Below, in pieces: positions 1 to 64,000 of a stretch of DNA of 64,000 nucleotides. The position numbers and the translations under genes are program-made. A model generated the notes under the pieces. It had not been told where the DNA came from, ran no database searches, and worked only from the letters and a program-made list of their open reading frames with translations. The DNA is from Thunnus maccoyii (taxonomy: Eukaryota; Chordata; Actinopteri; Scombriformes; Scombridae): positions 23,588,425-23,652,424 of the forward strand of contig NC_056546.1 in the NCBI RefSeq assembly GCF_910596095.1. Reading direction: 5' to 3'. The number at the start of each line of letters is the position of its first letter. The stretch's first letter is position 1.

Positions 1-3900
<3,900 letters not shown>

Positions 3901-4493
3901 CATCTTGACACGACCGGGGAAAACGTGGGGTGGCGCCTGCGCCCCTCAGTCCTCACCATCAGTAGGAAAACGTCACTGTGCTGAAAGTCCTCTTTGACCC
4001 ACTTCTCTATTTTTGGTAGACTGAAGCTTCTAAATATTTACAGCGCTCCTACAAATTGACCATATATATACAGCATACACTGTTGTCTGTGAAATGTGCT
4101 TTGCTTTCCACATTATACATTTTGCTACAAAGCATAAGAGAAAGAATAAAAGTTAATATCAGTATCTTCTCTGTACATATCTTATGAGCTTGTAATTCAT
4201 GTTGTACAATGATAAACAAACCAATTTCTCATCACTGTAATTTTACCTCTACATTTTCTTTCAATCTATGAGTGCTGATAATGCATTTAGTATCTGTAGT
4301 CTCTTTATCAATTGATTATTGAGGAATCCAGGGTGCAATATTAACATAATACAAAGTCCAAATTCCAGGTCATTTAATCTGTACTCAGTGCTTTCTTCTT
4401 TACGTTCTTACCAGCATGAACAGAGTCAATGTAATATTCAAAACATGTAAAACTACAGGGGGAAAAAGAGAGAAAACATTGATTATTAAATTA

Positions 4494-4544
<51 letters not shown>

Positions 4545-6700
4545 AGTTAAATGGTTACACAGTTTTGCTGTCCTACCCTCATCAGCATGTTTGCTTACAA
4601 GGGCCTCAGTGTAATTTTCAACTGTGCATGTAGTTGGCCAGGCTGCTTATGTTTGTGTATTCACACAGAACCACGTGTCTTTTGGGGGGATTTTTATCAG
4701 CAGAACTATAGTGGTCCAAAATCAGCAAATACAAATAATGTTCTCAGAGATATTTTGTGAAGATGTTAATTGTTCTAAATAAAAACTAATCTAAGCTATA
4801 CTTGAAATTGTTATATAAGAGGCTAAATAATGTTGTTGCTAGGCTTCTAAACTTTGGCCTCATGCAGGATGACCTCAATGGAATAAAATGTTGTAAGTAG
4901 GCTGTCCAGGGAGTGGCGCTATTTGGATATCATGACCAGGCAGTGCGTCAATGCAGTCCAACCTGAGTAACACACTATAATAAAATACCTGCAGCTGGAA
5001 AATGAATAAACTGGACAGGTAGTGAAAATCTTGGTTGAGTTTCTTCTAGTCTGTATTTGAAAATCCCAAATATTCAATTCAATATATACAGTGGATTCTA
5101 AGAATTCAGTAGATTTAGAGTAAATATTTATTATGCATATTCAGAAGATAAATTAGATTTATTTCCCTGTTCAACAGATTCAACAGCCTTCCTTTATAAA
5201 TATCATGGTAAATGTAGGTAGAGTTGTAGAGACAGAGAATAAGAGCATAAAATGTAATGGTAATGATGCTATTGTTCTTTGATTGCTTTTTTTTTTAGAG
5301 CCACTGTCATGTTTTTCAGGCTCCTTGTCTCAGTTAGTGTCTCTGTAGAGGAGAAGTATCACAGCCTGGTTGAAAGATTCCACCAGAGAAGGACATGTAC
5401 TGAAGTGGATTATGTGCAGCAGTAAAATGCAATATAATCTTATTTAGAATTTAGAAAGCTTATGTCACTGTTTGAATTTTAAAGTCATGCAGTAACATCA
5501 TGCTTCTGACCTGTTTTCCCTCTTGACCTTGTAAATCCAATCACATTCCAGGAGAGCCTCTGAACAAGGGAGACTGGATGTTTCTGTGTAACCTACATTT
5601 CATTTTATACAAAAATATAAGCCCTCCATTGGGGAGCTTTGAACACTAACTTGGCACAGTTTACAACTGTAGTTCAGTAGCTTGTTGTGCTCCTCTTTGA
5701 ACCTTTGCCAATACGTCTTCAGTGCCACAAACCAGCTACCCACACACAGACGCAAACACAGGCCACAAAAGCAAACCAAACAACCTGAAAGGTCACTGAA
5801 AGTATAATGGGAAGTCAGCTTGGAATTGACAAGTGGAAAAAAGGCCATGTCCTTACTTTGCACATTTGTCATGTTCAGCTCTGCTCATTCAGCTCTGTGT
5901 AAGCACTTTTTGCAGCTGAAACCCAGGGTTCACCCAGAAAAAAAGAGGTGACATCACTATGATGTCAAGCAAATGTTCCTGCATCAGCTAAGTGATCATT
6001 GATTCCAGATGTATGTAGGCTATCCCTCACGCTGGCATCGATCATGTTCTGTTCAAGATGGTCCAACTCTCTCTTTAGGTGCCTGTGGAAACACCGGTCA
6101 TTGTTGTGTCTAATCAAACATGCAATGAAGGGATATGATGTCTATCCTGAGACATCTGTCGCTGACTCAATGCAGGACATTCCAGTACGTGCTGTAGCTG
6201 CAGGATGTGCCGCAGGATGCAGTACAATAGAACTGGAAAGAAATCAGTCAAACCAAACTGTTGGAAGGAAGACAACATTGCAAAATGTAAAGCACAGTTG
6301 CTTTGACCTGTTGTTGCTGTCATCTTTTCTACAGGCTGCAATTATGTGGGCAGCAATTCTCCATCTAGTCTGTCTAAATTTTCTCTTTGAAGTGATGAAA
6401 CTGTAAACAAGAGTCTGGGTGGGTTCAGAACTGGTTGGTCACACGAGGCCTCATTTTTCTTTTTCTACCCTCTGTTCTCGCATTTTCTCTGTCTAATGTG
6501 GAGTCTGTTTAAAAAGAGCTGCCACTGCCACTCCTGTAGCAACCTGCCACACACGATGACAGGCACACACAAGCACACATGCTAATGTAATTGCACATAT
6601 ACTTACAGGTGCAAACAAGCATGCATGTATATCCGCATACACACACACAGAACAAATCTCTTGTAGTAGCCTACAGATACACAGAGCTCAATACACTCCT
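3901..6700. other. Intergenic spacer
   Basis: AT-rich sequence without a convincing gene. It contains a (TTA)n microsatellite at about 4494-4544. One coding-looking stretch on the minus strand at about 6004-6092 (reading RHLKRELDHLEQNM) follows a TTTCCACAG acceptor-like site, but no complete exon set could be built. Confidence 0.4.
4494..4544. repeat. (TTA)n microsatellite
   Basis: About 16 uninterrupted ATT/TTA units. Simple sequence with no sign of function. Confidence 0.95.
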
Positions 6701-6769
6701 AAGTACACAAACACTGCCAACAATCTAAATGACAGTCAAATCAGATACAAATGCACACACGCTGAGTAG

Positions 6770-7075
6770 TACATCCATTGTGTGGATTGAGGTCAGCACC
6801 CAATCGCAGCAACGTCTGCACATGGCCTCTGAATACAGATTAGAAGAGAGGTATCCATCCAAACGCACAACCTGGACCCATTCCACACCTCCATGCTGCT
6901 GTGTGTCTATAAGTGGCTGACATACATGCCAAACTGACAAGAGCCTTTTGTTTCTAATGTTGTGGTTTTGTCTCACCTGCGTGTTTATGTCTACATCTTT
7001 CTCCACCAGTGAGGTGATGATCTCTGGCTGGACACCCCCAGCCTCCTCTGACAAAGCTGCAGAGTGATCACTGCC
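6770..7075 (-). pseudogene. Degenerate ankyrin-repeat-like gene fragment
   Basis: On the minus strand about 6976-7050 reads PEIITSLVEKDVDINTQ, followed by a GTGAGA donor-like site. About 6775-6840 reads RGHVQTLLRLGADLNPHNG. Both resemble ankyrin repeats (GH...LL..GADLN). An in-frame stop lies just upstream of the second piece. The fragment may be the remains of a host ankyrin gene or two isolated exons of a gene whose other exons I could not find. The parent gene is not recognised. Confidence 0.35.
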
Positions 7076-7799
7076 ATCACACCCAGTGACAAGGAGTTTG
7101 AAAGGTAGAGACACAAAATGTAGGAATACAGTCATCTGTGGAATTTGTCATGGCCTCTCCAAGGGACAAATATAGAGGAGCCTGTCTTTCCTCTAATGGT
7201 GAGGGTGGTCTCTCACACTTTGACTACTGAATTAAAATCAAATTAGTTCTTCTCTATTCTTTTGCCTATTTTAAATTTCATAATAACATCTGATTCACTG
7301 CTTGATTATGCACTAATGGGCTTTGTGTCATGGCCAGTCATAATATTTAATATTCCAGTACACATGTTGTGTCTTGCACTCATTTGTAACTGTTGTAAGT
7401 CATCATCCTCTTGAATCCATCATCATCATCTCTCTGGGTGAGCATGATCTCACCTCCTTGAGAATTGCTTACACTTCCTGTGCCTCTCCATCAAATGCTG
7501 CAACCAGAGATCTATTCTGCAGCTGCCGCTCTTCCTTTTTCCTATGTTTTACCATTCTCTTCCTCTTCCTACTCTCTCTTTATCAGCACCACAAAAGCCT
7601 TGAGACATGTTATAAACAAAAGATGAACACATACTTCCCTTGGTAAATATAAAGTGGTGGTACTGCAGAAAGGTTTAACAACAGCTGTTCAATAGATTTA
7701 CTGCCCAAAGATACACATTATTACATTTATACAACTGTAGATAATAAAAATATGTATAAACAGCTCTATAGCAGTTTATAACAAGACTAAGAGTCTGTA

Positions 7800-8225
7800 G
7801 CCATGCTAGCTGCTCTGTCAGGCTTCACTTAAAGGCACAGTGGTGCTTTCAGCTACAAGCTAATGTCAGTGCGCTAACATGCTTACAGTAGCAATGCCAA
7901 CATGCTGATGTTTAGATATAATGTTTACTATGTTCACTATCTTAGTTTGGCATTTTAACATGCAACATGCAACAAATTGCACTGATGGGAATGCCATTAG
8001 TTTTGCAAGTATTCAGTCATTAAACAAAGTATTGGACACATTAAAAAAATGACCTGATGATGGAGCAGAACGGAAAGCTGGGGAACCACCAAAATGAATA
8101 CACTTCATTAGTTCAATAGTTGTTGAGACATTTCAGTCAAAACCACAAATGGTGAAGTTTCATGGTGACAGTAAAGGAAATGTCAGGGGAGATGTTTTAG
8201 TCTGAACCAATGTGGTGAACCCACC
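7800..8225 (+). repeat. Dispersed teleost repeat (GCTAACATGC type)
   Basis: Contains GCTAACATGC and related words, then the phrases ATGGGAATGCCATTAG, GACCTGATGATGG and AATAGTTGTTGAGACATTTC, which I know from a very abundant perciform repeat. A second, partial and inverted copy lies at about 43020-43190 in a herc4 intron. No coding capacity; family name unknown to me. Confidence 0.6.
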
Positions 8226-9883
8226 TTTTTACCATTTGTTTGTGCTTGTAAGTGCCCACATTAAACACCAGGCCAACTCCATCCTCCAATTGAAGTTATG
8301 CTTTTAGGTTCACCATTAAAGCACTTTGTGGTGTGCTACTGTTTTGAGGACATAAAGTTATCCTTGTATTTTCTGTTTGTCTTTGAAAATGCCAGTGGTT
8401 TACATGTCATTCCCTTAAACCAAATGTTAAAAGATTATCAAGCACACCAGCTATACAGTCATTAATAGATGGCCGTCGAAGCCTCCCATGTTTGCACCAC
8501 ATCTATCACATCTGCATTGTGCATGTTACATGTAGGAAGTTATTCAACAGGATTGTATTTTTTGGAAGCGCAGCCCTCAGTTTGATAAAATATACAGTTT
8601 ACAGTAAAATATTTTGAATCTGACCCCAGTACTGTATATGAGACTATGTCCAACAGGTATACACAGTATGAAATTAAAACTTTTAGTAAACTTAACTTAT
8701 TCTACAAAGCTGCTCACCATGTAGACACAGTTATCAGTTGAATGTTATCTTCTCTGTGGTGTGTTTACCACAAGGGACTGTGTTTTTGTTCACCTTTCAC
8801 AATAGCAGTTCATTTAGAGTGACATTGTGTTATCACATAAATCATATCAGTTACAGTGTGTGTTTGTATGAGGGTCAAACATTCCTTGAGATGTCTTATG
8901 GGGGTGGGGGAGGGTGGGGGGGGGGGGGGGGGAGTGGTCACAGTCAAGTTCATGTTTCACAATCGAAGCTGTCAGTCAGAAAGCCACAAGGCAGATACCA
9001 AATGTGTGTTTTTCTGAGAGCTACAGAGATTAACAGAGTCCAGTGGTGAATGCTGCTCGATGGTATGTAGTGTAGCAACTATCTATGAACTCAGTGAACA
9101 TTCATTTTGATGATTCTATCCCAGCTGCTCCACTGTTTGCCTTGGGTGGTGCCTGAAAGGAACAATAAGGGATTGTCTTCATGTCTTCACTTGAGCAGCT
9201 ACGTTGCATCACTTCCTTTACTTTAGTTACGTCGAATTCCATCCTGACGAGGCTATTTTAGGTCTGAGTGTGGAGCAACCCTTACAGGGAAAATCACAGT
9301 ATTTTTTTTCTCTCTTTCTCGCTCTCTCTCTCCTTCCAGGGTTTAACAAAACATGCAGTACAAGGTCCTATCTTGGACTCCCAGATGGCCTTCCTCCAAC
9401 TTCAAAGCTTGGTTTCCACATAAGCCCTCTCACTATTTTTGTATCATTAAGTCACAGCCTGTCTGGTGAGGTAATATCATCTCAGTCTGTGGGCATTATT
9501 GTAAATGGTGCTGGAAAAATTGTTAATGAACCATTACAAGATACAAAAGAATGAATGTTGGCACCGTGTTGGCACAGGAAGCCTCTCCTGCAGGCATTAA
9601 GGTCCTTGTGCTGCTCTGCTCTTTTGTTTGTGTTATTAGGCTACACCTCCATCAAAGCATGACAGTCTTTATGATAATAATCCTTTGCCAGTGACTCCAT
9701 TGTTTGTTTATATATTTGTCACATTAAGAGGGTTGAGGTTAACACATTAAGAGGTTTTCTTTGTTATCATTCAGACTTAAATTAAATGACACATGTTTTA
9801 TAAGTATCTTAAAGTGCTTTTCTTTGTATTCAAATTGTTCAGCAAGGTTTATTATGTTTGACTGGCCATGCACCATGCAATGA
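8226..9883. other. Intergenic spacer with a G-rich tract
   Basis: No gene was recognised. The only outstanding feature is a G-rich run at 8900-8934 listed separately. Open frames here have no splice context or recognisable domains. Confidence 0.4.
8900..8934 (+). repeat. G-rich tract, potential G-quadruplex
   Basis: G5-T-G5-A-G3-T followed by an unbroken run of more than 15 G. It could form a G-quadruplex on the plus strand. It is not close to a recognised promoter, so a regulatory role is unsupported. Confidence 0.8.
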
Positions 9884-9885
9884 TA

Positions 9886-10589
9886 TAGATGGGTGACAAA
9901 TTGAAGGAAAAATTGGAACAGGTCTGAATGCTTGACCCCTACGGTGAGGGGATTTGGTGGTTCTGTAATGCTGTGGGGGGCATTTTGCTGGCATGGTTTG
10001 GGTGTACTTGTCCACTCAGAGGGAAGACTCACTGCAAATCAATACAAAGTTGTTCTGAGTCATCACCTTTATCCTATGATGAAACATTTCTATCCTGATG
10101 TGAGTGGTCTCTTTCAGGAAGACAATGGCCCAATTTATATATTCACTAGGGGTCACTGAATGTTTTGATGAGTATGAAAATGATGTGAATCATACGCTAT
10201 GGCCCTCGCAGTCACCAGATCTCAACCCTATTGAACACCTATGGGAGATTTTGGACTGATGTGTTCGTCAGCACTCTCCACCACCATCATCAACACCAAA
10301 TGAGGGAATATCTTTTTGAAGAATTCAGACTCCTCGTGCCCTGTGAATTGGGGCATTGTCATCCTGAAAGAGACCACTCACATCAGGATAGAGATGTTTC
10401 ATCATAGGATAAAGGTGATGACTCAGAACAACTTTGTTTTGATTTGTAGTGACTCTTCCCTCTGATTGGACAAGTGGACCCAAACCATGCCAGCAAAATG
10501 CCCCCGCAGCAGAGCCACCAGATCCCCTCACTGTAGGGGTCAAGTATTCAGACCTGGACCAGGTTTTCTTTTAATTTGTCACCTGTCTG
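9886..10589. mobile_element. Tc1-derived fold-back element with TA flanks
   Basis: A 704-bp element flanked by TA at 9884-9885 and 10590-10591, the Tc1/mariner target duplication. Both ends carry the same inverted end sequence (CAGACAGGTGACAAAT on the right, diverged on the left). The inversion continues for about 235 bp into transposase coding sequence, so a C-terminal transposase fragment (VMLWGAF, LFQDDNAP) appears on the plus strand at 9932-10159 and on the minus strand at 10325-10543. The left part also retains the segment encoding the end of the DDE domain (SPDLNPIEHLWE type). No complete transposase is present, so it could only move in trans. Confidence 0.85.
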
Positions 10590-12067
10590 TAGATGGTGCA
10601 GATAAATGAGAAGGAGTCTATTATGGGGCCTATAGCAGCAACAGTTAATGGCTGAATAAATGATGAATAAGTCATAAATAAGAATAAATCAAGAGACTCA
10701 TACAGTTTAAGAGGAAGGCTGTAAGATTCTTTACTTTTCCTGTAACTCCTGTTACATTTCACCTCAAGCGTTCGATACAATTATTAATTAAAATCCTACA
10801 AAGGGCTATGATAATTACATTTAATTATCTACCTCTATTCATCTTTTTAAATGACATTTAATCACAATTAGGCAGGATTTCTCAATGTCTATAATTAGGG
10901 GATGCCTTTTTCAAAATATCAGTCAATCTAGTTGTGGGGGGGGGGGAGTTGTGTGTGTGCGCAGTAGTTCGTCATTAGTAATGAGTCATTGGTAATATGA
11001 CTAAGGAATATGTTCCATGGAGGCACTACATGTATTGAAACAACAAAGGCATTAAAATAAAATGTTAACTGAGGCCCTTAAGACTCTCATCTTTTCATTT
11101 CAGATTGTGCTTTAGTGGTACATATTACCAAACAAATCTGCATTAAATCAAACTGCCACTAAATTATTGCCACTATTGTCAATAAACTTTGGGCTCCCAA
11201 AAGCTGTCAGTATGCTTCAACTGAAGTACTTTGAAAATACAGTGTCTGAAACTCCCTCAGACCTCTCACAGTTTCTGTGACTGTCCAAAACCAACAATCA
11301 ATCCAACCCAATCACGCCCACTTCAAGCAGCCACTGGCCAGGTGTGCGGAGTGAGAAAATAAACAGGAGCCTACTTGTAGCCTACTTCTCTCTCAAGCTC
11401 TCTTTTTTCATTTTACACATTTGTACACATTTTTTCATGTGTACAAACAAGTGTACAAGATTGTCTGAGAGTGTGTTATCCACATTTGAACATTTATTGG
11501 GTCTTGTTCCTCTCTATAACGGCCGAATTTTGATCCTGCCTTTGAGTGTGGCTATTTGAAAGACCTGTAAACACTTTTGCCTTCAGATGTGGTTGGAAGG
11601 CACATTGTAGAAACTTTCGTGAGCAAACTGACACATTAAGTGCAGGTGCCCGCTTTGTGTAGTTGGTATCCAACCTTGTTTATAAGTCGTAAGTTATGGT
11701 TTTATTGATGGTTGATAAATCATTTACTATCATTTACTAGGAAGATCCTGGATACGCTTTTAGACCCCATCCTGTTGTACATGTGCTTGTACCACACCTT
11801 TGTGTGCCCAGAAATCCTATAGCTTAATGTAGCTGTTACGATGTGTACTGTAGTAGTTTAGGAGATATTAGTAGTAGTAGTGTTTTTTGTGGTGCACCAG
11901 GGTTCCATGTTGAATCTCATTGATTTTTGTTTTGAGAACTTCCATGTGGTACCAAATTCAGTTATGTCATCATCACCAAACTGGCCCTTTTTATCTTTCA
12001 AACATCACTATTATGTTTATGAAATTTGTAAGATTACATAAATTTGACAGAAAATCCTCTTTTTCAG
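10590..12067. other. Intergenic spacer
   Basis: AT-rich, no gene recognised. A short G-run lies near 10936-10946. Open frames are short and have no domain signal. Confidence 0.4.
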
Positions 12068-12540
12068 CCTTGCAAGAAGCATCACTTTGGAATAGACAAA
12101 CCAGAGAAACTGGCCCAGTCTCCCGATGAGTCAAAGTTCTTGATGAAAACTTTAAGCCAGATCAAATCTAATGTGGGTGTGCCCATCAAGAAAAAGGCAT
12201 TTGTTTCTGTACATTTGATGAAAGTGTCTTGTCATCTTCGAACCCACACACTACCTTTCTTATCTTTCTCACATTGAAAGGCTTTTAAGTCAGGATTTTT
12301 CTTTCTTTGCTTTGTCATGCTTTGACATTTTATGTCCACTTGCCCAATCCAGTATTCCCCTGCCTTCCAGGTAAAGGAAAACAAAGAGAAGGAACGTCTG
12401 GAGAGGCGGCTGCTTGATGAGCTGTACAAAATATTCATGGACTCGGATTCCTGCTACTATAGCATGACCTATGACCTATGACCCTTACCCCTGTGGAAAC
12501 AGGTTTGGAGAGAATGATGATTCAAGTTCTTATCAACCTT
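12068..12540 (+). pseudogene. Two-exon fragment of inpp5f (SAC2 phosphoinositide phosphatase)
   Basis: INPP5F/Sac2 removes the 4-phosphate of phosphoinositides on endosomes. Two adjacent pieces match its N-terminal region. 12068-12196 reads CKKHHFGIDKPEKLAQSPDE and continues to SNVGVPIKKK after a TTTTCAG acceptor. 12371-12478 reads VKENKEKERLERRLLDELYK and continues to YYSMTYDL after a CTTCCAG acceptor. From memory of human INPP5F the two are consecutive and roughly three-quarters identical, with the intron kept, so this is a partial genomic duplication, not a retrocopy. The first piece is followed by GC instead of GT. The second stops at TGA 12479-12481 within a small repeated ATGACCT motif, before the SAC core. 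No earlier or later inpp5f exons were found, so no functional enzyme can come from here. Confidence 0.8.
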
Positions 12541-13100
12541 CAGGTAACACACAGAAATACTGAGCAGCACGGCTTATTGTTGTTTTTCTATTTTCAGAAT
12601 TGAATAATCGCACTGTGTCCCCAGATTTGATTTGTTGACAACTGCTGACAGAGTTATAGTATTTTTCATTACAAGTGTCTGCTAAAAGAGCGTAGCTGGC
12701 CCTGCTGGGTAAGCGTGTCAGTTGTATGAGCGGATGATTATCAGGGCTTTATCACAAGAGTATGAAAATACTTGGTGAATAGGAGCATTAACAGCTCTTA
12801 AGTTATGAAAGATGGTCTGCTTTGGAAACTTGATGGAAAAATCTGGGTTGCCAGGTTGTGAAAAATCTCCTTAGCTGTTTAGTTCATCAGTTTTAGACTG
12901 TTGACCAACCAAAGGAATAATTTGCAATCTGGCAACCTAAAAGTTTTTTTATATGTATTTTGTAATCTGAAATTAATGGATAATAATGTATGAGTAATAC
13001 AATAAATGCTTTACACAAGAATGACATTAAATAGCCTCGCAGCAATTCCACCGCAGTTGATAGCAGCAATTAGCCAGCTGTGTACAGATAACAGATGTGC
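12541..13100. other. Intergenic spacer
   Basis: No continuation of the inpp5f fragment and no other gene signal seen. Confidence 0.4.
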
Positions 13101-13129
13101 AGAGTTCAGCATGGACACGAGCTGTGAAG

Positions 13130-13400
13130 AGCAGAAGTGAGCAAACTGTGGAGCTGTAATCGAGGCGGGGCGAGATTTGTCGACAACACTTTTCTCTCTG
13201 TCTGTTCGCTCTGCCTCAAACATTCTCGCCAACATGCCTCAAGCATGATAATAAACTGGTTTAGCTGGGTGACGTCGGAAAAGCAATGGAACTGAAAACT
13301 TTTGGCATGTCCCACCTGGACTAGAAGCGCGACATGTTGTGGAAGAAAACATGGTGAAGAGGGCAAGATGACGAAACTTTGACGAGTAAATTTCAGAGGG
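13130..13400 (+). promoter_or_regulatory. fam83h: Probable fam83h promoter and 5' noncoding exon
   Basis: A GC-richer island in otherwise AT-rich DNA. It contains a CRE-like TGACGTCG at 13270-13277 and ends in a strong splice donor, AGAGGG|GTAAGT, at 13400/13401. The next acceptor on the plus strand in phase with a start codon is TCTCTCTTCAG ending at 14687, eight bases before the fam83h ATG. This is a first noncoding exon by inference; the transcription start is not defined. Confidence 0.5.
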
Positions 13401-14695
13401 GTAAGTTCACCAAATAACGACAGAGCTGTACGGTAGTCTTTTATAGAGCGATGGTTACATGGAGAATATGTGTGACATATGGCAAGCGTATCCTGACGTG
13501 TGCTTCAGTGTTACCTGATCTTGTTGAAATGTTTTCGGCCTCAGTGGGCAAAAATATTTTGATTCGGACCCCCACCACTGAAATACCAGTAACCATTTAT
13601 CTTCTGAAGCGTTTATTCTGTCTTATCTATAGTGATTGTAGTGCTTAGTTTTGACTATTTCGTTTCCTACATATGGTTTTACATGAACTTGCAAATGGTG
13701 AGTTTTTGTCCAGAGGGAGGAGCCGCACCCATAACCATCTATCCTGTGGTTAGATCTTCCCTCATTCATCATACTGTTTTTTGGTTTTTTTGCGTTTTTT
13801 TTTTTGCTTTTTACTAGCACAGTATTACAACTGAGAGGATTCTTGTGATAAGGGCCCCATCTCTTGTAAGGTATAATGAGACCCAGAAGTGAGCTTTGTT
13901 GCTGGCTGACATGGTTGGAATAAATATCATGATATGAAGATTGTTTTTCTGATATCATAATATTACAGATGTACGCAAAATCAAATATGAAATTGCTAAA
14001 TTGATGTCAAATCCAATTAACTTTCTTCCAATATTGTGCATTACATCTGACAGAATATTTGCAACATGTAAAATGAAAACTACAATGACTTGTTTAATAG
14101 TTTCAGTTACTATTTGCTTGGAATCAATATGGACCACTGAACTTTATAAAGTGACAACATGATGTGATCAATACACAATACATTTCCAGTAAAGGATGAT
14201 AACCAATGATATTGAATTTAGGGAGGCAACTACTTACTACTTTCTATTTTCTTGAGTTATCAGTTTATCGTTTGGTCAGTAAAATGACAATAGTAAAATA
14301 AATAAGTAAAAGAAAATAGTGGAAAATTCCCAACACAAGTTCCCAAGACCCAACATGATGTCTTAAAAATGTGTTGGTTTGTTTGAACAAGCAGTCCATA
14401 CCCTAAACATGTTCAGCTTATTATCATTTAAGATAAAGAAAAGCAGCAAATATTCACATTTCAGAAGCTAGAAGTCTGTTTCTGAAAAAGGATTTAAATG
14501 GTTAAGTGGTTGTCAAAATTGCAATAGATAAATTTGCTGTCATTCTTAATCAGCTAATTCATCTCTAATTGAATTATCGTTCCGCTTTAATTAGATGACA
14601 CTCTTGTTGGTTGTTTGGTGTCTCTGAAATAAATGTGTGGAGTGAAAATTATTATGTACAATAAATATATCCCATGTCTCTCTTCAGCCAACAGT

Positions 14696-17600
14696 ATGGC
14701 ACGTCGCTCTCAGTGTTCCTCTGCTGGGGATGACCCCCTGGATCCCAACTACCTCGCTCCTCACTATCGGGAAGAGTACCGCTTGGCTATTGACGCACTG
14801 GTTGAGGAGGACTTGGAGGGATACTACGAGCTCCTCCAAAAAGTAGATGAGGTGGACTTCCTGTCCACACCTGAGATTCACTATATTCGGAGTGCTGTTC
14901 AGGTCCCTCAGCAGAGCAACCACCAGGAACACCATTTCCTAGAGACTGGGGGTGATGGCTCCTCGGACACATACTGGCCGATCCATTCGGACCTGGATGC
15001 CCCGGGCCTGGACCTTGGCTGGCCTCACCTGCATCACTTCAATGGACCCACAGAGGTCACCACTCTAATTAACCCCCCTGAGCCTTACATGCCGAGTATC
15101 AAGGAGCAGGCACGGCGACTTATTAAGAATGCTCAGCAGGTCGGTCTTTCACTTTCATTATGGTTGTAGATTTAGACATGACTAATCTTTCTCTGAAGTT
15201 ACTGAACTTATAACAATTTTGTTTTCACATCAGTCTTGTTTGTTGCTTTTATCTCCCTAGGTGATTGCCATAGTGATGGACATGTTTACTGATGTTGACA
15301 TGTTTAGGGATATTCTCAATGCTGCCATGAGGAATGTTGCCGTCTATATTATCCTAGACGAGCAGAATGCACATCACTTCATTAACATGGTGTCCAACTG
15401 CAGAATAAATCTACAGAGCATCCAAGTGAGTTCATGTTGTTTTATAAAATATATTCCTTTTGGACTGTAATAAAGCTGTATTGTTATATAACAACACAAC
15501 AGAAACAGATTTAAATTCCATTACCAACCCAGGATATTACGTTCCTTCTCCTTCCCCTCATACACTCCCAGTCAGCACAACTCCTCCACCCACCACAGAG
15601 GTTCCAACCATTTTTTGGAAAGGTTTTAAGGTCGGAACCTGAAGATTTTAATAGAAAAGTAGCAAATGAGTGTAAATATTTGGATATTTGAAAGAACTCT
15701 TGAGTGACTTCAGTAACATTCAACTAACTAGTTTTATATTCATTACTCTTTGACTACAGTTTGACTATAGAAGCAAAATAAAATATATGCCGATGCACTG
15801 TTACAGTGTGTTTTTAGATACTTAAAGGAAAAGCTTGGTGATATTCTGTGTTTTTCTTTTTTGTCACCAAATCCCACAAAAAGACCAAAACCAACAATGA
15901 ACTGATCCTATTAACAAGTATTGTCAAAAGCCTGATATAGCTTATTCCTCTGTGCTGTAGAGCTCACATTATTGAGCCACACTGTTGCACTGGCTGACAT
16001 GTTCCTTCATGATGGTAAACGCAGGCACTGTAGTATATTTTGAGTCAATCAGATATACACTGTCCTGCTGCTGTAAACACTGAGTAGTGAACCAAATGTG
16101 TATTAATCTGCAGCTCAAAATAGTCCCCAACAAATGTGCTATTTATTCCTGTTTGAATAATGTTTGATAAAAACTACAGTGCCCAGCTGTTATAAAAAAA
16201 TATTTAGCCCTTTTTTAAAAAGGACCTGTTTTGTGACCTGTTTGTGACCTGTTTTTACACATTTATTTCTTTAGTAGGAACAAATGAACTTGGGTCTGAG
16301 TGTCACAGACAGAGTATGGAAGTCAGAGGGCTTTGATAGGCAGACCAACACACTGTTGGTTTTGGTCTTTTCATGGGATTTGCTGACAATAAGGAATATT
16401 TATTATGTCACCAGCCTTATCCTTTAACTCTATCCATACTAATTGAATTTGTGAAGCAAAGTACAAGTACAGTAGCTTCACTACAGCTGTTGGTAAAAGT
16501 GACTATAGGAATAAGGAAAAAATATCTTAATGTCATAATGTCTTTTCTTTCCAAACATCACATGGTTGGTGCACACCTCCAACTGACTTGACAGAACTAA
16601 CAACCTTATCATACCTTTGCTGGACATGTGAAAATCTAGTTATTGAACAAACAACAGTGAACATTATATTTAACAACCCTTTTATCTTCATCCATCAATG
16701 TCTGTCAAGTCTGTATGAATCTTATATGCTATGTCATGAGTCATGTCATGTTTGTCTTATGTGTCACTTTTTCTTGTCTGTCATTTTCTTTACATGTTGT
16801 ATGTTATATGTATGCTTTATGTGTGATATATGCCTCTTGTATTTGCCTGTAATACTATGATGTGTTTGTTTTATATGGTTGTTTAGATGTTAGATAGACA
16901 TTAGCCATGTGGATAAATCTGGCATAAGTACATCGCAATGATGTCAATCTATGATTTGTACCTGACATACACAGTAAATATTGATAATAAAGTATTTTTC
17001 CATCATAGAAACCACAAATATTGAGCAACTTCTAAATACTGCATATTTAGCTGTGAAGAGGAACTTGAAAAACAGCCATTTTCTATCTCCCTATTTTCGG
17101 AGTGGCAGTGCTAATGCAATGCTGCCACCTGCTGTAGCTTGAATTACAATTTGGAACATGAACACCTCTGCATTTCCTAATTCTGCTCAGTATGAACCGT
17201 AGGTGATTTGATGCATGTCTTGCAGTTTCTACGTGTGAGAACAGTATCTGGCATCACGTACCACTGCCGCTCAGGGAAATCCTTCAAAGGTCAGATGATG
17301 GATCGCTTCATGTTGACAGACTGCAGGGCTGTGCTGAGTGGAAACTACAGGTGAGATTTGAAACTGCAACAGAAAGCCATACCTCTACACATTACACAAC
17401 AAAATAGTAGGAGTGATGATTTGTGATTATTTTGTGATTTTATGTTTAATTTTCTGAATTTATTTAGACACCACACTTGGTTGGACGTGAGTTTGCAATG
17501 AATTTAGTGTGTTTAGTAATTCCTTCTTATTTTCATGTCTTTGTCCAGCTTCATGTGGTCTTTTGAGAAGCTACACCGCTGTATGGCACACCTTTTCCTT

Positions 17601-20600
17601 GGACAACTTGTCTCAACTTTTGATGAAGAGTTTCGGATTCTGTTTGCTCAGTCGCAGCCGCTGATGATTGAAAATGTGCTTGCTCCAATGGAAGATTTTA
17701 ACCCTCTACAAAAGATGCAATACCCACGTGAAAGAACTTCACTGTACAGAGACCCCAGGAAGTTTCGTCCAGATGATGAACGTACAGATATGGACTGGAG
17801 AATGATGCCCCTTAAAAGGCAGGGATCCTTGCATGGCCCTGTAGATCCGTACAGTAGGTTTCCATCAGAGCAGTCACAAATGGATCCCTTGTTTGATCAA
17901 GGTCACTCCAGGATGCCTGTGATGGAAAATCCCACCTTCAAACGGCACAGTTATGCTGAAGGTACTCATGGCAGACACTCTTACCCATTCCTGCAGCAAC
18001 AGGGGTTGCCAGACCTTGAGACCCAGGGAAGGCAGTTTGACAGGGGCCAGCAGCCACATGCAGGGCCAGGACCCGAAGCAGATTACAGTGGCTATGACAA
18101 ATTTTGGAGTCGAGACAAGTCAAGTCATTCAGCAGATGAGTATTCTGAACCTGGCTTACCACAAGAGATGGATAACTTTGACCCTGTGCTTAACTATTTA
18201 TCATCTACCAGAAATGTAGAATTTGACCAGGGCTCAGAGAAATTACTACCTTCAGCAGATTTACCATTAAGTTCATCTTACCCTAGAAGACTGAGTTTAG
18301 GCCAGACATATGCATGTCAAACCTCTCCCACACCCTCAAATCCAACTGATCAGAAGCAGTTTTTCCAGGAGCCTATCACTGACTGCAAGGATCCCATGGT
18401 GAAACGGGGGCTAAGAAACTTGAGGATTAGCTCGTACCTCAGTGCATACGATAATCCAGGAGATGAAGGCCTGCCACTGGCACCACCTCAGGTACCAGAT
18501 CCCTTACAAGAACCCTCTAACCCTCCCATACAGCAAAAAGCACCAGGCATGCACTTTTCAGTTCCTAAAATCCCTCATTTCAGAGAGTTTAAGATTCCTA
18601 CTTTACGCAGGGCAAGTCAGATGCCAAGTTATGTCAAACCCACTGTGCGAGAGCAATCAAAGGAATTGCCTGATGAAAGTACTACTGTGGCAGCAGAAAC
18701 CAAAACGACTCCAACACCTTCAGAATCGTCATCCACAACTGAGGGGGACAAGACAGAGGAAGCAGAACCAAAAGAACCGAAGACTAGTGTTGTTCGAAGG
18801 GAGGAGTCGTTCCGTAGGAAATACAATGCAGCAGTACCGCGGAGCTCGAGGTTAAGATCTTCTCTGATATTCAGCTCTCTGGATCAGCATACCTCTCAAG
18901 ATACCCAAACTGCTGCAGGGCAACAGGATGAGGAGGGTGAAAAAGATGAGGCAAAACAGACAAAAGTACCTTTTGTTTCTCAGGTTTTGGGACAAAAAAG
19001 ATCCGCTGCAAGAGGACCTTTTGAATGGAGTCGTTACATAAAGTCAGCCACTGTTGATAACTCAGCACTAGAAGCTTCCAAACCAGACGATGGAACCAAT
19101 AAAGCTGAGGAGAAAGATTCATCTTCAAAAGACGAGAATTCAAACAATCCACCAGAAACCCCTGAGGTACAAGAGTCATTAAAACCATCAGATGTCCCAT
19201 CAATGCCCCAATCCAAGCCTTCTGAAGCTGAGTTGCCCAAAACTGATCAAATAGTACAACCCCCCAAATCTTTGCTCACTCCACTCTATGTAGATATGAA
19301 TGATCCTATTGAGAGGCTCAAGTTTTTCAAAGAGTTGGCAGCCAAACGCAAAGCTGCAAAGGCTGCAGGAGCTGAAAAGAGTGCAGAGAAGGGTCCAATG
19401 AAAGCACCAACTTATCTGAAAGACAACACAACTGTTAAAAATGAGGAAGTTGTACCACATGAAAAAATTGCTGATACGTCTGTCAAAAAGCAAACCGCAC
19501 AGCAGGTCAATAATGACCCCAATACATCTAAAAGCTGTGAAGAGGAACAAACCAGAGCTTCAACTGATTCAGAGAAAATAGAGATGAAGAACATCCAATC
19601 AGCAGCATCCCTGCCTGTTTCTGCAGAAACAGAAGCCCCTCAGAGTGAACCACCAGAAGACCAAAAGCTGTCAAAACCTGCTGTAAAAGAGTGCAGCCCC
19701 TGTCAGTCACCTACAACAACAAATGACACACCTGCAAATGTTCCATCTCTTGCGCAAGGTACTGATAAAAGTGAAAACACTTTGCCCCATTTCAGTCCTC
19801 AGACCACCCCAAGTCCCACAGCTTCCAGCTTTGCCCCTCTTTCCCCTCCAGCAGAGACTATATCTTCTAATGTCACCCAAGAAGACTCAAGCTTGACCCC
19901 AGCCTCCAACATGCTGTCCTCAATTTCTGACAAAATAGGAGAACAGGAATCTTTCAGTCCCTCCCCACCTGAATCCTCCCAATCAGCGGACAAAGCTTTA
20001 CAAATATCTACTGCTTCGTCTGACATGCAGACAGAATCTACTCAAGCTCCATTAGATACTGTTTTACAGTCGACTTCACCCAATACCCATTCAGTAGTTG
20101 ACTCTGCTCATGTGGAATTTGATATTTCACCTGATGCATATGCTGCTGGTTCAGTGCCCTCCTCATTAGAGTCTACTACAAAGATAAACTCTGAGGAATC
20201 TTGTACGATTTCACCTGATTCACAAAAAGATGCTCCTGAATCAGAAAACAGCCCCATTGCAGAGGAATCTGAGGTTTCTTCCAGTGTTGTTCTTGCATCA
20301 CCAAAGGATGTCAAAGCTGATAGCACACCTCAGAGCCTTAGCTCTTCATCACCCGAGTTGTGTTTACCCAATGTATCTGATCTTGAAAGTAGTAATAAAC
20401 CATACCAAAAAGAGCCCATTACTTCTACACCAGGAGACCCTTCACCTGAGCAATCAGAAACTAGGTCTCTTGTCAATCCAGACATTCCTCCTGATGCCTC
20501 CCGATCTGAAACAAGTGCATGTCTTCAAGATGCACCAACACAAGCAAACTCTCTCTCTGAACTTAACCTGACAGGATCTTGCTCTCCCACTCCTGCTGAA

Positions 20601-21429
20601 ACAGTATCATGTTCTTCTCCTATGTCTGAGTCAGTTGGATCTGTCATGTCCCCTGAGGCTGAAAGAACAGAAACGAGCATGCTTGTATTGCACAGTTCCT
20701 CAGATACTGATTCTTTATCCAATGAGACTCCAACAGACTCAAACAAAGCTCCAATGCACCCATCTACAGAATATTCTTCTAGCCCAACTGAGCCTACCTC
20801 GATAGTCACATTAGTCACAACAGAGCCTGATCTGCCAACACCTGAAGAGTCACCTGTACCTGCTGATAATAGTTATATAGACAATCAAATTGAAGTAAGC
20901 AAACAGGAATCTAATGACCAAGCAAGGCAAAATGACTGCTGCGAGGTGGCAGAGGTTGCATCAGATGAAGTTGCTCCTCTGTCACCACAGTCCAAGAAGC
21001 CAAAATCAACCCAGTCTCGCTACCACTCGTCAACAGCCAAAGTGCTCTCAAGCAGCAACCTCAGAGATGATACAAAGCTGCTGCTAGGGCAAATTTCTGC
21101 AAATAGCCAAAGCAGGAACGAGGCGACCAAAGAGTTTCCTGTCACAGATGATGAGAAAGAAGATAAAGCTGACAAAAACGCCAAAAGTGTGAAAGAAAGA
21201 AGGATTGCGTCACTTGGCAGAGGGCCGCAGAAGTCAACTGAGGAGCGCCAGGAGCTGCTGGAAAAGCTCCAGAACATGAGGAAGGAGAGGAAAGTTTACA
21301 GTCGCTTTGAGGTATGAATACATTAATAGTAAGATTGCTTCTGTGTCAGCTACTCATTAGGATACAAATTTGTTTGCCTCTGTGGTAAATCATTTTTTGT
21401 CACTTTTACTTTCACAGATGGCACCTTAA
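14696..21429 (+). CDS. fam83h: FAM83H, CK1-anchoring keratin scaffold protein
   Basis: FAM83H binds casein kinase 1 and recruits it to keratin filaments; human truncations cause amelogenesis imperfecta. Coding exons: 14696-15139, 15261-15425, 17226-17350, 17549-21311 and probably 21418-21429. The start MARRSQCSS matches human MARRSQSSS. Residues 1 to about 290 form the DUF1669 phospholipase-D-like domain (VMDMFTDVD, GKSFKG, SFMWSFEKLHR). The CK1-binding F-x3-F motif is visible as F273/F277 in DEEFRILFAQS. The rest, mostly one 3.76-kb exon, is low-complexity Ser/Pro/Glu-rich, with islands shared with human FAM83H: RSSRLRSSLIFS, SSNLRDDTK and the end MRKERKVYSRFE. About 1502 residues against 1179 in human. 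At 21311 the frame either splices to give ...RFEMAP or reads through to a stop two codons later (21315-21317). An AATAAA at 22937-22942 may be the polyadenylation signal. Confidence 0.93.
15820..16270. repeat. Dispersed teleost repeat in fam83h intron 3
   Basis: Carries phrases familiar from a common fish repeat: AAAAAGACCAAAACCAACAA, TAGCTTATTCCTCTG, CTGCTGTAAACACT and CTGCAGCTCAAAATAGTCCC. No inverted ends or open frame were seen, so the class is undetermined. The assignment rests on recollection of similar intronic sequence in other fishes. Confidence 0.45.
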
Positions 21430-22945
21430 CAGGGATCCGAAGAAAGTTGTGAGGATGATCAGTATGTATAGAAGAAAATGCAAAATACAATGGAAAAGGG
21501 AAATGATGAACAAGACATTTTCTCACTAAAGACATGAACTTACAGGATGAAACTCATACAAATTAATACAGAAATGTCGTGATCAACAAAGGGCTTCTTT
21601 CTATGGGTGATTCACTAAGTTTCTTCCAGTGTGAAAATTACATGGACTGAGACTATGTATGTGTGATCAAATATGTTTTTACTGACCACATGGGTGAAGT
21701 GCAATGTTTGCGACAGTATCTGTTATGTGGCCTGTCCTTGCCTTTTTCTTACAGCACTGACAGCGTTTACATAATTATTAGTTGGTTTTCTGTCAAAATG
21801 TGATTTTCAAGTGTAATAGATAATCTAAAGTATCCTGAGCTTGTAAAAATGTATCATAGTATGCTGTCATGTATTTGACAATCATTTTAAACAAAGATGC
21901 TGATAAAAATGTGTTTTTGTGAAACAGGTGGGTATGTAAATTCATATCCATGCAGGACTGTTAATGTTCTGATGTAAATTAATTGTAATTGTTTAATTCT
22001 CTGAAATTGTAATCAAACATAAACAAAACTGAGATTATGAACCGAGATTAGTGCATAAGTCATTGCACACCATGCAGTATGTATTGTGTTTTTTTCTTCT
22101 CTTCTCTTCTCTTCTCTTCTTACACTTAATACAGTAAGAATCTTTAAGGTGTTAGTTATGTCAATTTAAGTTAAGTTTGTTCAACCAAATTACACGCACA
22201 AAAGAACATATTTTCAAGCTTACCTCTGTGGTACATTGACATGCAGATACTTACTCTTCTTTTTATTGTTTTTTTAGCCATTAATTCCTTTATTAAATGC
22301 CAATACTGGAGAGATGACAGTCTTAACCCATATTTGTACAGATTTTGAGATATATTTTACAACAAAACAATGGAGGTAAAAAATATTGTTTGTGCAACAT
22401 TAGAGTCAGATCAAAACTTAACCATATAAAACCAAAGCGCCCTGCATGGCTAGACTCCACTGCAGAGAAAATATGAATATGAGTTATTTCTTTGTAACTT
22501 GGTTGAACCAACCCTTTAATTGTCTCTGAAAATTTGCCTGAACCTGTAAAATGTGCCTTTTTGAATGAAAACCTGTCATACCTGTTTAAACAAGAAATTT
22601 TGAAACGACAAAGAATTTACACAGCTATATGTAGAGTTGTATTCTGCAAGTTACACTTTTTAAAAGGATTTATGGTTGTTATAAATATTTTTTTTTAAAT
22701 TAAAAACTTGTCTCTTATCAGGATCATTTATATCTACATAGAATGTGTTTTAGGGGTTTTTGGCTCCTGTGTGTCAAATGTTTGAATGTTTGAATTCCAA
22801 TGAGGAAAAATTTATTAATTCACATATTAAATTCATTAGCTTTATGTACATATTGTCATTTAAGTTGTTATAACAATTTTCTTCTAAAGTGAAGAGGATT
22901 GATCTTGAAGGACAGTAGCTTTGTATAGTTATATGAAATAAAATG
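21430..22945 (+). other. Probable fam83h 3' untranslated region
   Basis: AT-rich and non-coding, with a (TTCTC)n run at about 22093-22121 and an AATAAA at 22937-22942. The length of the UTR is inferred from the absence of any earlier strong polyadenylation signal and is not proven. Confidence 0.45.
22093..22121. repeat. (TTCTC)n microsatellite
   Basis: Five tandem pyrimidine units in the probable fam83h 3' UTR. Confidence 0.9.
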
Positions 22946-24459
22946 TTTATGTTAATAATAGTAATAATTAATAGTTTTTTGTTAATGGCGAATTGACAAA
23001 GTTGGGCAGTAGTTTGAAAGAAGTGGACATTTAATAAGCAGGGAAGGTCTAAAGAAAAGAATTTTATCAAGTTGTGTTATAGAAAGTGTTGGATCCAGTG
23101 TTCCACCCATTGCAAAGACAAATAGTCAGGATATCTTAGCATCTGCTGCATCAGCATTAACCATAGGCCTTTTTCGCAGCAGACATTTTGACTTGTCATA
23201 GCAGGAGAAGCTCAGGTGTTATTAATAACACTGATGATGGCTCTGTTCTATTTAAGTGTCCCAATAATACATGATGACAGTGTGACAGTGAGTCAGCATG
23301 CACATTATCAGGACCCTGAAACTGAATCAGCAAAATGGAATTCAGTCATCATTAACTTTATAATTTACACCTGTGTTTTTCTTACTGTGACATGTAAAAA
23401 GTGTGAACATCTCCAGAATTAATGATGTTTTAAACAATTCTCAGTTTATGACGTGAAAATCAGATGCCCATGTTGATTTTTGAACATGTATTTCACTTCT
23501 TTTACTTACTGAGATGGTGTACAGAACTGCAAATGTGACCAGCTCCTACTTTATAAAATAGTATTTCACAGGTAAGTTATTCACCTACATATTTGGTGAT
23601 GTATTGTAGTTGATTGCAATATACAGCATATTGAAAAGTCATTGTTTGATAACATCATGAGCAACAAATTATGACATAATTTATTTGTGAAGTCTATAAG
23701 ATAAGATATCTCAACTACCCTCAGGCCAGAAATAACAGTTACAGCCATAGAAGTCCCTCAACACTGTGGAACAGGGTGCCACCCTGTGGCCTGGTGCCTC
23801 TGGTGCCACCCTCAGGACATATTTTACATCTCCGGCCTGCATCTGGTATGATATGATAGTTGATATCATACCATTTAATTTCCAACATTTGGCAGTTAAA
23901 AAATTCGCCCCTCTACAGGGAGGTCAGAGGTCAAGTTCAGCTACCAAACAGAGTACCTGATGCTGGCTGGGATTCAATGTTTTACTCAAGGACACATCAG
24001 AATTTCAGGACACTTCATGCCAACACAGGAGTCATTTCTGGATCTACAGTAAATGAGGAATTTTACAAACATTTGCCAGCTTGCTGCTGTCTAGTCTTTC
24101 CTGTAATAAACACTTCAAGTGTCTTTGTCAAATGATACTCACCCTAAAGACATTTAAACTGATTTACTACTTAACATTGTGGGGCTTTTCTTGCAAAACA
24201 CTATGAAACCGACTAAGCTCGCAGTGAATGAAATTTCAACCCAGTCACATGCTACAGTGCATTGGTTATGAAAGAAGGACTCCTGTGCTTCATAAGAAAC
24301 AGTGGGCCTCTTGTCTTGCAGATATCTTGATAAGCTCAGGCTGAATTACACTAATCTTTACAGAACCTTCACTGCCTGCAGTAGGAAAACTCACGCTCGG
24401 AACAGTAGTTTTTGGCATTGTTTTATTTATTTTTGCTGTCAGTATAAGCTTATAACAGA
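22946..24459. other. Intergenic spacer fam83h-adtrp
   Basis: No gene. Around 23900-24030 the text GATGCTGGCTGGGATTCAAT and CAAGGACACATCAG resembles a repeat I have seen downstream of many fish genes, but it is too short to classify. The adtrp promoter must lie just left of 24460; no TATA box was recognised. Confidence 0.4.
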
Positions 24460-26055
24460 ATGACTTCAGTCCTGAGGAGAGTGTACCACATCACTGCATT
24501 CAGCTGGTATGCTTTTGTTGTTAAGAGTCTTGCTGCTAAGGATGGAGAGGAGTTACCACCAGGAATCTTTGTTTATGGTGGACCTTGGAAATACCTCACT
24601 TTTTTAAATTTGGTGAGTACATTGTCTACACTGTCTCTATCACCTAGAAACACAGAATGTCTCATAATTTCTAAGGCAGATATTGAGAAAGGATATTGGA
24701 AAAAACAATAATGTCACTTGTAATGTTTCAGTTATTGCAAATGTCATTCTTTGGACTGGCTGCAGTAAATGATCTTCAACCTGGGAAAAACTCAGAGAGA
24801 ACTCTGACCAGATGTAAAGACCTTCTCTTCTCTGTCTTTGCCTTCCCTGTGGGCATGGTGAGAAACCAGTTTTTGGAAAATCTTTTTTTGTTAAACACAA
24901 AATTATTATTATGTTAACTCGCTGTTTTCTGCATTTCATTTAGTTTGTTGTTGCACTTTTCTGGACGATCTTTGCCTATGACAGAGAATTGGTCTACCCT
25001 GCTTCTATTGACACCTTCTTCCCTCCTTGGATAAACCATGCTATGGTTTGTAAAATTTGCATTTTCAACCATCTTATGCCAAAATTTTAATAATCATGAT
25101 TCTCCTGACATAAACCACCCTACGTAATGAGTTATTCCTGAACTCTTTTCTCAGCACACATTTGTCCTTCCTGTTTTACTTGGAGAAGTGCTGGTGCAGC
25201 CTCATGTCTACCCACCGACCAAACATGCATTGGCAGCATTAGGAGCTGTGGGTTTGGCTTACTTATTTTGGTAAGAGACAAGTCAGCGTGTAGTAGAGTA
25301 GTATAATGTCAAAGCATGTATGTATTGCAACCTTTTCTGCTTTTGAAATAATGACATCCCTCTTGATTTAATATCTTTCATGTAAAACTGACTAAAATAG
25401 CAAGAATGATGTTCTTACTGTGACTAGTCTAGGCTAGTGCAGTGCAGCAATATGTATCTGTTCACAATGCAAACAGCTAGAGGGTAAAAACTGCTTTTGT
25501 GAACCTTTTATAATTTTGGCTCTGATTCTGTAACAGTGCCTACAGACTTGCATATGTCATGTCAAGTTTTTTTTTATTATGCTGAGTGTTTCACTGTGAT
25601 AATAATCAATGCCATCAGTGGAAACTGTGCCAGTGAATATTTGCACAAGACATACAAGTTTTTTGAGACAAGACAGTACAAGATGATCTGTTAGATATGG
25701 TGATTCTGAGAGTTGCTTTTCTTCCTTTTTTTCCTCTGAACATGTTCTGCAGGATTATATGGGTGTACTTGTCAGTTGGGATTTGGGTGTATCCCCTCCT
25801 CGGGCACTTCAGCACTGCTGGTCTGGTGGGCTTCTTCTTTTTTAACATGTCGGTGGTGACCTTGCTCTACCTGCTAGGAGACAAGCTCAACAGCCATGTC
25901 TGGAGTAAGAGACATTAGCAAATTTACTACCGGAGACAAACAAATGAGCAAAAGTTAGCTTGCCTCTAATCTCCTTGTCTGTCTACCTCTTTTCTTCTTC
26001 TGTCTCTTTTATTGTAGGTAAGGACTTGAACAAAATAATGGCGAAACCAAAATGA
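24460..26055 (+). CDS. adtrp: ADTRP/AIG1-family membrane hydrolase, most like ADTRP
   Basis: Family members are multi-pass membrane threonine hydrolases that cleave fatty acid esters of hydroxy fatty acids (FAHFAs); ADTRP also modulates TFPI in endothelium. Exons: 24460-24612, 24732-24857, 24944-25045, 25155-25270, 25753-25904, 26018-26055, giving 228 residues (human ADTRP 230). Both catalytic residues are present: Thr47 in WKYLTFLNL and His128 in NHAMHTFVLP, aligning with human ADTRP Thr47/His131. Other family signatures are [36 protein letters not shown] and YLLGDKLN. The start, [10 protein letters not shown], resembles ADTRP (IYHFLVLSWY) more than AIG1. Hydrophobic stretches at about 11-24, 45-58, 80-108, 128-140, 150-170 and 180-210 fit a multi-span protein. 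The short last exon ends in a lysine-containing tail (KIMAKPK). AATAAA at 26135-26140 is a good polyadenylation signal. Confidence 0.93.
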
Positions 26056-26140
26056 CTCAATGACTCAGCCTCTCTGCCAAATGAAAATGGTCAAATAGTA
26101 ATCCCTGAAAGCAAGACTGTGTAACTTTTGAAAGAATAAA

Positions 26141-27092
26141 TGACACATTCCTCCTCTTGCAAATGAAAACGTGGATTTATTAGCAATGAAGTGCACTATT
26201 GTCCAATTCAATACGCTCAAGGGTTTTGCTGCTTACACCCGTATTTGGTCTGATATGAGCAGTAGCTTATGGTGGCTGTTAGCTAACATTAGCAAACTTT
26301 AACACACAATTTTTTTTGAGTATATCACTGTCATACTGTTACATTAGTTTAGAATTTTAGCTAACAGTACTTTAGCACTTCTGTTACCGTCACTTGTACT
26401 CACAGTGGCTACTGTTCAGCTAGTAGGAATAGTCTCGCCTCAAAAGGATTCATTGCTTTCTCTACGGAAACTGCAACAACCACTATATAAGAAGTATACC
26501 ACAATATAAGAAGTATAAGAACACTTATACTTCTTATATTAATGTAAAAGTTTAATTTTACAGGTCAACAAAGGGGTATTCAACAGTGCAAAGTGCCTGA
26601 ATAATGCAGTTGAAACACCAAAGCGAGCCCAATAAAGCAAGTTCTACTGACAACAAAGCATGTAATCCTCCTGTGGCTGTTTTAATTTTATGTAATATAT
26701 CAGAGGCTTTTTTATCCACATATTCACTGATTTCAAATGCTTTTCATCCACTGTTATGCAAAAATAATAATTTGTAATAATAATAGTAATAATAATAATA
26801 GAGCAGTCAGGATCCATCATCAAAATGGTCACATCCACATTAAGCGCTGCTGAGTTCCCCTCTCTGCAAAGGGGAGGTTATAGCTAATTGACGTTTGGCC
26901 TGAATAAAGTGCATATTTTCCATTAATGATGGAGCAATTTGGGCCTTGCAAGAGTAGCTTGACTTGTTGTAATCCAAAACACAATGCTTAACAGCCTTGA
27001 CCTCATGTCATCACAAATCCATCAGTCCAGGAACTGCTGCATCTTTGTGTCCATTAGATACTGTAAGTGTGCAGATTTTTCAAAGGAGATCA
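26141..27092. other. Spacer between adtrp and the small minus-strand gene
   Basis: No gene. Contains a perfect 17-bp stem palindrome (26503-26540), an (ATA/ATT)-rich run near 26770-26800 and probably the 3' UTR of the minus-strand gene at its right end. Confidence 0.4.
26503..26540. repeat. Perfect 17-bp inverted repeat with 4-nt loop
   Basis: The left arm AATATAAGAAGTATAAG (26503-26519) is exactly complementary to 26524-26540, with loop AACA. A third, partial copy (TATAAGAAGTATA) lies at 26485-26497. This looks like a local duplication that turned into a hairpin. Confidence 0.9.
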
Positions 27093-27791
27093 TCAACTGT
27101 TCAGGTCCCTGTAGCCTTTAAGATGGTGGAGGTAGTTTGGATCTGCATCCACCAGTCCGACTGAAAGGATCCTGGCCAATAAATGCACATCTTCTTCACT
27201 CAGGTCCTTCTGATGAAGAGAAGAACGTCAAACATTTAATCTCAATTCTTTTAAATAATTACAACATTTACCTTTGGATAACTACTCACCATCTTGTTGG
27301 CAGAGGATTCAGACAACTGTGATTTTTGAAGTTTATTTCCCTGTCAAAGATAATAGTCTTTATAGAAAATCACACTGTATTTCCTGCTTGCTCATAATGG
27401 ACACTTCCTCTAAGAGCTGCAGGACAGTTTTTGGTTCTTTCTTGTTAAGATTGATTCATGTATTAATACGTATCTGATTCATGTTTCCATTTGCAAAATA
27501 CTGATATTTAGGTTTTGTGCTTTAAAGGATAAAACAGAAAATATTCCATCATACACAACAGCAACACTGTAAATATTTACTCACATCTTTGAGTCCTTTT
27601 GTAAAGAACATTATGATGAAGAGAAGGCCAGTAACGATCTGTGCATGTTGAAAAGAACAGCAGTCAGTATTACATAAATCACAGTTCTCATTAGACAAGA
27701 ACTCTGACGAGTTGACATTGCTTGTTCACAGCTAAAAGAAATTAAAGTAAACTACAAAGATGTTTTTACTTACGCCCAGCAAGTGCAACAT
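27093..27791 (-). CDS. Unrecognised four-exon gene for a 79-residue hydrophobic-leader protein
   Basis: Not recognised. Four minus-strand exons with good GT-AG sites, all joined in phase 0: 27774-27791, 27585-27638, 27290-27340, 27093-27209, giving 79 codons plus TGA. The start ATG (27791) is preceded by an in-frame TAA. The N-terminus MLHLLGIVTGLLFIIMFF is a strong signal peptide or membrane anchor. A charged, serine-containing middle (LQKSQLSESSANK) follows, then a possible amphipathic helix (DLSEEDVHLLARILSVGL) and the end NYLHHLKGYRDLNS. There are no cysteines, so it is not a disulfide-stabilised hormone. It could be a small membrane protein, a secreted peptide precursor or a lineage-specific gene. 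The exons are too short for ordinary open-frame scans. Convergent with adtrp, about 1 kb apart. Confidence 0.6.
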
Positions 27792-27899
27792 CTGTACTCC
27801 TCTTGGTTCTGTCCTGCTTGTGTGCTGATCTGTAACTTAATGTGTGTCAAATAAGTTCCTCCTGCTCTGAGACAGCAGACTACATAACTCACCAGGGAA

Positions 27900-28640
27900 G
27901 AACACCCATGAAAAACCAGCACTACTGGATATGCTGCATTTTCAAGAAGCACCTAATCTTGCACCTGAAATATGTGATCATGAGACAAATGTTCTGTTAC
28001 GCAAATGACTGCGTAAAATGGGCTTTTGTTGTGGAAAGAAGGGCCATTCATGCCTTTCAGTGTTAATACAGTTTCCAGTTTAGATTAGTTGTTCTCTGTC
28101 ATCACCTGCAAATAGCAAGGAAAGAGAAGAGTTATGACTGGTCCATGATCTATGATTTCACACTTTGAAGCAACATTGAGAATCACTTGGAAATCCTAAA
28201 ATAAACCACCTCCTGTCCACTAGCATTCCCTTTACACCAAACATACTTTGAAGTGTATTGATGTGGTTTGTGAAAAATCTTGTTCTGACACCTAGAGAGA
28301 GTATCCATTCTTATTTTATTTTAAGTAATACTTTATTGGGATTAAAGGACAAGTTCACAATTTTTCAAGTCTGTCTGAAAACAATAGTCAGGTGTCCATA
28401 TGAAAATTGAAATGGGTTTTGCTTTCTCTAATCATTCCTGCTGCTGGACTCACAGGTCAATCTCTAAACACTTCGCTCATAGAGACTGAGGCGCGTCCTT
28501 GACAAAATGTAAGGGGTGTAGGTTTGTTAGTGGTTGGTTTCACCGCTGTTCAAGCAGCTACCATGAATTTAGAAATCTCTAGACTTTGGTAGGTGGAGAT
28601 CTTTGATTGTCTGGTATTGCAAGTCTATCCTCCTGCTAAT
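27900..28640. other. Spacer right of the small gene
   Basis: No coding signal. It should include the promoter of the minus-strand gene, but no recognisable motif was found. Confidence 0.35.
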
Positions 28641-29022
28641 AATGACTATTAGAAGATTCCCTCCTAAAACCACAGTCCTTGTTCTGTATAAAAATGTATT
28701 TATAGGTTTATCTGAAGCTAATATGACGCTTCAGCAGTCTGAGTTAGACAAATCAAGTGGATGTCCTCCAGAGTTCCCTCTGTGTTTCCCCAGACAGTGT
28801 TTCACTGTTGAGCTGAGGTGGAAGGACAGTAGCAAAAAGAGGGACTTTGGTACTAAAAGGACTTATACTTTGTAAGATATCCACTTGATTTGACTCATTT
28901 GGATGGTTGAAGCTTCATATTAGCTTCAGATAAACTTTTAAATACATTTTTGCATGGAAGGAGGATGGTGGATTTTGTCCCCTATCACTTACCTTGTAAG
29001 CACATTATGAAGGGATGTCTTT
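28640..29022. mobile_element. Fold-back non-autonomous element
   Basis: The left arm (about 28643-28760) is the diverged reverse complement of the right arm (about 28880-29020). Shared words include TTTATCTGAAGCTAATATGA and its complement, AAATGTATTTATAGG with AAATACATTTTTGC, and AAATCAAGTGGAT with ATCCACTTGATTT. The centre holds about 110 bp of unrelated sequence. I recognise this as a widespread teleost palindromic repeat. No transposase. Confidence 0.75.
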
Positions 29023-30560
29023 ATGTCAAGTATGAAGAGGAGGAATGATTACAGCAAGAAAAATCTGTTTCAATGTACATAAGGGGGCTTTGGGTATGTG
29101 CAGAGGATATTAGAGGGGCAGGAGCCCAACTTCATAAAAGGTGATTTTTGCAGATAATTAAATAAATATATGCCTGGAATGACTACTTTTGCAACACTGT
29201 TAAAGGGATATTAAAATTTACGTATTTAAAACAAACCTATGACTGAAGTTGGTTCAAACACTGCTTCATGACAGTTAATAAATGATACATGCAAAAAAAT
29301 GAAGTTTATTTCAGTAAATTCTCCTCACATGTTAACCAGCCCAACTCTTACCCACTGTAAGAGTACTGCCCTCTGACTGGCATCCTCACTTGCAGAAGCT
29401 CAGCTTAACACTTAACACTTCCTCTGGCTGCATGGCTGCTTCTCGCCTCCATATTAATCTCTTACCACCTTTCCATAGAAGGCAGAATTGCTTCAGTAAT
29501 AATGGGCCATAAGAAGATGCTGATATTGTACGTATGGCCAAGATACTATAACTATGTGCCAAAAAATTAGTTTAAAATAATTCAAATATCATATCATAAT
29601 ACTGAGGCTTGGTAGACATCATGCATTTAAGCCACAATTCTAAAAAGCAACACATAAGGTGTATTAGACACTGGTTTATTTTATAAATTAATTTAAGATA
29701 AAGATTTTAATAGTTAACATTCCTTCATCCCTCCCTCCTCCAAAAAATACTGAATTGCTTGAACTTAACTATTTACTTAAATATACAATGACATTTGTAA
29801 ACAGTTAACATTTAACATTAATTTTAATGTAGCTGCGTTCACTGTTCTTATACACATATTCACTTGTTGAGCAAACATAACATAAAATACGAATAAAGGA
29901 AATATATATGCTTACTGTCCATATATTCATACATTAGGTGTTACTTTAATATCTGACATTAACGTCACAAACACAATGACAACATCACTGCTGACTATAG
30001 TTAATGCAGATCAGTTTGACGCTAGAAACTCAGATTAATTTAGCTAACGTTGAACGCACCTCACTGGCTACTTGTTGCAGAAGAAGGAAGACGCATTTCT
30101 TAAATGCATCATATTGTCGTTATCTTGTAGCTTGAGGGGGGTACAGATGCAAACCTTTTTCACAACTCTATAACTAATTCACACAACTTGGAGAAAGATG
30201 TTATATGACAGTATCCACTCCCGCTTTGCATGTAATGTGCAATAACGATAATAAGATCTGAATATTTCCCCCCCGAAAATATGATGACTGAAGTGATGAT
30301 ACATTTAATTTGTAGCACCCTTTTCATTCGTAGTGAAACTCAAAGTGCTACAGCATTAAAAACATACAACACAAAACATAAAACATAGAAACATAGCGAT
30401 GAGTGAGTGAGTGAGTGAGTTTGTGTATAAAGCCAGCCATGCTTCCTTATCTGTCTCTTATCAGCTTGACTTATCAGGTTTTCAGTTATCAGGCTTGAAA
30501 AAGGCAAATAAGGTCAGCAGATATGTTCCAGATCGTCCCAGTAACCCATAATTACATAAG
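29023..30560. other. Intergenic spacer
   Basis: No gene recognised. AT-rich with a short (GAGT)n run at about 30398-30420. Confidence 0.4.
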
Positions 30561-30593
30561 AGGAACAAAAAAATAAAAAAATAAAAATAAAAT

Positions 30594-30656
30594 AAAAAAG
30601 AAAGCAAGAAAGAAAGCAAGAAAGAAAGCAAGAAAGGAAGAAAGAAAAAAAGAAAA

Positions 30657-30708
<52 letters not shown>

Positions 30709-30710
30709 AA
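30594..30710. repeat. (AAAG)n purine microsatellite
   Basis: Imperfect then perfect AAAG units over about 115 bp, an asymmetric purine tract able to form triplex DNA. Confidence 0.95.
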
Positions 30711-32193
30711 ATAATTATTATACTGTAAATATACTGTAAATATTAATTGTGTAATTTTAATACTCTGTAGTGCCTTTATAATTTAGTTGCCTCGAATACT
30801 TTTCTATATTATATTGTAGTTTACATGGTAGGTATTAAGCTATACTTTAATTAAAGTCGATTTATAAGGATATGAGCACTGAGAACCTCACCAGTACACT
30901 TTATATCAATAACAGTCCCTCACACTATCACTTTCACCTTTCCATGTTACATACAACATATATACATAATGAACTGTATATGTGCAGATTTACATGTCTG
31001 TGTGTGTGGGGGGGGGGTTGTACCTACACTGTATGTGTATGGTGTACGTACTATGTATAGCTGCAGAGCCATCTAGAACATTTTAGATGCTTCCTGACAC
31101 TTCTGTTAAGCACAGAGTGTGTAAAAGCACTGAGACTTCCGGTTGAACGAGTGTGCCTTCAAATTAAAGGTCACCACATTTACACTTAAAGCCACATCAA
31201 ATTTACATAACACGTTTCTAATAATGAATTCAGCTGCTCCTGACAGTAGTCTCGGTATCTGGTGAAAATGGAATACTGTTGGGTTGTCAGTTAGAGATGC
31301 AGTAGCAAATTTATGCATTACAAAATTATCCACAGGTATTATTATACGCCAGTCCCCAGCCAACATTTGTATGTGGGGCCCATGATGTAGGTAGTAAATG
31401 TGCTGAAAAATCGGCCTAATATTGGATTGTCCACAAGTTACATAATGGCCCCATATCGATTGCACATGTGGGTTTCATGCAGGATTAAACTGGGTGTTAG
31501 GTGGGGTTAAACATCAAAAAGTGGGACTCATGGAAGACAATTATTGTTGAAAAAAGTAATTAAAAGTATGGGAGAGTGATTGTGTAGGCCATTACCAGAA
31601 TCTCCCCAGCTGTGCTTATAAGGAGACCAGTCTCTCCTACCAGCAAGTATATCCAAACAATCTTTAAGACTTGCACTGGCATGCTTCATTGCTGCTTCAG
31701 GGATTATTCTCCGCAACTGGAAGAGCCAGACAACACTAGATCTTGCTGAATGGTAATGCTAATTTTCTGATGTATATAAAGGAAGGAGCCTAACAGGAAG
31801 CACAGATTCCTGCAATTTGTTGTTGTTTTTTCAGGAAAATGTGTTACTCCACTTATTGACACATGGTGCCCTATTATGTTTTATTTTTCCATTGGTCTCC
31901 ATAGTTTACTGTTTGTTTGTTTTTTTACTGTTCTTGTAGCTAATTCTGTTTGCCCAGATTTAGTTTGTTTTATTTTCTTCTGTTTGCTCTGTTACTTATC
32001 TTTCATTGATTTACTGTAACAACTGGTCTTGTGTTCCATTATGTTTGTATATACCGAACAAGTTATTAAAAACTTTAATTAAGTTTAATTAAAATTGGAA
32101 AACATGGTTGCACTCTCTAGTACTTCTATTTCTAAAACAACACACCGGTAATGAGCATTTACAGTACAGTCAACTTGACGCGTGTTTCTTCAG
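30711..32193. other. Intergenic spacer
   Basis: No gene. Open frames (for example 119 aa on the minus strand at 31106-31465) show no domain, splice context or composition bias. Confidence 0.4.
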
Positions 32194-32403
32194 CCTTATT
32201 TTTCTCCACACCCGCATTCCGTGAAGACCCGCCCTACTCTGCCTCTGATTGGCTAGTACTCGTTGCCTTCGTTGGTTTGATCAGTTAGGTCTAGGCATGA
32301 AGCGTGAGATTGGTTGGATTAGGGTAAGAGTGTCAGGATCAGAGCCAATCAGAGGCAGAGTAGGGCGGGTCTTCGCAGAATGCGGGTGCGAAAAAAAATA
32401 ACG
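32194..32403. mobile_element. Mutator-like MITE with 9-bp target duplication
   Basis: A 210-bp element with inverted ends: CCTTATTTTTCTCCACACCC on the left pairs with the reverse complement of the right end, CGTTATTTTTTTTCGCACCC. The complementarity runs about 60 bp (ACCCGCCCTACTCTGCCTCT, then GATTGGCT). It is flanked by identical 9-bp direct repeats TTTCTTCAG at 32185-32193 and 32404-32412. A 9-bp duplication with long inverted ends is typical of Mutator-like elements. No coding sequence. Confidence 0.8.
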
Positions 32404-32813
32404 TTTCTTCAGCAGTTGTTGACAGGATTCTTTATAATCAAGTTCTCACTTGGCTTTTGACAGCAAGGACTGAAAATGTGCGCTGGAAAACAGTAACTTT
32501 ATCTGGCGGGTTTGGTAAGATTTTCTATTTGGCTTTATACCCGTCTAAGGAGGTAAAAACTCGTGTTATAGATAACATAGACATAGCTGTAACTTGTTAA
32601 CACGCTTTCGACAAAGATAAAGAAATAAGACGTCTGTGAGTGTGCGATACTAGGCGGGCACCTAAAATAAATAATAATATAATAAATGAACTCTCAGCTA
32701 CAGTGTGTGAATGCTATAGCTTGTTAAAGGAAAGACGTGCTATATCAACGTAACCACGTGTCGTGAACTTTAAGTATAGTTTGTGTCCTTAAACAGTTTA
32801 CCGCCAGTGGTTA

Positions 32814-33226
32814 CACCGGTGTTACACCGAATTTAGTGACCCATGAGATTCTGTGACCTGCTATGTTAGAAGAAGTACTTTTTACCTAAGTAAAAGTATC
32901 AATACCACAATGTGTAAAAATACTTAACTACAAGTAAAAATCCTGCATTTAAAATCCTACTTAAGTAAAAGCATAGAAGTATTACCAGCTAACTTTACTT
33001 AAAGTACGAAATTAAAAGTATTGTATAGTATAATTCTGCTGAATTTTAAAAAAAAAAAAAAAGTAATTTTACTTCAATACTTTAAGTAGGATTTTAAAGG
33101 CAGGATTTTTACTTGTAATGCAGTATTTTTACATTGTGGTATTGATACTTTTACTTAAGTAAAGGATTCAAGCACTGAAGGTCACAGAATCTGATGGGTC
33201 ACCAAATACAGTGTAACACCCCTTTA
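32814..33226. mobile_element. Long fold-back MITE
   Basis: Left end GGTGTTACACCGAATTTAGT ... GATTCTGTGACCT is mirrored by AGGTCACAGAATC ... ACAGTGTAACACC on the right. Inside, AAGTAAAAGTATCAATACC is mirrored by GGTATTGATACTTTTACTT. The arms are over 100 bp and the middle holds an A-run. The TACTT/AAGTA-rich interior is typical of fish hAT-type MITEs. The family is inferred. Confidence 0.75.
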
Positions 33227-33619
33227 ACGGTTTGACAGCTAAATTTAGGAGCAAACTACATGTGATGCAAAGTAATATTATTCTGTATTTATTAGGAACA
33301 GAGACCTCTGTGCAAAGAAAAACATCTTCAAGCCATAAAATATCTTAATCATTAAGGACTTTCTGAAGCCAGCCTGCTACCTCAGCACACAGCAGCATTT
33401 TATATCTATTTATTTAACCCTGATTCAGTCCATCAAGTACCCGATGCTCAGTTTAATGTAGCTGTATTTTAATGTGTTCTGTCTGGATGTGTTTTAATGT
33501 ACTCTTGTTAATGGCAGATTTCTGCACATGCAAGCCAAACACATATTACTGCCTTTTGCACACAAAAAGTAGACAATAAAGTATTTTATATTCTGTTCTG
33601 TTAAATGCATCCCCTCGAA

Positions 33620-34195
33620 CTCACTTTGGTAGTGATGAATTGAGAAGAGTAGGACTGCTGCCACTACAGCTCAGAGTACAACAGAAGCTGCTTCATATGT
33701 ACAATATTATCAATGCTCCTCAATACTTGTTTTCGCAGTTAACAGTGGTCCATAATTAGCATAACAATCATACCAGGGCCAGCGTATGTTCACATAAAGC
33801 AAATGTAGCCAGAAGTTACTTTTTTACACCAGTTCCATGTTGTCGAACAGCCCTCTGCTACACATCCAGTTTTTAAATATGAGAGGGGCTTATAGGAAAC
33901 AGGTTAGGACTTTTTATGGAACAGGGTCACAGATTTATAATGCAATCTGCAATGACACTGTTACTTCAGCTGTCCTTGTCTTCTGATGTGGGAGTTATTT
34001 TTTAATTTCTTAAATTGTGGTGATTTGTTTTTGGATTTCAGGAATATATTGTTGAATGTTTTTGTGTTTATTCATGTTTTTCTTTGTCTTTTAATATCTT
34101 GGGACCATATTGGAAATAAGTGTTTTTACTTTAACATGCTCTCCTTTAGATTTTTGTTTTTTATGTGTCCGTTTAACCCATAAATAACCCAAAAA
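33620..34195 (+). mobile_element. LINE 3' fragment (reverse transcriptase tail region)
   Basis: The plus strand reads LPLQLRVQQKLLHMYNIIN, APQYLFSQ, HNNHTRASVCSH and SYFFTPVPCCRTAL. This is the pattern at the C-terminus of fish LINE ORF2 proteins (reverse transcriptase end), followed by an AT-rich 3' region. It contains stop codons and is truncated on the left, so it is dead. It lies directly left of the herc4 promoter. Confidence 0.65.
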
Positions 34196-34329
34196 GTACT
34201 GTATGCAATGTAATTAACTTGGTCAAGGTACAACGGTGATGACTGATCTGATAACATTCCGTTTTGAATACAGAAATATAATGTAAATCTTAACAGAAAT
34301 GTGTCATTTTTTTCTCACTTTTAGAACTG

Positions 34330-34767
34330 TTCGCTTTAATTTGGAAAGCCACGCGCACAAACCGGAAGTTGTATGTATTGTTAGGTGATTGTCGCGAACT
34401 TAACTCCGCTACAGCCGTTCATTTTTACTGTAGCTTACTTAGCTAATCTGTTTACATTTTACCCGGCCTGGTACGAGTTCATCATTTTGTTGTTTTGTAT
34501 GTCGTTAAACTCTGCAGACATTAATTTAATCAACCACAAACCCGCGTCTGTTTTATACAGAGAGATAACGGTGTTCAAGCTGTAACGTTATTTGGCTAAC
34601 TTGCCTTGCTAGGTGACACCAGCTCTAAGTGCATCCTGCAACTGAAACTATGGAGGTCTGAATGAGGTCTGTGAGGGTGTAATAAGTGGCCGAGGTGTGT
34701 CTCGTGTTTCTGCAGAGACGGAGATCCTGCTGGCGTGAGTGAGTTGTAGCCAAAAGGCAGATCTACA
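34330..34767 (+). promoter_or_regulatory. herc4: herc4 promoter and 5' untranslated region
   Basis: An ETS/GABP-type CCGGAAGT is at 34362-34369 after GCCACGCGCAC. A TTTCTGCAG splice-acceptor-like site near 34706-34714 precedes the coding start by about 50 bp, so the 5' UTR may be split. No TATA box. Promoter placement is inference from motif and position. Confidence 0.5.
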
Positions 34768-37700
34768 ATGCTGTGTTGGGGCAATGCTTCCTACGGACAG
34801 CTGGGCTTGGGTGGGATTGATGAAGAGATTGTGGTTGAGCCACGAAAATGTGAGTTCTTCCACGGGAAGCAAGTGTGTGATGTGGGGTGTGGCCGCAGAC
34901 ACACCGCCTTCCTGCTGGAGGATGGGACAGTATACACCTGTGGCTGCAACGACCTGGGGCAGCTGGGACATGAGAAGTGCAGAAAGAAACCAGGTTGGTT
35001 TTAAATTTTAAAAAAAATTAAATCATGATGACACAAAATGACTCATCACATAAACATTTGTCTTTGTGTTTTATTAGAACAGGTTGTGGCTCTGGATGCA
35101 CAGATCATAGTGGCGGTGTCATGTGGAGAGTCCCATACACTCGCCCTGAATGACAAAGGGCAGGTTTTCTCATGGGGTCTGGGCTCAGATGGGCAGCTGG
35201 GCCTAAATAACTTTGAAGAATGTGTTCGTGTGCCTAGGTGAAATTGAAATTTATGTTAAGATGCTGTCTTACAAACAACAACAACAAAACAAATCACTTT
35301 TAATCCCTTTCTCTCTCTGAAAATGCTAGAAACATCAAGACATTGTCAGATGTTCAAATTGCTCAGGTAGCCTGTGGGCACTGGCACTCCCATGCACTTT
35401 CAAGAGGTAGGGGGTGGTTTTTACGCACATAATGCAAATTTATTCACTGATTATGTTTGCTTCACATGAATCCTTTTTCAACGCTTCTCTGTTCACAGGG
35501 GGCCAGGTCTTCTCCTGGGGCCAGAATCGATACGGACAACTTGGGCTGGGGATGAATGGACAGAGCATATCCACACCCCAAATCGTACAGTCTCTGCAGG
35601 GCATTCCTTTTGCTCAGATATCGGCGGGTGGCGCTCACAGCTTTGCCCTCACTCTCTCAGGAGCCGTGTTTGGTTGGGGGTGCAACAAATTTGGTCAGCT
35701 GGGTCTCAATGACCGCAATGGTGAGGGGGGGGAAAAAAGGGTCATGGGTGATCCAAATGTTAAACTGCGAGTGAGCATTCAAGCCCTAAACTGAGACTAA
35801 TTGTTTGAAGGTCTTTTTCAGATCGGTGTTTCCCGGCACTGCTGAAGTCACTTAGATCGCAGAGAGTGATTTACATCTCCTGTGGAGAAGATCACACGGC
35901 AGCACTGACCAAGGTAAGTTACATACTTTTTGGTTATTTGTCAAACCTGCTGCGGTGTGTGTGATTGGTGGTGGTGGTAGATTTTTTTTTTTTACCACCT
36001 GGGCCTCAAATGTATAGTTTTGGCCATCATTAGCTCTGATTACATTTTATTGGTCAGCTGAATTGCTGAGATATGGGGTTACATGGACTCCACTTAACAT
36101 AGCTGTACAAAAGAGCAATCTAATGGAGGGCTTTAGGGTCTAACTTAGGTAATCATTTTGATATCTACTATGTAATCTTCTTTTTTAAATAACCCCATAT
36201 CACAGCAATTAAGCTCGTTAGTAATGCTGTCATAAATAAAATGAATGATGGACAGAACTAAAATAGACAAAATTCTGTTACAATTGCATGTAATATTAGT
36301 TGGCTGTTACCTTTTGGGAATAATTTGATTGAAATCACAAACCTGATTAAATCCTATGTGTTCTCTAATCCTGCCCTACCCTGTAAAAAGCAGTGTTTGC
36401 TAACCTTTAGCCTTGCAGCACTTTCGTCCTTGAAAAGGTCAGAATAACTGGTGTTGCTGATTTTACAGGAAGGAGGTGTGTTTACATTTGGAGCAGGAGG
36501 ATACGGACAGCTTGGACATAACTCTACAAACCATGAAATCAACCCTAGGAAAGTGTTTGAGCTCATGGGAAATGTAGTCACGCAGATTGCATGTGGAAGG
36601 TAAAATGTCCTATGTGTATTGTTCAGCGAATTTAATGTAAGACATGGCGTTCACATATCAATGCACATTCTGTAATATGAAATAATCAGCGTGCAATGTT
36701 AGTCTGATGGGATGATTTGAAATAATACCAAACAACTTACAATTCTCAAATGACTGTGTAATTACAGGCAGCACACTTTGGCCTTCACGCCCTCATGTGG
36801 AAAGATGGACTCATTTGGGCTTGGAGGTAATGGGCAACTCGGTACACGCTCTACTTGCAACAGAAAAAGCCCCGCCCCTGTTAAAGGCCCCTGGGTAGCC
36901 TCCAGTTCTCAAACAGAGACAGGTGAGATGCAGTGAATTAAAGCTGCATTAAGAGATTTCTGAAGGATTAAAGGGCAGAAAGAAACATCAACTATCATTA
37001 TATATTGGGAGGGGTGAGAGCCATTATGACTGAACCACTTAGACTTAAACAAGGAGCTGCAAAAAGCTCCAAGCAAGTTGATTCTTACTGGAATCTGAAG
37101 TGCTGGCAAGCATTTTACATTACAGGAAGTCATTTCATATCATGTACATTTCAAAAATATTACTTGATAGACCTTTAAGAGGACTGTTGCATGGTCGTGG
37201 TTTGACTCTACATGTACTTGACTCATTGTAACCTCTTCATTTATCTGTGTTATTTGTTTCTTGCTTTTGTCACGTTGCATTACAGACATGCAACAGAGCT
37301 GTTGTGTCAAGAGGATTTATGCTGGAGGAGACCAGAGCTTTGCTCACTATTGCACTGCCAATGTAAGTTTTCATAAACCCATGCTTTCTGATGATTTTGA
37401 GACCTCAGTTAATGTTTGCTCACGTAAGTTCAGACATTTAAAAAGTCTTTAATATTTTATGTTGTAGAACCTACAGAACATGGATGACGTGAGGATACGA
37501 GACCCCAACAGAGGACTTTGCACCTTGAATGAGGATATCATACAAAAATGGCTGCATCACTCACCAGGAAGACTCCCACTAGAAGTCTCCAAGTAATGTC
37601 TCCTCACAAGAACTTTGACCTAATGTTATTGGACGAGTTGTCATGGTGCCGTAATTTCTTGGTTGTGAATAATGGTCACACTAATGACTTGCCTTTTATG

Positions 37701-40700
37701 ATTCCCTTAGTGAGATTGACCACGTGTTCTCCTCAGCAAGCTGCCTCAATGGATCGTTTCTGTCTACGAGGTAATCACATTTAAAGTGGAGTCAATTTTC
37801 ATCAACAGTTAAGTCCAAAAGTCTTAACTCATTGCTAAAGACTTTTTGTTTTCACTATTGCCGCAAATCATTTAATGTCAATCTACATTTATTGTGCGTT
37901 TTTAAAATCATTTCACCATGTTAAATTGAGGTGATGTTTATATTAATTATGTGTTGTTATGTTTTCAAATATATTAAAACAGAATAAGTGAAAATTATTA
38001 AATTCACTGTATTAAAAATGTTTATTATGCAGTAACACCTCAGCTAATGACAATGCATGGTTGCCGGTTGTTACAGTAAAGCAACACGCTTAAAATAAAA
38101 TGTTTATTATAAAGGGGTGGTGTGGTCTTAAAAAGTTTAGGAAGCAGTGATCTAATGCAACCCAGTACAACAACTTTCATTTCAATTCAATGCTATGTTG
38201 TAGTATGGAGCTGCAGTCAGTGGTGATGTTGTATTGGTTTGTTTAATATTCAGCCCCCCTCATCTATGTAGAGGTTGGGAGGGGGGTAATTTTATATTTT
38301 TTTCTTTTATTGGAACGCTACATGTATATTCTCATATTAACTGTCTCTCTCTTTTACACAGTCATCCAGATCACTACAGTACCAGCAGTAAATATTCAGG
38401 GATTGATATGAACATGGCTCGTCTCCTGCTTCACAGAGTGATTCAGCAAGATCACCCAGAGATCGCTCAGCAGGTCAGTGGTCACAAAATAGATGCTTTT
38501 GTTGGTGCACCATATCCATGCTATATGTCTGTCAGTCGCCCCACTACAGTGTCAAAATGATATTTAATTATACTAATATGTATACATATGATGTATATCT
38601 ATCTACTAAAGGAAGGAATCTCTGTCTGTATGTCTGTGTGTCTGTATGTCCTTCACATATCTCTTAAACGATTCATCCTATTGACTCCACACTTGGCAGG
38701 TGCGTTGCTGGGGAACAAAGGGAGTGCTGTGTCAAATTTGGTGCATTTTGGACAAGTAGCATGATTAATATTAATAAACTTAAACTCTGAATAAACAAGT
38801 GATCAGCCGCAGCGCTCTGCAGCGGGGCGGGCCTTCTGGGCTCTGCGACTGCACTTCATGATCAGAGCTGTACAACCCTGCCATGAGAAAGACGAGGGGA
38901 CAACATCCCTCTTCATATGATAACGTTAAAAGTTAGGCTTTGTTGTGGGTTTCCTGACTCATCTCGAACGAGACAGAGAGAGTGCGAGTGCCCTGAGAGC
39001 TCGAGCGAGCGACAGAGAGACAGGCTGGATAGTTTTCTCTGAGCGAGAGAAAGCCTGTGAATGACAGAAATGACAATGTTATTTTCTGCTTGTTTCACGG
39101 CGGTTATGTTAAAGCATAAATAAAAAACCAGCAAACACTCAACAGGTGATTTACTGAGGAGACAGACGCTCTTTTGATGCAATTTGGACACGCAACGCGT
39201 TTAATATTAATAAATTTTGAATAAACAAGCAAACAGCGAGCTGCTCAGCACCGTATCTGAGTGCAGCACCGTCACATCACAGCAGGGCGGGGCTTCTGGG
39301 CTCTGACTTGCTGAGCGGGACAAAGGCACGTGCCTCGCTCAGTTAAACTGCCCAAGAGAGACGAATGAGCATACATAGGAGAAAAAAGAGAGGCGGGGGA
39401 AGAAAAACTAGCCCATGCTTGCTTCTACGGTTCAGCCTTAGTTGGAAAGGTTAGGTAGTTAGGTGAAATCTCTGTCTGGATTGAAACCATTTAATTAATT
39501 AAATCCTTACTCTTTTAATTGACACATCTGTGTGGTTCTCAAGAAATAATAAGCAATTGGCCCGTTCCAAACTGACATATTTTGAACAGACACTGCACTA
39601 GTATGCTGTAAATGTACATAACAGTCCCCGTCCACACAGCCACAAATTCCTCTTGCAGTGGCACCATGTATTATACTTCCCACCACCTCCTTTTATCACG
39701 GTGATTATGAAACAAGCACTGAGTCATGTGACCAATTAGGTTCAGATTATTACCATACCTTAACAAACCTACATACTTTCTTCTGTCACCCTCAGATTGC
39801 TGCAAGTCTGGAGAAGAACCTGATTCCCAGATTAAGCAACTCTCCTCCAGACATTGAAGCCCTAAGACTCTACCTCACTCTCCCTGAATGTCCTCTCTTC
39901 AGTGACAGAAAAAATTACGTGACCATCGCTATCCAATTTGCCAAATCACTCATCAGCCTGAAAGAAGCTCCACTGAAGGTGCTAGGTAGGACGAAGAACA
40001 ATTTTCATGCATGCAGTTTTTGCAGCACATCTTTTTTCACAGCATGTTTGGTCTTGTATTTCCTTCAGGAAACTGGTGGTCCACATTTGAACCCCCATTC
40101 TTCCAGCGGCTGGTCGAGTTGTACAAGGAGGTGGTGGTGTATCTGCTCCAGATGCACAAGGTGGGCATTCCATCAGTAGAGCAGAGAATTTTCACCTGTT
40201 TCCTGGACACATCCTTCCGACTCTTGGAGATCCTGCACACGGTGAGCAATGAGAAAACCCATGGATTTGTGTTACCACAGCAGTCCTACATTATGCAGTG
40301 CTTTTGAAGAACTGTTGATAACATCCATTTTCCTGTCGCCACAGGTGAGTGAGAGAGCAGGACACATCATACAGTACGATAAATTCTACATCCATGAACT
40401 GGATGACCTGATAGACATCAGAAATGACTACGTCACATGGATTCAGAGGCAAATGTACCCAATGGTGAGTCTACTGTTGATGTCGGTTCCACTTTTCACA
40501 TCATTACATTTGTCTAGTCATCATTATGATTCATTAATTTATGCCTCTGTGTCCTCAGGGTCATGATGGTGTGGTGACTCTGTGCAGGTATCCCTTTGTT
40601 TTTGATGCCCAAGCAAAGACCACACTACTTCAGACTGATGCTGTCATACAAATGCAGGTAATGCACAGTAGTAAAGCATGTTTTTGCTGTCCCCCATTCG

Positions 40701-43700
40701 ATACTGAAACATAATAAAGGTATTATTATAACTGAAAACCTCATTATTCCCTTGTTATATTGATAGATGGCAGTGGACCAGGCACAGATGCAAAACTTCA
40801 GCTCCATGTTCCTGCCCGCTGTGGAATCTGTAAATCCATGCCTCATCCTCATCGTCCGGAGGGAAAATATTGTTGGAGACACCATGGAAGTCCTCAGGAA
40901 GTCCAAGAATGTTGACTACAAGAAACCACTCAAGGTTAAATTACTGGCTATTTCATAAAAGTGATTATTTCTTTTTTTTAGCAACTAAACCTCCCCTGGA
41001 AATCTTGTTTTTGCTGCCTCCAGTGGTTTGGGCACAGTGACATCATTGTTGGGTGTGGTTAGAGGTGAAAGAGGCTTGAAACTTGACCAGAGGGGGCAGA
41101 AAAATGCTCATTTTTAGCCAAAACACACGTTTACAAAGGTGTGTTGTCATTTAGATTAAGTCCTAAAAGGTGCTGTATCTTTGCTAACATGTCAAAAATC
41201 TATGGCAGGTGATATTTGTCGGAGAAGAGGCGGTTGATGCGGGAGGCGTGAGAAAGGAATTCTTCCTCCTGATCATGAAAGAGCTGCTGGATCCCAAATA
41301 TGGGATGTTTCGTTACCACGAGGAGTCCAGGCTCATCTGGTTTTCAAACAAGGTACTTTACTGTGTGATTCACCTTCATACCCTCACACTGCTAAAGTAT
41401 CACTTGGCTATGTGTAAGTGCACTCTAAAACATTCTCAATAATGGGGATACTGAAGTGGTGTTATGTGAATTATTACATTTAAATGGCATATCCTGTTTG
41501 GAGTCAACTAGACAAATGTAACCTTAACAAATCTTAATAAAGTACTTTCTAATTCTATTTAGATTTTTAATAGGTAAACATGTTATTTGGCTTTGCACAG
41601 ATTGTAAGGTTCTAATAATAAACCAATGTGTAACTGTATTTACTAGCTTAATGGCTGGAGAGAGACAAATGGCTGTAAATTCATATTAATTATTTGTTTG
41701 CCTTTACTCATAGATAGATTTTAAAGCATACTTGTGTCCATTATCGTGGAAACTGTCAATGTTTAAAAGTAGACAATGTTACTCCATCTGACAATTTCTG
41801 ACTGTTCCTTCCAGACTTTTGAGGACATTGACTTGTTCAACCTCATCGGTGTCATCTGTGGTCTGGCCATCTACAATCTCACAATAGTGGAGCTCAACTT
41901 CCCGGTGGCCCTTTACAAGAAGCTCCTGAAGAGGAAGCCGACCTTAGATGACCTGAAAGAGTTAATGCCAGATGTGGGAAGGTCAGATCAAGGAACAGTC
42001 ATCTGAGGTTTCCATTTATCATGTTTATGAATGTCAGTTTACCTCAGTATCGCCTTTGCTGAATCTGAAATGTTTTCTTTAAATATTTCAATTATATTAC
42101 CACACACTGTGTTTAATAGAAGATTTTTGAAGTAGTGTTTAGTACCATTGTCTAAAGAAGTATATTGTAAAAGATGTGTTTCTTTTTCTGTCTCCTCTTA
42201 AACTAGGAGTCTGCAGCAGTTACTGGACTACACAGAAGATGACCTTGAGGAAACCTTTTGCTTGAACTTCACAGTAAGATGAGTGTCTCCTGTGGAGCAT
42301 TAAGTATAGAAATAGTTGTGATATCTGCATATCTAATCAGCAAAATAAAAACAATGTCTATTTTTTTCAGATCACAGAAGAAAACTATGGTGCCACAGAG
42401 GTTTTGGAACTAGTGCCTAATGGTGAAGACATCAATGTTAACAAATCAAACAGGTAACATCAATCTTTTCTTGGATGTCATGTTAACCAATAGCAATATT
42501 GTTTAATTGTTGTGACTCAATGGTTTAGGAGATATTCTCTTGAAACGCATTTGCCTGATGATTCACTAGAGGAAGGTTTACTAAAGCAGCTGTAACAGAT
42601 ATTTGTTATAATAATAATGAATCAAGAGACAGCTTTATGGAGCTTTATAGCGAGTTTCAGCTCATTGTTTAATTGCCCGACTGCAACTTTATTGTTTTGG
42701 TTCACTCTCACCGCTCTCATAGCGTCATTTTTGGCCACAACAGGCAGCTGTTTTGAGTGAAAAAGCTCTTAAAAAACCCCCACTGTACACTACATGCTCA
42801 CCTTAGCGATTAGCTGGTTGACTTAATGGAGCATTCAAGTTCAAGTGACCAAAAAAAAATCAGTGAATGTAGGTTTAAGTTTCCAAAATCAGAAAAATAT
42901 TTTTGTTTTTTCAGTTAAATATGACCAAAGTTTCTGTAAAACTAACGTTTCCATCAGCCTCACTAGTACTTTTGTGTTAAATACTAAATAGCAAAGCATG
43001 TTAACAACACGCTAAACAAAGATGGCGAATATGGTTAACATTTGACCTGCTTAACATCAGCATGTTAGCATCATCATTATCAGCATGTTAGCATGCCGAC
43101 ATTAGCATTTCACTCAACGCACCTCTGTGCCTGAGTAAAGCCTCATAGAGTTGCTAGCATGGCTGTGGACTCTTGGCCTTGTTTTAGCCTTAATTTATGA
43201 ATAAATTAAGAATACTTATAAGTAAGCTTGTATAAGTTTCACATAGTGCAAAATAGTTAAGTTGTATCTTGGATACCCACTGCTAAAATAGCATATTGTC
43301 AACATAAGTGCAGAGTGCATTCTTTATAGTTTTAGTGTGTTATGTAACATTTGGACAAAAAGTGAGTCAAAGAGAGAAGTCTAGCATTTCAAGAGACATG
43401 GTTGAAGCTTTTTGTCATTCTCTAGCTCTTCAGCTGCATGATCTTGTCTTTTTCCTGACCTGGTAGTGGTGTCCATGTAGGCATTTGCCGACACCAGTAT
43501 ACAGTGAGAGTAAGCAGCCCTTAAGGTGCAGCATATTAAAGATATTCCAAGATAGCGCTTTGTAAATATTAAGTCTCCACTGAATTCTATTTAGAGCTTT
43601 TATTCAATTTTTCTGTTAAGTTGTTCCTAACCTTTAACCAATGAATCCTTTCACCTCAAGATTCACTCTGGTCTCCTTTTTGTTTGATTAACTCTTTCAG

Positions 43701-44764
43701 CTTTAGCAATCCACTCATTTGATGTTAACAAAAATCATATTCTTTTTCGTTGCTGTCTTTTTTTTCTTTCTCTAGGCAAGACTTTGTCAATGCATACGTA
43801 GACTACATTTTCAACACATCAGTGGCTCCACTGTTTGAGTGCTTCTATGCAGGCTTTCACAAGGTGTGCGGTGGGAAAGTTCTGGAGCTGTTCCAGCCGA
43901 ACGAACTGCAGGCCATGGTCATTGGCAACACCAACTACGACTGGACAGAGCTTGAAAAGGTCTTGACAAATAAAAACAAAAATATTTCACTGATTAATTT
44001 CCAAGCTTTGTAAAATAATCTTCAGAAAGGGACGATATTCTTGGTTTTGTATCAAAATCAATCTATCATACAACACATGATTACAAAACTAAGTATCTAG
44101 AGCTAAATAAATGTTTCCACTCTTGGCTAATTAAAAAAAAAAAAAAAACACGTTATAGTAGTACGTTATAATCATTTTTTTGTAATCTCACATATGTCAT
44201 CTATTGGTGATTCATGAATGTATTTATACATGCAAACTCCTCCAGTTTTAAGTAAAAACATACACATTTCCCCGGAAATTGTCGAAGTGGGCCAAGTAAC
44301 TTTAAATGGTACAAATCATTTTTGTTTTCATTTTTCAGAGTACTGAATATAAAGGGGAGTACTGGACTGACCACCCCACCATCAGGCTCTTCTGGGAAGT
44401 GTTCCACAATCTTCCTTTAGAAAAGAAGAAACAGTTTCTCTGTAAGTGCTGCTCTCCGTATATGATTTTTTAAAAACATTGGAGAAGCTGTTGCTTTAAC
44501 AAGGTGAATTGACACAGTAGTGTAATAGTGACAAAGATGTTTCTTGTCTCTTCAGTGTTCCTCACGGGAAGTGATCGCATACCCATCTTGGGCATGAAAA
44601 GCCTGAAACTGGTAATCCAGCCCACTGGTGGAGGGGAGCATTACTTACCTGTTGCACACACCTGCTTCAACCTGATGGACTTGCCCAAGTACACGAGTCT
44701 AGAAACACTCCGCGAGAAGCTTCTACAAGCTATAGATCACAATCAAGGCTTTAATCTTGCGTGA
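34768..44764 (+). CDS. herc4: HERC4, RCC1-repeat HECT E3 ubiquitin ligase
   Basis: A cytosolic HECT-type E3 that accepts ubiquitin on a cysteine and transfers it to substrate. I assembled 23 coding exons: 34768-34993, 35078-35237, 35330-35406, 35499-35720, 35822-35913, 36469-36599, 36768-36922, 37286-37362, 37468-37592, 37711-37770, 38362-38473, 39796-39985, 40069-40241, 40345-40464, 40559-40657, 40767-40934, 41209-41352, 41815-41981, 42207-42273, 42371-42453, 43776-43959, 44339-44441, 44556-44764. They total 3144 nt, or 1047 residues (human 1057). The N-terminal third is seven RCC1 blades ([16 protein letters not shown]; later [24 protein letters not shown]). The HECT domain fills roughly residues 720-1047 ([43 protein letters not shown]). 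The catalytic cysteine is Cys1015 in PVAHTCFNL. The sequence follows human HERC4, not HERC3 (for example GGIDEEIV and QVVALDAQ). Possible polyadenylation signal AATAAA at 45536-45541. Confidence 0.97.
36021..36252. mobile_element. Fold-back repeat in a herc4 intron
   Basis: The left arm (GGCCATCATTAG ... AATTGCTGAGATATGGGGTT) is mirrored on the right (TAACCCCATATCACAGCAATT ... AATGATGG, read as its complement). The arms are about 60 bp with a ~100-bp centre. It is a small palindromic, non-coding element; target duplication not resolved. Confidence 0.6.
38600..39475. repeat. Dispersed repeat with an internal duplicated module in herc4 intron 11
   Basis: About 0.9 kb, much more GC-rich than the intron around it. 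It begins GGAATCTCTGTCTGTATGTC, followed by AACGATTCATCCTATTGACT and CACTTGGCAGGTG, text I recognise from a common teleost repeat. A module (TTAATATTAATAAA ... AATAAACAAG ... GGGCGGG ... CTTCTGGGCTCTG) occurs twice, at about 38762-38850 and 39198-39306. No coding sequence or clear terminal repeats; class unknown. Confidence 0.6.
43020..43190 (-). repeat. Inverted partial copy of the 7.8-kb teleost repeat
   Basis: Reverse complement of the 7800-8225 type: CATGCTAGCAACTC, CAGAGGTGCGTTG and AATGCTAATGTCGGCATGCT. Lies in herc4 intron 20. Confidence 0.6.
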
Positions 44765-46182
44765 TAGTGCACAGAAATGGCTGGAACCTCATGTCCAGAC
44801 TGTTGATGGCAACCACATTCCCAAATGTTTTTGTTTAGCAGACTTCTGTGTCTGAATTCTGCTATAGGAAATGAACACTGGTTGGAAAAAGGAGGAGGCC
44901 ACATGACACTAGAAGTGATGTAAGAGTTGGATGTCTAGACGTTAATCTTGACTTTGATTTTTCAGCTTTTTTCCCATGCCATCACAGTATTTGTTGCGCT
45001 ATTACAAGCCGATTCACGTTTGATATTGCTCTTGTAGATACGCTTTTATTCATGTTTGGATATGTCAAGTATGATGAAGCAAACTACTGTTATGTACAGT
45101 ACAGGGCATGTACACAGCAACATAAATACCTGTAAAATATAATGAAATGCAGTAGCCCTACCTTTCTGAAGCTTGTAATGCAATTCAATGTAATAGTGAG
45201 ATGTTTCTGTCATGTTTATACTGGTGGAAAATGTAACTAATCCAAGAATTCAAACTAATCCAAGAAAACACTGTGGCCTCAAAAATGACCAGATTTAAAT
45301 CAACACCTCTCTCTTACATTTTAAGCTTCACTGTGGTAGTAGTTGCTCCGTGGCTACTGCAGTGAATTACGCTGTATTTTGCAGGAACTAATTATGTTGT
45401 GTCCACCCCCTGTGCATTAAATGTTTGACTCATTATGTTTGACATAAATTCTGTTGTGACATTTGAGAAAGAGCAGTGCAAAGCGTTTGCTTTAGATGCT
45501 GAGTGGATTTTATTGGCTGTAAGCTTTAATCCACAAATAAAAACTAAGTACAGCCACTGAAATGTGAGTTACTTTTGGGATAAAATGCTGATTGATTGAT
45601 TACATTTGAGCTTACGTTACAGTATTTGGCTTTTTTCCCCTCTTATTTACATTTTATACATTCACCCACCAACCATCTTGGGACTGTCTGCAGGTGTATA
45701 AAGAGTTTTCAATCATTTTTAATACTGTTAGTCTTCCATAGCTACATACTGAGTGGGAATATAACAGTGATCCATTGGAGTTACAGTTAAGGGTCAAACG
45801 TCGTAGATAGACAAGACAATGCTCTTCAAATGATGTGTACTCCAGCTAATAAGCCAAATCTTTATCTACTGTGTAATGCAAACATAACTGAAACCAGAGC
45901 ATTATTTCCACTGTTTCATCATACACCATATCAATGAAAATAGTTCATATTTTCGGCTTTTATAGATTTACTTACCCTTTGTCACAGCTTGATGGGTGTT
46001 AATCTGTTCGCTTATTAAGAACCTAACAACAGATTTCTATCGAGACAATCCAGTTCAGGTATACATTTTAATGCTAAACTGTACATGTGAAATGATATGC
46101 AGACATTGTCGTATATGGCCATGAAGGAGGCAAATAAGGATGATGTCCCATTTGTACAGAGCTTTTGGTGATGAACTCAGTT
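44765..46182. other. herc4 3' UTR and herc4-cox5b convergent spacer
   Basis: herc4 and cox5b point at each other. An AATAAA at 45536-45541 probably ends herc4. The rest is non-coding and includes the cox5b 3' UTR on the minus strand. Confidence 0.5.
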
Positions 46183-47324
46183 TCAATGGGGCAGCTCGTG
46201 GTGGACCAACTTATAGTGGGAACCACAGGAAGGACAGCGCTCGCCGGCTCCCTCATGAAGCCAGAACCACACTATAGCTGTGTTGTCTTCCTCGCCTGCA
46301 GAGAATTATATTATGGTCATCCTGGTTTTGTCATCTACACATTGATAATAAACCAATAGATTCTTCCCTTACTAAACATCACTTACAGAGACAGCCCACC
46401 AGCCTCTTGGTTCCAATGCACGGCACAATGTGAGGGTCTTCCTTGGTTCCAGCATGCTGCTTCGGCTTCAGAATGCTGTAGGGATCCTGTAGTGTGAACA
46501 TAGATAAGTTAATACTGTATGAGAATTAAACAATACTTACATGTACAGTAGCCTACCTTTCCCTGTTTAAAGGCCTGCAGGGTACGTCGCTCCAGTCCAG
46601 TGGCCTGTTCGTCATCTGTTGGTATTCCTGAAAATGATATAGCAAAGCTTTACATAAAGATCCATTATAAATTGGAAACCACCTTCAAAGTCGTCATGCC
46701 AGCTTGTACTCTATGCACATTACAGACGGGCACTGGACACCACCCACACCAACGTACTGTCCCTTAACAGGATACTGGCACCACACCAACAGACGCCTGC
46801 CAAAGGAGGTGGGTCTATCAGAGGCCTTTCCACAAGTTATGATCCAAATGACCTTCATTATTTGATTCAAACATTTTAGGCGCATGTCGGTGGTACACAA
46901 TAATTTTACAGCACATAAAGTGACCACAAACAGTTTATATTTTCAGCGAATAAACAAAACTGTTATCTACCATCTGTATATAATACAGCACCAGTGGCAG
47001 CTAGTTAATATATTACAGACGTCATGTATGGTATAGCGTTTTAGCCACCTAACTGCGCAATAAACTAAAAATACCAGCTTGAATACTGACTATCGGTGTA
47101 ACCCCCTCAAGTTCCCTGTCTATACACATTTATAAGCGCGGACAGCTGCGCTTTCACCGCAGTCTGCAGGACTGTTTGACACTTTAAACAGGCTTTATGC
47201 CGTCGGTAATAATCAGTATTTTACCTTTCAGGGTGCCCATGGCACGGTGTGACCGTGTAGCCGCCACATGGCTCCTCAGCCGCAATGTTGTTGAACAAGC
47301 TCGAAGGAGAAACCGTCCTGCCAT
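46183..47324 (-). CDS. cox5b: Cytochrome c oxidase subunit 5B, mitochondrial
   Basis: Nuclear-encoded zinc-binding subunit on the matrix side of respiratory complex IV. Minus-strand exons: 47225-47324, 46557-46627, 46387-46486, 46183-46295, 384 nt and 127 residues (human 129). The N-terminus [18 protein letters not shown] is an arginine-rich amphipathic mitochondrial presequence. The mature part carries [40 protein letters not shown] and the end [11 protein letters not shown]. The four zinc cysteines are Cys89, Cys91, Cys111 and Cys114 (VGCLC and RCPSCGSHY), matching Cys91/93/113/116 of the human precursor. All splice junctions are GT-AG and in frame. Fishes often have two cox5b paralogues; which one this is cannot be told from sequence alone. 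Confidence 0.95.
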
Positions 47325-48637
47325 CCTGGTCTCACTGTCAGGTACCGAGAATGACCTGACACACCGAGCAGTGGACTGAAATGACCCGACAACCGTCTGA
47401 GCGACAGGTGGTCAGGCCAATAGGAACAGAAATACAGCTGCGCTACCCAATGAGAAGGCAGAGGGGAGCACGAGGAACAGGTGTAAAATGTCATATACAG
47501 AAATGATGAAAATCATAATAGGCTTAGTTATTGTTTTATTGGCTCTGTTTTTATTTACTTAGTCCTACTGAACAACTAAGAGATCCTAACGTTTTTCTTG
47601 TTTTGGGGGAGACACTGACACAACAGGAAGTATCACAACAAATTAAAAAGCTAAAGTCATTACACACAGAGAGAGAGAGAGAGAGAGAGAGGAGAATCTC
47701 TTAGTTCACAGTATCTTTCGTGTTGCACTGTTTGGTGTTATTGGTTGCTAGTACAGTTAGTAAGTTAGTTACAGCAATGAGTTTCAACCATAGGCCAGTT
47801 TTGTTTTTTTGTTTTTTTTCAGGAATTGTGACTGGTGAGACATTAACTAGCACCGTAGAAACACAGCTTCATTTATGGCTGATTGAAAGGAACCTACTGT
47901 TGTTGTTTCCTTAGAAAAAAGTGGCACCAGTACACCATTTCTATTAGACTGACACTTATTTGTGTCTGTGAAGGACAAATGTGTTCTCGTCCAAAAGGCT
48001 TGTTGTGGAATTAAAACAGTGTTAGAATTCACACATTAAAATTAAATTTCTGGTCAGAATATTAGATTTAATTTCAGCAGCATGCACTATTCAACTGTTC
48101 AAACAGCACAGTGATTCATCAAGCCTATCAACAAATTCCCAAAAATCAATGTTAAAACCTTACATGTTTTAATTAGGATATGTGGTTTCAAGTATGTTAT
48201 CTTTAAAATACTCATTCTTATATTGTTATTATCCTCCTCTCTGTGGTCTAACCTCTTGACAAACAACGGATGCTCCTGCATTTCAGTGGTTTGCATAATA
48301 CAGTAACCTATAGGCTATGTACAAGCTGAGATCCAAATGAAAATCCATGAGTAAGTCTACCACAAAAATTCAAGACACGTGAAATTTACAGTGGCTTCCA
48401 AAATTAATGTAGGGTTTATTAAAACAGGGACTTACTGTGGCTTGTGCTGCAGACAACCAGTAAAGTCTTTAATGTTATTTGTTTATAATTTTTGTTTTTT
48501 TACATAGGCTAATTTAGCTTAAGCACAGATCTAGATTGTATACTGTACTTGAGATTTACTTACTGACAGTTAACAGAAAATTGAGAAAATACTTTTCCCT
48601 GCAATCACTGCAATCATTACCTGCAATCGCTTGAAGG
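47325..48637. other. Intergenic spacer right of cox5b
   Basis: Contains the cox5b promoter at its left end and a (GA)n microsatellite at 47667-47691. No other gene seen. Confidence 0.4.
47667..47691. repeat. (GA)n microsatellite
   Basis: Twelve uninterrupted AG dinucleotides. Confidence 0.95.
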
Positions 48638-49060
48638 TATATGTTGCACCAGAATATAGAGCTGTACAAATCTATGACAATATACATTGTGAATCTGAAA
48701 ATGGAGATCACTTTTAATCTGATCACTTATGACTCCCAGCAGGTTAAATGTTTGTTTTTCACACATTAAGTCTCAATTTTAATTTTGTTAAAACTATTGT
48801 GAGTTTATTGTCAAACTGTGAACTGTGTGGTGTGTACTGAACCATGAATCAGTGAGTGTATCATGTCACCCTTAATGTTCACATTTTATTCTGATATTAG
48901 ATACACACACACACACACAACCACAACAACAACAACAACAACAACCTTACAACAAAAGTAAAATGAAGTTTAATGTTTGTGATCCAGATATTCTGTAGAT
49001 CTGATTGTCTTGCCCAAATTACTGTTGACATGTTTTATTTACCTTGTTAGAAAAGTAAAC
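48638..49060 (+). repeat. Left arm of a ~420-bp inverted repeat
   Basis: Reverse-complementary to about 54872-55274 with scattered differences. Matching landmarks are ATAGAGCTGTACAAA, TGACAATATACATTGTGAAT, GAACTGTGTGGTGTGTACTG and CAGATATTCTGTA. The (AC)n/(AAC)n run at 48903-48945 corresponds to the (TTG)n run at about 54980-55007. The arms bracket two of the three 7SL genes. Confidence 0.85.
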
Positions 49061-49291
49061 GGACAGCTTTTTTCTCCTATAATTTCATCCAAAAATTGAA
49101 AGGAAAAGTTTGTAATAGTGTACAGTATAGCCTATAGTGCTGTTTATCTGTGATGTTGCATTGATTGGTGCGATTGATAGTAAGTGCTCCTCTTCTCCAG
49201 GTGGAGGCAGTGTTGGCCAGACTAAGCAGCATTGCTTTCTGAGGTTTCTTCCTGGAACATGAAGCTGTCTGTTATAAAGTGTGCAGAGTGT

Positions 49292-49591
49292 AAAAAGACT
49301 GGGTCCCGCTGTATCGCACAGGCTGCACTACAGCGTCTATTCACAGGCGCGATCCAACTACTGAGCGGCACGGGGGCTTTGACCTGCTCCGTTTCCGACC
49401 TGGGCCGGTGCACCCCTCCTCAGACGACCTGGTGGTCCCGAGCTCCCCCAGGAGCACCATATCGATACCGAACTTAGTGCGGACACCCGATCGACATAGT
49501 CCGCTGCAGTTCAGAGCTCCTGAGCTCAAGCGATCCTCCAGCCTCAGCCTCCCGGTAACTTGGATTACAGGCGCGCGCCACCGCACCCGGC
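49292..49591 (-). ncRNA. 7SL RNA (signal recognition particle RNA), copy A
   Basis: A 300-nt full-length SRP RNA gene on the minus strand. SRP pauses and targets ribosomes carrying signal peptides to the ER. The RNA 5' end reads GCCGGGTGCGGTGGCGCG (49591 downwards), the Alu domain. The S-domain SRP54-binding loop motif GGTCGGAAACGGAGCAGGTC is at 49381-49400, and GCGCCTGTGAATAG closes the Alu domain near the 3' end. A T5 run at 49292-49296 is a Pol III terminator. The middle part absent from Alu-type SINEs is present, so this is a true 7SL sequence. Upstream CRE-like TGACATCA (minus strand; plus TGATGTCA) at 49634-49641 is -43 to -50. Confidence 0.92.
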
Positions 49592-49633
49592 GAGAGACAC
49601 TTGATTCATGGGAGTTTTGGGATTTAACAAAAG

Positions 49634-49641
49634 TGATGTCA
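49634..49641 (-). promoter_or_regulatory. CRE-like box of 7SL copy A
   Basis: TGATGTCA on the plus strand, one base off the ATF/CREB consensus TGACGTCA, at -43 to -50 from the 7SL 5' end. The human 7SL gene has an ATF site close to -50. The spacing matches copies B and C exactly. Confidence 0.65.
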
Positions 49642-49857
49642 CCAAGAAGCACGTTCCAGCGCCATCTAGCTTCGAAAATGCCAACTACAGTGTTGAAGGT
49701 TCATCAAACAGGTCAACAGTTTCCCAAAGATCACTCACTGATAATGTCTCATGTTTTTAATAAAGATACATAGTTTTATAACATATCTTTATGGCCAATT
49801 GCTGTTTTGATCTATGCTCATTACCAATTTATTGATGTCATCATATATATATATATA

Positions 49858-50097
49858 CAGACGTTGACAAATTAAAGGAAAAGCTGGTACAGGTCTGACT
49901 GCTTGACCCCTACAGTGAGGGGATCTGGTGGCTCTGTTATGCTGTGGGGGGCATTTTTCTGGCATGGTTTGGGTCCACTTGTCCACTCAGAGGGAAGAGT
50001 CACTGCAAATCAACACAAAGTTGTTCTGAGTCATCACCTTTATCCTATGATGAAACATTTCTATCCTGATATGAGTGGTCTCTTTCAGGATGACAAT
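49858..50097 (+). mobile_element. Truncated Tc1-like transposon, copy in unit 1
   Basis: Starts after TA with the end CAGACGTTGACAAATTAAAG, then runs straight into the C-terminal transposase region (VMLWGAFFWHGLGPLVHSEG). The N-terminal half is missing, as in the other window copies, so they derive from one internally deleted founder. The right end is cut off at 50097 by the junction with the hairpin locus. Confidence 0.8.
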
Positions 50098-50826
50098 GAC
50101 CAGTGATGTGAACCCAGTGATGTGGCGAAAATGTCAGTCAAGTGCGCCCCGCGCAGTGCGTCAAATGTACATGAACGTACATGAATATACATAAACGTGC
50201 ATACATTTACTTAAACGTACATAAAAGTACATACATGTACATAAACGCACATAAATATACATGAACATACATAAATGTACATAAATATACATAAATGTAC
50301 ATAAACGTACATAAATGTACATAAAGGTATGCATGCAGTGAAGAAAGAAAAGTAAAGAAAATTTAAAAAAAAAATAATAAAAAAAAAAAAGCAGCATATA
50401 TACAGGCTCTGAAGCACCCAGGCTGCCTGGGCCTCCCATACCAGCACGACAGACTAGGCCAGATCTATGCACTGGCAGGGCCCCCAGGTGTCATGCATCG
50501 CGAGCTCGAGCTCAGCGGTGCACCACGAGCTCGAGCTCAGCGATGCATGACACCTGGCGGCTATCGAGGACTCCCCTCGGCTGCAGACGTGGGCCGAGGC
50601 GTGGGCTACCATGGTGCTGCAGTGCATCAGAGCCTCCACGTCTCCTGTGAGGGAGTGTGGAATGGAGATTGATGGCAGGAGGGGGTCCTATTTATAAACT
50701 CGGTTCCAAGCCTTGACGCTGTCATTCATGACGTCAAATAAGCACTGTTGTCGACTGAGAACTGATGACACATCAATATGGACATCCTCTGTGATGTCAC
50801 ATAGCCGTGACGACGAACATAAGATG
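50098..50826 (-). repeat. Hairpin locus, copy 1 (CRE, TATA, palindrome, T-tract)
   Basis: Read on the minus strand: CRE TGACGTCA (50729-50736), TATA box in GTTTATAAATAGG (TATAAA at 50691-50696), then ~180 bp GC-rich sequence. A 74-bp near-perfect palindrome (50484-50557) follows: 18 bp outer stem, GAGCTCGAGCTC inner stem, 13-nt loop and one bulged base. After a GGGAGGCCCAGGCAGCCTGG segment comes a long T-run (50376-50389). A TACATAAA-type minisatellite lies further on. The only open frame (57-61 codons) overlaps the palindrome and has no protein character. The arrangement resembles a small-RNA gene, but the function is unknown. It could also be part of an unknown mobile element. Confidence 0.55.
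50166..50330. repeat. TACATAAA-type minisatellite, copy 1
   Basis: Tandem imperfect units of ACATAAACGTACATAAATGT and variants. The same array is at about 53249-53438 in copy 2. Confidence 0.85.
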
Positions 50827-51385
50827 AAATGAAAGAGTAAAACAAACATCTGAAACTCAAATTCATTGATAAATAGAATATTTCTCACAACAACAGGTGG
50901 AGTTACGGGAAGCTTGATTAATGCCAATCACAACAGCTCCTCTCATAAGCAGCAAGATGTTTAATGAGCCAAGAGCTCCGGAGAAAACTGTTCTTCCCAA
51001 GATAAAAAAAATAAATAAATACACTTCCCTAAATATGACTATACAGCCCAAGCACACCGAATACTAACAGACAGCACCCACATTTATACAGTATGCCAAA
51101 TATGCTTTGGAGGTAAGATTTGAATTTCTGTTGCAGGAGACACTGAAATTCCTGTCACCACGTGCAGTGTGCACATTGTTAGCAGACAATTAGCATATAA
51201 TGTACAAAATATTACATGAAACCAGCAGGTTCTTGTAAATATTCGTTTTACAGAAGTAATCAACTTTAAAACATTCCCAAATTGTGTCAGTAATGTTACT
51301 AGGCTGTATGATCTGTAAACGGTGTAACTTAGGAAAAAATTGTCATAGAGTTAATATTGGATCATGAGGATGTCTTGTCATACTA

Positions 51386-51640
51386 TGGGAAAAGTGATGT
51401 CCTCCTGAGTGATGTATATCTCAGCAAAGGAGCAATTATGTGTTCTGATGTAAATTGTAATGGACATTTCTCACCCCAAAGCCCTCTGTGCTATGTGTGA
51501 TGGTATTGTGGGAGCTGTGCACGAGGCCGGAAGATAATACTTTGCTTACTTCTTCCACCACCGTAAAAACTTGTGTTATGGTATACAACAAAATAGTTAT
51601 AGCACAATATAGTTCTAGTATTATAGTGATGTGTGTCTGT
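51386..51640. other. Unique segment between duplication units
   Basis: No gene; its right part shares AATATAGTTCTAGT with the flank of 7SL copy C (about 55311-55326), so the C-type flank extends into unit 2. Confidence 0.4.
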
Positions 51641-51789
51641 GGTGCTGCATTGATTGGTGCGATTGATAGTAAGTGCTCCTCTTCTCCAGGTGGAGGCAGT
51701 GTTGGCCAGACTAAGCAGCATTGCTTTCTGAGGTTTCTTCCTGGAACATGAAGCTGTCACAGCTGTTTGTTGTAAAGTGTGCAGAGTGT

Positions 51790-52089
51790 AAAAAGACTGG
51801 GTCCCGCTGTATCGCTCAGGCTGCACTACAGCGTCTATTCACAGGCGCCATCCAACTACTGAGCGGCACGGGGGCTTTGACCTGCTCCGTTTCCGACCTG
51901 GGCCGGTGCACCCCTCCTTAGACGACCTGGTGGTCCCGAGCTCCCCCAGGAGCACCATATCGATACCGAACTTAGTGCGGACACCCGATCGACATAGTCC
52001 GCTGCAGTTCAGAGCTCCTGAGCTCAAGCGATCCTCCAGCCTCAGCCTCCCGGTAACTTGGATTACAGGCGCGCGCCACCGCACCCGGC
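51790..52089 (-). ncRNA. 7SL RNA (signal recognition particle RNA), copy B
   Basis: 300 nt, identical to copy A except for three substitutions noticed by eye (a T for A in the 3' Alu part, a C for G in GCGCCATCC, a T for C in CTCCTTAG). The 5' end is at 52089, the S-domain SRP54-loop motif at 51879-51898 and the T5 terminator at 51790-51794. The CRE-like TGATGTCA at 52132-52139 is again at -43 to -50. Upstream and downstream flanks match copy A, so A and B arose by segmental duplication. Confidence 0.92.
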
Positions 52090-52131
52090 GAGAGACACCT
52101 GATTCATGGGAGTTTTGGGATTTAACAAAAG

Positions 52132-52139
52132 TGATGTCA
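52132..52139 (-). promoter_or_regulatory. CRE-like box of 7SL copy B
   Basis: TGATGTCA at -43 to -50 from the 7SL B 5' end, same sequence and spacing as copy A. Confidence 0.65.
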
Positions 52140-52353
52140 CCAAGAAGCACGTTCCAGCGCCATCTAGCTTCGAAAATGCCAACTACAGTGTTGAAGGTTC
52201 ATCAAACAGGTCAACAGTTTCCCAAAGATCACTCACTGATAATGTCTCATGTTTTTAATAAAGATACATAGTTTTATAACATATCTTTATGGCCAATTGC
52301 TGTTTTGATCTATGCTCATTACCAATTTATTGATGTCATCATATATATATATA

Positions 52354-52798
52354 TACAGACGTTGACAAATTAAAGGAAAAGCTGGTACAGGTCTGACTGC
52401 TTGACCCCTACAGTGAGGGGATCTGGTGGCTCTGTTATGCTGTGGGGGGCATTTTTCTGGCATGGTTTGGGTCCACTTGTCCACTCAGAGGGAAGAGTCA
52501 CTGCAAATCAACACAAAGTTGTTCTGAGTCATCACCTTTATCCTATGATGAAACATTTCTATCCTGATATGAGTGGTCTCTTTCAGGATGACAATGCCCC
52601 AATATATATGTTCACTAGGGGTCACTGAATGTTTTGATGAGTATGAAAATGATGTGAATCATATGCTATGGCCCTCGCAGTCACCAGATCTCAACCCAAA
52701 TTGAACACCTATGAGAGATTTTGGACTGACGTGTTAGACAGCGCTCTCCACCACCATCATCAAAACAACAAATGAGGGAATATCGTTTAGAAGAATAG
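52354..52798 (+). mobile_element. Tc1-like transposon remnant, copy in unit 2
   Basis: Starts after TA with CAGACGTTGACAAATTAAAG and carries the C-terminal part of the DDE transposase: VMLWGAFFWHGLGP, LFQDDNAP and, after a frame change, SPDLNP. No N-terminal half and no clear right inverted end. Non-functional. Confidence 0.8.
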
Positions 52799-53178
52799 TA
52801 TAACTGACTTTTATACAAAATAAATAAATAAGTAAAAAGTGGCGATTTATTTCTTTTTATTTTAATGTAGGCTATATATTGTACATTGTTTGTATTGTAT
52901 ATTTTTTCGAATGGACTCTGAGTTTGACAATAAAGTTGACATAACATAATATAAACGTGGTCAGGACATCGATAACTAATATGCAAATAAGAATACATGC
53001 CACCTTAATGCAGAAATGACAGAACTTGTCACTCTGACACCGACCATCAGAAACCTGGATAATGTAAGACTCAAACAGGCATATCCTGAACAGGACTAAA
53101 ACCAGAACAAGTTGTACGAGGCAAACAGTGGACATGTAAAAGTGCTTAATACCAGTCTGTGTGTTGTTGACACGTTAC

Positions 53179-53940
53179 AGACCAGTGATGTGAACCCAGT
53201 GATGTGGCAGAAATCTCAGTCAAGTGCGCCCCGCGCAGTGCGTCAAATGTAGCCTACATGAACGTACATGAATATACATGAATATACATAAACGTGCATA
53301 CATTTACTTAAACGTACATAAAAGTACATACATGTACATAAACGCACATAAATATACATGAACATACATAAATGTACATAAATATACATAAATGTACATA
53401 AACGTACATAAATGTACATAAAGGTACATAAAGGTATGAATGCAGTGAAGAAAGAAAAGTAAAGAAAATTTAAAAAAAAAATAAATAAATAAATAAAAAA
53501 AAAAGCAGCATATATACAGGCTCTGAAGCACCCAGGCTGCCTGGGCCTCCCATACCAGCACGACAGACTAGGCCAGATCTATGCACTGGCAGGGCCCCCA
53601 GGTGTCATGCATCGCGAGCTCGAGCTCAGCGGTGCACCACGAGCTCGAGCTCAGCGATGCATGACACCTGGCGGCTATCGAGGACTCCCCTCGGCTGCAG
53701 ACGTGGGCCGAGGCGTGGGCTACCATGGTGCTGCAGTGCATCAGAGCCTCCACGTCTCCTGTGAGGGAGTGTGGAATGGAGATTGATGGCAGGAGGGGGT
53801 CCTATTTATAAACTCGGTTCCAAGCCTTGACGCTGTCATTCATGACGTCAAATAAGCACTGTTGTCAACTGAGAACTGATGACACATCAATATGGACATC
53901 CTCTGTGATGTCACATAGCCGTGACGACGAACATAAGATG
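53179..53940 (-). repeat. Hairpin locus, copy 2
   Basis: Near-identical to 50098-50826. CRE TGACGTCA at 53843-53850, TATAAA at 53805-53810, 74-bp palindrome at 53598-53671 with the same arms, loop and bulge, and T-tract in the A-rich segment at about 53472-53504. The minisatellite (53249-53438) and the A-rich tract differ in length from copy 1, while the promoter-like boxes and palindrome are unchanged by eye. Function unknown. Confidence 0.55.
53249..53438. repeat. TACATAAA-type minisatellite, copy 2
   Basis: As copy 1 with one or two additional units. Confidence 0.85.
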
Positions 53941-54004
53941 TAACTTAGGAAAAAATTGTCATAGAGTTAATATTGGATCATGAGGATGTCTTGTCATACT
54001 ATGA

Positions 54005-54277
54005 CTTTTTGAAGAATACTGTTCATTCCTCCAGAAGAGTTCCAGAGACTTCAGTGCCAGGGCTGAGGAACCCCATTCTTCACAAAGACATTCCCTCATT
54101 TGGTGTTTTGATGATGGTGGTGGGGAGCGCTGTCAGACCAAAATCTCCCATAGGTGTTCAATTTGGGTTGAGATCTGGTCACTGCGAGGGCCATAGCATA
54201 TTTCATACCCATCAAAACATTCAGTGACCCCTAGTGAACATATAAATTGGGGCATTGTCATCCTGGAAGAGACCACT
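54005..54277 (-). mobile_element. Tc1-like transposase 3' fragment
   Basis: Minus strand: matches the same Tc1 family as the other copies (GGGGCATTGTCATCC, CATTCAGTGACCCCTAGTGA, GTTGAGATCTGGTCACTGCG). It extends further into the transposase C-terminus, including CTCCAGAAGAGTTCCAGAGA. Truncated at both sides. Confidence 0.75.
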
Positions 54278-54659
54278 CCAATGGGTCACCAGATAAATCT
54301 GAGGGGTCATGAGATGATTAATGGGAGAGGAAAGAAGAAAAAACAATGTTCTGATACACAAATCTTTTTTCAGATTTTGAACTTTTTCTCTAATTATTGA
54401 TTTTTGGTGAATTATTGGATCATCTGAACATTTATTGAAATGAAACCATGTGAGAAGTTTAGAGGGAAAAATCACTATTTGGTAGAGCTGTTAACAACTC
54501 ATAGACATCTGAAATGTGACCCCGATTACACAATGCTTTTTGTAAGACATCAAAAGTCAAAAAGGTTGGAAAACACTGGTTTCATCTTTAACAATGTGTT
54601 GTATTTAAAAAAGTTCTTATATTATCCATTGTGTCAAATCTTCATCTGAAAAGTAACTA

Positions 54660-54842
54660 AAGCTGTCAAATAAATGTAGTGGAGTAGAAAGTACAATATT
54701 TCTCTCTGAAATGTATGAAATATAGTGGACTGGAAGTATAAAGTTGCATCAAATGGAAATACTCAAGTTAATTACAAGTACCTCAAAATTGTACCTAAGT
54801 ACAATACTTGAGTAAATGTACTTAGTCACTTTGCATCACTGA
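54660..54842. mobile_element. Half of a hAT-type MITE
   Basis: Ends AATACTTGAGTAAATGTACT followed by TAGTCACTTTGCATCACTG, the familiar right end of an abundant fish MITE. The left half contains GTAGTGGAGTAGAAAGTA. The matching opposite end was not found, so the element is probably truncated. Confidence 0.55.
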
Positions 54843-54871
54843 GTTTTTCCCCAGATTTTTGAATGAAGTTT

Positions 54872-55274
54872 TCTAAGACAGAAAATAAAATATGTCCACA
54901 CTGATTTGGGCAGGACAATCAGATTACAGAATATCTGGATTACAAACATTTAACAATGTTTTTTTCCATCTTGTTGCAAGGTTGTTATTGTTGTTGTTGT
55001 TGTTGTGTGCGTCTAATATCAGCCTAAAATATGAACATTAAGGGAGACTTGATACACTCAGCTCATGGTTCAGTACACACCACACAGTTCACAGTTTGAC
55101 AATAAACTCAGAATTTTTTTTAACAAAGTTGAATTTGAAAGTAAAGGTATGAAAAGCAAAACTTTGACCTTTTGGGAATCATAACTGATCAGATTAAAAA
55201 CTGATCTCTATTTTCAGATTCACAATGTATATTGTCATAGTTTTGTACAGCTCTATATTGTGGTGCAACATATT
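54872..55274 (-). repeat. Right arm of the ~420-bp inverted repeat
   Basis: Reverse complement of 48638-49060. Its outer end touches the 3' flank of 7SL copy C. Confidence 0.85.
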
Positions 55275-55533
55275 GTTTCACCTCCAGTGAATATGGGATG
55301 GTATATAGTTCAATATAGTTCTAGTGTTACAGTGATGTGTGTCTGTGGTGCTGCATTGATTGGTGTGATTGATAGTAATTACTCCTCTTCTCCAGGTGGA
55401 GGCAGTGTGGGAGAGACTAAACAGCATTGGTTTCTGAGGACTTCCTGGAACATAAAACTGTGTTAACATGTAAAGACATAATGTTTGAGTGCGTGTGCTG
55501 TCACAGCTGTTTGTTGTAAAGTGTGCAGAATGT

Positions 55534-55834
55534 AAAAAAGACTGGGTCCCGCTGTATTACTCAGGCTGCACTACAGCGTCTATTCACAGGCGCGATCCCA
55601 CTACTGAGCGGCACGGGGGCTTTGACCTGCTCCGTTTCCGACCTGGGCCGGTGCACCCCTCCTTAGACGACCTGGTGGTCCCGAGCTCCCCCAGGAGCAC
55701 CATATCGATACCGAACTTAGTGCGGACACCCGATCGGCATAGTCCGCTGCAGCTCAGAGCTCCTGAGCTCAAACGATCCGCCAGCCTCAGCCTCCCGGTA
55801 GCTTGGATTACAGGCGCGCGCCACCGCACCCGGC
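55534..55834 (-). ncRNA. 7SL RNA (signal recognition particle RNA), copy C
   Basis: About 300 nt, full-length, more diverged from A and B than they are from each other. 5' end at 55834 (GCCGGGTGCGGTGGCGCG), SRP54-loop motif at 55624-55643, T6 terminator at 55534-55539. At one site where A and B differ from human 7SL (CTATGTCGATCGGG) copy C has the human-like CTATGCCGATCGGG. Its promoter box is the perfect CRE TGACGTCA at 55877-55884 (-43 to -50), with TTAAAAG near -25 to -30 that could serve as a TATA-like element. Of the three, C looks the most likely to be the ancestral active gene; that is inference. Confidence 0.93.
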
Positions 55835-55876
55835 AACTGTTCTCTGCACTCATCGGGCTTTTAACTTCGACACAGA

Positions 55877-55884
55877 TGACGTCA
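55877..55884 (-). promoter_or_regulatory. Perfect CRE of 7SL copy C
   Basis: TGACGTCA at -43 to -50. A second CRE-like GGTGACGTCT lies about 13 bp further upstream (from 55896). Confidence 0.75.
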
Positions 55885-55909
55885 TCAGAAACTCCGGTGA
55901 CGTCTAGTG

Positions 55910-56805
55910 GCGAAGAAGTGCAGCTGCACTTTGTTGCTCAGTGTTTCAACATTTTTCTAAAGTTCATCCACTGATAAGCGTCATAATATCCGAGCTTAGT
56001 TGAATGTAAATGTGCTAATGTTTTGAGATTCCAGTTTGAACCGTGTGCATAACTGTGTAGGCTTCTGTTGCCGTTAATTGAACCTGTTTTAATGTCTCAC
56101 TTCGCAAAATGTGCAAACCGCAAGGTGTTGCCTCTGGCTGAAAACACAGGACAAAACAACAGTCAGAACTGCATACCTCAAATATGTAACTAAATCATTA
56201 GAAAAGCTCTTTATCTGTTTTCAGTAATTGCTCTTGGCCTATTTTCTGTTGTCATACAGTATGTTGAAGTGTACAACCTGCATTTCTGACATACATTCCT
56301 ACAACAACAACAAATAATAATAACTCCTATCACTCTTCATAAAGATTTACTAATTTCCCTTCGACTGACACTTCCAGCTCAATATATCATCTACATTTCA
56401 ACATTTCAACTCATTTCAGTGCTTTAAACATCAACCAAACCTTCAAATTATTTAAGAAAGCTTTTTTCACTTATTAGACACTTATAATATATGATTCATA
56501 GTCAGTATAGGAGCAAATCCAGCTATAATTATTTTGCAGCTTTAGTTGGCAAGAGAAAGGATTAGTCTGTGAGACTGTATTTCATTTGTCTTGTTTTAAC
56601 CCACATTTTTTATGAGTAAAACAATCATTTGAAGAAATTCTTATTTGCTAGTGATGTGAGGTATTTTCATTCGTTTCTAAAGCCCTCACTTAAAACATCT
56701 CTATTCAATGCAAGAACCTTCTTCAATAAAATTAGCTTTTTATTTGATTTATTTTGTCTGCTAACTTGGATTTCATGTTTATAACTCAGTCTTAAGTAAA
56801 ACTAA
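55910..56805. other. Intergenic spacer
   Basis: AT-rich, no gene or clear repeat recognised. Confidence 0.4.
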
Positions 56806-56809
56806 TGAA

Positions 56810-57545
56810 AACTAATGGTCATAACCAGCTTGCAGATCTGTGCCCTCTCAAATATGGTTGCATTCGCCAACCATAGGTTCAGTGGTCACGGTGGCGGCCT
56901 CATGAGTATTTGATAGAAAGTACTGGAAAATACCTTGTAAAAAAATGTCGTCCTTTAAGCTCTCACATTCAAACTTGGAGGTCTCTTCTATCATGTTTGC
57001 TATCATTTATTGTCCCCCAAAACCATTTGGCAATAAAGTGCCCTGTATTTCTATCCAGTCTAGTTTTATATCTTGACAGCGTTGTCCTGTGGTGTTTATA
57101 ATATTCATGTTACTGAGACCTACAATGTTTCTATTACTAATGTCTTAAACATCATTACATATTTTAATGTGTGCAGCTGTGATCATATTTTGGGACCATG
57201 TTTGTAACCATGGGTTCAGGAATATCCTCTGTGGAATTATTGAACATGACTGTAATTTAAACTGTGAATTATGAGGTATTAATAGTCTTACCCTGCTCTT
57301 TCCGCACTCAGTTCTTCAAAGAACAAAATGCTTCAAAGTTCTGTGTGGTATTTGATAATCACAGCATATAATCTTCCAACATTAATGAACTGACTGACCA
57401 TTTTAATTCAGTCTGTCAGTCTACATATTACATAGCGACTCTTAAGGTCAGGTCTATGTCTAGAGAAAGCAAGCAGCCTTGGATAAATGAAGTGAAATGT
57501 TTGCAGCTGAACAAGGAAATGTTGGACAACTTACACTTTTTTGAA
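56810..57545 (+). mobile_element. LINE endonuclease-domain fragment (L2/CR1-like)
   Basis: In changing plus-strand frames the DNA reads QLADLCPLKYGCIRQP, RFSGHGGGLM, LEVSSIMFAIIYCPPKPFG, then LTDHFNSVC and LKVRSMSRESKQPWINE. These match the SGRGGGxA, YRPPKPN and LTDHFN...PWLNE landmarks of fish LINE ORF2 proteins between endonuclease and reverse transcriptase. Several frame breaks and truncation at both ends make it a dead copy. Confidence 0.7.
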
Positions 57546-58160
57546 TGACTTGATGGTAAAAAGCAATACCTGTACAGGTCAGTAGGATTCAACCTAATTA
57601 ACAATTAAGTTGAAATACACTGAAAACAAGTAAAAGCATGGTTTCCACAATCCTGATCAATTGCCTTTTATGCCTCTCTGGTGGTTAGATATCCTATTTA
57701 AGCAAGAATAGAAGTCAATAATGATCCATATTGATAGGCATTTTTATGACAATAAATAACTTTCATACTCGCTATTACATGACATCCATTACAATGTAAA
57801 CCATGAAATGATACACATAAGTAGTTTTATGTTCCCAACAAATATTATGAACAGCAACATGAAAGTACACATTACAGCGTTACAGGTACCTCAGTATCAG
57901 CTTTGATCATCTCTCCATTGTGCATTAATGAACATATAAACTGAGCAAGACTTACAACAACATAAATTATCCATATGATCTGTCAAACTGTATTCCACAC
58001 TTCCAGCTTAGCTTAATATCTCCAGTTTATGCAAGAAAGTATATGAAGTTACAGCTAGACCATGTTTACTAAGTTTGACACCACAGTTATCAGGGTCCAA
58101 AGTGAATAAGTGACAACAATAAGACACAAACATTGAAGCAAAATTTAATTGGTGGTATAT
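57546..58160. other. dnajc12 3' flank
   Basis: Non-coding; includes the dnajc12 3' UTR on the minus strand. No strong polyadenylation signal was picked out. Confidence 0.4.
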
Positions 58161-61056
58161 TTAAATCTCATAATTTCTGAACTTCTGCAGTAGATTGGAT
58201 GGTGAGTCAGCAGCCCAGCGGAAACGCCGATGGCAGTAATCACCTAGACAATGATGATAAAAAGTTAGTTTGCTTTATAGGATTTAATACAGTGCAAACA
58301 ATAGATGCTTCTTGTTGGTACATCACAAAAACTGAATGGGATAAGAAATATTTCCAACATGCTGATGTTAAGCATTGTTAAATAATCACACAATTCATAA
58401 TGTACTAATATCACATTACTACATCATAGAAAGAAAAGATGTATTGTTTAAATGGTGATGCTACACCAATAATAATACACTGACTGATCAATAAGTTAAG
58501 TAATGGAAAAACATGTTTTACTTCTTATGAGGTTATAATCACAGCATTTTACTAACTGTTTGTTTTGTTGTTTTTTGTTGTTGTTTTTTTTACCACAACT
58601 GCTTTATGGTAATTGTATCCCACTCAGAGGGTCATGTTATTATAATTTTAATAAATTCATTTCATGTTATTCAGTTGTATTGATGCTGTTAATACAAACC
58701 AAACTCTTGCTGCTGTTGCTGCTTCACATCAAAAGCTTTTCACCACAGAATGACAAGGAAGGCTTCTACTGTGAAGCAGCTGCATCTTTGAGGTAAACTC
58801 AATTAACCTGAAGGTCCTGAGTTTCCCAGAACAGTTTGGAATGACTGCTATAGCTGAAGATTATTACAAAACATAATAAATATCAGGACGGCAATGCATC
58901 TGAACCTGCAGAAACGTCATATGTGTTTATGGAAATGCTGTTCATACTTTCCAATTTTCAAAATGCAGTTCATTATAGTGGACGTCTTGAAGTGCACAAC
59001 ACAACATTTAACAAAAAACGGGCTTCATTGTGGAGTTTCAAAGAGCTTTCTAATGTACACCAGAGGGGAACTTGTGTAAGAATTGTTTCTAGCCGTTTCT
59101 AGCCACCTGGAGTGCTTCTCTGATCATCTAGTGCGTCTCTGGTGTGACCTTAGTGTAAAAGTATATCTTTAATATGTGCATAGAGGAGTTACTGGTGGCA
59201 AGAGTTAACAGTTTCTGAGTCTTCAGGCTATAAGAACAAGGCTGTTAAAGGGAGAGTTGAACACCAAGATTTCTACACCATAATTAGCCCCTTCCATGCT
59301 GGTATTTTCTGTTTTGTTCATTTGTTTTGTTAGACGTTGTATTTTACACTTCAGAAGTATCATACATTGAAATAAATCGGGTTTGCATATTTTTCAATAC
59401 TTTGAGAACATTTTGAAGTAGACTTACTTGAGGATGGCATGGCTTCATATGAGGGGATCTCTGGTGCTTCCTGCTCACAGTGAAGGTCCTCTGCTTGAGA
59501 GGTGACTGGGGTTTCTGCTTCTGGGGCCTCCAACATTGGTTCCTTTTTACTTCTCACAGCCCAGTGCATTGACTGCAGATAGGTGACACAACATATCACA
59601 GGGCTTCCTAGTTATTAAGATTACAAAGTATTTTGAAAAAAAAGAAAGAAGTAAAGACATTACATACGGTTTTTACAGAGTCATTCAAGGCTTGCCAGTC
59701 ACGGAATGGAATAGTGACTCCACTTCTTTTCCAAAGGTCATAGTTTTTTCTTTTGGCCTCATTGCATAAAACCTCTTTGGCTTCTTGTAGCTTTTGAAAG
59801 TCTACCACTGTCAGAAAGAAAGAAAATGTCATATCTATCATATCTAAGATGGCAAATAATGTTACAGAACTGGGAGAAATAGCCTTCTCTTTGTATGCAC
59901 TTGTAAAGCAGCCCTCCATTAACATAATTTGCTTTGAAGTGAAGACATCAGAAAGAGGCATTAACTCTTTGTGGGAGAAGTCAGAAAATGGAGACACAAT
60001 TACAAAATAAAATAAAATAAACTGAGTTAACATTGACTTCAAATCTTGAACTTGGATTACAAATCTGAAATGTGTCAGCATTTAAAATTTCCGTTTTAAA
60101 AATACACCAGCGTGTCACAGCAGTGGTCCATGAATCTACCTGCTCTCGGGTTGTCTAGATGTTTGTCTGGGTGACAAGCCAAGGCTCTGATCTTGTATTC
60201 ATTGAGAATCTGTTCATTCTGCAAGGAAAAAGATTAAAGAAATGTAATTTTATTTTGTTAATCTAATAATGTAAATTTTCTGGGCAACAGTCACTTGTTT
60301 TTATTTTTGAAGGACATTATTCATTGCGGTAAAGCACATTTAGATACACACACATTTACATGAAACATGAATGTCTGAGTACTGGTGTACTTTATTCTGT
60401 CTTGAAAAGGATATTGATCAGTGTATTGTGAGGCCTTCAAATACATTAGCTTACTGCTTGTGTGACACAAGTATTGTATGTTTATTTTAATTTAATAAAA
60501 TAAAATTTAATTTATCTTATATGGTTATTATAGTTAGCCTGACTAGTGATTTAGATCAATCAATGATTTTAGACACGTGTGCAGATGTTACTGTTGTCAG
60601 ACTTTATTATTTTGAATTATATGAACTATATATAAAATAACCTACCGACCATGTATTACATCTCCATGTGGACATGTTGAAGAAGTAAGTATTAGGTATA
60701 AATACTGTAACGCAACACATCTGACATCTCTTAGTGAAGCATCAACAGGTCTCTGTTGGTTCAGACTAACCTCTGAAACATACTGAATATAATTAATTAA
60801 CCTTTTGACATAACAGCTTAGAAAATACTTATCTCCGCGGTGTGGATCAGGTATCGTATGTTAACCTCCACTTTAATTAATCCTTGAACGTGTATGTTTT
60901 GGTTTGTAGATCTAAACAACCATTAGGTTATGTCATCCCAGCAAATAGGCTGAGCCTTACCCACTGGCAACAACTTACCGACGATAATTCATCACATCCC
61001 AGTAACCCGTAGTAATCCTCCAAGTCCTCTGGTTTGCAGTTCAAAACAGCCTCCAT
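58161..61056 (-). CDS. dnajc12: DnaJ homolog subfamily C member 12
   Basis: Type III J-protein that works with HSC70 to fold aromatic amino acid hydroxylases; human loss causes hyperphenylalaninaemia. Minus-strand exons: 60979-61056, 60140-60218, 59668-59807, 59428-59572, 58161-58243, 525 nt and 174 residues (human 198). The start MEAVLNCKPEDLEDYYGLLG aligns with human MDAILNYRSEDTEDYYTLLG and both reach CDELSS at residue 26, so this ATG was preferred to an upstream in-frame one at 61137. The J-domain runs from about 14 to 80, with the essential HPD at 42-44 (CHPDKH). WQALNDSVKT and SMHW follow. The conserved C-terminal octet region is present: FRWAADSPSNLLQKFRNYEI ends the protein. The middle Glu/Pro-rich linker (exon 4) is shorter than in human. 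Neighbour of sirt1 in human as here. Confidence 0.95.
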
Positions 61057-61137
61057 GAAAATCTGGTGTGGAAATGTGTCTGATTTCTTGTAATGGAGCA
61101 GCTTGAATGTCTGCTGGATCACAGCTGTTCGGTTCAA

Positions 61138-62030
61138 TGGCTGCTGCGCGGATCACTGACAATATCCTTCAAGTTAATTCTATTGTTGTTTTGTAAGAAA
61201 GCTTTTAATTAATGGAGAAACTCTCAGGTGGTAAAAATTATCCCAGGAGATTTCTCCTGAGTTGTGGGCAAAAAAATGAACTGTAATTTTTCAGCATGTG
61301 ACGCATGCTGCATTCAAGTGTCTGCATAAAAGCTCCCACCCAGCTCGAGATTTCGAGCATTCGTGGGGCAATGAAATACTGTAAAGGTAAATTAAAACAT
61401 AAGGAAAGAAAAAAAAAAATATTTACATTTATTTTAGTCTGCAATCAATAACAGAAATAATGAGGTCATATGTATAAATGTATACATTCATATACATACA
61501 TACATACATAAACACATAAGAAAGGAGGCAGATATTCAAATACCACAGTTGAAAACTACACAATAATACAACTTAAAAGATTTCTGCAGTCTGAAAAGGT
61601 CCAGGCTGAAGCTACAGCTTATAATGTTTACCCTTTGAACAACACGTCATATTGACCTCAGCAGGTAACATCAGACAACAAAAACAAAACCTAACAAAAC
61701 AATACAAAACAAAAAACAACTTACATATCCTGTACCCCGTCCCTCTATACCAATGTTTCTTTCTGATCATCCATTTTTTTTATTGTTCAGTAAGTTATTT
61801 TTAAACTTACTGTCACTCTTTTGACTGAAATACATAATAACATAATATATGAAACAACATAATAAATGACCATGTGATAAAATGATATATATTGATGACT
61901 GGGCTATATATCATGTGACATATGTCGAAAAAATAAAAAGGATACATTTCCAGGAGGCATGTAATTACTGAATACTTGAACAGGCTGTATATACTGTACA
62001 TAACCACCTATTATATGTATAAAAAGTAAC
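61138..62030. other. dnajc12 promoter side and spacer
   Basis: The dnajc12-sirt1 intergenic region is about 2.1 kb between start codons. An ATACATAC-type short repeat lies near 61491-61512. No other gene. Confidence 0.4.
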
Positions 62031-62282
62031 ATGTCTTTTTTTTTTTTTACCATTTAATATTTATCTCATCGCTCTGTGCACTCTTCACTTCTTTGCACTA
62101 TTGGTATCCTGTTTACAGTTCGCAGAAATTATTTCACCTGTGTATACTGAAGTCATCCCATGTGTATATTTCTGAAGATTGTTGTGTTGTTATACACAGT
62201 ACATCAAGAGCCACTAAACCAGAGTCAAATTCCTTGTATACGTAAACATACTTGGCCACTAAAGATGATTCTGATTCTAGTT
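62030..62282 (+). mobile_element. LINE 3' end
   Basis: Contains CTTTGCACTATTGGTATCCT, GAGCCACTAAACCAGAGTCA, AATTCCTTGTATACGTAAAC and CTTGGCCACTAAAGATGATT, ending in TGATTCTGATTCT. This is the characteristic 3' UTR and short tandem tail of a very common fish non-LTR retrotransposon. Truncated, without coding sequence. Family name uncertain. Confidence 0.75.
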
Positions 62283-63039
62283 TATGTTGTAATCAAAAAT
62301 TTTAAGTCTACACATAATATAAAAGTTAAAGATCCCCTCCAGACATGTTTTAAGATGTATATAAAATGCTGTACTTTCAACAATAATGCGTCTGATACAG
62401 TTTTTGTTCATAAATGTTCATTTATCTTGTTAAAATTCTTGAAATTATATCTAATCCTTCTCCCTCATTAAAAATGAAGAACCTATGAATATGCAAATAT
62501 TTTTTTCATTTCAGAAGTTTAACTGCTGAACACAAGATGTCTCTTCACTGTAAAGTCTGTTCTCACTGTATGTGCACTGGAGGCTTCAAGTTTCCACATC
62601 ACACTTGTGTAAATTGAATATTGGACCAGGATTGGTTTCCAAACTAGTTGTGATATCACAAATCATGCTCGTAGACCCACCCCTTAAAATCAGATTGTCA
62701 ATGAACACAGAAACTTTCCTCTTTCGGCAGATAAGTATATAGATGTAGATAGATGTGAAAACAGATTTTAGTGTCAAACTCTGTCAAACTCTCATACATC
62801 ATTCTGCACAGTGAAGCTCAAAGATTCAACTGTAGCAACAAAAAAAACACATTTTTGAGTGGAGGGGGACATTAATTATTAATATGACTCACATGTCCTT
62901 ATAGACAATTTCATTTATTCACCATTTTGTGCGTTGTGAGCGCATGCCTTTCGCTAGAGAATAATCCGACAGTGTTTGAAAGCAACAATATTTTGTTATG
63001 GTTTTATGTCCGCGACGTAAAACGAGTGGGACATTACAG
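62283..63039. other. Spacer upstream of sirt1
   Basis: No gene. An ORF on the minus strand at 62586-62777 holds ETNPGP, but without other support. Confidence 0.4.
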
Positions 63040-63135
63040 CCGCGACTATTGGTGGAGAGCGAGTCACGTGATCCATGCAAATGAGCCAGCTGTGTCCGAG
63101 AGGAAGGCTCTGCCCAGCGGCTCTGCGGGCTGAAG
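63040..63135 (+). promoter_or_regulatory. sirt1: sirt1 proximal promoter / 5' UTR
   Basis: GC-rich with closely spaced sites: inverted CCAAT box ATTGG at 63048-63052, E-box GTCACGTGAT at 63063-63072, octamer ATGCAAAT at 63075-63082. The start codon follows at 63136 in the context GAAGATGG. No TATA box in the usual place. Function inferred from motif clustering. Confidence 0.5.
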
Positions 63136-63472
63136 ATGGCGGACGGAGAGAACAGTGTCGGAACGGCCTTTTCAGGCGCCTCCGGTATGGACGAACCTGC
63201 CGCCAAAAGGACGAAAATCAGTCCGGTGACTAAAGTCGCCGAAGCAGATCAATTATCTTGTGTTTCTGGCGCCACGGAGAGTTGTGAGGCGGCGGGGAGT
63301 TGTGCGCAGCCAGCGGAGAAGGAAGCAAAGCCGGTGATGGCGGTGGAGCAGGCCGCAGCGGGAGCGCCAGGCGGAGACAACAATGGACTGGGACTGCTGC
63401 TCTCCCAGCCGCACAGACCGGCTGTGAAACTACACGACAGCGCTGCACTTGGGACAACCGAGGAGGGTGCTG
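63136..63472 (+). CDS. sirt1: Probable SIRT1 (NAD-dependent deacetylase), first exon only
   Basis: SIRT1 removes acetyl groups from histones, p53, FOXO and others in the nucleus. The exon starts MADGENSVGTAF and has PAAKRTKISP, an apparent basic nuclear-localisation patch that parallels the PLRKRPRR patch of human SIRT1. An Ala/Glu/Gly-rich low-complexity stretch follows, ending at a GT donor after 63472 (GGTGCTG|GTAAGA). The catalytic sirtuin domain lies outside the window. A possible 44-nt second exon, between TTTTAG and CAG|GTAACG at about 63690-63733, would stay in frame, but its acceptor follows a TG repeat and it may be spurious. The call rests on the start, composition and the dnajc12-herc4 neighbourhood. 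The N-terminus is poorly conserved, so another nuclear protein cannot be excluded. Confidence 0.7.
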
Positions 63473-63594
63473 GTAAGAAAAGAGCCGTGCACTTAACATT
63501 GCCTAAAGTATTTACACGCCTTGTACTTGTTTTACCAAGTTAACCGGCGAGTTAACTTAATGAGGAACAGAGGATATAACGTTAAACGCAGTAA

Positions 63595-63597
<3 letters not shown>

Positions 63598-63648
<51 letters not shown>

Positions 63649-63682
63649 TTATGTGTGTGTGTGTGCGCGCGCGCGTGTGTTT
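63598..63682. repeat. (TG)n microsatellite
   Basis: About 25 TG units, interrupted, passing into CGCGCG, in the first intron of sirt1. Confidence 0.95.
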
Positions 63683-63733
63683 GTGTTTTAGAGGTGTGTA
63701 CTTCTCTGGGCGGCAACTTAAACTTTTCTCCAG

Positions 63734-64000
63734 GTAACGCTTAAAAAGAAAAGAGAAACAGTCTTTGAGCCAAAGTATTCAGTTTCATGATATAACTTAT
63801 TCCCTCAAGCTACTGAACTTTGATAGCAACTTCTCTTTCACACCAACGTTCAAATGATAAAATAAAGTTGAGATTGTGGTCATGGTTATTGGAAATAACT
63901 GACCATAGTGGTTATTAAAGCTACATGCCATTTAAAATAAGTTATGCTGTTAGCTCTTGATTTATTTGTCCATTTTTCAAACTTGTCTGTACTTCAGACT
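63734..64000 (+). other. Probable sirt1 intron
   Basis: AT-rich, no further exon recognised before the window ends. Confidence 0.4.

What the first reader, a model, noticed from the sequence alone, without database searches (positions are those of the whole stretch)
49292..55834. Cluster of three full-length 7SL (SRP RNA) genes in one 6.5-kb stretch of a fish genome
Each copy is about 300 nt on the minus strand, keeps both Alu- and S-domain landmarks and ends in a T-run. Copies share more than 150 bp of 3' flank beyond the terminator, so they multiplied by DNA duplication, not by RNA-mediated retroposition, which is how most mammalian extra 7SL copies arose. Fish 7SL loci seem to be rarely annotated, and protein gene finders report spurious ORFs here.
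Basis: partly seen in the sequence, partly recalled or inferred. Interest (0 to 1): 0.8.

Follow-up and report, generated by a model that had tools for sequence, protein, structure and literature searches.

The report
Three 7SL genes seeding a pseudogene array
The window holds three real, full-length copies of the gene for 7SL (the RNA core of the protein-export particle SRP) in a fish; they belong to a family of at least 39 copies in that genome, one of the three looks like a fully working gene, and the other two sit near the root of a decayed 174-kb array of copies on another chromosome whose mutations are oddly one-sided.

Summary
Three full-length 7SL genes lie on the minus strand at 49293-49591 (A), 51791-52089 (B) and 55536-55834 (C), 271.7-278.5 bits against Rfam Metazoa_SRP (cut-off 70). 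No sign of retroposition was found. As a kind of locus it is ordinary for a fish: the same genome holds at least 39 full-length copies on six contigs, and a 2025 paper reports 24 7SL genes in miiuy croaker, eight adjacent.

C has the canonical promoter (CRE TGACGTCA at -50, TATA-like box at -29), and its body is 1-4 bases from genes on contig C17. A and B are a young tandem pair with a one-base CRE variant. On the tree they sit at the base of a ladder: two copies 0.65 Mb away, then a 19-copy, 174-kb array on C4. All 21 of those have a broken CRE; 17 array copies counted have 5-8 extra non-standard RNA pairs.

Unexplained: on the branch to the array 11 of 15 substitutions are C>G on the 7SL-sense strand, 8 after T, none G>C. 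This resembles strand-coordinated cytosine deamination; one repeat family, exploratory, no enzyme shown.

The parts
55536..55834 (-). 7SL/SRP RNA gene C, canonical copy
   Evidence: RF00017 278.5 bits, full length; body 1-4 differences from the four C17 copies
55877..55884 (-). CRE/ATF site TGACGTCA of gene C at -50 to -43
   Evidence: same form at -51/-50 in 13 of 39 genomic copies
55858..55863 (-). TATA-like TAAAAG of gene C at -29
55534..55539 (-). T6 Pol III terminator of gene C
51791..52089 (-). 7SL/SRP RNA gene B
   Evidence: RF00017 278.4 bits, full length; one extra non-standard pair (113-236) against C
52132..52139 (-). CRE variant TGACATCA of gene B at -50 to -43
51790..51794 (-). 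T5 terminator of gene B
49293..49591 (-). 7SL/SRP RNA gene A
   Evidence: RF00017 271.7 bits, full length; two extra non-standard pairs (69-274, 113-236) against C
49634..49641 (-). CRE variant TGACATCA of gene A at -50 to -43
49292..49296 (-). T5 terminator of gene A
49133..50826 (.). duplicated unit, A copy (gene A with both flanks)
   Evidence: 49133-50098 matches 51622-52596 at 98%, 50098-50826 matches 53180-53940 at 95%
51622..54003 (.). duplicated unit, B copy; 51322-52559 and about 53314-53943 recur in the C4 array
55304..55461 (.). 3' flank of C shared with A and B
   Evidence: 89% to 51598-51757; 55328-55461 is 86% to 49133-49268
53510..53943 (.). segment X, non-7SL part of the unit used as a second test of the C>G pattern

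Best explanation
This is a small cluster of genuine Pol III 7SL (SRP RNA) genes that grew by DNA duplication. C is most likely a working gene with a hybrid promoter: an upstream CRE/ATF site, a TATA-like box, internal elements and a T-run terminator. A and B are a recent tandem duplicate of another 7SL lineage with a one-base-altered CRE; they probably fold and may be transcribed, but more weakly. A unit of the A/B type was copied about 0.65 Mb along the same contig and from there to contig C4, where it multiplied among transposon-like sequence into a 174-kb array of 7SL pseudogenes. Shown here: gene identity, promoter states, shared flanks, tree order. Inferred: transcription strength, direction of spread, loss of function of the array.
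For: Three full-length covariance hits. 39 full-length copies found: C14 5, C4 19, C17 4, C21 8, C7 1, C13 2. CRE TGACGTCA at -51/-50 in 13 of 39 (window C, 4 of 4 C17, 8 of 8 C21); TGACATCA in 5 of 39 (A, B, C7, both C13); CGACATGA in 20 of 39 and TGACATGA in 1 (together all 19 C4 and both distal C14 copies). Rfam scores: 13 intact-CRE copies 267-282 bits, 19 C4 copies 223-253. Extra non-standard pairs against C: 0-1 in the 13 intact-CRE copies, 5-8 in 17 C4 copies (35 of 39 copies counted). IQ-TREE of all 39: B and A basal, then C14 24.30 Mb, C14 24.27 Mb, then the C4 clade (100/99). The C4 units contain the A/B unit colinearly.
Against: No expression data. TGACATCA may still bind ATF/CREB factors, so A and B could be fully active; B scores as high as C. 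Score and promoter do not match strictly: the distal C14 copy at 24.30 Mb has a broken CRE but 268.2 bits, above the lowest intact-CRE C21 copy (267.1), and C7 with TGACATCA scores 275.4. The forks 90/83 and 94/81 are modest, and the array could have sent copies back to C14. Window B shares G at position 241 with the array, so exchange between copies may blur the ladder.
Confidence: 0.8

Rival explanations
1. All three window copies are equally functional housekeeping 7SL genes, kept for dosage.
For: All three score 271.7-278.5 bits and keep a TATA-like box and T-run. A published fish shows expression peaks at several 7SL genes.
Against: A and B share the altered CRE, carry 1-2 extra non-standard pairs and group with decayed copies.
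Confidence: 0.15
2. The copies are retropseudogenes made from 7SL RNA, as most extra mammalian copies are (mammalian fact recalled).
For: None found; multiple copies alone would fit.
Against: Promoter and 5' flank were copied with the gene (A/B 510 bp at 99.6%; A/C7 512 bp at 88%), the 3' flank is shared beyond the terminator, and no poly(A) follows. Target-site duplications were not searched for.
Confidence: 0.01
3. Assembly artefact: A and B, or the C4 array, are false duplications.
For: A and B are 98% alike; three C4 copies are 3845 bp apart with identical 7SL bodies.
Against: A and B differ by a gap of about 580 bp and one of about 500 bp; 18 of 19 C4 units are distinct sequences.
Confidence: 0.03

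Closest known systems
Miiuy croaker 7SL gene family (PMC11893794; section 7 and passages seen)
   Same: Multi-copy fish 7SL family (24 genes) with eight adjacent genes on one chromosome; ATF sites and A/B boxes mentioned; the paper also infers duplication routes other than retroposition from higher counts in zebrafish and rainbow trout.
   Different: What I saw of it does not describe a broken-promoter array of 7SL pseudogenes or a one-sided C>G pattern; there a PIF/harbinger-derived gene lies next to the most active copy.
Human RN7SL1/2/3 on chromosome 14 (location recalled, not from a call)
   Same: A limited set of functional 7SL genes with a hybrid promoter (upstream ATF/CRE and TATA-like site, internal boxes; PMC8362101 and PMC10498592, passages).
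   Different: The many extra human copies are mostly retroposed and lack the upstream promoter (recalled); here the extra copies carry it, intact or decayed.
Germline APOBEC-like clusters in hominids (PMC4864454; passages seen)
   Same: Strand-coordinated C mutations fixed in evolution.
   Different: There mostly C>T at CC/CCC, attributed to APOBEC3G; here C>G at TC, in one fish repeat.

Membership tests
Metazoan SRP RNA (7SL), Rfam RF00017 | Full-length covariance match above the gathering score | tested here: met
   Three hits, 1-299 of 299, 271.7-278.5 bits against 70
Metazoan SRP RNA (7SL), Rfam RF00017 | Alu and S domains with consensus pairing | tested here: met
   Alignments; of 120 consensus pairs 19 are non-standard in C and in all four C17 copies alike; A has 2 and B 1 more
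Metazoan SRP RNA (7SL), Rfam RF00017 | Binds SRP9/14, SRP19, SRP54 and SRP68/72 | not testable with these tools
   Needs protein or cell experiments
7SL hybrid Pol III gene | CRE/ATF site near -50, gene C | tested here: met
   TGACGTCA at -50
7SL hybrid Pol III gene | CRE/ATF site near -50, genes A and B | tested here: inconclusive
   TGACATCA at -50, one base off; binding unknown
7SL hybrid Pol III gene | TATA-like box near -28 and a terminator of at least four T | tested here: met
   All three window genes
[quoted passage not shown]
   Not located separately; implied only by near-identity of the body
7SL hybrid Pol III gene | Transcribed by Pol III | not testable with these tools
   No RNA or ChIP data
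7SL retropseudogene | 3' poly(A) and no copied promoter | tested here: not met
   A and B share 510 bp of 5' flank; no A-tail after the T-run
7SL retropseudogene | Target-site duplication | not tested
   No search was made for it
AID/APOBEC-type mutation cluster (for the C4 array) | Strand-coordinated C mutations with a preferred 5' base | tested here: met
   C4 stem 11 C>G, 0 G>C, 8 of 11 after T; but segment 52560-53180 does not follow
AID/APOBEC-type mutation cluster (for the C4 array) | A deaminase active in the germ line | tested here: inconclusive
   NAD1-like exons on C3, C4, C10 and C20; the AID search was uninformative; activity not testable

The most novel reading that the evidence does not exclude
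In this fish a 7SL gene unit escaped from the window cluster and became a pseudogene array that was mutated in the germ line by a strand-specific cytosine-attacking process (C to G, TC context, above all TCG). That would be a kataegis-like, AID/APOBEC-type process in an animal group without APOBEC3 (recalled), perhaps through a NAD1 enzyme or an AID able to act on 5-methylcytosine.
Probability: 0.3. Interest if true: 0.65.

Novelty: new member of a known kind. Interest (0 to 1): 0.38.

Why it matters
The cluster itself adds one more fish to a known picture: many 7SL genes, in clusters, multiplied as DNA with their promoters. Its use is that it shows several stages in one genome, from an intact gene through an altered promoter to a promoter-broken array, so the effect of the CRE on 7SL output can be tested between natural copies. 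If the one-sided C>G pattern proves general, it would point to germline DNA deamination in teleosts, which could be looked for in any fish repeat.

Tried and rejected
Retroposition: rejected on shared 5' flank and no poly(A). The C4 copies as a working variant SRP RNA: disfavoured, because the extra non-standard pairs are mostly C-G turned to G-G; I did not test compensation systematically. CpG methylation decay as the main cause of the array's changes: disfavoured, because at TCG sites of the unit C>T is seen in 1 copy at one site while C>G is seen at 11 of 12 sites with A as reference, 10 of 12 with B; in segment X, 2 of 6 TCG sites on the strand opposite 7SL do carry C>T. A general C>G bias: disfavoured, since C/G differences are 1 of 10, 0 of 20, 4 of 71 and 4 of 43 in four paired segments of the C4 stretch, 3 of 27 between A and B, 7 of 50 in the window's inverted repeat, 2 of 15 between the 3' flanks of C and B, 19 of 296 in C21 flanks and 1 of 10 in C21 bodies. 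Against a uniform process: segment 52560-53180 has C>G 4 and G>C 8, and the changes that the C4 copies share with both distal C14 copies include only 3 C>G of 46, with 2 G>C (many of those 46 lie past +450 where A and C7 align poorly). COX5B by Pfam over the genome rang nowhere, so that neighbour rests on a motif. The AID Pfam search rang nowhere and says nothing. Paper searches on 7SL copies, clusters or arrays gave one closely relevant paper; a promoter search gave two reviews of which I saw passages; searches on deaminase clusters listed no fish germline case; an Asian seabass repeat paper (passages) mentions only SINE/7SL transcripts.
Full report
What is there. Rfam's covariance models find three full-length Metazoa_SRP genes in the window and no other RNA gene above threshold: A 49293-49591, B 51791-52089, C 55536-55834, all on the minus strand, 271.7, 278.4 and 278.5 bits against a cut-off of 70. 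Each ends in a T-run (A and B five, C six). The gene order cox5b - 7SL cluster - dnajc12 also fits: a COX5B-like zinc-binding exon near 46.24 kb and a DNAJC12-like HPD exon near 60.17 kb, both minus strand, recognised by motif; a DnaJ match below its cut-off supports the second.

How the copies are related. A and B are one tandem duplicate: 49133-50098 matches 51622-52596 at 98% and 50098-50826 matches 53180-53940 at 95%, with two gaps of about 0.5-0.6 kb setting them apart. They share 510 bp upstream at 99.6%. C shares with them the gene and 136-160 bp of 3' flank at 86-89%; no match was found between its 600-bp upstream and theirs, nor with that of C17, and only a 40-bp match at 80% with six of the eight C21 copies. 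The body of C differs from the four C17 copies by 1-4 of 299 bases and from B and A by 9 and 10; A and B differ by 3. On the tree with flanks C stands on a branch of its own, apart from C17 and from the other 34. So C and the A/B pair are different, older lineages, one of them freshly doubled. I found nothing that points to retroposition; target-site duplications were not searched for.

The family in the genome. The window is C14:23588425-23652424 of a 782-Mb genome. A DNA search with gene B finds 41 matches, 39 of them full-length (296-301 bases): C14 5, C4 19, C17 4, C21 8, C7 1, C13 2; the other two look like pieces of one deleted copy on C4. The tool calls such counts lower bounds, though here it scored 40 of 40 candidates. 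All 39 were scored by covariance model over: C17 276.6-282, window 271.7-278.5, C7 275.4, C21 267.1-273.8, distal C14 268.2 and 251.9, C13 248.7 and 241.9, C4 222.8-253.3 bits. The C13 pair lacks three bases in the first Alu-domain hairpin.

Promoters. Human 7SL is driven by internal boxes plus an upstream TATA-like and ATF/CRE site (PMC8362101, passages). The same upstream layout is found here: TGACGTCA at -51/-50 in 13 of 39 copies (window C, 4 of 4 C17, 8 of 8 C21); TGACATCA in 5 of 39 (A, B, C7, both C13); CGACATGA in 20 of 39 and TGACATGA in 1 of 39 (together 19 of 19 C4 and both distal C14 copies). TGACATCA is what deamination at the central CpG would give (inference). A TATA-like [CT]AAAA[CG] at -29/-28 is kept in 38 of 39. 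C and the C17 copies share an AAAAGCC form, the other lineages AAAACT.

Decay and promoter. On the Rfam structure 19 of 120 pairs are non-standard in C and in all four C17 copies. Beyond those, the 13 intact-CRE copies have 0-1, B 1, A 2, the distal C14 copies 2 and 4, and 17 of the C4 copies 5-8, mostly C-G pairs turned to G-G (35 of 39 copies, the four of other length left out). The link with promoter state is not strict: the C14 copy at 24.30 Mb has a broken CRE and 268.2 bits. A tree of all 39 copies with 150-bp flanks puts B and A at the base of a ladder: C14 24.30 Mb, C14 24.27 Mb, then all C4 copies (100/99; lower steps 90/83, 99/97 and 94/81). The C4 units carry the window unit colinearly, with open frames between that look like LINE and RTE elements (recognised from memory). 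My reading is that an A/B-type unit seeded the C4 array, and that the array is a field of pseudogenes.

An oddity that I cannot explain. Relative to A, B and C7, the array's own changes are lopsided. Of the C4 majority changes not shared with either distal C14 copy, 11 of 15 from -470 to +770 are C>G on the 7SL-sense strand, 8 of them after T; none is G>C. One of the 11, position 241, is also G in window B. Of the changes shared with C14 24.27 only, 2 of 5 are C>G; of those shared with both distal C14 copies 3 of 46, with 2 G>C. With B as reference 10 of 12 TCG sites in the unit are changed to TGG in some or all C4 copies, against 0 of 4 on the other strand (the C14 24.27 copy has one); in the non-7SL segment X (53510-53943) 6 of 10 against 0 of 6; in 52560-53180, 2 of 5 against 1 of 4, and that segment has more G>C (8) than C>G (4). 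Over five segments: C>G 52, G>C 22 (binomial p 0.0006); TCG 18 of 28 against 1 of 15 (Fisher p 0.0003). Some C/G sites still vary among array copies, so the process, or exchange between copies, outlasted the founding. Controls show C/G differences of 1 of 10, 0 of 20, 4 of 71 and 4 of 43 in paired C4 segments, 3 of 27 between A and B, 7 of 50 in the window's inverted repeat, 2 of 15 between 3' flanks of C and B, and 19 of 296 in C21 flanks. All p-values are exploratory and uncorrected, and array copies are not independent. The pattern is like that left by cytosine deamination of single-stranded DNA followed by base removal and bypass (general knowledge). Zebrafish AID can deaminate 5-methylcytosine, unlike several other bony fish AIDs, and ray-finned fish have the uncharacterised NAD1 (PMC8201067, passages); this genome has NAD1-like exons on C3, C4, C10 and C20. 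Hominids show fixed strand-coordinated clusters ascribed to APOBEC3G, but mostly C>T (PMC4864454, passages). No link between an enzyme and the array is shown here, and consensus errors at methylated sites are not fully excluded, although several changed sites are not CpG.

What is known. Miiuy croaker has 24 7SL genes, eight adjacent on one chromosome, and copy number differs widely among vertebrates (PMC11893794, section 7). So a 7SL cluster in a fish is a known kind of thing. My searches listed no description of a promoter-broken 7SL array; most subscription papers are not in that library.

Verdict. Observation confirmed; interpretation right on DNA duplication, not borne out on equal standing and on rarity. 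Interest is modest for the cluster, raised a little by the array and its one-sided mutations.

Noticed in passing
G000:C4:3653375-3827307 (loci L040, L023-L039; the last fragment lies beyond them): A 174-kb array of 19 full-length 7SL copies plus one deleted copy, with strand-sided C>G changes at TC/TCG.
   Followed up: partly
window 48639-49054 and 54869-55273: An inverted pair of about 420 bp at 83% identity flanks the genes A, B and lies downstream of C; its nature is unknown.
   Followed up: no
window 52571-52796 and 54075-54278: An inverted pair at 86% identity that reads like remnants of a Tc1/mariner-type transposon (recognised from memory, not searched).
   Followed up: no
window 50163-50329 and 53255-53436: A short tandem repeat with a period of about 10 bases (TACATAAA-like) inside each copy of the duplicated unit.
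   Followed up: no
L041 and L042 (C13:19189207 and 19208274): Two near-identical 7SL copies 19 kb apart that lack three bases of the first Alu-domain hairpin; likely pseudogenes.
   Followed up: partly
window 51849 (position 241 of gene B): Gene B already carries one T[C>G]G change that is shared with the C4 array but not with gene A.
   Followed up: partly
window 14633-15166, 17520-21314, 43729-44010, 44513-44761: Neighbouring coding exons: SACK1 domain (two pieces, the second in a 1265-codon open frame) and HECT ubiquitin-ligase exons.
   Followed up: no
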